Shown: positions 1 to 50,253, counted from the stretch's first letter. The stretch is DNA of 50,253 nt from Sphaerobacteraceae bacterium (GCA_007695115.1 REEK01000125.1:1-50253), one strand, 5' to 3'. The notes: generated from the sequence alone by a model not told the origin. A program made the numbers and translations.

Positions 1-2
1 TC

Positions 3-1484
3 GACCCGGTCTTCCACCGTGACGTTGGTAGCACCCGCGCCATGGCCTACATGTATGACTCTCTGGTGGAGACGGATGTCGACACTGAGTTGATTCCCGG
101 ACTCGCCCACGATTGGGAAATTACCGACGACGGCATGAACTACACGTTCCACCTCGAAGAAGGCGTCATGTTCCATGACGGCGAAGAGTTCAACGCCGAA
201 GCAATGAAGATGGCGCTTGATCGCAACTTCGATGAGTCTCTGAATACGAACTTCTACGACGACTTCACTCAGTGGGTAGGATCACCGGACAACATCACCG
301 CGGCCGATGAATACACACTTGAGATCCAGCTGGAATCACTCTACGCCCGGTTCTTGCACGATCTTCTGCACGGGTATTCCGGTTCGGCGGTCAGTCCGGC
401 AGCGCTCGAATCTGGCGACATGAATGTGCATTCCAACCCGGTCGGTACCGGACCGTATCAGTTCACTGAGTTCGAGCCGGATAGTCAACTGGTCATGGAC
501 CGCTTCGACGACTACTGGCGTGGAACGCCGGGGCTGGACCGTATTCGCGTGCGAGTGATTCCGGAGCAGAGTGTTCAGATGGCCGAGCTGGAAGCTGGAA
601 ACGCCGACATCAGCTTCTCAGTGCAGGCGCTCGACGTGGAACGTCTGGAAGATGCTGGCGTCAATGTCACCTCACAGCCTGGCCTGACCGCAACATGGAT
701 CAGTTTCAACTGCGGTAAAGGCCACACGCAGGAGCTGGCAGTACGGCAGGCGATCGCCCATTCAGTGGACCGCGAGGCTATCGTAAGTGAGCTGCTGCTG
801 GGCTTTGGCGAAGTCAGCAGTGGTGGTGCTGTCGAGGGATGGCCACGCTACCATGACGATTTCCCGGTTACGCCGTATGACCCGGATGAAGCTGGCCGCA
901 TTCTGGATGAGGCTGGCTGGGAGATGGGTGACAACGGCTATCGAGAGCGTGATGGCGAAACCCTCACCGTCAACGTCCTCTCCACGCAGCTCGAGCGTCA
1001 GCTCAGCTACGGCCTGATGAATGAACTCATCCAGGAGAGCTGCGAATCAATCGGTATTCAGACCGAGATGCAGACGATGGAGTGGGGCGCTTACCTCGAC
1101 GAGTTCCGTGCTGGCGAGTTCTGGGAAGTCTCGTTCCACGCGCAGAACGCGGCGTTCGTCGACGCGGTGGGCGCGCAGCTCGGCGATACCTTCTGGAACG
1201 TCAACCAGCTCTACAACATCGAGGATGAGAATCATCACCTGATCCCGGTGCGGGAAGAGATGGATGAACTGTACGAGCGGCTCGACGCGGAGATTGACGA
1301 CGACGAGCGGATTGCCATCTGGCGCGAGATCCAGGACCTGACCAAGGAACATCAGCTGATTTCCTGGCTGGTTCACTGGGATGCGCTTGTTGGCCACAGC
1401 CCGCGCGTGCAGAACCTGAGTATCAAGCCAGCTATGCAGTACACCCTGGCGAACGTCTGGGAAATTACGGTCGACGACGACTAA
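3..1484 (+). CDS. ABC transporter substrate-binding protein, family 5 (5' partial)
   Basis: Extracytoplasmic solute-binding protein of the DppA/OppA (SBP_bac_5) type, which would bind peptides, opines or similar solutes for an ABC importer. The frame is open back to the window edge: codons before the first Met (position 42) read DPVFHRDVGSTRAMAYMYDSL, which matches the conserved start of the mature domain. The N-terminal lipobox/signal peptide therefore lies upstream of the window. Visible family features are YDSLVE, a W-x-(I/F)-T-(D)-x-G-x-x-Y-T-F-H-L segment near residue 25 of the visible part, NPVGTGPYQF, and the C-terminal lobe with VRQAIAHSVDRE. No permease or ATPase gene follows, so the rest of the transporter is upstream or elsewhere. 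The ligand cannot be read from sequence. Family confidence is high. Confidence 0.9.
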   Translation, partial: DPVFHRDVGSTRAMAYMYDSLVETDVDTELIPGLAHDWEITDDGMNYTFHLEEGVMFHDGEEFNAEAMKMALDRNFDESLNTNFYDDFTQWVGSPDNITAADEYTLEIQLESLYARFLHDLLHGYSGSAVSPAALESGDMNVHSNPVGTGPYQFTEFEPDSQLVMDRFDDYWRGTPGLDRIRVRVIPEQSVQMAELEAGNADISFSVQALDVERLEDAGVNVTSQPGLTATWISFNCGKGHTQELAVRQAIAHSVDREAIVSELLLGFGEVSSGGAVEGWPRYHDDFPVTPYDPDEAGRILDEAGWEMGDNGYRERDGETLTVNVLSTQLERQLSYGLMNELIQESCESIGIQTEMQTMEWGAYLDEFRAGEFWEVSFHAQNAAFVDAVGAQLGDTFWNVNQLYNIEDENHHLIPVREEMDELYERLDAEIDDDERIAIWREIQDLTKEHQLISWLVHWDALVGHSPRVQNLSIKPAMQYTLANVWEITVDDD

Positions 1485-1504
1485 ACGCGAACGAAAGATG
1501 AGCA

Positions 1505-1529
1505 GGCGGGTGAGAATTCCTCACCCGCC
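1505..1529 (+). terminator. Hairpin after the substrate-binding protein gene
   Basis: Perfect 10-bp inverted repeat GGCGGGTGAG / CTCACCCGCC around a 5-nt loop (AATTC), 20 bp after the stop codon. No T-run follows, so it is either a non-canonical terminator or an mRNA 3' stabiliser. Confidence 0.5.
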
Positions 1530-1636
1530 GCACTCCACCGGGGCCGCTGCAGGAAGGATCCGGACCAGAGTGAGTCCGGCTTGTTCCACTCAGCGGCTCG
1601 GGATCATCGACGAATCAGGAAGGGTGCTCAGGGACA

Positions 1637-4600
1637 ATGACGAAGGATCAGACCGCGCTGCAGTCTACGCTGGATTCGCTCCAGTGGCGTAATATCGGGC
1701 CGTTCCGGGGTGGCCGGGTGGTTGCAGTGGCCGGCGACGTAACCGAACCGATGACGTTCTACATGGGAGCCTGTGCTGGTGGCGTATGGAAGACCGAGGA
1801 TGGTGGCGTTTCCTGGCGTAACGTCTCCGACGGCTTCTTCAATACTGCAGCAATTGGTGCATTGGCCGTCTCCGAATCAGATCCCAACGTAATCTACGCC
1901 GGAACCGGTGAGACCTCGATCCGGAACCAGGTCTCACATGGCGATGGCGTCTACAAATCAGATGATGCCGGCCGTACCTGGCGTCATCTCGGCCTCTCGG
2001 ACACTCGTTACATCGGCAAGATTCAGATTCATCCAGAGGATCCGGATACGGTCTATGTCGGGGCCCTTGGACATGCCTTCGGTCCAAACGAAGAACGTGG
2101 CGTGTTCCGGTCTACCGATGGTGGAGAATCCTGGGAGAAGGTGCTGCACGTCAGCCCCAACACCGGGTGCCATGATGTCTCGATGGATCGCAACAACCCG
2201 AGAATCCTCTACGCCGTCTCATGGCAGGTTCAGCGCTATCCACACATTCTCTGGAGTGGTGGCTGGGAATCCGGCCTGTGGCGATCGTTCGACGGTGGCG
2301 ACACCTGGGAAGACATCACCCGCAACTATGGTCTGCCGCAGGGGATGCTCGGCAAGGCCGGGATCGTTGCTTCGCCAGCACAGCCGGGCCGTGTTTATGC
2401 GGTGATCGAGGCTGTGGACGGCGCAGTATTCCGTTCAGACGACTACGGCGACACCTGGGAGCGCGGCAGCGAGCAGTCTCTGCTTCGAACCCGACCGTGG
2501 TACTACATGCACATCACGGCGGATCCCGCCGATCCAGATACGGTCTGGGTGCAGAACTATCAGTTGTGGAAATCGATCGACGGTGGCAAGAGCTTCGACA
2601 ACGTGCCGACGCCGCACGGTGACGATCACGCCCTCTGGATCGATCCGTACAACACCGACCGGATGATCGAGGGTAATGACGGCGGCGCCTGTGTGACGTT
2701 CAACGGCGGCCGGAGCTGGTCATCCATCTATAACCAGCCAACCGGGCAGTTCTATCATGTCACCACGGACAACCGGTTCCCCTACACCATCTACGGATCT
2801 CAGCAGGACAACACCGCGATGGCGGTGCCGAGCATGTCCATCGAAGGTGCCATCCACGAGCGGGATCTCTTTGCGCCCGGTGGTGGTGAGAGTGGCTACA
2901 TCGGTATCAAGCCGGACGATGAAGATCTGGTAGTCGCCTCTGGCCCGCAGGGTCGTCGTGCCTACGACGACATCATGACCCTGTACAACCGGCGAACCGG
3001 ACAGGTCTGGAACAATACCGTCTGGCCGGAGCTCTGGGGTTGGGGCGTTGGCGCCGATGTGATGAAGTACCGGTTCCAGTGGACGTTCCCGATCATGTTC
3101 TCGAAACACGATCCGGATGCGCTCTACGTGGCCAGTCAGCACGTTCATCGGTCCTACGATCTGGGTGCCAGTTTCGAGGTGGTCAGCCCGGATCTTACGC
3201 GCAATGATCCAGAGAAGCAGCGAGCTTCGGGTGGCCCGATCACTCGGGATAACACCGGTGCCGAAATCTACTGTGTGATCTTTGCGCTGGAAGAATCCCT
3301 GCATGAGCCGGGTGTGTTCTGGGCCGGAACCGACGATGGCCGGGTTCACATTACCCGGGACAACTGCGGAACCTGGGAAGAGATCACTCCCCCCGACATG
3401 CCGGAGTGGACCCAGATCAGCATTATCGATCCGTCTCCGCACGATCCCGGAACCGCCTACATCGCGGCCATGCGCTACAAGATGGATGACAACCGGCCAT
3501 TCATCTACAAGACGACCGACTACGGCAAGTCCTGGACGAAGATCACCGGCGGTATTCCGGATCACGAATTCATCCGGGTTGTCCGGGAGGATCCAAATCG
3601 CAAGGGCCTGCTCTACGCTGGTTCCGAAACTGGTCTGTACATCTCGTTCGATGATGGTGCGAACTGGGAGCGGATCAATAGCAAGTTCCCGGTGGTTCCG
3701 GTCTACGACTTGATCATCAAGAACCAGGAACTGATTGTCGCCTCGCACGGGCGTGGATTCTGGATCATCGATGATCTCTCCCCGCTGCATCAGTTCAGCG
3801 ATGATGTCACCAGTGGCAAAGCGCACCTCTACAAGCCGAAGGATGCACTCCGGATGCGGGTGTATGGGCGGTTCCGTGGTGAGCCGAAGATCGGCTATAC
3901 CAGCTATGCCCGAGTCAGCACCAGCATTGCCCCGCTCACCGGCGAGCGTAAGAAGGATGGCAGTGTCACGACACGATATCTCGATTCCAGCCCGAACCCG
4001 GAACTCGGTGCAGCCATCCACTTCCAGTTGAACGACGACGCCAACAACGTCGAGTTGGCCATTCTGGACAAAGACGGCAACGAACTGCGTAGCTTCTCCA
4101 GCAATGATGGTTTGCTGCCGACCGGCAGCGGAGCTCACCGCTTCCAGTGGGATCTGCGCCTCGAAGGAGCCGAAGATGTCCGGGATCCGGATCTGATCAC
4201 CTGGAACACGATGGGGACAATGGTGTCCTCGATTGGCAAGGGGCCGATGGTCATCGAGGGTGAATATCAGGTTCGCCTCACCGTGGATGGTGAAGAGTTC
4301 ACCCAGCCACTCTTGATCAAGAACGATCCCCGGCTGGAAGCCGATCCGTCGGCGCTTGTCGAGCAGTTCAATATGCTGATCGACATCCGCGACGTCATCA
4401 CCGGGATCAACCGGCTGATCGATCACACCAGCGATCTGCGCAAGCAGGCGATTGCCTGGCATGATCGGACAGCTGGAGTCGAGGGCAAGGAAGAGATTGC
4501 CAGCGAGGCTGAGAAGCTGATCGCCGAGCTGGACGATATCCGCCCGAAACTGATCGATGTCAACATCTGGCAGTCGCAGCTGTACGCCAGCGGGCTGCAC

Positions 4601-4798
4601 GAAAAGCTGAACGCGTTGTTCGAGTCGGTCGATAGTGCCGATCAGGCTCCGCCGAAACAGGCACGCGAGGTCTTCGAGAAACTCGGAGACGAGATGGAGG
4701 GCTTGCAGGCCCGAATCAGCAGTGCCCAGCGCGATGCCAGCGTGCTGTCTCAGAAGATTAATGCTGCCGGCATCCCAATCATTGGGGTGACTGGATAG
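1637..4798 (+). CDS. VPS10/sortilin-like BNR-repeat beta-propeller protein
   Basis: 1053-residue protein of the bacterial 'glycosyl hydrolase BNR repeat / VPS10 domain' family. It opens with WRNIGPFRGGRV and carries about ten Asp-box motifs of the form S/T-x-D-x-G-x-(S/T)-W (for example TEDGGVSW, SDDAGRTW, STDGGESW, SFDGGDTW, TTDYGKSW) over roughly residues 45-700, predicting one or two beta-propellers. Residues about 790-900 look like a beta-sandwich with LDKDGNELRSF, similar to FlgD-type Ig modules. The last 170 residues are helical. There is no signal peptide or membrane segment, unusual for this mostly secreted family. ATG is chosen because of AGGAAGGG about 12 bp upstream. Despite common database names, no glycosidase active site can be identified; the function is unknown. 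Confidence 0.85.
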   Translation: MTKDQTALQSTLDSLQWRNIGPFRGGRVVAVAGDVTEPMTFYMGACAGGVWKTEDGGVSWRNVSDGFFNTAAIGALAVSESDPNVIYAGTGETSIRNQVSHGDGVYKSDDAGRTWRHLGLSDTRYIGKIQIHPEDPDTVYVGALGHAFGPNEERGVFRSTDGGESWEKVLHVSPNTGCHDVSMDRNNPRILYAVSWQVQRYPHILWSGGWESGLWRSFDGGDTWEDITRNYGLPQGMLGKAGIVASPAQPGRVYAVIEAVDGAVFRSDDYGDTWERGSEQSLLRTRPWYYMHITADPADPDTVWVQNYQLWKSIDGGKSFDNVPTPHGDDHALWIDPYNTDRMIEGNDGGACVTFNGGRSWSSIYNQPTGQFYHVTTDNRFPYTIYGSQQDNTAMAVPSMSIEGAIHERDLFAPGGGESGYIGIKPDDEDLVVASGPQGRRAYDDIMTLYNRRTGQVWNNTVWPELWGWGVGADVMKYRFQWTFPIMFSKHDPDALYVASQHVHRSYDLGASFEVVSPDLTRNDPEKQRASGGPITRDNTGAEIYCVIFALEESLHEPGVFWAGTDDGRVHITRDNCGTWEEITPPDMPEWTQISIIDPSPHDPGTAYIAAMRYKMDDNRPFIYKTTDYGKSWTKITGGIPDHEFIRVVREDPNRKGLLYAGSETGLYISFDDGANWERINSKFPVVPVYDLIIKNQELIVASHGRGFWIIDDLSPLHQFSDDVTSGKAHLYKPKDALRMRVYGRFRGEPKIGYTSYARVSTSIAPLTGERKKDGSVTTRYLDSSPNPELGAAIHFQLNDDANNVELAILDKDGNELRSFSSNDGLLPTGSGAHRFQWDLRLEGAEDVRDPDLITWNTMGTMVSSIGKGPMVIEGEYQVRLTVDGEEFTQPLLIKNDPRLEADPSALVEQFNMLIDIRDVITGINRLIDHTSDLRKQAIAWHDRTAGVEGKEEIASEAEKLIAELDDIRPKLIDVNIWQSQLYASGLHEKLNALFESVDSADQAPPKQAREVFEKLGDEMEGLQARISSAQRDASVLSQKINAAGIPIIGVTG

Positions 4799-4813
4799 AA
4801 TTCGATGCGGGGG

Positions 4814-4849
4814 GCGTGATTCTGGCGCTTCGTGCCCCCAGCGTCACGC
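4814..4849 (+). terminator. Possible hairpin after the BNR protein gene
   Basis: Interrupted inverted repeat GCGTGA / TCACGC with an inner CTGG / CCAG pairing, 15 bp downstream of the stop codon and about 60 bp before the next start. No T-tract, so it is only a weak terminator candidate. Confidence 0.25.
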
Positions 4850-4912
4850 GGATTGATTCGAACCGCGGCCTCGGCCTGATGGTTCGGAGACGAAAGGACA
4901 GGGACATATCTT

Positions 4913-6475
4913 ATGAGAGGCCCGTTTAAAACGGAGCAGCCGCTCGATTTCTCGATTCCCGAGAACGAGCAGGGACTGCGCGAGCAACTGAAACTGGTTG
5001 AGAAACAGCTCGGCAAAGAGTGGCCGATCGTGATCAACGGTGAAGAGCGGACGACCGGCCAGTGGATCACCTCGGTGAATCCGGGGAACACAGACCAGAT
5101 TGTCGGCAAGGTTGCCAAAGCAAGCAAGAAGGACGCAGAAGATGCAATCCAGGCGGCCCGCAAGGCGTTCAAGAGCTGGAGCCGAATGTCGGCCACGGCC
5201 CGGGCAAGTGTGCTCTTCAAACTCGCTGGCATCATTCGCAAGAATCGTCTGGAGCTCGACGCCTGGCTCGTCTACGAACTGGACAAGCCGTGGGACGAAG
5301 CTGACGGTGAAGTGGCCGAAGCCGTGGACTTCCTGGAGTGGTATGCCCGCCGGGCACTCGACCTGGAGAAGCCCTACGATCTGGCTAGCCATCCCGAAGA
5401 GGCCAACGAACTGCTGAACCGACCGCTCGGTGTTGGCGTGGTCATTCCACCCTGGAACTTCGCCTGCGCCATCTATACCGGTCTGACGATGTCCGGTGTG
5501 GCGGCGGGGAACACGGTGGTCCTGAAGCCGGCCAGCAACACCCCGGTTGTCGGCTATCGCATCTTCCAGATGATGCAGGAAGCCGGCGTGCCGGACGGCG
5601 TTGTGAACTTCCTGCCGGGTAGCGGTGACGAAGTCGGCGATACGCTGGTGGAGCACCCACAGACACGCTACGTCGCCTTCACTGGATCGAAGAATGTCGG
5701 CGTTCGCATTTTCGAGAACGCGGCCAAGGTCCAGCCGGGACAGCGCTGGCTCAAGCGGGTTGTCGCCGAGATGGGCGGCAAGGACGCGATTATCGTCGAC
5801 AACGAAGCAGATATCGAAGCCGCCGCACAGGGCATCGTTGCCGCGGCGTTCGGTTTCGCCGGGCAGAAGTGCTCAGCCTGCTCCCGGGCGATCATCCACC
5901 AGGACGTGTACGACGATGTCGAGAAGCGTGTTGTCGAGATCGCCAAGGAAACGGTCACCCTCGGCAACGCCACCGAAGGCAACTTCACCCTCGGGGCAGT
6001 GGTCGATGAGAACCAGTACACCCAGATCCTCGACTACATCGAGGTTGGCAAAAACGAAGGCAAACTGCTGATGGGTGGCGGCAAGGCCGAAGGACGCAAC
6101 GGCTTCTACATCGAGCCGACGATCTTCGGCAGTGTCGATGCGAAAGCACGAGTTGCCTGCGAAGAGATCTTCGGCCCGGTTCTGGCGTTGGTGAAGGCGA
6201 AGGACTACGACGAGGCGCTGGACATTGCCAACGACTCGGAGTACGGACTGACTGGCTCCGTCTACTCGAAGAATCGCGAGAAGCTGGAGCGCGCCCGGTA
6301 CGAGTTCGACGTCGGAAACCTGTACCTCAACCGGAAGTGCACCGGCTCGCTGGTCGGTATTCACCCGTTTGCAGGTATGAAGCTGAGTGGCACGAACTCC
6401 AAGGCCGGCGGCCCGAACTACCTGATGAACTTCGTTGAAGAGAAGTCCGTCTCTGAGGTGGTGAACCCGGAGTAA
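4913..6475 (+). CDS. L-glutamate gamma-semialdehyde (1-pyrroline-5-carboxylate) dehydrogenase
   Basis: 520-residue NAD+-dependent aldehyde dehydrogenase for the second step of proline breakdown, oxidising glutamate semialdehyde to glutamate. It resembles the stand-alone RocA/PruA enzymes of Thermus and Bacillus in length and in its N-terminal segment (FKTEQPLDFS...). Catalytic Cys is residue 320 in FAGQKCSACSR and the general-base Glu is residue 286 in VAEMGGKDA. The cofactor-binding segment VIPPWNFACAI and FTGSKNVG are present, as is the C-terminal MKLSGTNSKAGGPNYL that closes the substrate site. The proline dehydrogenase that makes its substrate follows at 6691, so the two form a functional pair, though a 170-bp repeat element separates them. 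No fusion to a PutA-type protein. Confidence 0.95.
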   Translation: MRGPFKTEQPLDFSIPENEQGLREQLKLVEKQLGKEWPIVINGEERTTGQWITSVNPGNTDQIVGKVAKASKKDAEDAIQAARKAFKSWSRMSATARASVLFKLAGIIRKNRLELDAWLVYELDKPWDEADGEVAEAVDFLEWYARRALDLEKPYDLASHPEEANELLNRPLGVGVVIPPWNFACAIYTGLTMSGVAAGNTVVLKPASNTPVVGYRIFQMMQEAGVPDGVVNFLPGSGDEVGDTLVEHPQTRYVAFTGSKNVGVRIFENAAKVQPGQRWLKRVVAEMGGKDAIIVDNEADIEAAAQGIVAAAFGFAGQKCSACSRAIIHQDVYDDVEKRVVEIAKETVTLGNATEGNFTLGAVVDENQYTQILDYIEVGKNEGKLLMGGGKAEGRNGFYIEPTIFGSVDAKARVACEEIFGPVLALVKAKDYDEALDIANDSEYGLTGSVYSKNREKLERARYEFDVGNLYLNRKCTGSLVGIHPFAGMKLSGTNSKAGGPNYLMNFVEEKSVSEVVNPE

Positions 6476-6509
6476 GAGGTATCTGCTGGATCCGGTTGTG
6501 TGCTGGAAC

Positions 6510-6679
6510 GGCCCTCACCCCCTGACCCCCTCTCCCAAAACTGGGAGAGGGGGGACAGACGAAGAGGATTCGGGTTGGATCAGAAACCGGCCGGAACATC
6601 CCGGGAGCTAGCCGGATTTCAGATGGCCCCGTCCTTCTCCCCTCTCCCGGCATTGGGAGAGGGGCCGGGGGTGAGGGCC
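6510..6679. repeat. Inverted pair of GGCCCTCACCCCC palindromic repeats
   Basis: Two copies of a dispersed repeat face each other. The left copy (6510-6554) begins GGCCCTCACCCCC and contains CTCTCCCAAAACTGGGAGAG. The right copy (6631-6679) contains CTCTCCCGGCATTGGGAGAG and ends GGGGGTGAGGGCC. Each has its own hairpin, and the outer arms are complementary, giving a MITE-like 170-bp unit. Further copies lie at 17615, 19858 and 23796. Translating the repeat gives PLSQNWERG-like peptides, which are not real proteins. Confidence 0.85.
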
Positions 6680-6690
6680 AGAGTTGCCCA

Positions 6691-7701
6691 ATGACTGCCG
6701 AACACCGAGAAGGGAAATCTGGATTGTCGTCCAACGGTCAGGAAACAGGCATCGACAAGAGCAATGGACGATGGGGCTCCATCAACGGCATCTTCCGCAA
6801 GGGGATCCTGGTTGCCACCAACAACCGGCTCGTCTCCAGCGGGGTCAAACGCTTCGGTATGCGTCTCGGCGCGGGCAACTTCGTTGCCGGTGAGAATCTG
6901 GACGAGTGCATCGAGACCCTGAAGCGCCTGACCGACCGTGGCTTTCATAGCAACACCACCCTGCTCGGGGAGCACGTTGCTGACGAGGCGATGGCCATCG
7001 GTGTCGCCGCTGAATATATCCGGATTCTCGATCGAATCCACGAAGAAGGCTGCCGGACAAACGTCGCCCTCAAGCTCACCCATCTCGGCCTCGATCTCAG
7101 CGAAGAGATTGCCTATCGCAACATCGAACGGATTGCGACCCACGCCGAGGAACTCGGCAACTTCATTCGGATCGACATGGAAGAGTCCGATCGGGTTGAT
7201 CCGACGATCCGTATCTATAAGCGACTGCGTGCCGAAGGGCTGCAGAACGTGGGGACGGTCTTCCAGTCATATCTCTACCGGACAGACGCCGATATCCAGG
7301 CCCTCCTGGAGATCAAGCCGAACCTGCGCATTGTCAAGGGTGCCTATCTGGAGCCGGAGAGCGTCGCCTATCCGGACAAGGCAGACGTGGACCGCAAGAT
7401 GGTGGAGCAGATCGAGACCCTGCTGCAGAACGATTGCTATGTGGGCATCGCCACCCACGATGACCGGATCATTGACTACTTCAAGGCGTATACCGAGCGG
7501 CACGGCATCGGGCGGGACAAGTTCGAGTTCCAGATGCTCTACGGCATTCGTACCCAGTACCAGCAGGATCTGCTGGATGAGGGCTACAAAGTCCGTATCG
7601 CGACCCCGTTCGGGCCGGAGTGGTACCCGTACCTGATGCGCCGGCTGGCCGAACGCCCGGCCAATCTGCTTTTCCTGGCCAAGAACGTGGTGCGGCGATA
7701 G
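6691..7701 (+). CDS. Proline dehydrogenase (FAD-dependent)
   Basis: 336-residue mono-functional PRODH, which oxidises L-proline to 1-pyrroline-5-carboxylate on an FAD-bearing TIM barrel and passes electrons to the membrane quinone pool. Family motifs are ALKLTHLGLD, IRIDMEES, VFQSYLYRT, RIVKGAYLEPESVAYP, IATHD and FEFQMLYGIR. The C-terminal helix signature YLMRRLAERPAN carries the two Arg that bind the proline carboxylate. The start is uncertain: the ATG at 6691 lies just past the edge of a palindromic repeat, while an in-frame TTG at 6724 is preceded by GAGAAGGG. Residues 1-28 look unlike the family, so a later start or a repeat-derived N-terminus is possible. It works with the P5C dehydrogenase upstream. 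Confidence 0.93.
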   Translation: MTAEHREGKSGLSSNGQETGIDKSNGRWGSINGIFRKGILVATNNRLVSSGVKRFGMRLGAGNFVAGENLDECIETLKRLTDRGFHSNTTLLGEHVADEAMAIGVAAEYIRILDRIHEEGCRTNVALKLTHLGLDLSEEIAYRNIERIATHAEELGNFIRIDMEESDRVDPTIRIYKRLRAEGLQNVGTVFQSYLYRTDADIQALLEIKPNLRIVKGAYLEPESVAYPDKADVDRKMVEQIETLLQNDCYVGIATHDDRIIDYFKAYTERHGIGRDKFEFQMLYGIRTQYQQDLLDEGYKVRIATPFGPEWYPYLMRRLAERPANLLFLAKNVVRR

Positions 7702-7838
7702 CCAGGCGTTCCACACGCCACTGATAAGTCCAGGCCTCCCGGACGAATCAATAACAGTTCTAACGTTTGCCCGTTCACTCGGGATATTGTCGCTTTGTCA
7801 AGGCGTATGTGTCACGGATGTCCTCGAGACACGTACTA

Positions 7839-7867
7839 TTGCAATCTACCGTGCCAGGCGGTACTAT
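7839..7867 (+). promoter_or_regulatory. Possible sigma-70-type promoter for the DUF3494 gene
   Basis: TTGCAA and TACTAT separated by exactly 17 bp, in the 400-bp AT-richer gap 7702-8103 between the proline dehydrogenase and the surface-protein gene. It would give a leader of about 230 nt. I saw no riboswitch signature in that leader and no convincing gene in the gap. Confidence 0.35.
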
Positions 7868-8103
7868 GGAATTTCTGGGCAAAAACACAGTATTTGCAGC
7901 GTAGTGACGCGGGTACTGAAGGTCAGATTCACTGACGCACCCATGCGTTGTTCAGGCGCAGAAGTATTGGACGCTTACGGATAGACCATACCTGCGAACG
8001 CTCGATAGAACGCTGTGATATTGCGCGCCTCGGCGATTGGCTCCGGCGCGACCACGCCACCTCGACGAAATTCCTCGCCTATTATTCTGATCGGAGAGCA
8101 AAC

Positions 8104-9384
8104 GTGGTAAATCGCAGCAAATGGCTTCGGCCATTGACGGTATTTGGTGTTGCGCTGGTGATGGTGCTGGCGCTGGTGGTGTATCCGGGTACTGGCACGG
8201 CCCAGACTGCGCCGACGCTCGGTACGGCAGAGAGCTTCTCGGTACTCGGCAGTTCAACCGTCACTAATACCGGCCCATCAGTTGTCAACGGTAATCTGGG
8301 CGTGAGTGACGGGACTGCAGTTACCGGATTCCCGCCAGGAATCGTGACCCCTCCTGGAGAGATCCACGCCGGGGATGCGGTCGCAGCTAATGCGCAAAAC
8401 GATGTCACGACTGCCTATAACATGCTTGCTGGACAGCAAATGACCCAGGACTTGACTGGTCAGGATCTGGGCGGCATGACGCTTACTTCGGGAGTCTATA
8501 GCTTTTCATCTTCGGCCCATTTGACCGGCGATCTCACGCTCGACGCCGGGGGAGCGGCCGATGCGGTTTTCATCTTCCAGATCGGAACCACTCTTACGAC
8601 CGAGTCTAATTCTTCCGTGAGCGTCATAAACGGTGGATCCCACTGTAACGTTTTCTGGCAGGTGGGGAGCTCGGCAACGCTCGGCACGGGTACCGCCTTC
8701 CAGGGCAACATCCTCGCCTTGGAGAGCATTACGCTTAACACGAATGCCAGCCTGTCTGGACGTGCCCTGGCGCGAACCGGGGCTGTGACGATGGACAGCA
8801 ACGTCATTACCAACGAAGCATGCTATACGTTCCCAGCTGATGACGAAGACCCAACGCCAACGCCGACAGCGACACCAGGGCCGGATCCAACACCAACCGC
8901 GACGCCAGGGCCGGATCCAACACCAACAGTGACACCAGGACCGGGGCCGGAGCCAACCGCGACGCCATCCCCGACGGATGACACCACGCCTGTCGATGAC
9001 ACGGCACCAGTCGACGATACAGCCCCGGTGGACGATACCGCACCAGTCGACGACACCGCGCCGGTTGATGACACGGCACCGGTCGACGACACAGCGCCCG
9101 TGGACGATACGGCACCGGTCGACGACACGGCTCCAGTGGATGACACAGCGCCCGTAGACGATACGGCTCCAGTGGATGACACAACGCCGCCAGTCGATGG
9201 CCCCGATGACACGGCTCCGGTGGACGACACCGGGAAGATTACGCTACCGAAGACCGGTTCCGGGGGAGTTCTCTCAGATGGAGCCAGCCAGCTGGTTGCC
9301 CCGTCGAGCCTGTTGCTCGCGACCGTCCTGCTGATCGTCGGGGCTGCAGCGTACATTCAGATGACCAGACATCGATATGAGTAA
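8104..9384 (+). CDS. Secreted DUF3494 (ice-binding-like) protein with LPXTG anchor
   Basis: About 426 residues from the GTG at 8104, chosen because GGAGAG sits at the right distance and the protein then begins with a clean signal peptide (WLRPLTVFGVALVMVLALVV, cut near GTAQTA). Residues about 35-240 form a DUF3494 domain (LGTAESFSVLGSSTVTNTG, GTTLTTESNSSVSV, FWQVGSSATLGTGTAFQGNILA), a beta-solenoid fold known from ice-binding proteins and adhesins. A Pro/Thr-rich spacer (PTPTATPGPD repeats) follows, then about twelve DDTAPV hexapeptides as a stalk, LPKTG, a hydrophobic segment and a short basic tail: the complete cell-wall sorting signal. The sortase at 9471 is its natural partner. Ice binding is not shown; adhesion is equally likely. 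Confidence 0.9.
   Translation: MVNRSKWLRPLTVFGVALVMVLALVVYPGTGTAQTAPTLGTAESFSVLGSSTVTNTGPSVVNGNLGVSDGTAVTGFPPGIVTPPGEIHAGDAVAANAQNDVTTAYNMLAGQQMTQDLTGQDLGGMTLTSGVYSFSSSAHLTGDLTLDAGGAADAVFIFQIGTTLTTESNSSVSVINGGSHCNVFWQVGSSATLGTGTAFQGNILALESITLNTNASLSGRALARTGAVTMDSNVITNEACYTFPADDEDPTPTPTATPGPDPTPTATPGPDPTPTVTPGPGPEPTATPSPTDDTTPVDDTAPVDDTAPVDDTAPVDDTAPVDDTAPVDDTAPVDDTAPVDDTAPVDDTAPVDDTAPVDDTTPPVDGPDDTAPVDDTGKITLPKTGSGGVLSDGASQLVAPSSLLLATVLLIVGAAAYIQMTRHRYE
8977..9192 (+). repeat. Tandem 18-bp coding repeat (DDTAPV x12)
   Basis: Twelve consecutive in-frame 18-bp units encoding Asp-Asp-Thr-(Ala/Thr)-Pro-Val, with one further unit after a short break (about 9205). Synonymous sites vary between units (gac/gat, aca/acg, gcc/gca), so the array is not brand new. 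It forms the stalk of the LPXTG protein. Just before it (about 8850-8970) is a 30-bp-period Pro/Thr repeat. Confidence 0.9.
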
Positions 9385-9417
9385 TCTCGCGTCCTTGACG
9401 AGCATCTAACTGGATGA

Positions 9418-9450
9418 TGAGGTGAGTCCCTTTTCCGGGGGCTCACCTCA
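9418..9450 (+). terminator. Strong hairpin between surface-protein and sortase genes
   Basis: TGAGGTGAG and CTCACCTCA arms with a further CCC/GGG pairing around TTTTCC, lying 34 bp after the LPXTG gene and 20 bp before the sortase start. It has no downstream T-run, so it may act as a partial terminator or processing site setting the substrate-to-sortase ratio. Confidence 0.5.
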
Positions 9451-9470
9451 GGCCCACCCGAGGTACATGT

Positions 9471-10430
9471 ATGGCGAGCGCGGTGCGCAACAGAACACAG
9501 TCAAGAAGTCTGGCCCGTCGCTGGATTGCTGGACTATTGCTGATCATCGGACTCGGTGCAAGCGCGCTGATTCTGAGTGCGGTGATGAGCGAGAGTTCGC
9601 CCCAGACGGAGAGTTCGCAGGTTCAGGTCCCGGCAAGCATCACTCCCACACCTGAACCGACCGGGCAGGCAGTAGTCGCAGAAGAGGTCCAGCCGTCAGA
9701 GACGAGTGCTCTGGAGACGCCAGAGCCAACTCCTGCCAGCACTCCGACCACTCCAGCGCCGACCAGTGAACCAACCGCCGAGGATGACACTGCGACATTT
9801 GCCGAGGCCCCGAGTGCGACCGCGACCCAACAGGCGACGTCTGTTCCGGAATCCGGATCGTTCAGCAATCCTGACGGCAGCTCTCCCGGTAGCACTGACG
9901 ACAACTCTTCCAGTAGCTCGAGTCAGGGCTCTAATGAGCCCGCGCCGACAGTTCCCTCAGCACCGACGACTGGATCCGGATCGTCACGATCATCGACAAT
10001 GAAGATCGAGATTCCGGCGATCGGAGTCAACGCGCCAGTCGAGGTCAAGAGCATCGATGCTAACGGAGTGATGGAGAACCCGAGTTCATTCGACGCCGTG
10101 GCCTGGTACGACTTCACCTCGCGTCCGGAAGACCGTGGCAATGCCGTGTTTGCCGGCCACCTCGATTACGCTGGGGTCGGCCCAGCGGTGTTCTGGAAGC
10201 TCGGGTCATTGTCGTCTGGGGATGAGGTCAGGGTGACACTGGGAGATGGCAGCATCGTGAAGTACCGGGTTACCGGGGTGCGGTCGGTTCCCGCAGATGC
10301 CGATGCCAGCGATATCGTCGCCTCAGGGGACGTGCCGAAGATCACGATCATCACCTGCGAGGGGAGTTTCGATCCCTCCAGCCAGAACTACAACAAGCGC
10401 ACGATCGTCACCGGTGAACGAGTCGGCTAG
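9471..10430 (+). CDS. Class F/E-like sortase (transpeptidase)
   Basis: 319-residue membrane-anchored cysteine transpeptidase that would cleave LPXTG-type signals and join proteins to the cell envelope. One N-terminal membrane helix (about residues 17-38) is followed by a long low-complexity Ser/Thr/Pro/Glu linker (to about residue 175), then the sortase barrel. The catalytic triad is visible: His230 in FAGHLDY, Cys296 in IITCEG and Arg310 in NKRTIVTGE. The short barrel with TLGDGS and the C-x-(G)-S-F-D-x5-Y-x-(K)R spacing resembles class F/E sortases of Actinobacteria and Chloroflexota. The ATG at 9471 follows GAGG at 7 bp. The adjacent LPKTG protein is the likely substrate. The gene ends 4 bp before the convergent CheB gene. 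Confidence 0.9.
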   Translation: MASAVRNRTQSRSLARRWIAGLLLIIGLGASALILSAVMSESSPQTESSQVQVPASITPTPEPTGQAVVAEEVQPSETSALETPEPTPASTPTTPAPTSEPTAEDDTATFAEAPSATATQQATSVPESGSFSNPDGSSPGSTDDNSSSSSSQGSNEPAPTVPSAPTTGSGSSRSSTMKIEIPAIGVNAPVEVKSIDANGVMENPSSFDAVAWYDFTSRPEDRGNAVFAGHLDYAGVGPAVFWKLGSLSSGDEVRVTLGDGSIVKYRVTGVRSVPADADASDIVASGDVPKITIITCEGSFDPSSQNYNKRTIVTGERVG

Positions 10431-10434
10431 TGGC

Positions 10435-11466
10435 TCACCCGTTGTCAGGCGATTCCACTTCGCCCGGCTGCTCCTGAAGTTCGGTGAGCGGTGCGTTTTC
10501 GTCGCTGCCCAGCAGGATGCGGCGAATAAGCGCAGCCTTTTGCCGGACGTCGTTGTTTTCCAGCTTCAATCTATCGGCGACCCGATTGTTGCCGCGATCA
10601 CGAGCGCTGATCATGGCACGGCCTGTCAGGCTCATGCGCTCGTCAAGAACTCGCAATGCTGTCCAGAGCGCTTTCTCAACCAGCTCACCATGGGAATTGA
10701 GAAGTGTCTGCTCGGAGAATGTGTGTCCGACGTGGCAGCGGAAGTGAGACAGGTTCCCACTGGTTTCCTCCTTCAATACACCTCCACACTCCGGACAACT
10801 GAATCCTCCGACATCGTCGACACTGTTAGCGACCTGATGGGTTGACTCAGCGCGTGCGGGCTGGTGCTCGCCTGGGTTTGCCACTGGTTCCAGCTCCAGT
10901 TCACTCCGTGCAATGTCGGACATGAATCTTGCGATTTCAGAACTTGACCCGATGTAGTCGATGGCAACGTTGGCCAGCGCACTTCGTGGCATGCTGGCGA
11001 ACGCCGCATCCTCTGGATGCTGCACGATCGCGAGTCCTCCAGCATTCTTGATGGCGTGGAGACCCCTGGTTCCGTCGTCCAGGGATCCAGACAGAACTAT
11101 TCCGACAACCCGGGAACCAGAGGATCGCGCGGCGCTCTCGAACAGAACATTCACTGAGGGGCGGTGACCATTCTCGCGTGGCCCGGTCACTGAGCGAACC
11201 TGGCGCTGCTCGATCATCAGGTGATGATTCGGCACTGCAACGTAGATCGTTCCCGGCTGAATCGTCATACCGTCCTGCGATGGGACCGCCGGCAATACCC
11301 CTCTGCGATCGAGGATCTTGGATAAATGACTCTCCCCGCCGGCTAGTGTGTGCAGGACAACGAAAACCGAGCCCGGGAAGTCTTCGGGCAGCCCCGCAAC
11401 GATCTGCGACAGTGCTTCGACCCCACCTGCCGATGCTCCAATAACGAAGATATCTCGTGCAGCCAT
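10435..11466 (-). CDS. Stand-alone CheB-type protein-glutamate methylesterase with Zn-ribbon tail
   Basis: About 343 residues from the ATG at 11466, where the protein begins directly with the CheB fold (MAARDIFVIGASAGG); the reading frame continues 26 codons upstream to another possible start. The catalytic triad is Ser12 (GASAGG), His39 (VLHT) and Asp131 (SLDDGTRG). There is no receiver domain, so it is not a classical phosphorylation-controlled CheB. After residue about 215 comes a putative zinc ribbon (CPECGG ... FRCHVGHTFS) and a helical C-terminus (about 260-330), an arrangement known in CheB proteins linked to non-flagellar sensory clusters. Divergent from the CheB-CheR-kinase gene; the 268 bp between them should carry both promoters. 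Its substrate, normally methyl-glutamates on chemoreceptors, is not in the window. Confidence 0.88.
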   Translation of the reverse strand: MAARDIFVIGASAGGVEALSQIVAGLPEDFPGSVFVVLHTLAGGESHLSKILDRRGVLPAVPSQDGMTIQPGTIYVAVPNHHLMIEQRQVRSVTGPRENGHRPSVNVLFESAARSSGSRVVGIVLSGSLDDGTRGLHAIKNAGGLAIVQHPEDAAFASMPRSALANVAIDYIGSSSEIARFMSDIARSELELEPVANPGEHQPARAESTHQVANSVDDVGGFSCPECGGVLKEETSGNLSHFRCHVGHTFSEQTLLNSHGELVEKALWTALRVLDERMSLTGRAMISARDRGNNRVADRLKLENNDVRQKAALIRRILLGSDENAPLTELQEQPGEVESPDNG

Positions 11467-11650
11467 TGGTGATTCTTCTAACTGATGAACAACGTTCCTT
11501 GTTCCTTGCTCAATGCGAGAAGATGTTGAATCATCACTGCGCAATTATGGAGCCGCAAACCACCGGCTATGCTCAAAGTAAGGGTCCAGAACGTCTCTGA
11601 TTGTGAGAAGATGGGTAGACAATTGTGTCGGAAACTATGCGTGCGAACTA

Positions 11651-11680
11651 TTGCTCGTCAGGGTGCGCGAATGTTATGAT
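11651..11680 (+). promoter_or_regulatory. Probable promoter of the CheB-CheR-kinase gene
   Basis: TTGCTC, 18-bp spacer, TATGAT in the 268-bp divergent gap 11467-11734, with the -10 box 54 bp before the ATG at 11735. Confidence 0.5.
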
Positions 11681-11734
11681 GCCCGAAAGTGTCCATTCCA
11701 GTAGCTGGACGGCTACACACTGTTGGGAACGTCG

Positions 11735-14700
11735 ATGAATGATGAACAGGCGCGTTTCGAACACGTGGTGGTCATTGGTGCGTCGTCAGGCGGCATCGAT
11801 GCAATCTCGCGGCTTTTAGAATCCATCCCAGCGGAGTTCTGTGCTCCTGTCATCGTCGCTCAGCATTCCGATCCCCGGCGTCCGAGCCAATTCGTGTCGA
11901 TTCTTTCCCGGCGTACATGCCTGGCGGTACGTGCGCTCGAAGAAGACATGGACCTCGAAACGGGCGTCGTCTACGTCGTTCCAGCAAATCGTGCGGTCGA
12001 GTTTACTGAATCGAACGTGAAGGTTAACCCGGAAGGGAACGGCAGGCCACTCCCGTCGATCGATCGCCTGCTCAGCGATGCAGCCGAGGTATTCGAGGAG
12101 CGCCTGATTGCCGTCGTTCTGACCGGTAACGGCTCCGATGGGACATCCGGTGCGTTTCAGGTCAAGAGTCGAGGCGGAACCGTTATTATTCAGGATCCGC
12201 AGACGGCGGAATACCCCGAGATGCCTCGCTCACTGGCGCCGACGACGGTCGACTTCGTCCGGGATCTGAAAGAGATCGGTCCGCTACTCGATGCCCTGAC
12301 CGATCCTCAGGCTGTCTGTATTCCGGATTCAACAGATGAGGGGGCAGATCTTTTCGATTTCCTCCAGCACCTTCAGATCCAATGCAATGTTGACTTCAAT
12401 CAGTACAAGACACCCACGATCAAGCGACGTCTCCGTCGGCGTCTCGTGGCAACGAGGTGCGATGATTTGACCCAGTATCGTAAGTATCTCGCTCAGACGC
12501 CTGACGAGTACTTCCATCTGGTAAACAGCTTCCTGATCAAGGTCACCCATTTCTTCCGGGATAGCGAAGTTTACGATTACCTCCAATCGGTGGTGTTGCC
12601 AGCAATCATTCAGGAGAGTCGTGAGCGCGGTCACCGCGACCAGGGGTACCAATTGCGCATCTGGTCCGCAGGGTGCTCGACCGGTGAGGAAGCGTATTCC
12701 CTGGCGATTCTGGTGGCCGAGGCGCTCGGCGAGGAACTGTATCAGTTCAACATCCGCATCTTCGCGACAGACATCAATCCAGAGTCTATTGAGTTTGCCC
12801 GGCGCGGCATCTATCCCCATGCATCGGTCAGCGGAATGCCGGGAGAGTTGCGTTCCAAGTATTTTTCCTGTGATGATGGTGATTTCGAAATTAGCAAACT
12901 CATCCGGAGCATGGTGGTATTCGGGCATCATGATCTTGCCCAGCGATCCCCGTTTCCGAATATCGATCTCGTTCTGTCCCGGAACGTCCTTATCTACTTC
13001 ACGCCCGAGCTCCAGCGGCGTGCTATGAGTCTTTTCGCTTACTCGCTTAGAGAAAACGGATACCTGGCGCTTGGCAAGGCGGAGACCACGAGCCCGCTCG
13101 GTGAACATTTCTCGACGGACAATCAGCGACTCAAGATCTATCGCCGGAATCTAACCGAGGTTCCGATTCCGCCTGGGTTGAGCCAGACGGCATTGCTTTC
13201 GTCCCGCAGTCCCTCACGTATCAGTACCTGGAATCGGCCTCAGATTTCCGGAGTCGACGCGAAACTCCAGGAAACTGGCAGTACCCGTGGTCTGCCTGAT
13301 CGCACGGAGAACCTGCTGTACCATATGCCGGTGGGTATTGTGGTGATTGACCGGAACTACGATATCCGGGCGATCAATAACCTCGCCCGGCGCTTCCTGG
13401 GAGTTCATGGGGCGGCCGTGGGCGATGACCTCTTGCACGTGATCCGGACGATAACGCTCGACGCACTGCGAGATGCGATCGATGAAGCGTTTCGCTGGTC
13501 GGAGCCAGTCACGGTTGCGGGAGAGCATCGAGTCGAGACGATCGAAGGTGAGCACCTGTACATCGAGATCACCTGCCAGCGTCGGGATCTCGAGTTAAAG
13601 GGGCAGCCCAGCCACACCGTTATCGTAGTGCTTACCGATGTAACCGAGGTAACGGTTGAACGCCACAAAGTTGCCGAAGCACGGGACCAGGCCATTGAAG
13701 AAAACCAGCAGCTGAATAACCGCCTTGGGCAGTTGCTCCGCTCCAACCAGCAGCTGGTGGGGGCCAATGAGGAACTCACCAGAGTCAATGAGGACCTTCG
13801 TATCAACAATGAAGATCTCCTGGTTTCCAGCGAGGAGGCCCAGTCCTCAGCTGAAGAGATCGAAACGCTGAACGAAGAGATGCAGACGACGAACGAAGAG
13901 CTGGAGACGCTGAACGAGGAGCTGCAGGCCACCGTTGAAGAGCTGAACGCGGCTAATGAGGAGATGCAGGCTCGCGCCACGGAAATGCAGCAACAGCGCC
14001 TGGCTAGCGATGTGGAACGCGCGAAGCTCGAGGCTATTCTGGTGAGTATGGATGACGCGGTCGTGGTGATGGATGAGGACGGTCGGACTCTGCTCGTCAA
14101 CGATGCATTCAAGCAGATGTTCGGCGATGACCTCAGTTGCATCACGCCGGAGACCGAAACGGGTTCGCCAATGCCAGATTCCAAGTCGCCCAGGGCAGCG
14201 GCACTCCGCGGAGAGTCATTCACCTTGCCGTTCACTGTGTCTGGACCTGACGGAAGTCGTCGCTGGTTCGAAGCGAATGGCGGTCCGATCGACAACGCCG
14301 GGTCAGTCACTGTAATACGCGAGATTACCGATCGCAGCCTGCGACGGCTCCAGGAGGAGTTCATGTCGATTGCGAGCCACGAACTGCGTACACCATTGAC
14401 GGCACTTCAGGGTTATCTGAACATGCTGCAGAAGCACATTTCGTCTGACAGCGAGCGATCCCGGCGATTCGTCAGTGTTGCGTTGACCATGGTGGACCGC
14501 CTTACGCGGATGACCAGCGAGTTGCTCGATGTCAGCCGCTTGCAGTCTGGAAAGTTTGCGTTATCGCTGGAACCGATCCAGCTCGATGAACTCATCCGTC
14601 AGACGGTAGAGCTCGTGCAGTCGACGACACCCGACCGTGAGATCCACGTTGAGTTGCCGGATGCGGCATTGCAGGCACAGGTTGACCCGATGCGTATTCA

Positions 14701-15022
14701 GCAGGTGTTTTTCAATCTGCTCCTGAACGCGGCGAGCTATTCGGACGCTGAAGAGAAAATCCACATCCGACTGATGAGCGAGGGCGATCACGCGGTGGTT
14801 CAGGTTCAGGATCATGGAATGGGTATCCCCGAAGAGACGCGCGCAGAGATCTTCAACCGTTTCTATCAGGGCGAACGTGGTTCAGGAGGGACGAATCGCG
14901 GGCTTGGCCTTGGGTTGTACATCAGCCGGGAGATCGTAATTGCCCACCAGGGAGAGATTTCCGTGGAATCGACGCCGGGCGAAGGGACAACGTTTTCCGT
15001 TCGCGTTCCCCTTGTGGCATGA
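11735..15022 (+). CDS. CheB-CheR-PAS-coiled coil-PAS-histidine kinase fusion
   Basis: About 1095 residues. Order: CheB methylesterase (about 7-190; Ser17, His44, Asp135 in GSDGTSG), CheR SAM-dependent methyltransferase (about 205-475; RIWSAGCSTGEEAYS, FATDIN, SRNVLIYF), PAS (about 520-640), a long Glu/Asn-rich coiled coil (about 640-765; repeats of TLNEELQ type), PAS (about 770-870), HisKA with phospho-acceptor His882 in IASHELRTP, and a HATPase (NLLLNAASYS, DHGMGIP, GLGLGLY). It joins opposing receptor methylation and demethylation activities to a soluble kinase; there is no membrane segment or receiver. Homologous fusions are known in many phyla but their targets are mostly undefined. ATG at 11735 is preferred to an in-frame TTG at 11723. 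No response regulator lies nearby. Confidence 0.92.
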   Translation: MNDEQARFEHVVVIGASSGGIDAISRLLESIPAEFCAPVIVAQHSDPRRPSQFVSILSRRTCLAVRALEEDMDLETGVVYVVPANRAVEFTESNVKVNPEGNGRPLPSIDRLLSDAAEVFEERLIAVVLTGNGSDGTSGAFQVKSRGGTVIIQDPQTAEYPEMPRSLAPTTVDFVRDLKEIGPLLDALTDPQAVCIPDSTDEGADLFDFLQHLQIQCNVDFNQYKTPTIKRRLRRRLVATRCDDLTQYRKYLAQTPDEYFHLVNSFLIKVTHFFRDSEVYDYLQSVVLPAIIQESRERGHRDQGYQLRIWSAGCSTGEEAYSLAILVAEALGEELYQFNIRIFATDINPESIEFARRGIYPHASVSGMPGELRSKYFSCDDGDFEISKLIRSMVVFGHHDLAQRSPFPNIDLVLSRNVLIYFTPELQRRAMSLFAYSLRENGYLALGKAETTSPLGEHFSTDNQRLKIYRRNLTEVPIPPGLSQTALLSSRSPSRISTWNRPQISGVDAKLQETGSTRGLPDRTENLLYHMPVGIVVIDRNYDIRAINNLARRFLGVHGAAVGDDLLHVIRTITLDALRDAIDEAFRWSEPVTVAGEHRVETIEGEHLYIEITCQRRDLELKGQPSHTVIVVLTDVTEVTVERHKVAEARDQAIEENQQLNNRLGQLLRSNQQLVGANEELTRVNEDLRINNEDLLVSSEEAQSSAEEIETLNEEMQTTNEELETLNEELQATVEELNAANEEMQARATEMQQQRLASDVERAKLEAILVSMDDAVVVMDEDGRTLLVNDAFKQMFGDDLSCITPETETGSPMPDSKSPRAAALRGESFTLPFTVSGPDGSRRWFEANGGPIDNAGSVTVIREITDRSLRRLQEEFMSIASHELRTPLTALQGYLNMLQKHISSDSERSRRFVSVALTMVDRLTRMTSELLDVSRLQSGKFALSLEPIQLDELIRQTVELVQSTTPDREIHVELPDAALQAQVDPMRIQQVFFNLLLNAASYSDAEEKIHIRLMSEGDHAVVQVQDHGMGIPEETRAEIFNRFYQGERGSGGTNRGLGLGLYISREIVIAHQGEISVESTPGEGTTFSVRVPLVA

Positions 15023-15149
15023 AGCTGAATAGCCTGAAAGTCTATCGACTATTCTCCGCCGAACGCCCGGCCAGCCTGCGCTTCCTGGCAAAGCCGCCCC
15101 GTCGCTGCTAATCTGACCTTTCAGCCGGTCAAATCAGTGAGGGGGGATC

Positions 15150-16190
15150 ATGTCCAACACACCGCGACGCAAACCATCTGACCCAATTCTCGAGATGAAG
15201 ATTCCGCGAGTCTACGGCAGTACGCCGACGCTATTTGGATCGCCGTATGCATCGAACATCGAGACGCTGAAGGAAGGCAATATCGCGTTCCTCGGGATTC
15301 CGTGGCGCGCTCCGACACCTGACACCCGGATCGGCCGGTCCGGAGCGAACTACGAGGGCACACTGTTGACGCCCTCCGCGTTTCGGGCGAGCGCAATCAA
15401 GTATGGTGGCTATCTGCCCGAACTCGATGTCGATGTCTTCGACCACTTTCATTTCGTCGATCGCGGCGATTTGCCAATCCCGGGTGACATGGGCCAGCTT
15501 CTGGATGATGTTGAAGCTGAGATCAACACGATGCTCGACGCTGATTGCTATCCGGTGACAATCGGCGGAAATTCGGGGCCATCCACCTACGGTGTGTTGA
15601 AACCGATCGCCGCCCGCTCGAATGGGTCAACCGCGGTGGTCAATTTCGATGCGCACCATGACAACCAGCTTGGAGAGTGGACCGAGGATGATCCGACGAT
15701 GCCCAGATGGGGATCGACCTGGGCACGGCAGATTCTCATGCTGGAAGGCGTCGATCCGGCGAAGTACTATCATGTCGGCCTTCGTGGCCCCCGCAACGAC
15801 CGCGACACGTTCGCGCGATTCCTTGAGCGCGGCGTGAAGCGAGAGAACATCTTCACCTACCGGGAGATCAAAGCAGCACGTCGAAATGGTTTCGATGGGT
15901 GGGCAGAGGTCACCGCCGCGGAGATCGTAGACGGTGCCAGCAAGGTCTGGCTGACGATCGATCCGGACGTCTTCGATGTCTCCAGTAATCCCGATTTTGG
16001 CGATGAGCCGCTCGGACCGCGGGCCGAAGAGATCATCGAGCTGGCCTACCAGATCGGTCGCGCAGCCGGACCGCAGAAGTTCGCCGGGTTCTCGATCTCT
16101 GCCACGCCATACGACGCGCAAACGCTCCACGGCATACTGATTTACATGTTGCTCTATACCCTGGCCGGGGTGGCATCTGCATCTGAGTAG
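15150..16190 (+). CDS. Ureohydrolase-family (agmatinase/arginase-like) protein with altered metal site
   Basis: 346 residues with the arginase/agmatinase fold, which normally hydrolyses guanidino compounds to urea plus an amine using two Mn2+. Second-metal ligands are intact: Asp167, His169, Asp171 in FDAHHDN, and Asp271, Asp273 in TIDPDVFD. The usual GGDHS motif is replaced by GGNSGPS (residues 139-145), so the His ligand of the first metal is missing. N-terminal features FLGIPWRAPTPDTRIGRSGANYEGTLLTPSAFR match the family's G-(V/I)-P and R-x-G-x-R-x-GP-x-AIR regions only loosely. The start has a strong AGGGGGG box. It converges on the DmdA/GcvT-like genes. It may have a changed substrate, a mono-metal site, or no hydrolase activity. 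Confidence 0.82.
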   Translation: MSNTPRRKPSDPILEMKIPRVYGSTPTLFGSPYASNIETLKEGNIAFLGIPWRAPTPDTRIGRSGANYEGTLLTPSAFRASAIKYGGYLPELDVDVFDHFHFVDRGDLPIPGDMGQLLDDVEAEINTMLDADCYPVTIGGNSGPSTYGVLKPIAARSNGSTAVVNFDAHHDNQLGEWTEDDPTMPRWGSTWARQILMLEGVDPAKYYHVGLRGPRNDRDTFARFLERGVKRENIFTYREIKAARRNGFDGWAEVTAAEIVDGASKVWLTIDPDVFDVSSNPDFGDEPLGPRAEEIIELAYQIGRAAGPQKFAGFSISATPYDAQTLHGILIYMLLYTLAGVASASE

Positions 16191-16218
16191 TGCGGCGCTC
16201 CCGTGCGCAGAAACAGCT

Positions 16219-16350
16219 GGTAGACCGGGCAGCGGAGCTTGCACTGAGCGAAGCCGAATGTGTCTGCCCCTCGCAAATCAGGCCGGTTCGCGGGCCGGGG
16301 CGACACGGAGAGCCTGCCCTGAGCGACGCCGAATGGGTCGCCGGTCTACC
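16219..16350. repeat. Short MITE-like element with 10-bp terminal inverted repeats
   Basis: Bounded by GGTAGACCGG (16219-16228) and CCGGTCTACC (16341-16350), a perfect inverted pair. Inside are two direct copies of a motif: 16232-16264 (GCGGAGCTTGCACTGAGCGA...) and 16303-16342 (core GCCTGCCCTGAGCG). A close inverted copy of the second lies at 40621-40659. No coding capacity. It fills the gap between the convergent ureohydrolase and DmdA-like genes, where it could act as a bidirectional terminator. Confidence 0.6.
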
Positions 16351-16373
16351 GGTCAGCGCCAATGACAACCGGC

Positions 16374-17480
16374 TTAATCCATAAACGGCAACGCCACGAG
16401 TCTGCCGGTGGCAACTCCCCCAGGATGCCCCACCCTGACCTCTCTATCGAGTTCAGTATCGGCGGTAACGACTGCGGAGCCAATCGTTTCTCCCAGATAC
16501 CACGACTGTTTGACACGCGTGACGAGCCCTGACCCGTCTTCGATCGGCCAGAACTGTTCGATCGGCGGGAGTTCGGCCTCGGAGCCAAAACGGATACCGA
16601 CGAGTTTTCGCTCGGGACCAGCTTCGACAACCCCCTCCAGTGCCTCTTTCCCGACGAATGGACCTGCATCGAGATTCACCGCGCGTTCCAGTCTCGCTTC
16701 GAACGGATTCAGATCAAGACCGTGACCGTAGGTCCAGTCCGTGACTCCCCGCTCGAAGAATGGGCCGATCATCGGGGTGATCATGAGGCCGTGCGGTTCG
16801 CCTGCTTCGGTGACCGCATCCCAAACACGGAGCGCGTCAGCGGGATCCAACGGAAACACTTCGAAACCGAACGCGCCGGTGTACCCGCTCCGGACGATGA
16901 TCGTTTCCACGCCGGCAACCCTCGCCTGAACCCAGCCGAAGAACTTCATGTCCACGGCGTCTGGAGCCAGTTCCTGCATGATCTCGTAGGCACGTAGTCC
17001 CTGGACGGCCAGCGGATAAACCTGCGTCTGGAACACGTCCACGTCGAAATCACTATGTGCGTTGATCGCGTTGGCCCATTGCAGGAAATCCACCGGGCCG
17101 TGACAGATCCAGACTCGATCCTCTGATAGCTTCAAGACGAGCGCCTCACAGAAGATCACGCCGTTGGGCTCACAGATCGCCGTGTGTCGAGCTCGCCCAG
17201 GCTTCATCGTCCTCAGATTGCGGGCACAGAGGTAATCGGCAAAGTTGAGAGCGTCTGGACCACGAAGCTCGACACTCCGCTCACACCCGACATCGATCAG
17301 CACCGCACGCTCATGGATCGCCTGGTATTCCTCCGCCGGATCACGCCCGTAGCTGATCGGCCAGTAGGTGTGGTTGTAGTCATAGTACTGGATGGCGCCG
17401 GCTTCTTCGGTCCTCGGAAAATACGGCGATTTCGTGATATGTGCCCTCAAAACTTGTGTGCGACGCGGTGCATTTGTCAT
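16374..17480 (-). CDS. GcvT/DmdA-like aminomethyltransferase-family protein, copy 1
   Basis: 368 residues of the folate-dependent aminomethyltransferase (GcvT) superfamily. The N-terminal pattern SPYFPRTEEAG...YNHTYWPI...ERAVLIDVGCERSVELRGPDALNFADYL is closer to the DMSP demethylase (DmdA) branch than to the glycine-cleavage T protein. RSGYTGAFGFEVF matches the GcvT signature for the THF-binding domain, followed by NPFEARLERAVNLD and the small C-terminal beta-barrel (LVGIRFGSEA...). No glycine-cleavage gcvH/gcvP nearby. It probably transfers a methyl or methylene group from an N- or S-methyl compound to tetrahydrofolate; the substrate is not identifiable. A tandem paralogue is at 17753, with a creatininase-family gene upstream. 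Confidence 0.82.
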   Translation of the reverse strand: MTNAPRRTQVLRAHITKSPYFPRTEEAGAIQYYDYNHTYWPISYGRDPAEEYQAIHERAVLIDVGCERSVELRGPDALNFADYLCARNLRTMKPGRARHTAICEPNGVIFCEALVLKLSEDRVWICHGPVDFLQWANAINAHSDFDVDVFQTQVYPLAVQGLRAYEIMQELAPDAVDMKFFGWVQARVAGVETIIVRSGYTGAFGFEVFPLDPADALRVWDAVTEAGEPHGLMITPMIGPFFERGVTDWTYGHGLDLNPFEARLERAVNLDAGPFVGKEALEGVVEAGPERKLVGIRFGSEAELPPIEQFWPIEDGSGLVTRVKQSWYLGETIGSAVVTADTELDREVRVGHPGGVATGRLVALPFMD

Positions 17481-17570
17481 AGCAGTGATTCACAATCATG
17501 AACGCGGAACGTCGGTCTTCCTCGTTCACCATTGAGCAAGTTCAGGACCGCTGGGCGTTGGGGGAAATCT

Positions 17571-17710
17571 ATGTAGGGGTCGGCGCCTACATCGTGATTC
17601 GTTCGCGAGACAGCGGCCCTCACCCCCGACCCCTCTCCCAAAACTGGGAGAGGGGAGGAGAAACGGTGTGGCGGGTGCCTTTCCCAATGATGGGAGAGGG
17701 GAGGAGAAGG
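17571..17710. repeat. Composite palindromic repeat between the two DmdA-like genes
   Basis: Starts with TGTAGGGGTCGGCGCC (about 17572-17587), then the long form of the GGCCCTCACCCCC element (17615-17660, hairpin CTCTCCCAAAACTGGGAGAG), then a conserved GTGTGGCGGG spacer and a second hairpin TTCCCAATGATGGGAGAGGG (17681-17700). The same order of element, spacer and second hairpin recurs at 19858-19945. Non-coding. Confidence 0.8.
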
Positions 17711-17752
17711 GGCGCGGTGGGTGCCTGTTTGTCGTTACAACGTCAGGGCATC

Positions 17753-18874
17753 CTAATCCATAAACGGCAACGCCACGAGTCTGCCGGTGGCAACGCCCTC
17801 TGGATGACGGACTTGGACCTCTCTGTCGAGTTCGGTATCGGCGGCTACGACTGCGGAGCCAATCGGCTCTCCGAGATACCATGACTGCTCGACGCGGGTG
17901 ACGAGTCCTGACCCGTCTTCGATCGGCCAGAACTGCTCGATCGGCGGGATCTCGGCACCGGGACCAAAGCGAATGCCAACGAGCTTTCGCTCAGGGCCAG
18001 CTTCGGCAATCCGCTGCAGGGCTTCTTTCCCGACGAATGGACCGGCATCGAGGTTCATCGCTCGTTCGAGTCTTGCCTCGAACGGATTCAGGTCGAGATC
18101 GTCTCCGTAGGTCCAGTCCGTGACTCCCCGCTCGAAGAACGGACCGATCATCGGAGACACCATGACATCGTATTGCTTGCCGGCATCGGCCACCGCATCC
18201 CAGGTCCGGAGCGCTTCAGCCGGATCGAACGGAAACACTTCGTAGCCGAACGCGCCAGAGTACCCGCTCCGAATGACGATGGATTCCACCCCGGCAACGG
18301 TTGTCTTGATCCAGCGAAAGAACTTCATGTCCGCCGCTTCAGGTACCAGTTCCTGCATGATGTCGTAGGAACGCGGCCCCTGGACGGCAAACGGATAGAC
18401 CTGCGTCCGGGTAACTTCCACATCGAAATCGCTATGTGCGAGGATCGCTCCTGACCATTGCGTGAGGTCCACCGGCCCGTGGCAGATCCAGACCCGGTCT
18501 TCGGCCAGTTTCATGACCAGCGCCTCGCAGTAGAGCACGCCATTGGGCTCACAGATCGCTGTGTGTCGAGCTCGCCCAACCTTCATCGTCTTCAGATTCC
18601 GGGCACACAGATAATCGGCGAAGTTCAGCGCATCAGGACCACGAAGCTCCACGCTCCGCTGGCAGCCGACATCCATCATGACCACACGCTCGTGAATCGC
18701 CTGATATTCCTCCGCTGGATCACGCCCGTAGTCGATCGGCCAGTAGGTGTGGTTGTAGTCGTAGTATTCGATCGCTCCGGCTTCTTCGGTTCTCGGGAAA
18801 TACGGCGATTTCGTGATCTGCGGATACAGAACCTGTGGTCGGCGGTGCCTGATATTCAAGGCGGGGATTTCCAA
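17753..18874 (-). CDS. GcvT/DmdA-like aminomethyltransferase-family protein, copy 2
   Basis: 373 residues, clearly a tandem duplicate of the gene at 16374: the same SPYFPRTEEAGAI...YDYNHTYWPI start of the fold, DVGC(Q/E)RSVELRGPDALNFADYLCARNL, RSGY(S/T)GAFG(Y/F)EVFP, FFERGVTDWTYG, DLNPFEARLERA and an identical LVALPFMD C-terminus. Differences are spread through the protein rather than in one block, pointing to an older duplication. The start is uncertain: the longest reading begins with TTG at 18874 without a good ribosome site, and another TTG is in frame five codons on. Either the paralogues form a heteromer or they split substrate range. THF-dependent C1 transfer is inferred from the family. 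Confidence 0.8.
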   Translation of the reverse strand: MEIPALNIRHRRPQVLYPQITKSPYFPRTEEAGAIEYYDYNHTYWPIDYGRDPAEEYQAIHERVVMMDVGCQRSVELRGPDALNFADYLCARNLKTMKVGRARHTAICEPNGVLYCEALVMKLAEDRVWICHGPVDLTQWSGAILAHSDFDVEVTRTQVYPFAVQGPRSYDIMQELVPEAADMKFFRWIKTTVAGVESIVIRSGYSGAFGYEVFPFDPAEALRTWDAVADAGKQYDVMVSPMIGPFFERGVTDWTYGDDLDLNPFEARLERAMNLDAGPFVGKEALQRIAEAGPERKLVGIRFGPGAEIPPIEQFWPIEDGSGLVTRVEQSWYLGEPIGSAVVAADTELDREVQVRHPEGVATGRLVALPFMD

Positions 18875-18949
18875 TCGTTAGTACGGCAATTATTCGTCCT
18901 CGGCCAAAAGTTGCGCAAGTTCAGGGCCGTTGGGCGTTCGAGCGGTTAC

Positions 18950-19786
18950 CTACGGACAATGCGACCCGAACTCTCTGTACCCACGCACTGGCTGTTCGTG
19001 GTACTCCCGGCAGACCTTGATCAGCATCTCCTTCGCCGCGTTGAAGAGACGTTCGCCTTTCTCGGCAGACGCGGTGTGCGGGTTGCCGTGAACGCCGTGC
19101 TGGCGCTCTTTGCGACGTTCCGGGAAGCCGGTGAATTCAAGAATCTCCGGGCTGAAGCCGGGGCGTTCCGGATCGGCCACGAGCTTCTCGGTATCGATCA
19201 GGCTCGGTCTCAGATGGAGTTGTAGCGAGGTCTCCCACTCGCCACCGTGGCCGATGAAGCCGGGATCGGTGTCGGATTCGTCGTCCAGAACATCCTGGGC
19301 CATATCCCAGTAGGTGATCGGCAACACCCAGATGTCTTCCTCGGCCAGCTTGATCGAGATCACCCGCTGGATGTCCCGGTTGCCGCCGTGGCCGTTGAGC
19401 AGGATGATCCGGTGGAAGCCGTTGGCCCAGATGCTCCGGCAGATCTCGGAGACGTAGGCGATGAAGGTCTCGACGCTCAGCGTGATCGTGCCGACCTCGC
19501 CCATGTTGTAGTGGGTCAGGCCGGCCCAGACCGGTGGCGCGACGATTACCGGGAAGTCGTCGATCGCCCGGGCGGTATCAACGGCCAGCGCCTGGGTGTG
19601 GCTGATGTCGACGTCCATCGGGCAATGCGGACCGTGCTGCTCGACTGAGCCGACCGGCACGATAACCACCGGATCATGTTCCAGCGCTTCCAGGAACTCG
19701 TGCCGCCACATCTCCTGCCAGTGGGGCGTCTTGCCGTCGTTCGATTCCCGCTGTCCTCGTCCGAAGACAGAGCTGTCCGAGACCAT
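18950..19786 (-). CDS. Creatininase-family amidohydrolase
   Basis: 278 residues of the creatininase family (creatinine amidohydrolase, formamidopyrimidine deformylase, MftE and relatives), metal-dependent C-N hydrolases that act in the cytoplasm, often as hexamers. Metal ligands are visible: Glu49, His51 and Asp60 in VGSVEQHGPHCPMDVD, the His in LLNGHGGN, and the Glu of HGGEWETS, which replaces the usual HAG-x-x-ETS. Length fits the family. It lies 75 bp upstream of DmdA-like copy 2 on the same strand, so the two are probably co-transcribed. True creatininase activity cannot be told from other family activities by motif, but N-methyl/guanidino chemistry fits the neighbours. Six-residue IANGF-type helix segment ICRSIWANGFHRIILLNGHG is fully conserved. 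Confidence 0.88.
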   Translation of the reverse strand: MVSDSSVFGRGQRESNDGKTPHWQEMWRHEFLEALEHDPVVIVPVGSVEQHGPHCPMDVDISHTQALAVDTARAIDDFPVIVAPPVWAGLTHYNMGEVGTITLSVETFIAYVSEICRSIWANGFHRIILLNGHGGNRDIQRVISIKLAEEDIWVLPITYWDMAQDVLDDESDTDPGFIGHGGEWETSLQLHLRPSLIDTEKLVADPERPGFSPEILEFTGFPERRKERQHGVHGNPHTASAEKGERLFNAAKEMLIKVCREYHEQPVRGYREFGSHCP

Positions 19787-19857
19787 CGTGATCCTCCGTT
19801 CGGGTGATTGTGACTGGTTAACGGGAGTACCATAAGGGAACAGGATGGATTGCGATA

Positions 19858-20000
19858 GGCCCTCACCCCCGGCCCCTCTCCCAACGTTGGGAGAGGGGGG
19901 AGAAACAGTGTGGCGGGCGTCTTTCCCAAAACTGGGAGAGAGGGGGCATCAACTGGAAAACCTCTGTAGGGGTCGGCGCCCCTGCCGACCCGGGGGCCTT
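19858..20000. repeat. Composite palindromic repeat, long form
   Basis: GGCCCTCACCCCC element with hairpin CTCTCCCAACGTTGGGAGAG (19858-19900), conserved GTGTGGCGGG spacer, second hairpin TTCCCAAAACTGGGAGAGAG (19923-19942), then TGTAGGGGTCGGCGCC at about 19964-19980 and a GC-rich tail. Same modules as at 17571 with the TGTAGGGG module on the other side. The rest of the 264-bp gap between the creatininase and MFS genes shows no gene. Confidence 0.8.
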
Positions 20001-20050
20001 CGCACACCGGGTGCACAGGGTCGTGCGCCCCCACATCGGAGGTGACCTTC

Positions 20051-21316
20051 TTACCACGTCTGTGGGCGGCCGAAGATGATTCGTCGCCAGGGGACAGTCC
20101 AGGCGACACCCATTGCGCCGATGAGCACCACGATCCCGGTCAACAGGAAGACAGTCGCGAGCGACCACTGGCTGGCGATCACACCGAGCAGAACCGGACC
20201 TCCGGCCGAGCCGACCGCCGCCGCCATGCGGTAAATCCCCATTGCGGTGCCACGGGTCTGGTTGGTGGAGATTTCGGCGATGAATGCCTGTCCAGCGGTG
20301 ACGAAGCCTCCGAACCCGATCCCCTCCAGCGCCAGGAAGATCGTCAGCAGCGTGGCGTCCGTAGTCTGGCTGATTCCGATGAGCGAGAGCCCCATGATCA
20401 CCAGCGAGATTGTCATCACTCCGGATGTGGTCAGCGTGTTCGCCAGAATCCCCATCGGAATGCGCACGCCGGTGGAGGCAAACGCTCGGACGGAGAACAT
20501 GGTGGCGATGAACCCGGCGCTGATGATGGCGACATTCTGTGCATAGAGCGGGAAGAAGTTCTGGATCGCACCCATGAATGCGGTGCTCTGCAGGAACACG
20601 GCGACGGATGTGATCAGTAGCGGTGGATAGAGCAGAACCTGGAAGAATCCGGTGCGGGCTTCCGGTTCATCGGTTCCGGATTCGGTCGGGACTGGTTCCT
20701 CTCGGGGCGGGTCGTGCGGGAGAAATCGGAGGCCGAAGAAGAAGCCGGCGATCGCCACCATCGCGGCGAATCCATAGCTCCAGGCGATACCGAAGTTGTC
20801 GGCAATCGGGCCACCGATCAGCGGCCCAACGGCGAAGCCGAGCCCCATCGCCGTGGCGTAGAGGCCGAAGGCTGGACCCCGTTCTTCGCCCGAGGTGATG
20901 TCTCCCATGTAGGCGGCGCCGATGCCGAACGTCAGGATGATGGCGGCACCCATGAGAATCCGGCCGGGAAAGAGCAGGTAGGGATGATCCACGATCGCGA
21001 AGCTGATCAACGCCACGGTCCAGACAATCATCCCGAACAATAGCACTCGCCGTCGGCCGATCCGGTCCGAGAGCATCCCGGATGGAATCGCGGTGATCAT
21101 CGAGGTTATGCCGACGGCCGAACTGAGAACGCCGATCAACACGAGCGAGGCGCCGAGTCCCTGGGCATAGATCGAAAAAGTGGGTATGACGATGCCGCTG
21201 AGGGTGTCTGCCATGAAGATGAACACGCAGAGGGCGACGATATCTCGCCGTTGCAGTACCTGCTTGAAACCTCTGAACACACCACCCGCTTTTGCGTCAG
21301 AATCGTTTAGTATCAC
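20051..21316 (-). CDS. MFS transporter (12-TM)
   Basis: About 421 residues from a GTG at 21316 preceded by AGGTAAC; the open frame runs 157 codons further upstream, but that part overlaps the divergent LLM gene and has no transporter features. Twelve predicted membrane helices in two halves are joined by an acidic loop (PREEPVPTESGTDEPEAR). The loop 2-3 signature GMLSDRIGRRRVLL is canonical for the major facilitator superfamily, and GPLIGGPIADNFG marks helix 5. Similar to drug/metabolite exporters of the DHA type, but direction and substrate cannot be read. It sits in the catabolic island with the creatininase and hydrolases and may move their substrate or product. Confidence 0.88.
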   Translation of the reverse strand: MILNDSDAKAGGVFRGFKQVLQRRDIVALCVFIFMADTLSGIVIPTFSIYAQGLGASLVLIGVLSSAVGITSMITAIPSGMLSDRIGRRRVLLFGMIVWTVALISFAIVDHPYLLFPGRILMGAAIILTFGIGAAYMGDITSGEERGPAFGLYATAMGLGFAVGPLIGGPIADNFGIAWSYGFAAMVAIAGFFFGLRFLPHDPPREEPVPTESGTDEPEARTGFFQVLLYPPLLITSVAVFLQSTAFMGAIQNFFPLYAQNVAIISAGFIATMFSVRAFASTGVRIPMGILANTLTTSGVMTISLVIMGLSLIGISQTTDATLLTIFLALEGIGFGGFVTAGQAFIAEISTNQTRGTAMGIYRMAAAVGSAGGPVLLGVIASQWSLATVFLLTGIVVLIGAMGVAWTVPWRRIIFGRPQTW

Positions 21317-21430
21317 GTTACCTGTGGCGACAACCTGCCGGGGCGTTGCCGTCGTGGATTGTACCGCTCCCCGGCGACGCAGTAATTGTGACGAGCCAGG
21401 CATTTGAAACCTTAACCTCAGATCGCGGGA

Positions 21431-22417
21431 ATGGACGAAACCTTGCCGGGAGCAACAACTGGAAGTCGAAACCTTCGGATCGGATTGATTCCGCCACATG
21501 GCGAGAACTGGCCAGATCGCCCGGCCGCTGGCTGGGCCGAGATCCTGGATTTTGCCATTGCGGCTGAATCGGCTGGATTCGACGGAATCTGGCCAGCGGA
21601 CGAGTTCTTTCGCACAACGGGGAGAATCGATGTCGCCGTTGATGAGGCGGATGATCCAGCAATGCAGGAGACGTACCCGGCGGCGTTCTGGGATTCCTGG
21701 ACGTTGCTTGCCGGAATAGCGGCCCGGACGTCGCGCATAGAGATCGGGACGTTGATCACATCCAATACCTATCGAAATCCTGCCCATCTTGTGAAGATTC
21801 TGGAGACCGTCGACGAGATCAGTGGCGGCCGGGTGGTAGCCGGGCTCGGGCCGGGTGGTGATCCCGCTGAGGGCAGGATGTTCGGATACGAATGGGAGCG
21901 GCCGGTCTCCAGGTTCGAGGATGCACTTCCAATCATTGCCGGGCTATTGCGCGAAGGGTATGCAACACATCATGGATCGTTCTATCAGGTGGATGGATGT
22001 GTAAACCGTCCACAGGGTCCACGCCCGGGACGTATTCCGCTGCTTATCGCGACGTTTGCGGCTCGTCCACGAATGTCGCGTCTGGCGGCGCAGTGGGCCG
22101 ACATCTGGGAGCACTCGATAGCTTTCACCGAGGATCAGCCGGCAGAGGCCCGGCGACGGGCGGAGTTGACCAGACGCACTTGTGAGCAGTTTGGTCGAGA
22201 TCCGGCAACGCTTGAGATGGCGCTGAGTATCAGCGTGGCAGTGAGAGATCGGACAATCCCCGGTGCGAACCCGCTCGTCGGTGATCCCTCGGCGATTGCC
22301 GCTGCGATCAACGATTTTCGAGAACTCGGATTCACCCGGATTCAGGTGTTACTTACCCCACCCACTGTGGACGGGGTAGAGGCGTTTGCACCGGTGCTGG
22401 AGCTGCTCGATCGTTAA
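21431..22417 (+). CDS. LLM-class flavin-dependent oxidoreductase
   Basis: 328-residue luciferase-like monooxygenase/F420-or-FMN-dependent oxidoreductase with a TIM-barrel fold. Motifs: AESAGFDGIWPADEFF near residue 45, ARTSRIEIGTLI with TSNTYRNPAHLVKILETVDEISGGRVVAGLGPGG near 95-145, and LIATFAARPRMSRLAAQWADIWE near 200. The divergent MFS gene starts about 115 bp away, so they may share a control region. F420 use is common in this phylum but cannot be decided from sequence. It ends 13 bp before the convergent M20 gene. It may oxidise a small N- or S-containing substrate of the island, but that is a guess. Confidence 0.88.
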   Translation: MDETLPGATTGSRNLRIGLIPPHGENWPDRPAAGWAEILDFAIAAESAGFDGIWPADEFFRTTGRIDVAVDEADDPAMQETYPAAFWDSWTLLAGIAARTSRIEIGTLITSNTYRNPAHLVKILETVDEISGGRVVAGLGPGGDPAEGRMFGYEWERPVSRFEDALPIIAGLLREGYATHHGSFYQVDGCVNRPQGPRPGRIPLLIATFAARPRMSRLAAQWADIWEHSIAFTEDQPAEARRRAELTRRTCEQFGRDPATLEMALSISVAVRDRTIPGANPLVGDPSAIAAAINDFRELGFTRIQVLLTPPTVDGVEAFAPVLELLDR

Positions 22418-22430
22418 CCAGACCGCTCAA

Positions 22431-23702
22431 CTAATCAGTAACCCCGCACCAGTCGATCAGCAGAGTGGCGATGGTCTTCGCGGCGGTCTGGATGTCGCTG
22501 ATCGAGATATGCTCGTCGTTCTGGTGAGCCACTGAGACATCTCCGGCACCGTAGATGATGCACGGCATGTTTCCGATCTCCGTGTAGAGCCGCATATCCG
22601 TGCCGGCGGTGATTCCGGTAACGATTGGCGCCTGACCTGTCACCTGTTGATGAGCGCTGGCGAGTGCGGTTGGCAGTGGTTCGTCAGGTCTGGTTTCGCC
22701 GGGCGCAAACTGACCGCTGAAGAACTCAACGTCCGGTGGATGCTGCGACAGCCAGAAGTCCTGCTTTGCGGCGTTCAGGACTCGCTGGCGGACGGCTTCC
22801 TGAAATTCGTGCATGTCTTCGCCCGGCAGCAGGCCGATGCGACCTTCGGCGATCAGTGTTTCGGGAACCGTGGAGTGCCACTCTCCGGAGCGTACCTTGC
22901 CGAAACTGATCGGGATCTTGTTGGCGGCATCGGCAAACAGCGGGTGATCCAGGCTGGCGTTGCGTTCGGCTTCCCAGCGCTGGAGATCCTGAAAGATCGG
23001 GATGAATTTCTCGACGGCCGATACGCCTTCGTCCCGCATCGCGCCATGGGCCGATTTGCCGGTGACGGTTATCCGGGCCACCAGCGATCCGGCCTGAGCC
23101 GCGACGATCGCCAGTCGGGTGGGTTCACTGATCACCACGCCGTCAGCCCGGTGACCGCGCAGAATGGTGCCGAGCGATCCGAAGCCGCCGTCTTCCTCGC
23201 CGACCGTCGCCGCGATCTTCACCTCGCCCGCGAGTTTGATCCCCGCTGCGTTCAGTGCATCGATTGCCAGCAGAAAGGTGGCCATTCCACCCTTCATGTC
23301 GCAGGAACCACGGCCGTAGAGGAGATCGCCTTCGACCGCGCCGGACCACGGACCGTGCTTCCAGAAGGAAGCGTCACCCGGATCGACGACATCGATGTGG
23401 CCGTTGAGCATAATCGAGCGGCCATTCCCGGCTCCAGCCAGTGTTCCGACGACGTTCGGCCGTCCTTCATAGGAGGGTTGGTCACCGACGTGTTCCATAT
23501 AGGGAAGGATGTCCTCGCGGGATGTCTCCCACCGGTCGATCTGCAGGTTGCGTGTCTCGAACAGAGACTGCACCTGATCCTGCACGGCGCCTTCGTCCCC
23601 GGTGACCGAGGGGATGCGTACCAGTGATTGCAGGTCGGCGATCAATTGATCACGGCGGTTATCGATCTCGGTGAAGACGCGTTGCAGGCGATCGTTGGTC
23701 AT
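22431..23702 (-). CDS. M20 metallopeptidase (ArgE/DapE-type deacylase)
   Basis: About 423 residues from the ATG at 23702, which has GGGAG six bases upstream; another ATG lies 13 codons earlier. Zn-dependent amidohydrolase of the acetylornithine deacetylase/succinyl-diaminopimelate desuccinylase family. Ligands and catalytic residues are visible: His in LNGHIDVVDPG, bridging Asp in GRGSCDMKGG, catalytic Glu-Glu in TVGEEDGG, Glu in VISEPTRL, and C-terminal His in AHQNDEHIS. The dimerisation domain (ITVTGKSAHGAMRDEGVSA) is complete. It would remove an N-acyl or N-carbamoyl group from an amino acid. Same strand as the arginine-deiminase-fold gene upstream, separated by a repeat. A named biosynthetic role is unlikely here because no arg or dap genes are nearby. 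Confidence 0.9.
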   Translation of the reverse strand: MTNDRLQRVFTEIDNRRDQLIADLQSLVRIPSVTGDEGAVQDQVQSLFETRNLQIDRWETSREDILPYMEHVGDQPSYEGRPNVVGTLAGAGNGRSIMLNGHIDVVDPGDASFWKHGPWSGAVEGDLLYGRGSCDMKGGMATFLLAIDALNAAGIKLAGEVKIAATVGEEDGGFGSLGTILRGHRADGVVISEPTRLAIVAAQAGSLVARITVTGKSAHGAMRDEGVSAVEKFIPIFQDLQRWEAERNASLDHPLFADAANKIPISFGKVRSGEWHSTVPETLIAEGRIGLLPGEDMHEFQEAVRQRVLNAAKQDFWLSQHPPDVEFFSGQFAPGETRPDEPLPTALASAHQQVTGQAPIVTGITAGTDMRLYTEIGNMPCIIYGAGDVSVAHQNDEHISISDIQTAAKTIATLLIDWCGVTD

Positions 23703-23795
23703 ACGGGCTCCCGTCTGGTCCAGGCAATCGGCATCGCTCATATCTCGCCGACGATTGTAGCCGGAGCGGTGTGAAGAGGTACAGGGGGTCTGAAT

Positions 23796-23885
23796 CTCTC
23801 CCCTCTCCCAGTATTGGGAGAGGGGCCGGGGGTGAGGGCCGTTTTCCCTGAGCAATCGGGCCGGAGCCGAGGCGCCGGCCCCTAC
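23796..23885. repeat. Palindromic repeat, reversed copy
   Basis: Hairpin CTCTCCCAGTATTGGGAGAG followed by GGGGCCGGGGGTGAGGGCC (to 23840): the element seen at 6510, here reversed. The linked CGGCGCC/CCCCTA module is found in reverse at about 23869-23885. The rest of the 208-bp gap has no gene. Confidence 0.8.
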
Positions 23886-23910
23886 CGCGCATCGTCGCTC
23901 TCGTGTCGCC

Positions 23911-24795
23911 CTACCTGATAAACGCGTTCTTTCGCAGAATCGGGCGGGTGAGACAGGTTGGCCCACCGGTTCGATTGTGGGAGATCTCATCTCCGGTGTA
24001 GGTCTGAACGGTACAGCCGACATCTTCCAGTCGCTGTGCCGTGATCGGATTTTCTTTGAGCAGCAGGCAATTGCGCGGCCCGAGTGCCAGCACATTCGGC
24101 CCCTGGCTGGCGAACTCTTCTTCGGGGACATCGACGAAGGCGATACCGCGGCGATCGAGTTCCTGTACGAAAGCCGTCGCCATCAGTGGGCGATAGACGA
24201 CCGCCAGGTTATCGTCGACCATGCTGATCATCGAGAGCAGGTGCAGGCAGTCCGACGGGCCGGTCCAGTGGGGCAGATCGTAGACCAGCACGTCGACTCT
24301 CTGCGGTCGAAGTAGTTCGGTCAGTTGCCGGATGCCTTCCTGGTTTGTCCGGTAGCCGCGTCCCACGGCGAGCGTATGCTGATCGACCCAGAGGCAGTCG
24401 CCACCTTCGACTTTGCCCGGCCGCTCGATCCGGCCGACGATCGGAATCCCGAGGTCTCGCATCGTCTCTTCGGCAAGGTCGACTTCCAGTTCTCGCTGTC
24501 GCTTGCCCATCTGGAGCAGAATAGCGCCCGCGTCAGTAATCAGTACCGGATCAAATGGGAAAATCGCGTCTTGCAGCTGGGGGTTGTCGATCTCTCCGGT
24601 GATTACCTCCGCACCGGAATCACGCAGGATCTTGCGGAAGGCTTCGTGTTCGGCTACCGCCTTCTCGTGTTCCATCGGCCCCAGATACGACATCTCTTCC
24701 CACGACACACTGTTCTGGTGGGGAACTGGTGGGTAGACCAGCACACGTTTCAGGGTTCCGACGACGGTGTGACCTCCGAATGATCGATCTGTCAT
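23911..24795 (-). CDS. Arginine deiminase/dimethylargininase-fold hydrolase
   Basis: 294-residue pentein-fold enzyme (arginine deiminase, DDAH and amidinotransferase superfamily), which attacks a guanidinium carbon with a Cys. Catalytic pieces: Glu-Gly-Gly-Asp in KVEGGDCLWVD, His in SDCLHLLSMIS, and nucleophile Cys in TGGPTCLTRP. Length (about 290) fits DDAH rather than true arginine deiminase (about 400), so dimethylarginine or another N-substituted guanidine is a reasonable substrate. ATG is preceded by GAAGGAAGG, a strong ribosome site. It lies 93 bp downstream of the DUF6884-like gene and upstream of the M20 gene, all on the minus strand, suggesting an operon. It supports a guanidino-compound theme in this island. 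Confidence 0.88.
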   Translation of the reverse strand: MTDRSFGGHTVVGTLKRVLVYPPVPHQNSVSWEEMSYLGPMEHEKAVAEHEAFRKILRDSGAEVITGEIDNPQLQDAIFPFDPVLITDAGAILLQMGKRQRELEVDLAEETMRDLGIPIVGRIERPGKVEGGDCLWVDQHTLAVGRGYRTNQEGIRQLTELLRPQRVDVLVYDLPHWTGPSDCLHLLSMISMVDDNLAVVYRPLMATAFVQELDRRGIAFVDVPEEEFASQGPNVLALGPRNCLLLKENPITAQRLEDVGCTVQTYTGDEISHNRTGGPTCLTRPILRKNAFIR

Positions 24796-24888
24796 GATTG
24801 CCTTCCTTCGCGTAGTTTTCCGGAACGCGAGACCAACTGTCGAATGCTCCTGGCATTGTACGCCCGTGATGAGTCGTTCGCGAAGGGA

Positions 24889-25380
24889 TCAACCGATCAA
24901 TGGCTCGCGAGGTTCGAGACGGGGGATGCCCGAATCGCCGACCTCGATGGCGTGCTTGATGACGTGCATGGTGGTGCCCAGCGGGAGATCCCGGAACGGG
25001 AAGACCGTGAGCACGCCGGTGTTTTCGAAGGCCAGATCGACCACCCAGCGATACTCCTTCGAGCCGAGTCCGACTGCGACACGAAACGTATTGAGCCGGT
25101 ATTCCTCGATCTGTTCCTTCAATGTATCCAGATGCACCGGGTTGGTTGATTGCTTTCGGAACGAGACGTCGTACGGCCCGGGGATGGTGAAGTTTGGCTG
25201 GATGAAGCCGTACTTCGGGCTGAGCATCATCCAGCGATCGGCAAATCGCTCGGCATAGGCGCGGTTCAGCTTGAATGGCGTCCCGTAATAAGCCCGGTAT
25301 GCCTCGGTGGGGCCGGCAGATGGATCCTGATCCCAGATCGTTGCTGAACCACAGGGCACGATAACGAGAATGTCGTTCAC
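24889..25380 (-). CDS. Small DUF6884-like protein
   Basis: 163 residues from a GTG at 25380 preceded by AGGAAG (7-8 bp), where the conserved region begins; the frame extends 37 codons upstream without good initiation signals. The pattern VIVPCGSATIWD, GPTEAYRAYYGTPFKLNRAYAERFADRWMMLSPKYGFIQPNF, PGPYDVSF resembles DUF6884, a family distantly like YaaA. The Cys of VPCGS and the SPKYG motif are the most conserved features. No membrane segment or signal peptide. First gene of a probable minus-strand group with the arginine-deiminase-fold and M20 genes. Function unknown; I cannot tell whether it belongs to the pathway. Confidence 0.65.
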   Translation of the reverse strand: MNDILVIVPCGSATIWDQDPSAGPTEAYRAYYGTPFKLNRAYAERFADRWMMLSPKYGFIQPNFTIPGPYDVSFRKQSTNPVHLDTLKEQIEEYRLNTFRVAVGLGSKEYRWVVDLAFENTGVLTVFPFRDLPLGTTMHVIKHAIEVGDSGIPRLEPREPLIG

Positions 25381-25499
25381 GGGATGCTTCCTTACGTCAG
25401 GCCGAACATCGGTCGCGGTTCTCGGATTATCTTCGATTATGTGCGCAATGTCGCTGACCCGATAGTAGGAAATTGGGTGGTGGCCGGACAATGAGGAAA

Positions 25500-25529
25500 C
25501 GGGCGGGGATGGTTGGCGATCCCCGCCCG
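25500..25529 (-). terminator. Terminator hairpin of the multicopper oxidase gene
   Basis: Inverted repeat CGGGCGGGGAT / ATCCCCGCCCG with an 8-nt loop, 45 bp past the stop codon of the minus-strand oxidase. On the minus strand it is followed by GTTTCCTC, a weak T-rich tail. Confidence 0.65.
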
Positions 25530-25574
25530 CTTCGCTCGTACCCCCTCGTACCCCTCCAACTTGCGCGGTGTTGT

Positions 25575-26645
25575 CTATTCTTCGACGATCATCAGGGTAA
25601 CCATCCCGAACATGCCATGTGGGCCTTCGGCGTGGGTAAGGACGTGGCAGTGGAATGCCCAGGCGCCCAGTTCGGTGGCTTCGACGATGACCTCTTTACG
25701 ATCTCCCGGTGCCAGATCCAGGTTGTCGCAGTAATAGGGGCTGGACAACAGGTAGCCATCCTTGGAGATTACTTCCTGCACCAGTCCGTGCAGATGCATC
25801 GGGTGGTGCATGGTTCCGGCGTTCATATAGCGAATCAGCACCCGCTCACCCAGCTTTGCGGTGAGTGGCTCCGTGGCCGGGAACCCTTTGCCGTTGATGG
25901 TGTATCCGAGGCGCCAGTCGTTCAACAGGATCGTGTACTCCTTGTCGAACGCGGGCCGGGACGATGGGTCTTTCGGCTCGATGATAAGGCTGCCGACCTG
26001 CCCGTAACTTGTCTGCTCTGCGGCGTTGTAGTGCGAGTGATACATGTGCGGACCGACGTTTTTTGCGATGAACTCATAGGTGAATGATTCACCAGGGCGG
26101 ATCGGCGGCTGGGTGATGAACGGCACGCCATCCTGGCTGTTGTCGAGCTTGAGCCCGTGCCAGTGAATTGCGGTGCTCTCGTTCATCTCGTTATGCACAT
26201 GGATGCGGAGCTTGTCGCCTTCGGTGACGCGGATCTCCGGGCCGGGAACCATCCCGTTGTAGGTCCAGGCTTCGACAATTCGACCCGGCTCGACTTCCCA
26301 CTCACCCTTTTCACAGGTGATCTCGAAGACCTTTACGTCGCCATCCATCTCGTACTCGAGTGGCTGCAGTCCCTTACCCTCGGTTTCGGCCGGGAATGAC
26401 AGCACACCCTCTTCGTGCGAGCGGTCCATCTCTTCCCAGTCGACCTCATCATCGCTGGAGTCATCGTTTGAGTCATGATCGTGGGAGCTTGCCGTGGCCT
26501 CGTCCGCTGGTTCGTCACTGTCAGACGACGCGAACAGGTTAGCTGGACTGCCGCCGTGATACATACCCAGACCAGCTCCACCAATCCCGATAGCGCCGAG
26601 CGCGCCAACAAATCGTCGTCGTGACATTCCCTGCTTGCTAGCCAT
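25575..26645 (-). CDS. Tat-exported two-domain multicopper oxidase
   Basis: About 356 residues from the ATG at 26645 (a GTG seven codons earlier is possible). The N-terminus has a twin-arginine signal (SRRRFVGALGAIGIGGAGLG), then an Asp/Ser/His-rich acidic linker (about 40-75) and two cupredoxin domains. All four copper-binding strings are present: HWHG, HMYHSH, HPMHLHG and HCHVLTHAEGPHGM, so the type 1 site (His-Cys-His...His...Met) and trinuclear-centre ligands look complete. Two-domain size suggests a homotrimer like small laccases or nitrite-reductase-like oxidases rather than a three-domain CueO. It would oxidise metals or phenolics outside the membrane. Flanked by its own terminator and a copper-operator-like site. 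Confidence 0.9.
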   Translation of the reverse strand: MASKQGMSRRRFVGALGAIGIGGAGLGMYHGGSPANLFASSDSDEPADEATASSHDHDSNDDSSDDEVDWEEMDRSHEEGVLSFPAETEGKGLQPLEYEMDGDVKVFEITCEKGEWEVEPGRIVEAWTYNGMVPGPEIRVTEGDKLRIHVHNEMNESTAIHWHGLKLDNSQDGVPFITQPPIRPGESFTYEFIAKNVGPHMYHSHYNAAEQTSYGQVGSLIIEPKDPSSRPAFDKEYTILLNDWRLGYTINGKGFPATEPLTAKLGERVLIRYMNAGTMHHPMHLHGLVQEVISKDGYLLSSPYYCDNLDLAPGDRKEVIVEATELGAWAFHCHVLTHAEGPHGMFGMVTLMIVEE

Positions 26646-26746
26646 TAGGTTTCCCGCTTCTCTCACTGTTGTTTCTGGTGTTCCCGTAGTGGTCGGGTCT
26701 CGCTCCGATCACCATGCAGAGCTTATGTTCCGGCAGTATTCGTGGA

Positions 26747-26787
26747 CATATATCGATGGGTAGTTGTGCCCTACCCGAAGGGGTAGG
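26747..26787 (-). promoter_or_regulatory. CsoR-like copper operator and promoter of the multicopper oxidase
   Basis: The palindrome CCTACCCGAAGGGGTAGG (26770-26787) fits the TACCC-N4-GGGTA pattern of copper-responsive CsoR operators. On the minus strand a TATATG (26747-26752) lies 17 bp downstream, so the palindrome sits on the -35 position, as expected for a repressor. It is about 125 bp upstream of the oxidase start. The rest of the 390-bp gap 26646-27035 has no gene. Confidence 0.5.
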
Positions 26788-26862
26788 TCGCTCAGAACAC
26801 CAGGCAGCGAGTTGAAACGGCAGTTGATTCCCAAAAAAGATGCGAAAATCGGTACTATCGGA

Positions 26863-26892
26863 TTGTTCTATCAGTAGGTACGCTCGTTTAGA
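26863..26892 (+). promoter_or_regulatory. Weak candidate promoter of the first c-di-GMP gene
   Basis: TTGTTC, 18-bp spacer, TTTAGA in an AT-richer stretch about 145 bp before the GTG at 27036. The match is modest. Confidence 0.3.
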
Positions 26893-27035
26893 ATAGTGGC
26901 TATAGCAAGACGAGGGGTCGTCCCGAACTAAGACCGGCCCGATTCCATTTTCCCATCGGGCGTTTACCGTTAACGCGATGCCGTGTCATGGGAAGGCCGC
27001 GAATACGTCGCTCCGGAACGCGAGGAGTTGTCCAG

Positions 27036-30000
27036 GTGTACGCCATACCTGCGCATGACGTGCTGGTAATCTGTGAGCGCCAGCCTGCCGGCGCATCGGT
27101 GCTTAGAGCATTAGAGTCGTCGTTGTCGGGTTATGCTAGCTGCACCACGGTGTGGGGTCGTGCCGAATTCGACCGGATGATCCGTGACCTGGACCAGTTC
27201 AAGGCCATTATCCTCGGCGCTGATCTCGGCTGGTCGCACGGACTCTCGATTCTGGCGGAACTCTCCCGGCAGACCACCCACCCACCAATCATCATGATTA
27301 CGGACTCGAACGGCGTTGACCTGGTCGCCGAGGGCTTCCGATTGGGAATCCGGGACTTCCTGCGCACTTCCCAGATCGATCGAGTGGCTGCAATTATCGA
27401 AACCTGCTCAAATCAGCCGAATGCTGAGGAAGACTCATCCCCGGTAAAGGACGAAGAGTCAGTCGATATCGACCGGTACAGTGCGATCTCATCAGTCCTT
27501 CCTGACTATGTTTACTCCATGTACATGACAACAGATGGAGACATCGTTACCGAGCGGCGATCGCGCGGAGTCGAGTCTGTCAGCGGATATACGGCGGATG
27601 AGATCGAAGATCTGGGATGGCTGTCTGTCGTTCATCCTGAAGACCGCGAGCTTGTGAACGGAAAGCACGATCAGCTGCGCCAGGGAGAATCTCCGGTCAT
27701 CGAATATCGAGTGATTCATCGCTCCGGTGATATCCGCTGGTTGAGGGATTTCAGCGGCCCTATCTGGGATGAGCACGAGCAGCGTTACACCCGATTCGTA
27801 GGTTCAGCGCAGGACATTACCGAGAGGCGTGTCGCCGATATCCTCCGTGCGGGGCAGTCGAGGATTCTGGAACTGATCGCAACCGGCGCGTCGTTCTCGG
27901 AAGTGTTCGAAGCGTTGCTCAGCCTCCTCGGCGAGGCCGGCCTGCAAACGAACTGGGCTGTTCATCGTTGTATCGAGAATTCACAATACCTGGAAATGCT
28001 TGGTGCCCGTGGTCTCGCACAACTGGTTCACCTGAATAACGAGGTCATCGATGTTGCCGACCAGGGGACGGTCCAGGCCGCAGTTGTCGCAAACCAGCAA
28101 CTGATCATGATTCCGGATGTTAGCGCCGAGGAAAACTGGTCAGCCCAGTTATTGGGAGTACGTGATGCTGGCGCGAGAGCGATGGTGGCTTTGCCGATTT
28201 CGACGCGCAGTCATCGCGTGCAAGGGACCGTATCGATCTACCGTTCCGAGGTCGGTGAAGTGCCTGCTGTCGAGATTGAACGTATGATGATCGTCGCGCG
28301 ATTTCTCGGGATGGTCATCGAACGGGATGAGACGGAACGCGCGCTGCTTCGGACAAAGGAACACTATCGACGCCTGGCTGAAGAGACCCCGGCGATCATC
28401 TTCATAGCGGAAAATGACCCGGGCCTCTCCCTTTCTTACGTCAGTCCCCAGGCGTTCAAGCTGATTGGTCGGGGTCGACTATCCCAGGTGCCAGGTATGT
28501 CAATGCTGGAGATCGTCCACCCTGACGATCGCCTGGCCTTCTCGGCAACATTCGATGCCCATCGTCGGGGTGATGCGCCGGTGCAGGTTGAGTTCAGGCT
28601 CGATTCTCGTGTTGAGGAGCGCTGGCTGCAGTGCAGCGCCGCATACATGGAAGATTCGGATGATCAGCCCTGCTGGCAGGGTATTTTGCTCGATGTCACC
28701 GCTCGCCGCTGTGCCGAGCGCCTGCTTCGGCACACACAGGTCGAGTTCCGTTCTCTGTTCGACAATAACCCGAACCTGGTGTTCTCTCTCGACACCCGCG
28801 GTCGATTTCAACGGGTCAACCCGGCCTCCAGCCATCTGACCGGGTATGAGGAAGATGACTTGCTCGGACGGCCATTCACGTCGATCCTGGTTGCAGGTGA
28901 GATCGAGCGGGTCTGGCATCGCTTTCGCAATAGCCTTAGTGGCGAATCGCAGCGTTTCGAGACGGAAGTATTCACTCGCCCCGGCGAGCGTGCCCGGCTG
29001 AGTATTACGATGATTCCCTACTCGGTCGACGATGTGGTAATCGGGATCTCTGTTGTTGCAGAAGATATCACTGAGCGCGTCAGAATGCAGGAGCAACTCC
29101 ATCAGCAGGCGTTCCACGACAGCCTGACCGGTCTGCCCAACCGGGCCCTCTTCAATGAGCGGCTTGAGCAGTCACTCTACATGATGGATCGCGCAGGTTA
29201 CTCCATCGCTGTCCTGTTCGTCGATCTGGACAATTTCAAAGTGATCAACGATAGCCTCGGCCATGAAACGGGCGACGAGTTCCTTCGAATCGTGGCTGAT
29301 CTTCTGGACCACATCGCCAAGCCGATGGATCTCGTTGCGCGCTTCGGTGGCGATGAGTTTACGGTTCTCCTGGTGTACCCCGAGGACGATGCCAGCTATC
29401 CGATTCGAGTGGCCGAGGAGATCGGCCGTGTCCTCAGTATTCCGACGCTCTTGCACGGCCACGAGCTCAATCTCGGGGTGTCGATCGGCATCGCTATTCA
29501 CACCAGTAGTGAGGTGGACTCAGCCGATGCGATGCGGCAGGCGGATATCGCCCTCTATCAGGCCAAGCGTGCAGGCCCTGGCACGCTGTATCGGGTCTTC
29601 GAGGCCGCGATGCATGATCAGATTGTGCAGCGTCTGGAGACCGAGCGCGATCTCCGCCGGGCGATCCGGCGCAACGAGTTTGTTGCCCACTACCAGCCGA
29701 TCATCGACCTGAAGACAGGCATGGTTGTCAAAGTCGAAGCGCTTGTGCGGTGGAATCATCCTGAACGCGGATTGCTGACTCCGGGACAGTTTCTGTCAGT
29801 AGCCGAGGAGACCGGTCAAGTGACCGAGATCGACGCGTTGTTGCTGGAGATGGCAAGCACCGAGATTGCTCGCTGGAACAAGTTCTATCGATCACGAGAC
29901 CCACTAATACTGGCCGTCAACCTGTCGGTGCGGGATTTCCGGCATCCTGATCTGGCGGATCGTATCGAGGCAACACTGACGGCGAGTCACTGTGATCCAG

Positions 30001-30434
30001 AATGGGTGAAGTTCGAAATCACCGAGAGCACGATGATGCAGGACGTCGATACCGCGCTCCATGTGCTCCAGCGTTTGCGATCCCTGGGAATCGGATTTTC
30101 GATCGATGATTTCGGAACCGGATATTCGTCGCTATCCTATCTCCAGCGGCTGCCGCTGGATACACTGAAGATCGATCGTTCGTTCATCGATGGTCTCGGG
30201 GGAGACCAGGATGACGAATTGATGGTCCGGACGATCATCAGCCTTGCGTCAGCACTGAGCCTCGAGGTTATTGCCGAAGGGATCGAGACGCATCTGCAAC
30301 TCGACCGGGCCAGAGACCTCGGCTGCGATCGGGCTCAGGGATTCCTGATCGCTCGCCCAGCGCCGTTTAAGGAAATCGAACCATTGCTGTTGAATCCGTT
30401 TGGATGGTTCGATTCCGGCAGGAAATCATCGTAG
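27036..30434 (+). CDS. Pseudo-REC/PAS/GAF/PAS/PAS/GGDEF/EAL c-di-GMP enzyme, copy 1
   Basis: About 1132 residues from GTG 27036 (GAGGAG 8 bp upstream; an in-frame ATG at 26988 has no such site). Order: receiver-like domain (1-130, no clear phospho-acceptor Asp in the usual spot), PAS (about 148-265), GAF (265-430), PAS (440-565), PAS (570-685), GGDEF (690-855) and EAL (875-1120). GGDEF is intact at 771-775; the product-inhibition RxxD is replaced by KPMD. EAL is intact (901-903), as are NLSVRDFR, ITEST, DDFGTGYSSL and LKIDRSF. It could both make and degrade c-di-GMP. No membrane helix: a cytosolic sensor, perhaps for redox or a small ligand. Paired with the paralogue at 30514. Confidence 0.92.
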   Translation: MYAIPAHDVLVICERQPAGASVLRALESSLSGYASCTTVWGRAEFDRMIRDLDQFKAIILGADLGWSHGLSILAELSRQTTHPPIIMITDSNGVDLVAEGFRLGIRDFLRTSQIDRVAAIIETCSNQPNAEEDSSPVKDEESVDIDRYSAISSVLPDYVYSMYMTTDGDIVTERRSRGVESVSGYTADEIEDLGWLSVVHPEDRELVNGKHDQLRQGESPVIEYRVIHRSGDIRWLRDFSGPIWDEHEQRYTRFVGSAQDITERRVADILRAGQSRILELIATGASFSEVFEALLSLLGEAGLQTNWAVHRCIENSQYLEMLGARGLAQLVHLNNEVIDVADQGTVQAAVVANQQLIMIPDVSAEENWSAQLLGVRDAGARAMVALPISTRSHRVQGTVSIYRSEVGEVPAVEIERMMIVARFLGMVIERDETERALLRTKEHYRRLAEETPAIIFIAENDPGLSLSYVSPQAFKLIGRGRLSQVPGMSMLEIVHPDDRLAFSATFDAHRRGDAPVQVEFRLDSRVEERWLQCSAAYMEDSDDQPCWQGILLDVTARRCAERLLRHTQVEFRSLFDNNPNLVFSLDTRGRFQRVNPASSHLTGYEEDDLLGRPFTSILVAGEIERVWHRFRNSLSGESQRFETEVFTRPGERARLSITMIPYSVDDVVIGISVVAEDITERVRMQEQLHQQAFHDSLTGLPNRALFNERLEQSLYMMDRAGYSIAVLFVDLDNFKVINDSLGHETGDEFLRIVADLLDHIAKPMDLVARFGGDEFTVLLVYPEDDASYPIRVAEEIGRVLSIPTLLHGHELNLGVSIGIAIHTSSEVDSADAMRQADIALYQAKRAGPGTLYRVFEAAMHDQIVQRLETERDLRRAIRRNEFVAHYQPIIDLKTGMVVKVEALVRWNHPERGLLTPGQFLSVAEETGQVTEIDALLLEMASTEIARWNKFYRSRDPLILAVNLSVRDFRHPDLADRIEATLTASHCDPEWVKFEITESTMMQDVDTALHVLQRLRSLGIGFSIDDFGTGYSSLSYLQRLPLDTLKIDRSFIDGLGGDQDDELMVRTIISLASALSLEVIAEGIETHLQLDRARDLGCDRAQGFLIARPAPFKEIEPLLLNPFGWFDSGRKSS

Positions 30435-30513
30435 ATCGTGTATTCGTCGATGGGCATGAGGATATGATCGACGCGTTCGCATGACGTGAACGCGCGACAG
30501 GGTTGGTTTTCGC

Positions 30514-33500
30514 GTGGAGATACTGCTGATCGATCAGAATACACTGGATGAAGATGCCCTGGCATCGCATATCCGCCCCCACTTCGGTGTTGATGTGTCG
30601 ATCCGTGCCGTGTCAACCAATGCCTGCCTCGAACAATTGATAGCGGATGCTCCGGTTCTCGATCTCGTAGTTATGGCAACGCCTCCGCCGGGTCGGGAGG
30701 TGTCTGATCTGCTTGTCGAGTTGTTCCCCGTTTTCCCGGCGACTCCGATGGTCCTGATAACGGGAACGGGATCCAGCGCGATGCCGATCAGCCAGATCGA
30801 TTCCGGGCGGGTGTCGTTTCTTCCGATTCATCAGCTGGCTCGGTTACCGTTCATGCTTGGCCAGTGGCAGTATCGTGATGAGATGCAACTCCGCACCCAC
30901 GAAAATCTGCCGAACACCCCGGGAGTCGATATCGATATCTATCAGACGATCTCGAATCTGACGGCTGACTACGTGTACTTCGCGGAAGTCAACGATGATC
31001 GCCAGATCGTTATGACATATCGCAGCGAGTTCCTTCCTGAACATACCGGGTTCACGTCAGAAGAGCTTCAGGAAGGTGGCGCAGAGATCCTGGTGCATCC
31101 CGATGATCGGCACATCATCCCCGGACGACGTGGTGCGCTCGTAAACGGGGAGTCGCGTGTCGATGAATTCCGTCTCGTGACCCGGGATCAGCGGGTTATC
31201 TGGGTGCGGGATTTCGTCAAGCCGATCCGCCCGGACGAACACGGAGTGCCGCAGATGATTGTCGGAGCGGCACAGGACATCACGTATGAAAAGCTGTTGC
31301 AGAGTCGACTGATGATTCAAGCGTCGATTCTTGAAATGATCGCGCGTGGCGAGGATTTCGACAGCGTTTTGAAGTCCCTCAATGACCTGGTGGAGGAGCA
31401 GATCTCCGATGCGCTGGGGTGCATCATGCTCGTCGACCGTGAGGCGAATACTCTCTATCCAGCGGCGCATTCGCGGCTCCCCGATGAGGTCGTCGAAGCA
31501 ACAAGGATAATGCCGATTGGACCGGAGCACGGGGCCTGCGGCAGTGCGGCGTATTACAAGGCACTGACGATCACCACGGACGTGAACGTCGACCCGAAGT
31601 TCGATCTCTATCGAGATCTGATGAATCGGCACGGGGTGCTCGCGGTCTGGTCTACTCCGATATTCCGGCCCGATGGATCCGTCGCGGGGACGATTGCGCT
31701 CTATTTCCGGCAGCGACGCACGCCGATCGATCACGAGATCGCCTTGATGGAATCGGCTGCGCAGATCGCCGCGATTGCCTTTGATGTCAACGAGCGCGAG
31801 ATTCAGCGCCAGCTGGCCGAGGTGCAGTACCAGACGCTGGTGGAGCAGTTGCCGGCGATGACGTTGATGTCGCATCCGTCAGATCCATGCGACCTCACGT
31901 ATCTCAGCCCGCAGTTCGGATATTTTTCGAAGCTCCCCGCGGAAAGCTTTCTTGGTGATCCGGACAAGGTGCGATCATTCATTCATCCGGAAGATCGGGA
32001 AGGGTTCGATGCAGCGATTCAGCGATCGATCGACACCAGCGTCCCGCTCGAGATCGAGTTCCGGATTCGGCGACTCAATGGCACGACTGCCTGGGTTCAG
32101 GCGAGCCTGTCACTGGTACATGGCCAGAATGGTGAACCGCTGCACTGGCTCGGCATCATGGTCGATGTCACTGATCGAAATGAAGCACTCCGCCAGAAGG
32201 CTGAGTCCGATCAACGGTATCGCTCTCTGTTCGATGAGAACATCAACTCCATCGTCATCTACAACTACGAAGGAATTGTCGTCAATGTCAACCCGGCCGG
32301 AGTGCGTATAGCCGGGTACTCAGAAGACGAGCTTATGGGTGACGCATTGCTCTGGCTTATCGTGCCCGAGGATCGGGAACGGGCCGAGCGGTACTTTCTG
32401 CAGGCGCGAGCCGGGGTCTCCAGCAGTTTTCAGATGACGATCGTGACCAGAAACGGCGAGCGTGTTGAGCTCAGCTCCAATATGAGCCCGGTCGTCGTCG
32501 ATGGAGAGATCGTCGGGGTGTCATCGATCTCTGAAGATGTAACCGAGCGACGGCGTCTGGAATCTCAGCTGCTCTATCAGGCGTATCACGATCCGCTGAC
32601 TGGACTGCCGAACCGGGTCTACTTTGATCATATGCTTTCCAACGAGGTTCAGACGCTCGGCCGGGATGTCGAGCTCGCAATTCTGTTCCTGGATCTCAAC
32701 AACTTCAAAGTGATCAATGACAGTCTCGGCCACGATATCGGCGACAAGTACCTGGCGGCCATCGCGCGAGCGCTCCGTGAGGTTATTTCAACTGAATCGA
32801 TTGTGGCCAGGTTCGGCGGTGATGAATTTACCGTATTGATTCCACCAGGTAAGGGGGCGGTGGATGAAGCAGTGGAGCTTGCCCGGGAAGTGATCGTCTG
32901 TTTGCGCACCCCGGTGGTGATCGATGGCTACGAGCTCGCTACCAACGTCAGTATCGGGATTTCCTCAATGACGTTCGATACCGCTTGCGAACCACGCGAA
33001 TTGATTCGCCGGGCAGATATCGCCCTCTACGATGCGAAAAAGGGTGGAGGCGAGAGCAATCTGCGAACCTTCAATGATCAAATGGACGACTGGGTGCTGG
33101 AGCGCCTCTGGGTCGAAGGTGATCTCCGACAGGCGTTGAGTAACGGAGAGTTCGTTGTTCACTATCAGCCATTGATCGACGTTGAGACTGGTGAGGTGGC
33201 GGTGGTGGAGGCGCTGCTGCGCTGGAACCATCCCGAGCGGGGATTGCTCAGGCCTGACCGCTTTCTCCGGATTGCCGAGGAAACTGGCCACATCCTCGAG
33301 ATCGATCACTGGGTGATGGAGACCGCCTGCGCCGAGGTGGCCGAGTGGAATCGTCAGCATCAGGAACTTGAGCCGCTGGAAGTTGGCGTGAACCTGTCCA
33401 GCCGGCGCTTCTGGAACGCGGGACTGCGTGAAGATGTCATGGCTGTGCTGGAGAGAACCGGGCTCGACCCTTCGCTTCTCTGCATAGAGATTACCGAAAG

Positions 33501-33918
33501 CACGATGATTCAGGATATCGCGCACGCGGTTGAGGTGGTCACGTCGCTCCGGAACCATGGTGTGATGTTCGCCATCGATGACTTTGGCACGGGGTACTCA
33601 TCGCTCTCCTATCTGCGAGAGGTCCCGATCGATGTGCTGAAGATCGATCGGACGTTCATCACCGCGCTCGGAGAAGATGATCCAACACTCAAACTGGCCG
33701 AGGCTATCGTGGCAATGGCCCGGGCTCTCAACCTCTATGTCATTGCCGAGGGCGTCGAGACGCTTGAATCACTGAAGTTCGTCCAGTCCCTGAAATGTGA
33801 TCTGGCACAGGGGTTCTACCTGTCCGATGCCAGACCGTTTCACGAGCTGCATCCACTGCTTGATGGGTCACTGCTGGCAGTTGAGCCTCACCTGTTGCCC
33901 CATCCGTTCAACTCCTGA
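30514..33918 (+). CDS. Pseudo-REC/PAS/GAF/PAS/PAS/GGDEF/EAL c-di-GMP enzyme, copy 2
   Basis: 1134 residues beginning at a GTG (VEILLIDQNTLDED), 79 bp after copy 1 and with the same domain order. GGDEF is intact at about 768-772; the RxxD site is absent (STES). EAL is intact near 899-901 with ITEST, DDFGTGYSSL and LKIDRTF. The N-terminal receiver-like part and first PAS are the most divergent from copy 1, while GGDEF and EAL are highly similar, so the two seem to report different signals through the same output. The GAF region holds DVNVDPKFDLYRDLMNRHGV-type helices and two acidic patches. A shared operon with copy 1 is likely. Confidence 0.92.
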   Translation: MEILLIDQNTLDEDALASHIRPHFGVDVSIRAVSTNACLEQLIADAPVLDLVVMATPPPGREVSDLLVELFPVFPATPMVLITGTGSSAMPISQIDSGRVSFLPIHQLARLPFMLGQWQYRDEMQLRTHENLPNTPGVDIDIYQTISNLTADYVYFAEVNDDRQIVMTYRSEFLPEHTGFTSEELQEGGAEILVHPDDRHIIPGRRGALVNGESRVDEFRLVTRDQRVIWVRDFVKPIRPDEHGVPQMIVGAAQDITYEKLLQSRLMIQASILEMIARGEDFDSVLKSLNDLVEEQISDALGCIMLVDREANTLYPAAHSRLPDEVVEATRIMPIGPEHGACGSAAYYKALTITTDVNVDPKFDLYRDLMNRHGVLAVWSTPIFRPDGSVAGTIALYFRQRRTPIDHEIALMESAAQIAAIAFDVNEREIQRQLAEVQYQTLVEQLPAMTLMSHPSDPCDLTYLSPQFGYFSKLPAESFLGDPDKVRSFIHPEDREGFDAAIQRSIDTSVPLEIEFRIRRLNGTTAWVQASLSLVHGQNGEPLHWLGIMVDVTDRNEALRQKAESDQRYRSLFDENINSIVIYNYEGIVVNVNPAGVRIAGYSEDELMGDALLWLIVPEDRERAERYFLQARAGVSSSFQMTIVTRNGERVELSSNMSPVVVDGEIVGVSSISEDVTERRRLESQLLYQAYHDPLTGLPNRVYFDHMLSNEVQTLGRDVELAILFLDLNNFKVINDSLGHDIGDKYLAAIARALREVISTESIVARFGGDEFTVLIPPGKGAVDEAVELAREVIVCLRTPVVIDGYELATNVSIGISSMTFDTACEPRELIRRADIALYDAKKGGGESNLRTFNDQMDDWVLERLWVEGDLRQALSNGEFVVHYQPLIDVETGEVAVVEALLRWNHPERGLLRPDRFLRIAEETGHILEIDHWVMETACAEVAEWNRQHQELEPLEVGVNLSSRRFWNAGLREDVMAVLERTGLDPSLLCIEITESTMIQDIAHAVEVVTSLRNHGVMFAIDDFGTGYSSLSYLREVPIDVLKIDRTFITALGEDDPTLKLAEAIVAMARALNLYVIAEGVETLESLKFVQSLKCDLAQGFYLSDARPFHELHPLLDGSLLAVEPHLLPHPFNS

Positions 33919-34001
33919 TAGGATAGCCCGACATTTTGCATTGAACAGTTGAACCGATGTACCGGCTCATCTCAGCCGGGCCGGGAACCAGGAGCATTGC
34001 A

Positions 34002-34259
34002 TTGCCACGCTATGAGTATGAGTGCCACCATTGCGAAGAGCATTTCGATATGGAACGGCCAATGGCCGAATCGAGTGACCCGCAACCCTGCCCATTTTGC
34101 GAACAGCCAGCCCAGCGGGTGATCACGGTGCCAAAGTTCCTCTTCAAGCCCGACCCAAACGATGTTCGTCCGGTCTGGCACAACCACGGAGGCTTCGGGC
34201 ACTCTCATGCACCAGGCAAGGGTTTCCACGGACCAAACACGGAAGACCCGCACCGCTAA
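34002..34259 (+). CDS. FmdB-family zinc-ribbon protein
   Basis: About 85 residues from a TTG at 34002 with CAGGAG 8 bp upstream; this start puts the conserved PRYEYECHHCEEHF at the N-terminus, as in the family. Four cysteines form a CxxC...CxxC ribbon (ECHHC, CPFC). The C-terminal tail is Gly/His-rich (NHGGFGHSHAPGKGFHG). FmdB-type proteins are putative regulatory or metal-handling proteins of unknown role. An upstream start at 33957 would add a non-conserved 15 residues. Not clearly linked to the c-di-GMP genes before it. Confidence 0.8.
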   Translation: MPRYEYECHHCEEHFDMERPMAESSDPQPCPFCEQPAQRVITVPKFLFKPDPNDVRPVWHNHGGFGHSHAPGKGFHGPNTEDPHR

Positions 34260-34338
34260 GCTGGTGGCAGCGATGGCAGCCGGGATGCAGTAGGATTTCC
34301 AGAGATGAACCGACTGCCGGAAGTGATTGTGTGCTGCC

Positions 34339-35757
34339 ATGCCAGACTATGATGCTGTTGTTGTCGGATCAGGGCCGAACGGGCTCTCCGCTGCCATTGA
34401 ACTTGCCCGCAACGGCTGTTCGGTGCTGGTGATCGAGGCGAATGAGACGCTCGGTGGTGGGGTTCGCTCAAAAGAGACCACGCTTCCCGGCTATATTCAT
34501 GACATCTGCTCCACGGCGTATCCGCTGGTGGTCGGCTCGCCCTTCCTGAGCAAGCTGCCGCTCGATCAGTACGGCCTGGAGTGGATTAATCCTGATCTGC
34601 CGATGGCCCATCCGCTGGATGATGGCACCGCGGCCGAGATGCACACCAGTGTGGAGCGCACAGCCAACCGGCTCGGCATCGACTCTGAGGCCTATCGATC
34701 ACTAATGGGACCGTTTGTCGATCGGGCCGATGACATGGCGCCGGATATTCTCGCTCCGCTGCAGATTCCGAGTCATCCGATCCTTCTGGCTCAGTTCGGT
34801 TTGCGTGCCCTGTTGCCGGCAACCTTGCTGGCCAATCGCATCTTCAAGACAGACCACGCCCAGGCGCTCTTCTCCGGCATTGCCGCTCACGCATTCATGA
34901 AGCTCAGCCGCCCGTTGACGGCGGCCATCGGTATGGTGCTCGGCATCTACGGACATCGTCACAACTGGCCATTCGTCAAGGGAGGTTCGCAGAACCTGAC
35001 GGATGCGATGGTGGCCTATTTCGAATCGCTGGGTGGCGAGATTCAGACCAACTGGCGGGTGAAATCTCTTGACGAACTGCCGACTGCCCGGGCGACATTG
35101 CTCGATGTGACGCCACAACAGGTACTGGACCTGGCTGGTGATCGCCTGCCCGGTAGCCTCTATCGCCGCAGTCTGAAGCGGTACCGCTACAACCCCGGTG
35201 TGTTCAAGGTCGACTGGGCGGTCAGCGATCCGGTTCCCTGGACGGCCGAAGCACCCCGACAGGCCGGAACGGTTCACGTCGGGGGAACCATGCGTGAGAT
35301 CGCCATCTCGGAGAACATGACCAATCGCGGGCTGCACCCGGAGAAGCCGTTTGTTCTGCTGGCTCAGCAAAGCCTGTTTGACTCTACCCGCGCGCCAGAC
35401 GGTAACCACACGGTGTGGGGTTATTGCCATGTGCCGAATGGTTCCACGGTGGATATGACCGAGCGGATCGAGCAGCAGATCGAGCGATTTGCTCCCGGTT
35501 TCAAAGAGACGATTCTGGCCCGGTCCACGCGGTTTACCTTCGATCTCGAAGCCGAGAACCCGAACTGCATCGGGGGAGAGATCAACGGTGGGGTTCAAGA
35601 CATCTGGCAGCACTTCACGCGCCCGGCGCCTCGCTGGTCCCCGTACCGGACTCCGATGGACGGCGTGTATATCTGCTCGGCATCGACCCCACCGGGTGGT
35701 GGGGTTCACGGGATGTCTGGCTACCATTCCGCCCGGGCGGTGCTTTCTGATCTTTAG
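34339..35757 (+). CDS. Phytoene-dehydrogenase-like FAD oxidoreductase (PYROXD2-like)
   Basis: 472 residues with an N-terminal dinucleotide fold (DAVVVGSGPNGLSAAIELARNG, then VLVIEANETLGGGVRS) and the C-terminal FAD-contact motif PGGGVHGMSGYHSARAVL, typical of the CrtI/PYROXD2 branch of flavin amine oxidases. No crtB or other carotenoid gene is nearby, so a desaturase role is not supported; homologues are usually annotated only as NAD(P)/FAD-dependent oxidoreductases. ATG at 34339 is chosen as the residue before PDYDAVVVG; TTG 34327 is possible. No signal peptide; YGLEWINPDLPMAHPLDDG marks the conserved substrate-domain start. Confidence 0.88.
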   Translation: MPDYDAVVVGSGPNGLSAAIELARNGCSVLVIEANETLGGGVRSKETTLPGYIHDICSTAYPLVVGSPFLSKLPLDQYGLEWINPDLPMAHPLDDGTAAEMHTSVERTANRLGIDSEAYRSLMGPFVDRADDMAPDILAPLQIPSHPILLAQFGLRALLPATLLANRIFKTDHAQALFSGIAAHAFMKLSRPLTAAIGMVLGIYGHRHNWPFVKGGSQNLTDAMVAYFESLGGEIQTNWRVKSLDELPTARATLLDVTPQQVLDLAGDRLPGSLYRRSLKRYRYNPGVFKVDWAVSDPVPWTAEAPRQAGTVHVGGTMREIAISENMTNRGLHPEKPFVLLAQQSLFDSTRAPDGNHTVWGYCHVPNGSTVDMTERIEQQIERFAPGFKETILARSTRFTFDLEAENPNCIGGEINGGVQDIWQHFTRPAPRWSPYRTPMDGVYICSASTPPGGGVHGMSGYHSARAVLSDL

Positions 35758-35763
35758 CCAGCC

Positions 35764-35798
35764 CGTTCGATTGTTGCTCGAACGCGCTATGCTAAGAT
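35764..35798 (+). promoter_or_regulatory. Palindrome overlapping a candidate promoter of the helicase gene
   Basis: CGTTCGA-N7-TCGAACG (35764-35784, perfect 7-bp arms) overlaps a TTGTTG (35771-35776) that lies 16 bp from TAAGAT (35793-35798). This may be an operator/promoter, or simply the terminator hairpin of the preceding oxidoreductase gene, which ends at 35757. No T-run. Confidence 0.4.
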
Positions 35799-35846
35799 GC
35801 CGTTGCCGATAGCCCGTATCTGACCGGTTGGACTTTGCGTGTGTCA

Positions 35847-38800
35847 ATGCCCGAAATTGACAATCAGTACGCCGATGCCGGCTCTGGCCGCTCCCTGGGT
35901 GATGCGCTGGAGCATGCCCGGAAGGATCTGCTTGATCTCGGCCTGCGGAACAACCTGCTCAGCTATCGCTTGCTGAAGACGCGCGGGATCGATTCCCGCA
36001 CCGCAGTCCCGGATGAACTGTTCGAGTCGCTGGTGCAATCCGATCGACAGATCCGCTTCGTCCCGGCACCTCCGGATGATGAAGACGGCGAGGCTGACGC
36101 CAGCCCGCCTGCCAGAATGACCGGACGCCCCCGCGCGGTTCGTGCGCCGAGTGCTACGGTGCTCGAGGTCAGGCACGATGAAGCCGAACTCAATCGTCGA
36201 CTCCTCAACACCCATGATCATGCCCGGATCTCCCTGGAAGAGCAGGGGCTCAATACCCTCTTTCTGGCCTTCGGAATGCTCGAATGGTACGAGGCCGATT
36301 CCAGCAGCAAGGCGAGATACGCGCCGCTGGTGCTTGTGCCGGTTGAACTGACCCGCCGGGACGCCACTGCGCAGTTCGTGGTGACGTATTCCGGCGAAGA
36401 GGTTGGCCGAAACCTTTCTCTGGTTGCCAAGCTGGAGTCCGAGTTCGGTATCGTGCTGCCTGAGTACGATCCGGAGACCACGCTGCTGTCCGATTATCTT
36501 TCTCGCGTGGCAAATGCGATTGCCGGACAAAAACGCTGGCAGGTCGATATCGATCGTGTCGTGCTGAACCAGTTCTCATTCAACAAGTTTCTGATGTATC
36601 ACGACCTCGATGTCGAGACCTGGCCAGATGACGGGCAATTGCTGTCGCATCCGGTACTCACTGGCTTGCTGAGCACTGAAGGTTTCCAGCGGGAGCCATC
36701 GCAGTACAGCGAACAACAGTTTCTGGATGACGTCGTCAACGACGATGATCATCCGATGGTCGTCGATGCGGATAGCTCCCAGACACTGGCATTGCTGGAC
36801 GCGATCGAAGGCCGCACGATGGTAATTCAGGGGCCGCCGGGAACCGGAAAGTCCCAGACGATCACCAATCTGATTGCGCTGGCGATTGGCCGGGGCAAGA
36901 AGGTGCTCTTCGTGGCCGAGAAGATGGCGGCTCTGGAGGTCGTCAAGCGGCGACTCGACCAGCTTGAACTCGGAATGGCCTGTCTGGAGCTACACGGCAC
37001 CAAGACCCGGAAACGCCGGGTGCTGGATGATCTCAGCGCTACCCTCGGGCTTGGGGAACCGTATCTGGCGAACGATCTCGATGATCAGCGTCGCCTGGGT
37101 GCAAACCGTGCCTGGCTCAACACGTACTGTGACGCGCTCGGAACACCGATCGGTGAGACGGGTATCTCCGCCTATGAGGCGCTCGGCGTGGTTGTTCAGA
37201 TGCAGGATGAGTGTCCGGTTGACGACTGGCCGTTTCTCGATCTGCGCACGGCTCCGGACTGGGATGTCGCAACGTTTCACCGGCGGGCCTCTCTGGTTAC
37301 CGACCTGCAGCTTTCTCGTCGTCAGATCGGAGATCCGAAAGCGCACCCGTTCCTCGGCGTCCGGCTCAGCACGCTCTCTCCGATCGACATGGAGAATCTC
37401 CGGAGAACACTGCTGGAGACTCGCCAGGCGCTCTCGCGGGTGGTGGAGACCAATGCGGCATTCTGGTCGAAACTTCACCAGCCTCCGAAAGGCGCCCGGG
37501 CCGGAATACAGACCGCGGTAGCGACCGGCAAACGTGCGGTTAGCGCCGAGGCTCAGGGTGAGATTCGCTATTCCGACCCCGACTGGCTCAAGCGGGAAAA
37601 CGAGATCGAATCGCTGCTGATCGACGGGAAGTTGAGCCAGCAGATCCGCGAGATGCACGCAGATTTGATCCTCGAAGAGACGTGGCAGGCAGATTTCGAT
37701 GAGACGGTCGAGATCATGCAGTCCTGGCGCCGTTCGCCGTTTCGCTGGCTCTCGCCGACCTACTGGCGAACTCGCGGTCGCCTGGGCGACTACGTCTCCG
37801 ATGCCGCACCCGAGGACATCTGGGAGCGGGTCGATCTCCTGCTCAAGGTTCAGCAGTATCAGAAGACCTGCAATGAGATCGAAGCGCAGGACCAGCTCGG
37901 CTCCGCCATGTTCGGGTCTGCCTGGAAGGGACGCAATTCTGACTGGACACATCTCAACCGTCTGTTTGCCAGCGCAACGTCGCTTCAGCGGGACATTGAG
38001 AAACAGGGGCTGAACAGCTCTCTGCTGCGGGCCCTGGACGAGGGAGCTGATCGGGAGGAGCTCTCCTCGCTGGCGTCTCGACTCGGTGAGGAATGGCTTG
38101 CGGCTGGTGATCTGATCGATGGGGTCTGCCGGCGACTCGAGTTCGACCATCGCGAGTACGATCCATCCAGCGAACCCGTCTCTGACTGGGCAATCGAAGA
38201 CCAGGCTGCGCTAGTCCGTCGATGGCTGGAAAACGCCGGACAGTTGAGTCAGTGGGTTGCGTTTCAGCGGGCCGGACGTGCCTGCACCGATGAGGGCATG
38301 TCTGATGTCACCCGGCTGGGGTGGTCTTGGGACGAAGCAGGCGATCATTTCGACGACCTGTTCCGCTATCGGGTGCATTTCAACCTGCTGGATCATGCCT
38401 GGCGGACCAGACCCGTGCTGAGTCAGACCGGTGGCGCCAGCAAGGAGCTCTGGCGTCGTGAGTTCGGTCGACTGGATATGGACCAGTTGCGCTGGAACCA
38501 GGCGTTGTTGGCTCGCAAGCACTGGGAAGAACTCCCCCGCTCCGGCGGCGGCGAACTCCGCACCCTGACCACCGAGATTCAGAAGAAGCGTCGTAACCTG
38601 CCGATCCGCACCTTGATGCGCCGCGCCGGGAACGCCATTCAGGCGATCAAGCCGGTGTTCATGATGAGCCCGCTTTCCGTGGCCAACTTCCTTCCCAAAG
38701 GTGCCTTGCAGTTCGATCTGGTGATCTTCGACGAAGCGAGTCAGGTGAAGCCGGTGGATGCTTTCGGGGCGATTCTGCGCGGTCAGCAGGCGATCGTGGT

Positions 38801-40586
38801 TGGCGATGACCGGCAGTTGCCGCCGACCGATTTCTTCCAGCGGACCATCGAAGAAGATGTGGAGCCGGACGAGACGCTGGTTTCCACCAGTGACATGCAG
38901 AGTATTCTCAATCTGTTCCTGGCCCAGGGCGCGCCGGAGCGTATGCTGCGCTGGCACTATCGCAGCCAGCATGAATCGCTCATCGCCGTATCGAATCAGG
39001 AGTTCTACGAGAATCGACTGGTGGTCTTCCCGAGCCCGACCCAGGAGCCGGGTGCGCTCGGTTTGCGGTTTCATCACCTTCCCGATTCGATCTACGATCG
39101 GGGGAACGCACGAAACAATATCGAGGAAGCGAGGGTGGTGGCGCAGGCCGCGATGTCCCATGCTGCCGAGACACCGGATCTCACCCTCGGAATCGCTGCG
39201 TTCAGTTCGGCGCAGGCGGAAACGATTCGCGATCAACTGGAGATGCTTCGCCGTGAGGATCCATCTGCGGAATCCTTCTTTGCCGATCACCCGGCCGAGC
39301 CGTTCTTCATCAAGAGCCTGGAGAATGTGCAGGGCGACGAACGGGACGTGATCTTCATCAGCGTTGGATACGGCCGCGATGCCAGCGGGCGAATAACCAA
39401 CAATTTCGGCCCGATCAACCAGGAGGGTGGGGAACGCCGCCTGAACGTGCTGATTACCCGGGCTCGACGACGGTGCGAGGTGTTCACCAACATCACTGAC
39501 GAGGATATCCCCTTCAGCAGCCCGAGTCGCGGTGTCCAGGCTCTGCGGACATTCCTGCACTACGCCCGGACGAATGAGTTTCCGGTTCACACTGGCTCCG
39601 GCGTTAGCGTGCAGTCTCCGTTCGAAGCAGCCGTGCTAACGGCCCTGCAGCAGGCCGGCTACCAGGCCGATACTCAGGTTGGCTCGGCGGGGTATTTCAT
39701 TGATCTGGCGATTATCGATCCTGAGCGGCCGGGTCGCCATTTGCTGGCGGTCGAGTGCGATGGTGCCACCTACCACAGTTCCAGATCATCGCGTGACCGT
39801 GACCGGCTTCGACAGCAGGTGCTCGAAGGGCTTGGCTGGCGCTTCCACCGTATCTGGAGCACGGACTGGTTCAACGATCGAGATATCGAGATGAAGCGGC
39901 TGATCGACGCGATCGAAGAGGCGCGTGCCGCGCAGGACGTTCCCGAGCCACCGGTTCGGGAGAATTCAACAGAGAGTCATCTGCAGCGCGCGGAGCCCGA
40001 GCCGGTAGTCGAGCCAGACGATGTGAGACTGCCACCGTATGAGTTCGCCGATCCGATCATTCAGATGCAGGGGGCCAACTTCGCGAGTGTGCCGGATAAA
40101 GAGCTGGCACAGGCGATCATGGAGGTGGTCTCCGTGGAGGGGCCGATTCATGAAGACGTTCTGGCCCGTCGAATCGTCAAGGCAGCCGGTTTGAAGCGGA
40201 CTGGCAGCCGCATCCGGGACAGAATTCTCGATATCGTGCATCGCCTGGTGCACTACCGGCACCTGCAGCAGCGGGGCGGCGGGTTTGTCTGGCCGGTCGA
40301 CATGACGACACCACCGATCAGGTCCCGGATGCTGCTCGAACAGACCGAGCGCACCCTGGAACTGGTTGCCCCGGAAGAGCTGGACGCTATCATCCTCGAT
40401 GTCGTTCAGCGCTCCTTTACGATCTCTCCGGGCGAAGCGGCCCGGATGGTTGTCCGCAATCTCGGAATGCAGCGGACTGGACATGTTGCAGTCTCGGTTC
40501 TCGAAAAGCGGATCGACGCACTCCAGCGTGAAGGCCGACTGGTGGCCGATGAGCGCGGAAATCTCTCCACTGCAACCAACGTCTAG
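35847..40586 (+). CDS. Giant SF1 helicase with DUF4011, Vsr-like nuclease and DUF3320
   Basis: About 1579 residues. N-terminal DUF4011 (KDLLDLGLRNNLLSYR); Walker A GPPGTGKS at 329-336; Walker B DEAS at 962-965; GDDRQLPPTDF; WHYRSQHESL; QGDERDVIFISVGYG; LNVLITRARRRCEVF, all SF1/COG1112 (Upf1-like) helicase motifs with a large insert between lobes. After residue about 1255 comes a Vsr-like restriction-endonuclease domain (SPFEAAVLTALQQAGY...DLAII...VECDGATYHSS...LGWRFHRIWSTDWF), then a DUF3320-like winged-helix region (about 1395-1465). The fusion suggests a nucleic-acid processing or anti-phage role, as in other COG1112 helicases, but no defence genes flank it. ATG at 35847 chosen; GTG 35841 and TTG 35835 are alternatives. 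Confidence 0.9.
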   Translation: MPEIDNQYADAGSGRSLGDALEHARKDLLDLGLRNNLLSYRLLKTRGIDSRTAVPDELFESLVQSDRQIRFVPAPPDDEDGEADASPPARMTGRPRAVRAPSATVLEVRHDEAELNRRLLNTHDHARISLEEQGLNTLFLAFGMLEWYEADSSSKARYAPLVLVPVELTRRDATAQFVVTYSGEEVGRNLSLVAKLESEFGIVLPEYDPETTLLSDYLSRVANAIAGQKRWQVDIDRVVLNQFSFNKFLMYHDLDVETWPDDGQLLSHPVLTGLLSTEGFQREPSQYSEQQFLDDVVNDDDHPMVVDADSSQTLALLDAIEGRTMVIQGPPGTGKSQTITNLIALAIGRGKKVLFVAEKMAALEVVKRRLDQLELGMACLELHGTKTRKRRVLDDLSATLGLGEPYLANDLDDQRRLGANRAWLNTYCDALGTPIGETGISAYEALGVVVQMQDECPVDDWPFLDLRTAPDWDVATFHRRASLVTDLQLSRRQIGDPKAHPFLGVRLSTLSPIDMENLRRTLLETRQALSRVVETNAAFWSKLHQPPKGARAGIQTAVATGKRAVSAEAQGEIRYSDPDWLKRENEIESLLIDGKLSQQIREMHADLILEETWQADFDETVEIMQSWRRSPFRWLSPTYWRTRGRLGDYVSDAAPEDIWERVDLLLKVQQYQKTCNEIEAQDQLGSAMFGSAWKGRNSDWTHLNRLFASATSLQRDIEKQGLNSSLLRALDEGADREELSSLASRLGEEWLAAGDLIDGVCRRLEFDHREYDPSSEPVSDWAIEDQAALVRRWLENAGQLSQWVAFQRAGRACTDEGMSDVTRLGWSWDEAGDHFDDLFRYRVHFNLLDHAWRTRPVLSQTGGASKELWRREFGRLDMDQLRWNQALLARKHWEELPRSGGGELRTLTTEIQKKRRNLPIRTLMRRAGNAIQAIKPVFMMSPLSVANFLPKGALQFDLVIFDEASQVKPVDAFGAILRGQQAIVVGDDRQLPPTDFFQRTIEEDVEPDETLVSTSDMQSILNLFLAQGAPERMLRWHYRSQHESLIAVSNQEFYENRLVVFPSPTQEPGALGLRFHHLPDSIYDRGNARNNIEEARVVAQAAMSHAAETPDLTLGIAAFSSAQAETIRDQLEMLRREDPSAESFFADHPAEPFFIKSLENVQGDERDVIFISVGYGRDASGRITNNFGPINQEGGERRLNVLITRARRRCEVFTNITDEDIPFSSPSRGVQALRTFLHYARTNEFPVHTGSGVSVQSPFEAAVLTALQQAGYQADTQVGSAGYFIDLAIIDPERPGRHLLAVECDGATYHSSRSSRDRDRLRQQVLEGLGWRFHRIWSTDWFNDRDIEMKRLIDAIEEARAAQDVPEPPVRENSTESHLQRAEPEPVVEPDDVRLPPYEFADPIIQMQGANFASVPDKELAQAIMEVVSVEGPIHEDVLARRIVKAAGLKRTGSRIRDRILDIVHRLVHYRHLQQRGGGFVWPVDMTTPPIRSRMLLEQTERTLELVAPEELDAIILDVVQRSFTISPGEAARMVVRNLGMQRTGHVAVSVLEKRIDALQREGRLVADERGNLSTATNV

Positions 40587-40620
40587 AGCGGTTCTCAATA
40601 GCGTTGACGACCGGTAGTCG

Positions 40621-40659
40621 GCCACCCGTTCGGCTTCGCTCAGGGCAGGCTCTCCGTGT
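40621..40659 (-). repeat. Inverted copy of the GCCTGCCCTGAGCG repeat
   Basis: Read on the minus strand it matches 16303-16342 almost base for base (ACACGGAGAGCCTGCCCTGA, then GCG and GCCGAA). The rest of the 360-bp gap 40587-40946 holds a promoter and a Fur-box-like site but no gene. Confidence 0.8.
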
Positions 40660-40827
40660 GGCCCTGAACAGCAACCGCATACCCGGCGAACGCTTCGGTG
40701 GATCCGGGGCAGACGGAGCTGCCCAGCTACCGACAGCAAAAATGAAACCTGCTCTAGCCCGCCCTCACTGGAAACGCCCACACCCCGGAAACCGCCGTTC
40801 ATCTCCAACACTCATCAATTCTGCGTA

Positions 40828-40846
40828 AATAATGAGAATCAGAACA
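40828..40846 (+). promoter_or_regulatory. Fur-box-like site upstream of the MFS gene
   Basis: AATAATGAGAATCAGAACA matches 13 of 19 positions of the GATAATGATAATCATTATC Fur consensus. It lies 16 bp upstream of the -35 box at 40863. Confidence 0.4.
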
Positions 40847-40862
40847 AAAACAATCAAAAGTG

Positions 40863-40891
40863 TTGACAAATACCTCTAACGACCCTAGAAT
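40863..40891 (+). promoter_or_regulatory. Consensus sigma-70 promoter of the MFS gene
   Basis: Perfect TTGACA, 17-bp spacer, TAGAAT, about 55 bp before the ATG at 40947. It is the best promoter match in the window. Confidence 0.75.
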
Positions 40892-40946
40892 GAACCTTAT
40901 TGAGTCCTGATGGTGACTGTTTAGCGTGAGAAAGTAACCGATTGCC

Positions 40947-42269
40947 ATGAATTCGTCCGAATATTTGCCCGATCCCCAGCGTGCTCCAGATGACGTCAAT
41001 CGCCGACCACTCATCGGTTTGCTCAGCGCAACCGGGTTTGCCCAGACCGGAAACGTGCTCTCGCTGGTGGTGGTACCGTGGCTGGTCTATCAGATCACCG
41101 GAAGCGGTGCGCAGACCGGCCTGGTTGGGTTCGCGGCAGCTGCGCCGCTGGTTCTGGCGGGACTGTTCGGCGGGGTGTTCATCGACCGGATCGGTCATGC
41201 CCGGACAGCGCTCCTGGCAGAGATCCTCTCGGGCGTCTTTCTGGCATTGATCCCGATCCTGCATCTGACGATCGGGCTGGAGGTCTGGGCGATCGCCGCA
41301 CTCGTCTTCATCAGTAATCTGTTCAGCGCACCGGGGATGGCCGCTCGTCGATCGCTGATCCCGGACGTTGCCGAGCGAGCCTCGATGACGCTGGAGCGCG
41401 CCAACTCGCTCGAACAGATCATGAATCGGCTACCCCAGTTACTCGCGCCACTGGCCGCTGGTGGCTTGATGGCCGTGTTCCATCCGGCGAACGTCATCTG
41501 GCTCACGGTGGCGCTGGTCTGGCTCTCGGCATTGTCGATCGCGGTCGCCGTTCGTGATGCCGCTCCGATACTGGATCAACAGGCCGCCTCGTACTGGACT
41601 GATCTGGCTGCCGGGTTCCGCTTCGTGATTCAGGATCGTCTGATGCGCGTGCTGGTGCTGGTGCTCGCCTTCACAAACCTGCTGGAAGCGCCGCTCTCCA
41701 TCGTTTTGCCAATCTATTCAGACGAGATCCTCAGCGGTCCAGTCGATCTCGGGATCGTGATGGCGGCGCTCGGGATCGGGTTGTTGATCGGAGTCAGTGT
41801 GTATGCGCTGATCGGCCATCGGCTGCCGCGAAGCTGGATCTTCATCGGTGGATTGTGTGGCATCGGGGCGACGTACTTCGGGCTGGCGATGTTGCCGGGA
41901 CTCTGGGTGGCAGCCTCAATACTCTTCCTGACAGGGATCATGGCTGGTCCGGTCAATCCGATGCTCTCGACGATCTATCAGGAGCGGGTACCGGCGAACA
42001 TGCGGGGGCGGGTCTTCGCCATCGCCGGTGCAGTCAGCCTCTCGATGATGCCGTTTGGCCGGTTGCTCGGCGGTATGGTGATCGACTGGTTCGGACTGTC
42101 GACACTGCTGCTGATGCAGGCGATCGGGTTCGCAGCGATTGGCGTGGTGATGCTGCTTCTGCCCGCACTCAGATTGCTGGATGCCGGAAAAACGGCACCG
42201 CAGGCACAGCCCGTTGCTGCTGTCCCGATCCGGGATGCCCGCCCCGGTACAGGGCTTACAAATCGCTAA
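40947..42269 (+). CDS. MFS transporter (MefA/macrolide-exporter-like)
   Basis: 440 residues, about twelve membrane helices. FGGVFIDRIGHARTALLAEI is the helix 2-3 signature, and SLIPDVAERASMTLERANSLEQIMNRLPQLLAPLAAGGLM is typical of the MefA/Bcr-like DHA3 exporters. Efflux of a small molecule is inferred. It has its own consensus promoter and a Fur-box-like site, so it may be iron- or metal-responsive, for example exporting a metallophore; no biosynthetic genes for one are in the window. The C-terminus is short and charged. Confidence 0.85.
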   Translation: MNSSEYLPDPQRAPDDVNRRPLIGLLSATGFAQTGNVLSLVVVPWLVYQITGSGAQTGLVGFAAAAPLVLAGLFGGVFIDRIGHARTALLAEILSGVFLALIPILHLTIGLEVWAIAALVFISNLFSAPGMAARRSLIPDVAERASMTLERANSLEQIMNRLPQLLAPLAAGGLMAVFHPANVIWLTVALVWLSALSIAVAVRDAAPILDQQAASYWTDLAAGFRFVIQDRLMRVLVLVLAFTNLLEAPLSIVLPIYSDEILSGPVDLGIVMAALGIGLLIGVSVYALIGHRLPRSWIFIGGLCGIGATYFGLAMLPGLWVAASILFLTGIMAGPVNPMLSTIYQERVPANMRGRVFAIAGAVSLSMMPFGRLLGGMVIDWFGLSTLLLMQAIGFAAIGVVMLLLPALRLLDAGKTAPQAQPVAAVPIRDARPGTGLTNR

Positions 42270-42368
42270 TCTGCTCACGGTCGGTTCGTGCAATCATCAT
42301 GTCTAATGTGCCGTCGGGTACACTGAACAGCGTTGATTGAGTTGAAACGAGTGACCGAAAGAGGCAAC

Positions 42369-43175
42369 GTGGCCCGAATTCCGCAGGACTATCACCTACA
42401 TTCTCACTTTTCGCCGGATAGCCGACAGACGATGGTCGATATCTGTCAGCGAGCGGTTGACAAAGGGATCGGCGAGATCGCGATTACCGATCATGTCGAT
42501 TACATCGAGTACACGTCCGGAGACGAGTTCTACAAGCCGGCTGGATATTTTGAAGCACTGGAACAGGTTCGTGAACAGTTCGATGGCCAGTTGACGATCC
42601 GTGCCGGAGTTGAGATCGGTGAGCCACATCGGTTTACTGACCGGGTTGATCAGTTGCTCGATACCTATCCCTACGACTTCGTCATCGGCTCGCTGCACTG
42701 GGTTGGCGACCGGCTGATTCTCTCCTCTGCGTATTTCGAGGGCCGCGATATCGAGGATGTCTATCGACCCTACTTCGAAGAGATGCTGAAGATGGTCAGC
42801 GTTGGCCGGTTCGACATCGTCGGCCATATCGATGTCGGCAAGCGCTACGGCTTCGATGTCCAGGGCTCCTACGATGTCACTCCTTACGAGGAAGAGCTGC
42901 GCGAGATCTACCGGGTGCTGGTGCAGCGTGGCAAGGGCATCGAGATTAACCAGGGGAGCGTGCGTCGCAAGGTTCAGGAACCGGCCCCGAATTCCCTCGG
43001 ATTGCAGTGGTACCGGGAAGAGGGCGGCGAGATTCTGACGCTGGGCTCGGATGGCCACCAGACCGATGCGGTGGGCTATTGCCTGGAGACCGCCATCGAT
43101 ATGGCAAAGTCCGTGGGCTTCACTGGTGTCACTGGCTATCAGGCACGCGAGCCGTTCCCGCTGTCGTTCGAATAG
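42369..43175 (+). CDS. PHP-domain histidinol-phosphatase-like protein (HisJ/HisK family)
   Basis: 268 residues from a GTG at 42369 with AGAGGC 5 bp upstream; an earlier TTG at 42333 lacks a good ribosome site. PHP-family metal-binding motifs DYHLHSHFSPDS, ITDHVD, GVEIG, IGSLHW, VGHID and GSDGHQ are all present, giving a trinuclear metal site. Length fits HisJ-type histidinol-phosphate phosphatase. No other his genes are nearby. Its stop codon overlaps the start of the HAD gene (TAGTG), so the two are translationally coupled; a substrate other than histidinol phosphate is possible. Confidence 0.88.
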   Translation: MARIPQDYHLHSHFSPDSRQTMVDICQRAVDKGIGEIAITDHVDYIEYTSGDEFYKPAGYFEALEQVREQFDGQLTIRAGVEIGEPHRFTDRVDQLLDTYPYDFVIGSLHWVGDRLILSSAYFEGRDIEDVYRPYFEEMLKMVSVGRFDIVGHIDVGKRYGFDVQGSYDVTPYEEELREIYRVLVQRGKGIEINQGSVRRKVQEPAPNSLGLQWYREEGGEILTLGSDGHQTDAVGYCLETAIDMAKSVGFTGVTGYQAREPFPLSFE

Positions 43176-44089
43176 TGGAGCGGCTGCCATCCTGGCGAGA
43201 GTCAGATGCACGCGATGCGATTCTCAGGTTCGTCGACCGGGTGACTGATCCTGCCAGTCCGGATTTCGTTCCGACGGATCAGCGGATCGCGGTTTTCGAT
43301 AATGATGGCACCCTGCTGGCCGAGCAGCCGATCTATTTCCAGACGCTCTACTCGATCGAGCGCCTGCGGGATCGACTGCTGGCCGAACCCGAGCTGGCCC
43401 GGGAGCAACCGTTTGCCGGCGCTCGTGACGGAGATTTCGCGGCGATATCAGCCACCGGTATTCCCGGGCATCTGCGCCTCTTTGGCGAAGCGACGTCTGG
43501 CATGTCGTTCGAGGAGCTCGATCGAGATGTCCGTGCCTGGTTCAAGAGCGCCCGGCACCCCGAGACCGGCGTGTTGCTCTCCTCGCTGGTGTACCAGCCG
43601 ATGCTCGAAGTGCTGGCGCTGCTGCGCCAGCATCAGTTCCAATGCTGGCTGATCACCGGCAGCAGTGTCGATCTTCTCCGGATCTTCGCGCCACTACTCT
43701 ATGACATTCCGGCAGACCGAATTGCTGGCTCCGAATTGACCCTGTCCACCAGGTACGGTGCCGACGGCGTGGAGGTCGTCCGGGGATCGGAGTGTTCATT
43801 GATCAATGACGGTCCCGAGAAAGTGATCAGCATCATGCGTCACATCGGTGGGCGACCGATCGCGGCATTCGGCAACTCCGATGGGGATGTTCCGATGCTC
43901 GAGTGGGTTGCGGCGGGAAATGGACCACGGCTCAGCGCGCTGATTCATCACACGGATGCCGCCCGGGAGTGGGCGTATGATCGCGATAGCGACATTGGCC
44001 GATTGTCCAGAGGTCTGGACCTGGACACCGATGGCCGGTTCATCCGTGCGGACATGGCACGTGACTGGGCGCGAATCTTCCCAGCATAG
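43175..44089 (+). CDS. HAD-family hydrolase/phosphatase
   Basis: 304 residues from a GTG that shares a base with the stop of the PHP gene. HAD motifs: IAVFDNDGTLL (nucleophile and acid Asp in DxD), LITGSS, the Lys in NDGPEKV, and AFGNSDGDVPML with two Asp. A long helical cap (residues about 40-150) resembles phosphoserine-phosphatase-like or haloacid dehalogenase class I proteins. The tight coupling to a PHP phosphatase suggests joint work on a phosphorylated metabolite, unidentified. Confidence 0.85.
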   Translation: MERLPSWRESDARDAILRFVDRVTDPASPDFVPTDQRIAVFDNDGTLLAEQPIYFQTLYSIERLRDRLLAEPELAREQPFAGARDGDFAAISATGIPGHLRLFGEATSGMSFEELDRDVRAWFKSARHPETGVLLSSLVYQPMLEVLALLRQHQFQCWLITGSSVDLLRIFAPLLYDIPADRIAGSELTLSTRYGADGVEVVRGSECSLINDGPEKVISIMRHIGGRPIAAFGNSDGDVPMLEWVAAGNGPRLSALIHHTDAAREWAYDRDSDIGRLSRGLDLDTDGRFIRADMARDWARIFPA

Positions 44090-44265
44090 CCCGGGCTTCC
44101 CCACAATCTCTGATTCATCGAAAATGACATAGCCCAGACAACCCCGTTCTCATGACGAACATCGTGTCCATTCGTGCGGTATGATGTTCGCCGGTCTGTT
44201 GTTCAACGCTGAAGTTGACGCAGGGTAGGGGACCGAGATATGAATGGCCTCCGCGAGGCTAACCG

Positions 44266-45564
44266 TTGAGTCTCAGCAAACACAAGTGGCTCCTGCTGTC
44301 GATCTATATTCCGACAGTGATGTTCTCGTTTGGACAGGGGTTGCTGGTTCCGATTCTGCCGCTCTATGCCGCAGAATACGGTGGCTCGTATTCGCTGGCA
44401 GGTCTCGTTGTAGCGGCCGGCTGGATTGGCACGATGATCGGCGATGTGCCGGTCGGGATGCTGCTCCGCAAAATCGGCTACAAAAACGCTATGATCATCG
44501 GCTCGGCGTTATTTGGCGGGGCGACGATTGCCCTCGCCTTCGCCGGGACTCCGTTCGAGCTGGTTGCCTTGCGAATCGTCGCCGGCATCGGTATCGCCTT
44601 CTATCAAATCTCCCGGCATACATTCGTCGCCCACCAGGTTCCTCCCGATATCCGCGGACGAGCGATCGCCGTATTCGGCGGTATCAACCGGGTAGGGCAC
44701 TTTATTGGCCCACTGGTTGGCGGGTTCGTGGCCGCATTCTACGGACTGGCCGCGGCGATCATGGTCGCCGGTTTCGTTGCCCTCGGAATCATCGTGCTGG
44801 CGATTCTGCTGGTTCGCGAGCCGGCATCCCCTGATTCGGAGTCTAACAAGAAGGCGCTGGACTTTGGCGTCCTGAAAGAGGTTGTCCAGCACAATCCGAA
44901 GGAGCTGGCTGCCGGCGGCCTGGCTCAGGTCTTTGCCCAGATGATCCGGGCCGGGCGGCAAATTGTTATTCCCCTGTATGGCGCCTACGCGATCGGGCTG
45001 GATCCGGCACAGGTTGGCCAGGTTGTCAGTGCCTCGCACTTCGTCGAGATGTTCCTGTTTATTCCGGCAGGTATTATCATGGATCGGTGGGGACGCAAAG
45101 CCGCGGCGATTCCGTCGTTCACGATCATGGGTGGTGCCATGTTGCTGGTGCCGTTTACCGATAGTTATCTGTCGTTGATGATTGTGGCCTCGCTGATCGG
45201 TATCGGACAGGGAATTGGCTCCGGGACGATGATGACCCTCGGCGCCGATCTGGCTCCGCCCGGCAAAACCGGGGAGTTCCTCGGAATATGGCGTTTGATC
45301 GGAGATAGCGGACATGCGGTGGCCCCGATGGCGATCGGGGTGGTGGCCGACATCATCGGCCTGTACCTGACTGCGGGTATCGTTGGAGGTATCGGTTTCA
45401 TGTCTGCCGGGACTATCGGCGTGTTCGTGCGTGAAACGCGCTGGGACAGTGAAGAAGAGGGACCGGCGGCTGAAGCTGACCAGACCGAAGAACCTGATGA
45501 GTCTAACGAGTCCGAATCCACGCAATCTCGCGACCGTTCGCCGCAACAGGAGTTGCGGGACTGA
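44266..45564 (+). CDS. MFS transporter with acidic C-terminal tail
   Basis: 432 residues from a TTG preceded by GAGG at 7-8 bp. Twelve predicted helices; GDVPVGMLLRKIGYKNAMI is the loop 2-3 signature and RIVAGIGIAFYQISRHTFVAHQVPPDIRGRAIAVFGGINRVGHFIGPL covers helices 4-5 in DHA1-like exporters. The last 40 residues are acidic and soluble (EEEGPAAEADQTEEPDESNES). Substrate unknown. The 176-bp gap upstream has no clear promoter. Confidence 0.85.
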   Translation: MSLSKHKWLLLSIYIPTVMFSFGQGLLVPILPLYAAEYGGSYSLAGLVVAAGWIGTMIGDVPVGMLLRKIGYKNAMIIGSALFGGATIALAFAGTPFELVALRIVAGIGIAFYQISRHTFVAHQVPPDIRGRAIAVFGGINRVGHFIGPLVGGFVAAFYGLAAAIMVAGFVALGIIVLAILLVREPASPDSESNKKALDFGVLKEVVQHNPKELAAGGLAQVFAQMIRAGRQIVIPLYGAYAIGLDPAQVGQVVSASHFVEMFLFIPAGIIMDRWGRKAAAIPSFTIMGGAMLLVPFTDSYLSLMIVASLIGIGQGIGSGTMMTLGADLAPPGKTGEFLGIWRLIGDSGHAVAPMAIGVVADIIGLYLTAGIVGGIGFMSAGTIGVFVRETRWDSEEEGPAAEADQTEEPDESNESESTQSRDRSPQQELRD

Positions 45565-45772
45565 TGGGTGTACGGTCACCGCTGCAAACGTGTCAGTGGG
45601 TCACGTACACTTGAAGTCGATAGGGTAAGGGACCACCTGGTTCAGTCGCACTAATGGAATCCCAATCATGCCTCACCCGGGTGGGTATGATCATGACAGC
45701 TGTTGCTCAGTTTCAATCGTGTTTGCTAGCTGTCTGCATGCCCCCGGTTTTTTCACAGAAGGGTGGATTTGA

Positions 45773-48220
45773 ATGACCAGCCGTTACGACATGTACTCTT
45801 CGCGGTATCCTTTGCTGCCGCTGAAGAATGTCGTGATCTTCCCCAAAAACGTTGTAACGCTCCTGATCGGCAAGACTCGATCGATTCAGGCGGTGGAAGA
45901 TGCCATGAGTCGGGACCGCAAGATCGTCGTCGTCTCGCATAGCGAGGTGGGCGTGGATGATCCCGAGCCGGATGACCTGCACGAGATGGGTACGCTGGCT
46001 GAGGTCGTCTCGATCGAGCATCAGCAGGGCGGAAACATTCAGGTGGCGCTCGAAGGGCTCCACCGGGTCAATGTCATTCAGTGGGATCTCGCTCGCCCGT
46101 TCTTCACGGTGAAAACCGAGCAGGCGATGGAATCCGACAATGAGTCCGCCGAAGCACACACACTCGTCAACCACATTCAGGAACTGGCTCGTCAGTATCA
46201 GGAGTCGAAGAGCGCATTCAGCACGGATGCCTTCGACATGATCCAGGCGACGACCGATCCTTCACACCTCTCGGATCTGTTGACCACACAGCTGGTGCGG
46301 GATGCCGCTCAGCGGCAGGCGTTCCTGGAAAACCTCGATCCGTGTCAGCGACTGGAACTGCTGGCCGTTCACCTCACCAAGGATCTTGATCTGGCGGCGC
46401 TGGAGCAGCGCATCAAGGACCGGGTGCGTGAGCAGATCGACAAGAACCAGCGCGAATACTACCTTCGGGAGCAACTCAAGGTTATCCATGACGAGTTGTC
46501 CGGTGAGGGTGGCAACGAGATCGAGCAACTCCGGCAGCGAGTCAGAGATCGCGGTATGCCGGAGGAGATGGAAGAGAAAGTCCTCAAAGAGATTGTCCGG
46601 CTGGAGCGGATGCCGTCGGTATCGGCCGAGGGCACTGTGGTCCGCAACTACATCGATACCGTGCTGTCACTGCCGTGGACAGAACAGTCAGAGGACCGGC
46701 TCGATCTGGAGCTTGCCGAAAAGCAGCTCGAGAGCGATCACTACGGGCTGGACCACGTCAAGGAGCGTATTCTCGAGTTCCTGGCGGTGCGAAAGCTGAC
46801 AACAGAGCGTGGCAAGACTGGAGCTTCGATTCTCTGTCTGGTTGGCCCACCGGGCGTTGGCAAGACCAGCCTCGGTGCATCGGTTGCTGAGGCGATGAAC
46901 CGTGAGATGGTTCGCGTCAGCCTTGGTGGCGTGCGCGATGAAGCCGAGATTCGCGGACATCGCCGGACATACATCGGCGCGTTCCCGGGACGGATCATCA
47001 ACGCCATGAAGACCGCCGGGACGACCAACCCGATGATCCTGCTGGACGAGATCGACAAGATGGCGTCGGACTACCGGGGAGATCCGGCCTCGGCGATGCT
47101 GGAAGTTCTCGATCCGGAGCAGAACCATGCGTTCAACGATCACTATCTGGATGCGCCGTATGATCTCTCCAACGTGCTGTTCATTACCACGGCCAACACG
47201 CTGAGCAGCATCCCGCGGCCTTTGCGGGACCGTATGGAGATTATCGAGATCAGCGGTTATACGGAGCACGAAAAGACCGAGATCGGGCGACGTCATCTCC
47301 TGCCGAAACAGCTCGAAGTTCACGGTCTGGATGAGGACCGTATCGAGATCTCCGAGAAGATCTGGCATCAACTGATCCGGAACTACACCCGTGAGGCGGG
47401 GGTCCGGAACCTGGAGCGCCAGGTTGCGGCAGTCTGCCGGAAGGTGGCCGCCGGAGTGGTGAAGGGCCGGAGCAAGCGGACGCGTGTTACCGAGACCCGT
47501 TTGTCCGAGTTCCTGGGGCCGGCCCGGTATGGGTTCGAGCACCAGTTCACTGAGAACCAGGTCGGGGTGGCGATTGGTCTCGGAACAACCGATGTCGGTG
47601 GCGAACTGATTCCGGTCGAGGTCGCGATCATGCCCGGTAAGGGCAATCTGACGATCACCGGACGGGCTGGCGATGTCATGCAGGAGTCTGCCCGGGCCGC
47701 GCTGAGCTACGCGCGATCACGCGCGGAGACACTCGGAATCGAGCCGGACTTCCAGGAGAAGGTGGACATCCATATTCACCTGCCCGAAGGTGCTACACCG
47801 AAGGATGGCCCGTCGGCCGGCATCACGATGGCAACCGCGCTGATTTCTGCACTGAGCAAGCGGCCTGTGCGGTCAGATGTCGCCATGACGGGCGAGATCA
47901 CCCTGCGTGGACGAGTCCTGCCGATCGGTGGACTGAAGGACAAGAGTCTGGCGGCCCATCGAATCGGGTTGCGGCGATTGATCGCTCCCGCAGACAACGA
48001 GCGCAATCTCGTCGATGTCCCCGAGAAGATCGCCTCGCAGATGGATTTCATCTGGGTGGAAAACATGGATCAGGTGATTGCGCAGGCGCTCGACTTCACC
48101 GAGCAACCGGAAGAGATTGACCCAACGCTCAAGAAACAACTGACTCAGGTGGCAGCGCAGGAACCGGTGCAGGACATCTCGGATGTAACGATTCATCACA
48201 GCGATCTCGCACAGTTCTGA
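45773..48220 (+). CDS. lon: ATP-dependent Lon protease
   Basis: 815-residue LonA, the cytosolic AAA+ serine protease that degrades misfolded and regulatory proteins. N-terminal LON domain ([21 protein letters not shown]), coiled coil (about 190-260), AAA+ module with Walker A GPPGVGKT at 358-365 and Walker [11 protein letters not shown], and the protease domain with the catalytic Ser681-Lys724 dyad ([18 protein letters not shown]). The spacing of 43 residues matches E. coli Lon. ATG is preceded by AGGGTGGA. A strong terminator follows, so it is transcribed alone. I did not find an HspR- or ClgR-type site upstream. Confidence 0.97.
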
Positions 48221-48254
48221 GTGCAACACGTATAATTAACGAACGAAGGTGATG

Positions 48255-48285
48255 CGCCGTGGGAAGGGAACTTCCCACGGCGTTT
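48255..48285 (+). terminator. Rho-independent terminator of lon
   Basis: Perfect 12-bp stem CGCCGTGGGAAG / CTTCCCACGGCG, GGAA tetraloop, then TTT, 35 bp past the lon stop codon. Confidence 0.85.
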
Positions 48286-48347
48286 CTGCGTCTGATCTGT
48301 AACACCCCGACTCTCCGTGCGTCGTAACGGTTCAGAAAGGGGTTGTT

Positions 48348-48905
48348 GTGCTGAGGGAGATGATGAATCAGACTACACAGGTGAGCAGCGAACCTCGTGC
48401 AGTCACATCGTTCGAGACGATCGTCCAGGAGTACGAGGCGCCGATCGGCCGATACCTCTACTCACTGGTCGGTGATTTTGAGCTGTCTCAGGATCTGAGT
48501 CAGGACACCTTCATTTCCGCCTACAAGGCCTACGACCCTCAAAAGATCCACAATCTCTCCGCATGGCTTTATCGAATTGCGACTAATAAGGCGATGAGCC
48601 ACTTCCGTCGCAAGAAAATCCTGAGCTGGGTGGCGCTGGACAAGCTGATCGACGTCGGGCGAGACCCGAGCGTGGAAAGCCATGGTGAATGGGTTGCCAC
48701 CAGTCATTCGGTGCAACAGGCGCTGAATCAACTGGAACCCGACCAGCGAGCCTGCCTGCTCCTGAAAGCCTCCGGATTCTCTCATGATGAAATTGCCGAA
48801 CAACTCGGCTGTTCACCCGGGGCGGCCAGAACCCGTCTGTCGAGAGCCAGGGATGCGTTCCGGGCGAACTACGGCGAAGATAGCCCGACGGGAGGTGGCG
48901 CATGA
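48348..48905 (+). CDS. ECF-type RNA polymerase sigma factor
   Basis: 185 residues. Region 2 (VQEYEAPIGRYLYSLVGDFELSQDLSQDTFISAYKA, IHNLSAWLYRIATNKAMSHFRRKK) and region 4 (LEPDQRACLLLKASGFSHDEIAEQLGCSPGAARTRLSRARDAFR) are typical of group IV (ECF) sigma factors; regions 1 and 3 are missing. GTG 48348 has AAAGGGG 5 bp upstream; ATG 48363 is a possible alternative. The stop overlaps the start of the anti-sigma gene (ATGA), so the pair is co-translated and the ratio fixed. Confidence 0.9.
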   Translation: MLREMMNQTTQVSSEPRAVTSFETIVQEYEAPIGRYLYSLVGDFELSQDLSQDTFISAYKAYDPQKIHNLSAWLYRIATNKAMSHFRRKKILSWVALDKLIDVGRDPSVESHGEWVATSHSVQQALNQLEPDQRACLLLKASGFSHDEIAEQLGCSPGAARTRLSRARDAFRANYGEDSPTGGGA

Positions 48906-50253
48906 TCCAGTGTCATGAAGCCCGGCCCGACATTCCGAAGCTCATCGACGGATCGCTCGATTCCGAACGCGAGTTCCTGGTTCAGCATCACCTCTCCATG
49001 TGTACTGTATGCCGAGCTGCGTTTCACTCCTACGAACGCGATGAGGAAGCATTGACCGGCTACGTTCGCCGAGCGCCGTATGCCCCAGTTGCCCGCAATG
49101 TGATCGACGAGATCGATCGCCAGCGCAGCCCCTGGATGGATGCCTTCCGGGCGGGCAGTTACCGCCTGGCGAGCGTTGCCGGGCTGGTCCTGGTGATCCT
49201 TGTGGTTGGTGCCGGTGCCTGGACGCTTCGTGAAGTGGCAACGTCTGATCCACCTGTCGATGATCAGCCAGCGCAGAACGTCACGCTGAGCACCTCGGAT
49301 ACCGACGAGCCAGAACAATTGAGCGCGCCAGAGACGCCTGACCTGATTGGTCTGGACGACGCTGACCAGATCGTTGACCGACTTGATGACGCCGGTCTGG
49401 TCTTCGACGCCGACGTTGTCAGCGAAGGCGATGGCTACTCCATCGAATATGGCCGGATTGCGGTTGATCGGCACTTCTCACTCGTGGAGTATTCCGCGAC
49501 GGTGTCCGGTGATGACCGCGTGTATATCACCTTTATGGCGAACGGCGGTGGCAGTCAGCCGATACCAGTGGAAAACGGTGAAGGCAGCGGCTGGCTGGTG
49601 TTCCACTCCGATGCGTCCGAAGCTGAGATGATCGAGCTTGAAGATGGCCGATTCGATGGCACCGGGAACCAGAATCGACACGAGTTCGACTTCGATCCGT
49701 CTCCGCTGCCCGGACCTGATCAGGATCGACAGATGTATCAGACGGCAGACATGGTCAATGGCATCGAGCTGTGCTGTCTCGAGATCGAGTATGGCGTGGC
49801 GGTCAGCACCATTACCCGCTCATGGGAGATCGTTGATCGCGATGAACTGGTCTACGTAGACGAGAACTTCCAGCCGGTCGAGCAGCCACCAGCGATGGAT
49901 GCCACTGCTCCGGCGGTCTGGCCGACGTTGAGCGTTGACGACGAGGATCTGCCACTGGTAGACGGCGCAATCCAGCGAGGCCTGAATCTCGGCGGAGATG
50001 GGGTTGGAGTTCTGAATCTGCCGACTGAAGGGTTGCTGGAGCTAACCTATGAGCATTTGATGCTCCCGACGGATGGACAGGATGGCGGGCTTGCGATTTT
50101 CCAGGGATCCTGGACGCTGTCCGCTCAACTCGAAGAACCCGAGGCCGAGATCGAGCCGACGCCGGAGCCAACGGAAGAGCCGATGGTTGCCGATGAGCCA
50201 ACGCCGGAACCGGAACCTGAACCGACACCAGCCGTAGCCGACGATGACGATGA
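48902..50253 (+). CDS. Membrane anti-sigma factor with zinc finger (3' partial)
   Basis: At least 450 residues, open to the window end. It starts MIQCHEARPDIPKLIDGSL and has the zinc-finger HxxxCxxC (HLSMCTVC, about residues 34-41) of ZAS-type anti-sigma factors. One membrane helix (about residues 90-110, VAGLVLVILVVGAGAW) puts the rest outside the cytoplasm. The outer part is a large, mostly beta-rich region of no recognised domain, ending in a PEPTPEPTEEP-type low-complexity stretch. It would hold the ECF factor until an envelope signal arrives. Because the frame has no stop in the window, it is easily missed. Confidence 0.85.
   Translation, partial: MIQCHEARPDIPKLIDGSLDSEREFLVQHHLSMCTVCRAAFHSYERDEEALTGYVRRAPYAPVARNVIDEIDRQRSPWMDAFRAGSYRLASVAGLVLVILVVGAGAWTLREVATSDPPVDDQPAQNVTLSTSDTDEPEQLSAPETPDLIGLDDADQIVDRLDDAGLVFDADVVSEGDGYSIEYGRIAVDRHFSLVEYSATVSGDDRVYITFMANGGGSQPIPVENGEGSGWLVFHSDASEAEMIELEDGRFDGTGNQNRHEFDFDPSPLPGPDQDRQMYQTADMVNGIELCCLEIEYGVAVSTITRSWEIVDRDELVYVDENFQPVEQPPAMDATAPAVWPTLSVDDEDLPLVDGAIQRGLNLGGDGVGVLNLPTEGLLELTYEHLMLPTDGQDGGLAIFQGSWTLSAQLEEPEAEIEPTPEPTEEPMVADEPTPEPEPEPTPAVADDDD

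Follow-up and report, generated by a model that had tools for sequence, protein, structure and literature searches.

Ureohydrolases hold their metal centre with six ligands, four Asp and two His, and Ala at these positions abolishes activity (PMC11399263, PMC11271267); in addition, the pocket residue E320 of MetCa is essential, and MetCb of the metformin hydrolase is altered at five of its six metal residues (PMC11271267). That annotation as a creatininase can conceal a formamidase also has a precedent (PMC9478397). The known creatinine pathway leads from creatininase through creatinase to sarcosine oxidase. Arginine deiminases are separated from DDAH by a His-x-Asp motif.

Here a locus carrying members of these families is compared with the described systems. 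It lies on a 50,253-base stretch of DNA (termed here the window), which is the whole of contig C134 of a Thermomicrobiaceae-type metagenome genome of the Chloroflexota (3.68 Mb, 98.5% complete, 186 contigs). The closest named relatives are Thermomicrobiaceae metagenome genomes with the label CSSed16, which we take to denote soda-lake sediment (Cock Soda Lake, Kulunda Steppe); judging by this label, the window organism is a soda-lake-sediment bacterium. An initial annotation had proposed that nine genes within about 10 kb form a single catabolic island for guanidino and N-methyl compounds, in which a creatininase opens a ring, an amidinohydrolase fold releases urea, and a pair of GcvT-like proteins passes the N-methyl group to folate. 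The analysis given here suggests instead, with somewhat better than even confidence, that separate small nitrogen and one-carbon salvage units lie side by side in the stretch, most likely brought to one locus through rearrangement within the genus. What is novel here is confined to variant clades within known families and to a genus-specific operon.

Genes of the locus

All nine gene families named in the initial annotation are borne out by Pfam, each above its curated cut-off, although the 'flavin oxidoreductase' is more precisely of the LLM/F420 type. The features are as follows.

15150..16190, plus strand: arginase-fold protein, termed UREO (Pfam Arginase, 94.3 bits; alignments, tree and AF2 model)
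16374..17480, minus strand: DmdA/GcvT-like copy 2, a tandem duplicate not found in relatives (Pfam GCV_T and GCV_T_C)
17609..17723, no strand: palindromic interspersed repeats between the two GcvT genes
17753..18874, minus strand: DmdA/GcvT-like copy 1, with homologs in three other genomes of the genus (Pfam GCV_T and GCV_T_C)
18950..19786, minus strand: creatininase-family hydrolase, not a creatininase sensu stricto (Pfam Creatininase, 198 bits)
19858..19946, no strand: palindromic interspersed repeats between the MFS and creatininase-family genes
20051..21280, minus strand: MFS transporter, first gene of unit A (Pfam MFS_1; start placed from homologs)
21431..22417, plus strand: LLM/F420-type oxidoreductase, a divergent single gene (Pfam Bac_luciferase)
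22431..23702, minus strand: M20 amidase/deacylase of the ArgE/DapE type, downstream of the pentein (Pfam Peptidase_M20 and dimer domain)
23785..23846, no strand: palindromic interspersed repeat between the pentein and M20 genes
23911..24795, minus strand: DDAH-like pentein hydrolase (Pfam ADI, 87.8 bits; DDAH_eukar, 52 bits)
24889..25380, minus strand: DUF6884 protein, upstream of the pentein (Pfam DUF6884, 43.1 bits)

The reading frames originally listed for the MFS (20051-21787) and M20 (22431-24131) genes are overlong at their 5' ends, homology beginning near 21280 and 23702, respectively; that of the DUF6884 gene, listed as 24889-25491, probably starts at 25380. UREO, both GcvT-like proteins, the creatininase-family protein and the pentein score below every curated NCBIfam cut-off, and the M20 protein exceeds the cut-off of the ArgE/DapE deacylase model TIGR01910 (302.4 versus 217.6). 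Among 21 genomes of the family, the oxidoreductase has no close ortholog (best match 46%), and the DUF6884 gene, a genus-level feature, occurs in three.

Conservation of the neighbourhood

The UREO, GcvT-like, creatininase-family and pentein proteins were searched against 158 genomes of the class, the oxidoreductase and DUF6884 proteins against the 21 genomes of the family, and UREO and the GcvT clade also against 400 genomes of the phylum; several of the genomes compared are fragmented and incomplete, so that absences are soft. Co-occurrence in relatives was the check that the initial annotation had set for its own refutation. Across the 158 class genomes the full nine-gene set is not kept as a unit: its pieces are conserved separately and lie on different contigs. 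The sister genome G110, which at 98% is the most complete relative, has every window gene except a close oxidoreductase ortholog, and distributes them over three contigs, namely UREO, DUF6884, pentein and M20 (inside about 5.3 kb, with DUF6884 upstream of the pentein as in the window), MFS with GcvT, and the creatininase-family gene. In G109, UREO, GcvT and creatininase-family genes occur together on a contig that ends beyond them, with no pentein match in that genome; G108 has the MFS, creatininase-family and GcvT genes, with UREO and the pentein unmatched; and G107 has the pentein and M20, with UREO, GcvT and the creatininase-family gene unmatched. UREO adjoins GcvT and creatininase-family genes in two genomes and DUF6884, pentein and M20 genes in one, and its position relative to the pentein-M20 pair switches sides between the window and G110. 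The locus accordingly resolves into five separate pieces: MFS, creatininase-family and GcvT genes (unit A); pentein and M20 (unit B); UREO alone; the oxidoreductase; and the DUF6884 gene.

Of the nine genomes of the order that have UREO, seven also have the creatininase-family gene, more than expected by chance (p 0.008, a value that ignores kinship); in the same order the pentein co-occurs at chance level both with the creatininase-family gene (Fisher p 0.49) and with UREO (Fisher p 0.33), tests that likewise ignore kinship. The first of these associations, along with a cluster in genome G152 (see below), may mean that part of the set is truly linked.

The single island of the initial annotation, to which the pentein and M20 enzyme would contribute side steps, is favoured by the presence of all its parts inside 10 kb of the window, by the near-complete gene complement of G110, and by urease, found in all five genomes of the genus, which could use the urea released. 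Urease would make urea usable whatever its source. The dispersal of the set in relatives argues against the island, as do the active-site changes described below and an Rfam scan of the window at the gathering threshold, in which no match, a guanidine riboswitch included, was found; the island is therefore considered improbable.

The pentein and its M20 partner

The pentein is found in 61 of the 158 class genomes and has the catalytic residues of DDAH: each of C281, H185 and E130 is retained by at least 93% of 31 homologs (the Glu and His having been aligned to Pseudomonas aeruginosa DDAH, and the Cys placed by motif). Two Arg residues that presumably bind a carboxylate, R101 and R149, are also conserved among these homologs. 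Like P. aeruginosa DDAH (1h70/3rhy), the protein keeps the Cys, His and Glu as well as an Arg-Thr-Asn motif, and its His-Leu-Leu is DDAH-like, in contrast to the His-x-Asp of arginine deiminases; unlike that enzyme, it is distant in sequence (103.1 against an NCBIfam dimethylargininase cut-off of 340) and is paired with an M20 amidase. The pentein-M20 pair occurs in six genomes, including G107, G110, G106, G114 and, at 48% and 41% identity, G065 from another family; two further genomes have a different M20 gene after the pentein, and in several others polyamine-type ABC ATPase genes come after it.

The catalytic residues are thus intact and the pairing recurs. The most likely reading of unit B is that the pentein would hydrolyse an arginine-type substrate at its guanidino end, yielding a ureido acid and either ammonia or an amine, and that the M20 enzyme would take off an acyl or peptide part.

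The arginase-fold protein

UREO is present in nine genomes of the order (at least 54% identity) and in two from a different family within the phylum (f31). Its AF2 model (pLDDT 83.7) has a clear ureohydrolase fold, superposing on 8ryi with Z 33.4 and an rmsd of 2.5 over 296 residues, and on 9fek with a TM score of 0.74; the top matches, metformin hydrolase and guanidinase, have nearly equal Z and show a shared fold, not a substrate. With the ureohydrolases (agmatinase, guanidine hydrolase (9fek/7esr), metformin hydrolase, formimidoylglutamase) it has in common this fold (VIA Z about 28-33 against non-arginase ureohydrolases), the Pfam Arginase domain, and the DxHxD and DxD motifs, which are kept throughout the clade (DAHHD in the window protein). 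It differs from them in its low identity (about 20-24%), in scoring below all NCBIfam cut-offs, and in the clade-wide loss of two residues. First, a GGN[SA]G motif (GGNSGPST in the window) replaces GGDHS in 11 of 11 aligned members, so that the first metal-binding His is Ser or Ala in every one and the other five ligands are kept. Second, the substrate-pocket Glu that other ureohydrolases carry in a C-terminal EVxP-type motif is Ser, Met or Gly; we infer that E320 of MetCa is the Glu aligned with this position. These losses weigh against the proposed release of urea by this protein.

One explanation of such losses is that UREO and the GcvT-like proteins, which have likewise lost catalytic or binding residues, are degenerate, non-catalytic partners resembling MetCb. 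This is most unlikely: UREO retains five of six metal ligands and is itself conserved across families, a paired active arginase gene was not seen beside it, and Asn stands at the corresponding position in formimidoylglutamases. Bacillus subtilis HutG, a formimidoylglutamase, carries GGDNS there, and a Trypanosoma cruzi formiminoglutamase entry bears the title N114H variant. Formimidoylglutamases thus tolerate the loss of this His, so that UREO may be an active hydrolase of the usual sort, and the loss would not conflict with its acting on a formimino substrate. In the preferred reading its reaction would be metal-dependent hydrolysis of an amidine/formimino or ureido bond, more likely than of guanidine, and UREO may sometimes work alongside unit B.

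Elsewhere in the same genome (G000), contig C157:43148-44008 (L002; L209:10978-12123) encodes a ureohydrolase with the canonical GGDHS, which clusters in the tree with the guanidinase of Nitrospira inopinata (100/99 support). This protein is a likelier guanidino hydrolase of the organism than UREO, so that guanidine hydrolysis, if any, need not involve the window.

The surroundings of UREO vary from lineage to lineage; in some, ABC transporter genes of the branched-chain type (named by eye) lie close by. More distantly, a 10-kb contig of G152 (C38; L093 146-10428) contains a His-less arginase-fold gene in company with a DUF1989 gene, a polyamine-type ABC transporter, a pentein and an M20-type gene; the arginase-fold, pentein and M20 genes are distant homologs of those in the window, the pentein being of the His-x-Asp kind and the M20-type gene scoring just below its Pfam cut-off. 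On a Sodalis plasmid (L195:5947-8255) and on an Azospirillum plasmid (L196:5941-8339), a His-less arginase-fold gene adjoins an M20 gene of the hydantoinase/carbamoylase type and an amino-acid ABC transporter. Arginase-fold, M20 and sometimes pentein genes thus keep company in nitrogen-scavenging clusters.

These clusters, along with the 5.3-kb grouping in G110, raise the question of whether arginase-fold protein, pentein and M20 enzyme (with or without DUF6884) constitute one guanidino/ureido module, to whose side rearrangement in this lineage would have brought the LLM gene and an operon unrelated to it (MFS - creatininase-family - GcvT). Such a module is possible, but we regard it as doubtful: most genomes with UREO have no pentein or matching M20 gene nearby (G109, with UREO and no pentein match, is an example), the two co-occur at chance level, and UREO changes sides relative to the pair. 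What survives of the guanidino role first proposed is its pentein part: the intact pentein paired with M20, and the closeness of both genes to an arginase-fold gene in G110 and, through distant homologs, in G152, make guanidino/ureido salvage plausible for part of the stretch. The whole set is not upheld as a unit, and residue and family-score tests contradict the route through creatininase, UREO and GcvT at all three of its steps.

An arginase-fold clade without the metal His and the pocket Glu, present in the Chloroflexota and with distant relatives in Sodalis and Azospirillum, could hold a new activity within a well-studied superfamily.

The MFS, creatininase-family and GcvT-like genes

The gene order MFS - creatininase-family - GcvT occurs in the window and in G108, with MFS - GcvT in G110 and GcvT plus the creatininase-family gene in G109. 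Unit A is confined to the genus of the window, and only in the window is GcvT tandem-duplicated; the copies are recent duplicates (83% nucleotide identity over 1067 bases, 80% at the amino acid level). Close relatives of the GcvT-like proteins were found in four of the 158 class genomes, all of one genus, and a wide contig search for the clade returned nothing beyond the three known members of the genus. In a genome-wide search with GCV_T, the window pair and an ordinary gcvT on contig C176 were the sole matches; neither a sarcosine oxidase alpha nor a dimethylglycine dehydrogenase fused to GCV_T was among them. Neither creatinase nor sarcosine oxidase is seen in the stretch, as the initial annotation had stated; a creatininase-family member is all that it has in common with the known creatinine pathway.

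The GcvT-like proteins have the GCV_T (about 121 bits) and GCV_T_C (28-30 bits) domains common to DmdA, the DMSP demethylase, and GcvT. In the tree they fall within the DmdA-like half, as a long branch of their own with 1.84 changes per site. They differ from DmdA as follows: the window pair scores less than half the cut-off of DmdA model NF009133 (191.7 and 174.9 versus 410 bits); the DMSP-interacting Trp (W171 in PMC7487153; W197 as counted in the printed 3tfh sequence) is Tyr in four members of the clade and Phe in one; and an Asp (D96 of Thermotoga maritima GcvT, D108 of DmdA) that is kept in 59 of 59 other homologs is Glu in four members and Gln in one. Copy 1 (17753..18874) has Glu at this otherwise invariant position. 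A predicted structure was poor (pLDDT 58) and was left unused. Tandem pairs of divergent GcvT-like genes also occur in many genomes of one family of the phylum (f24; L147-L165).

The creatininase-family protein scores 112.6 bits against a cut-off of 235 for the creatininase model TIGR04448. In all 21 aligned sequences of its clade the creatininase active-site set is incomplete: E122, presumably a metal ligand, is Gly, and W174, which we take to cover the substrate, is missing along with its loop. The same 21 sequences keep the positions of E34, H36, D45, H120, W154, H178 and E183, seven positions that are likewise kept in creatininase (1j2t), in MftE and in the riboflavin-pathway formamidase of Sinorhizobium meliloti.

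Ring opening by this hydrolase and transfer of an N-methyl group to folate by the GcvT-like pair, as originally envisaged, are therefore both contradicted by these tests. With UREO included, three of the four anchor enzymes deviate at active-site positions, a warning that gene proximity and family names alone are a poor guide to pathways.

In place of these steps, the preferred reading of separate units would assign unit A the following roles: the MFS transporter would import a small methylated or amide-bearing compound, the creatininase-fold enzyme would cleave a C-N bond of the amide or formamide type, and the GcvT-like protein would handle a one-carbon group, perhaps with folate. This is the most likely scheme for unit A, and the adjacency is seen, in part, in three genomes besides the window. 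A bolder version, which we hold only tentatively and consider rather unlikely, is that unit A is an undescribed one-carbon salvage route with a GcvT fold in which Glu or Gln stands for Asp, and that the five-ligand arginase-fold clade beside it hydrolyses a substrate other than guanidine.

Genes of the creatininase family are widespread, occurring in many genera of the class. In 13 genomes of nine genera (L029-L045) the gene adjoins a DgaE/SelA-like PLP gene, with no GcvT homolog beside it; this PLP enzyme is its usual neighbour class-wide, unlike in the window, and in the window genus the PLP gene is present but lies away from the creatininase-family gene. Among the papers searched, none was found on the pairing of creatininase-family and SelA-like genes.

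Other features of the window

Sigma-70 promoters and terminators in the window show no excess over shuffled sequence. A foreign origin of the genes was considered and rejected, their GC and GC3 being within or near the range of the other window genes. The intergenic palindromic repeats are 41-51 nt long (CCCCTCTCCCA..TGGGAGAGGGG) and lie in gaps of both operons; such interspersed repeats may be sites of rearrangement. Adjoining UREO, at 11723-15022 of the window, is a large CheB/CheR-PAS-histidine kinase fusion, which is also found in G109 (73% identity).
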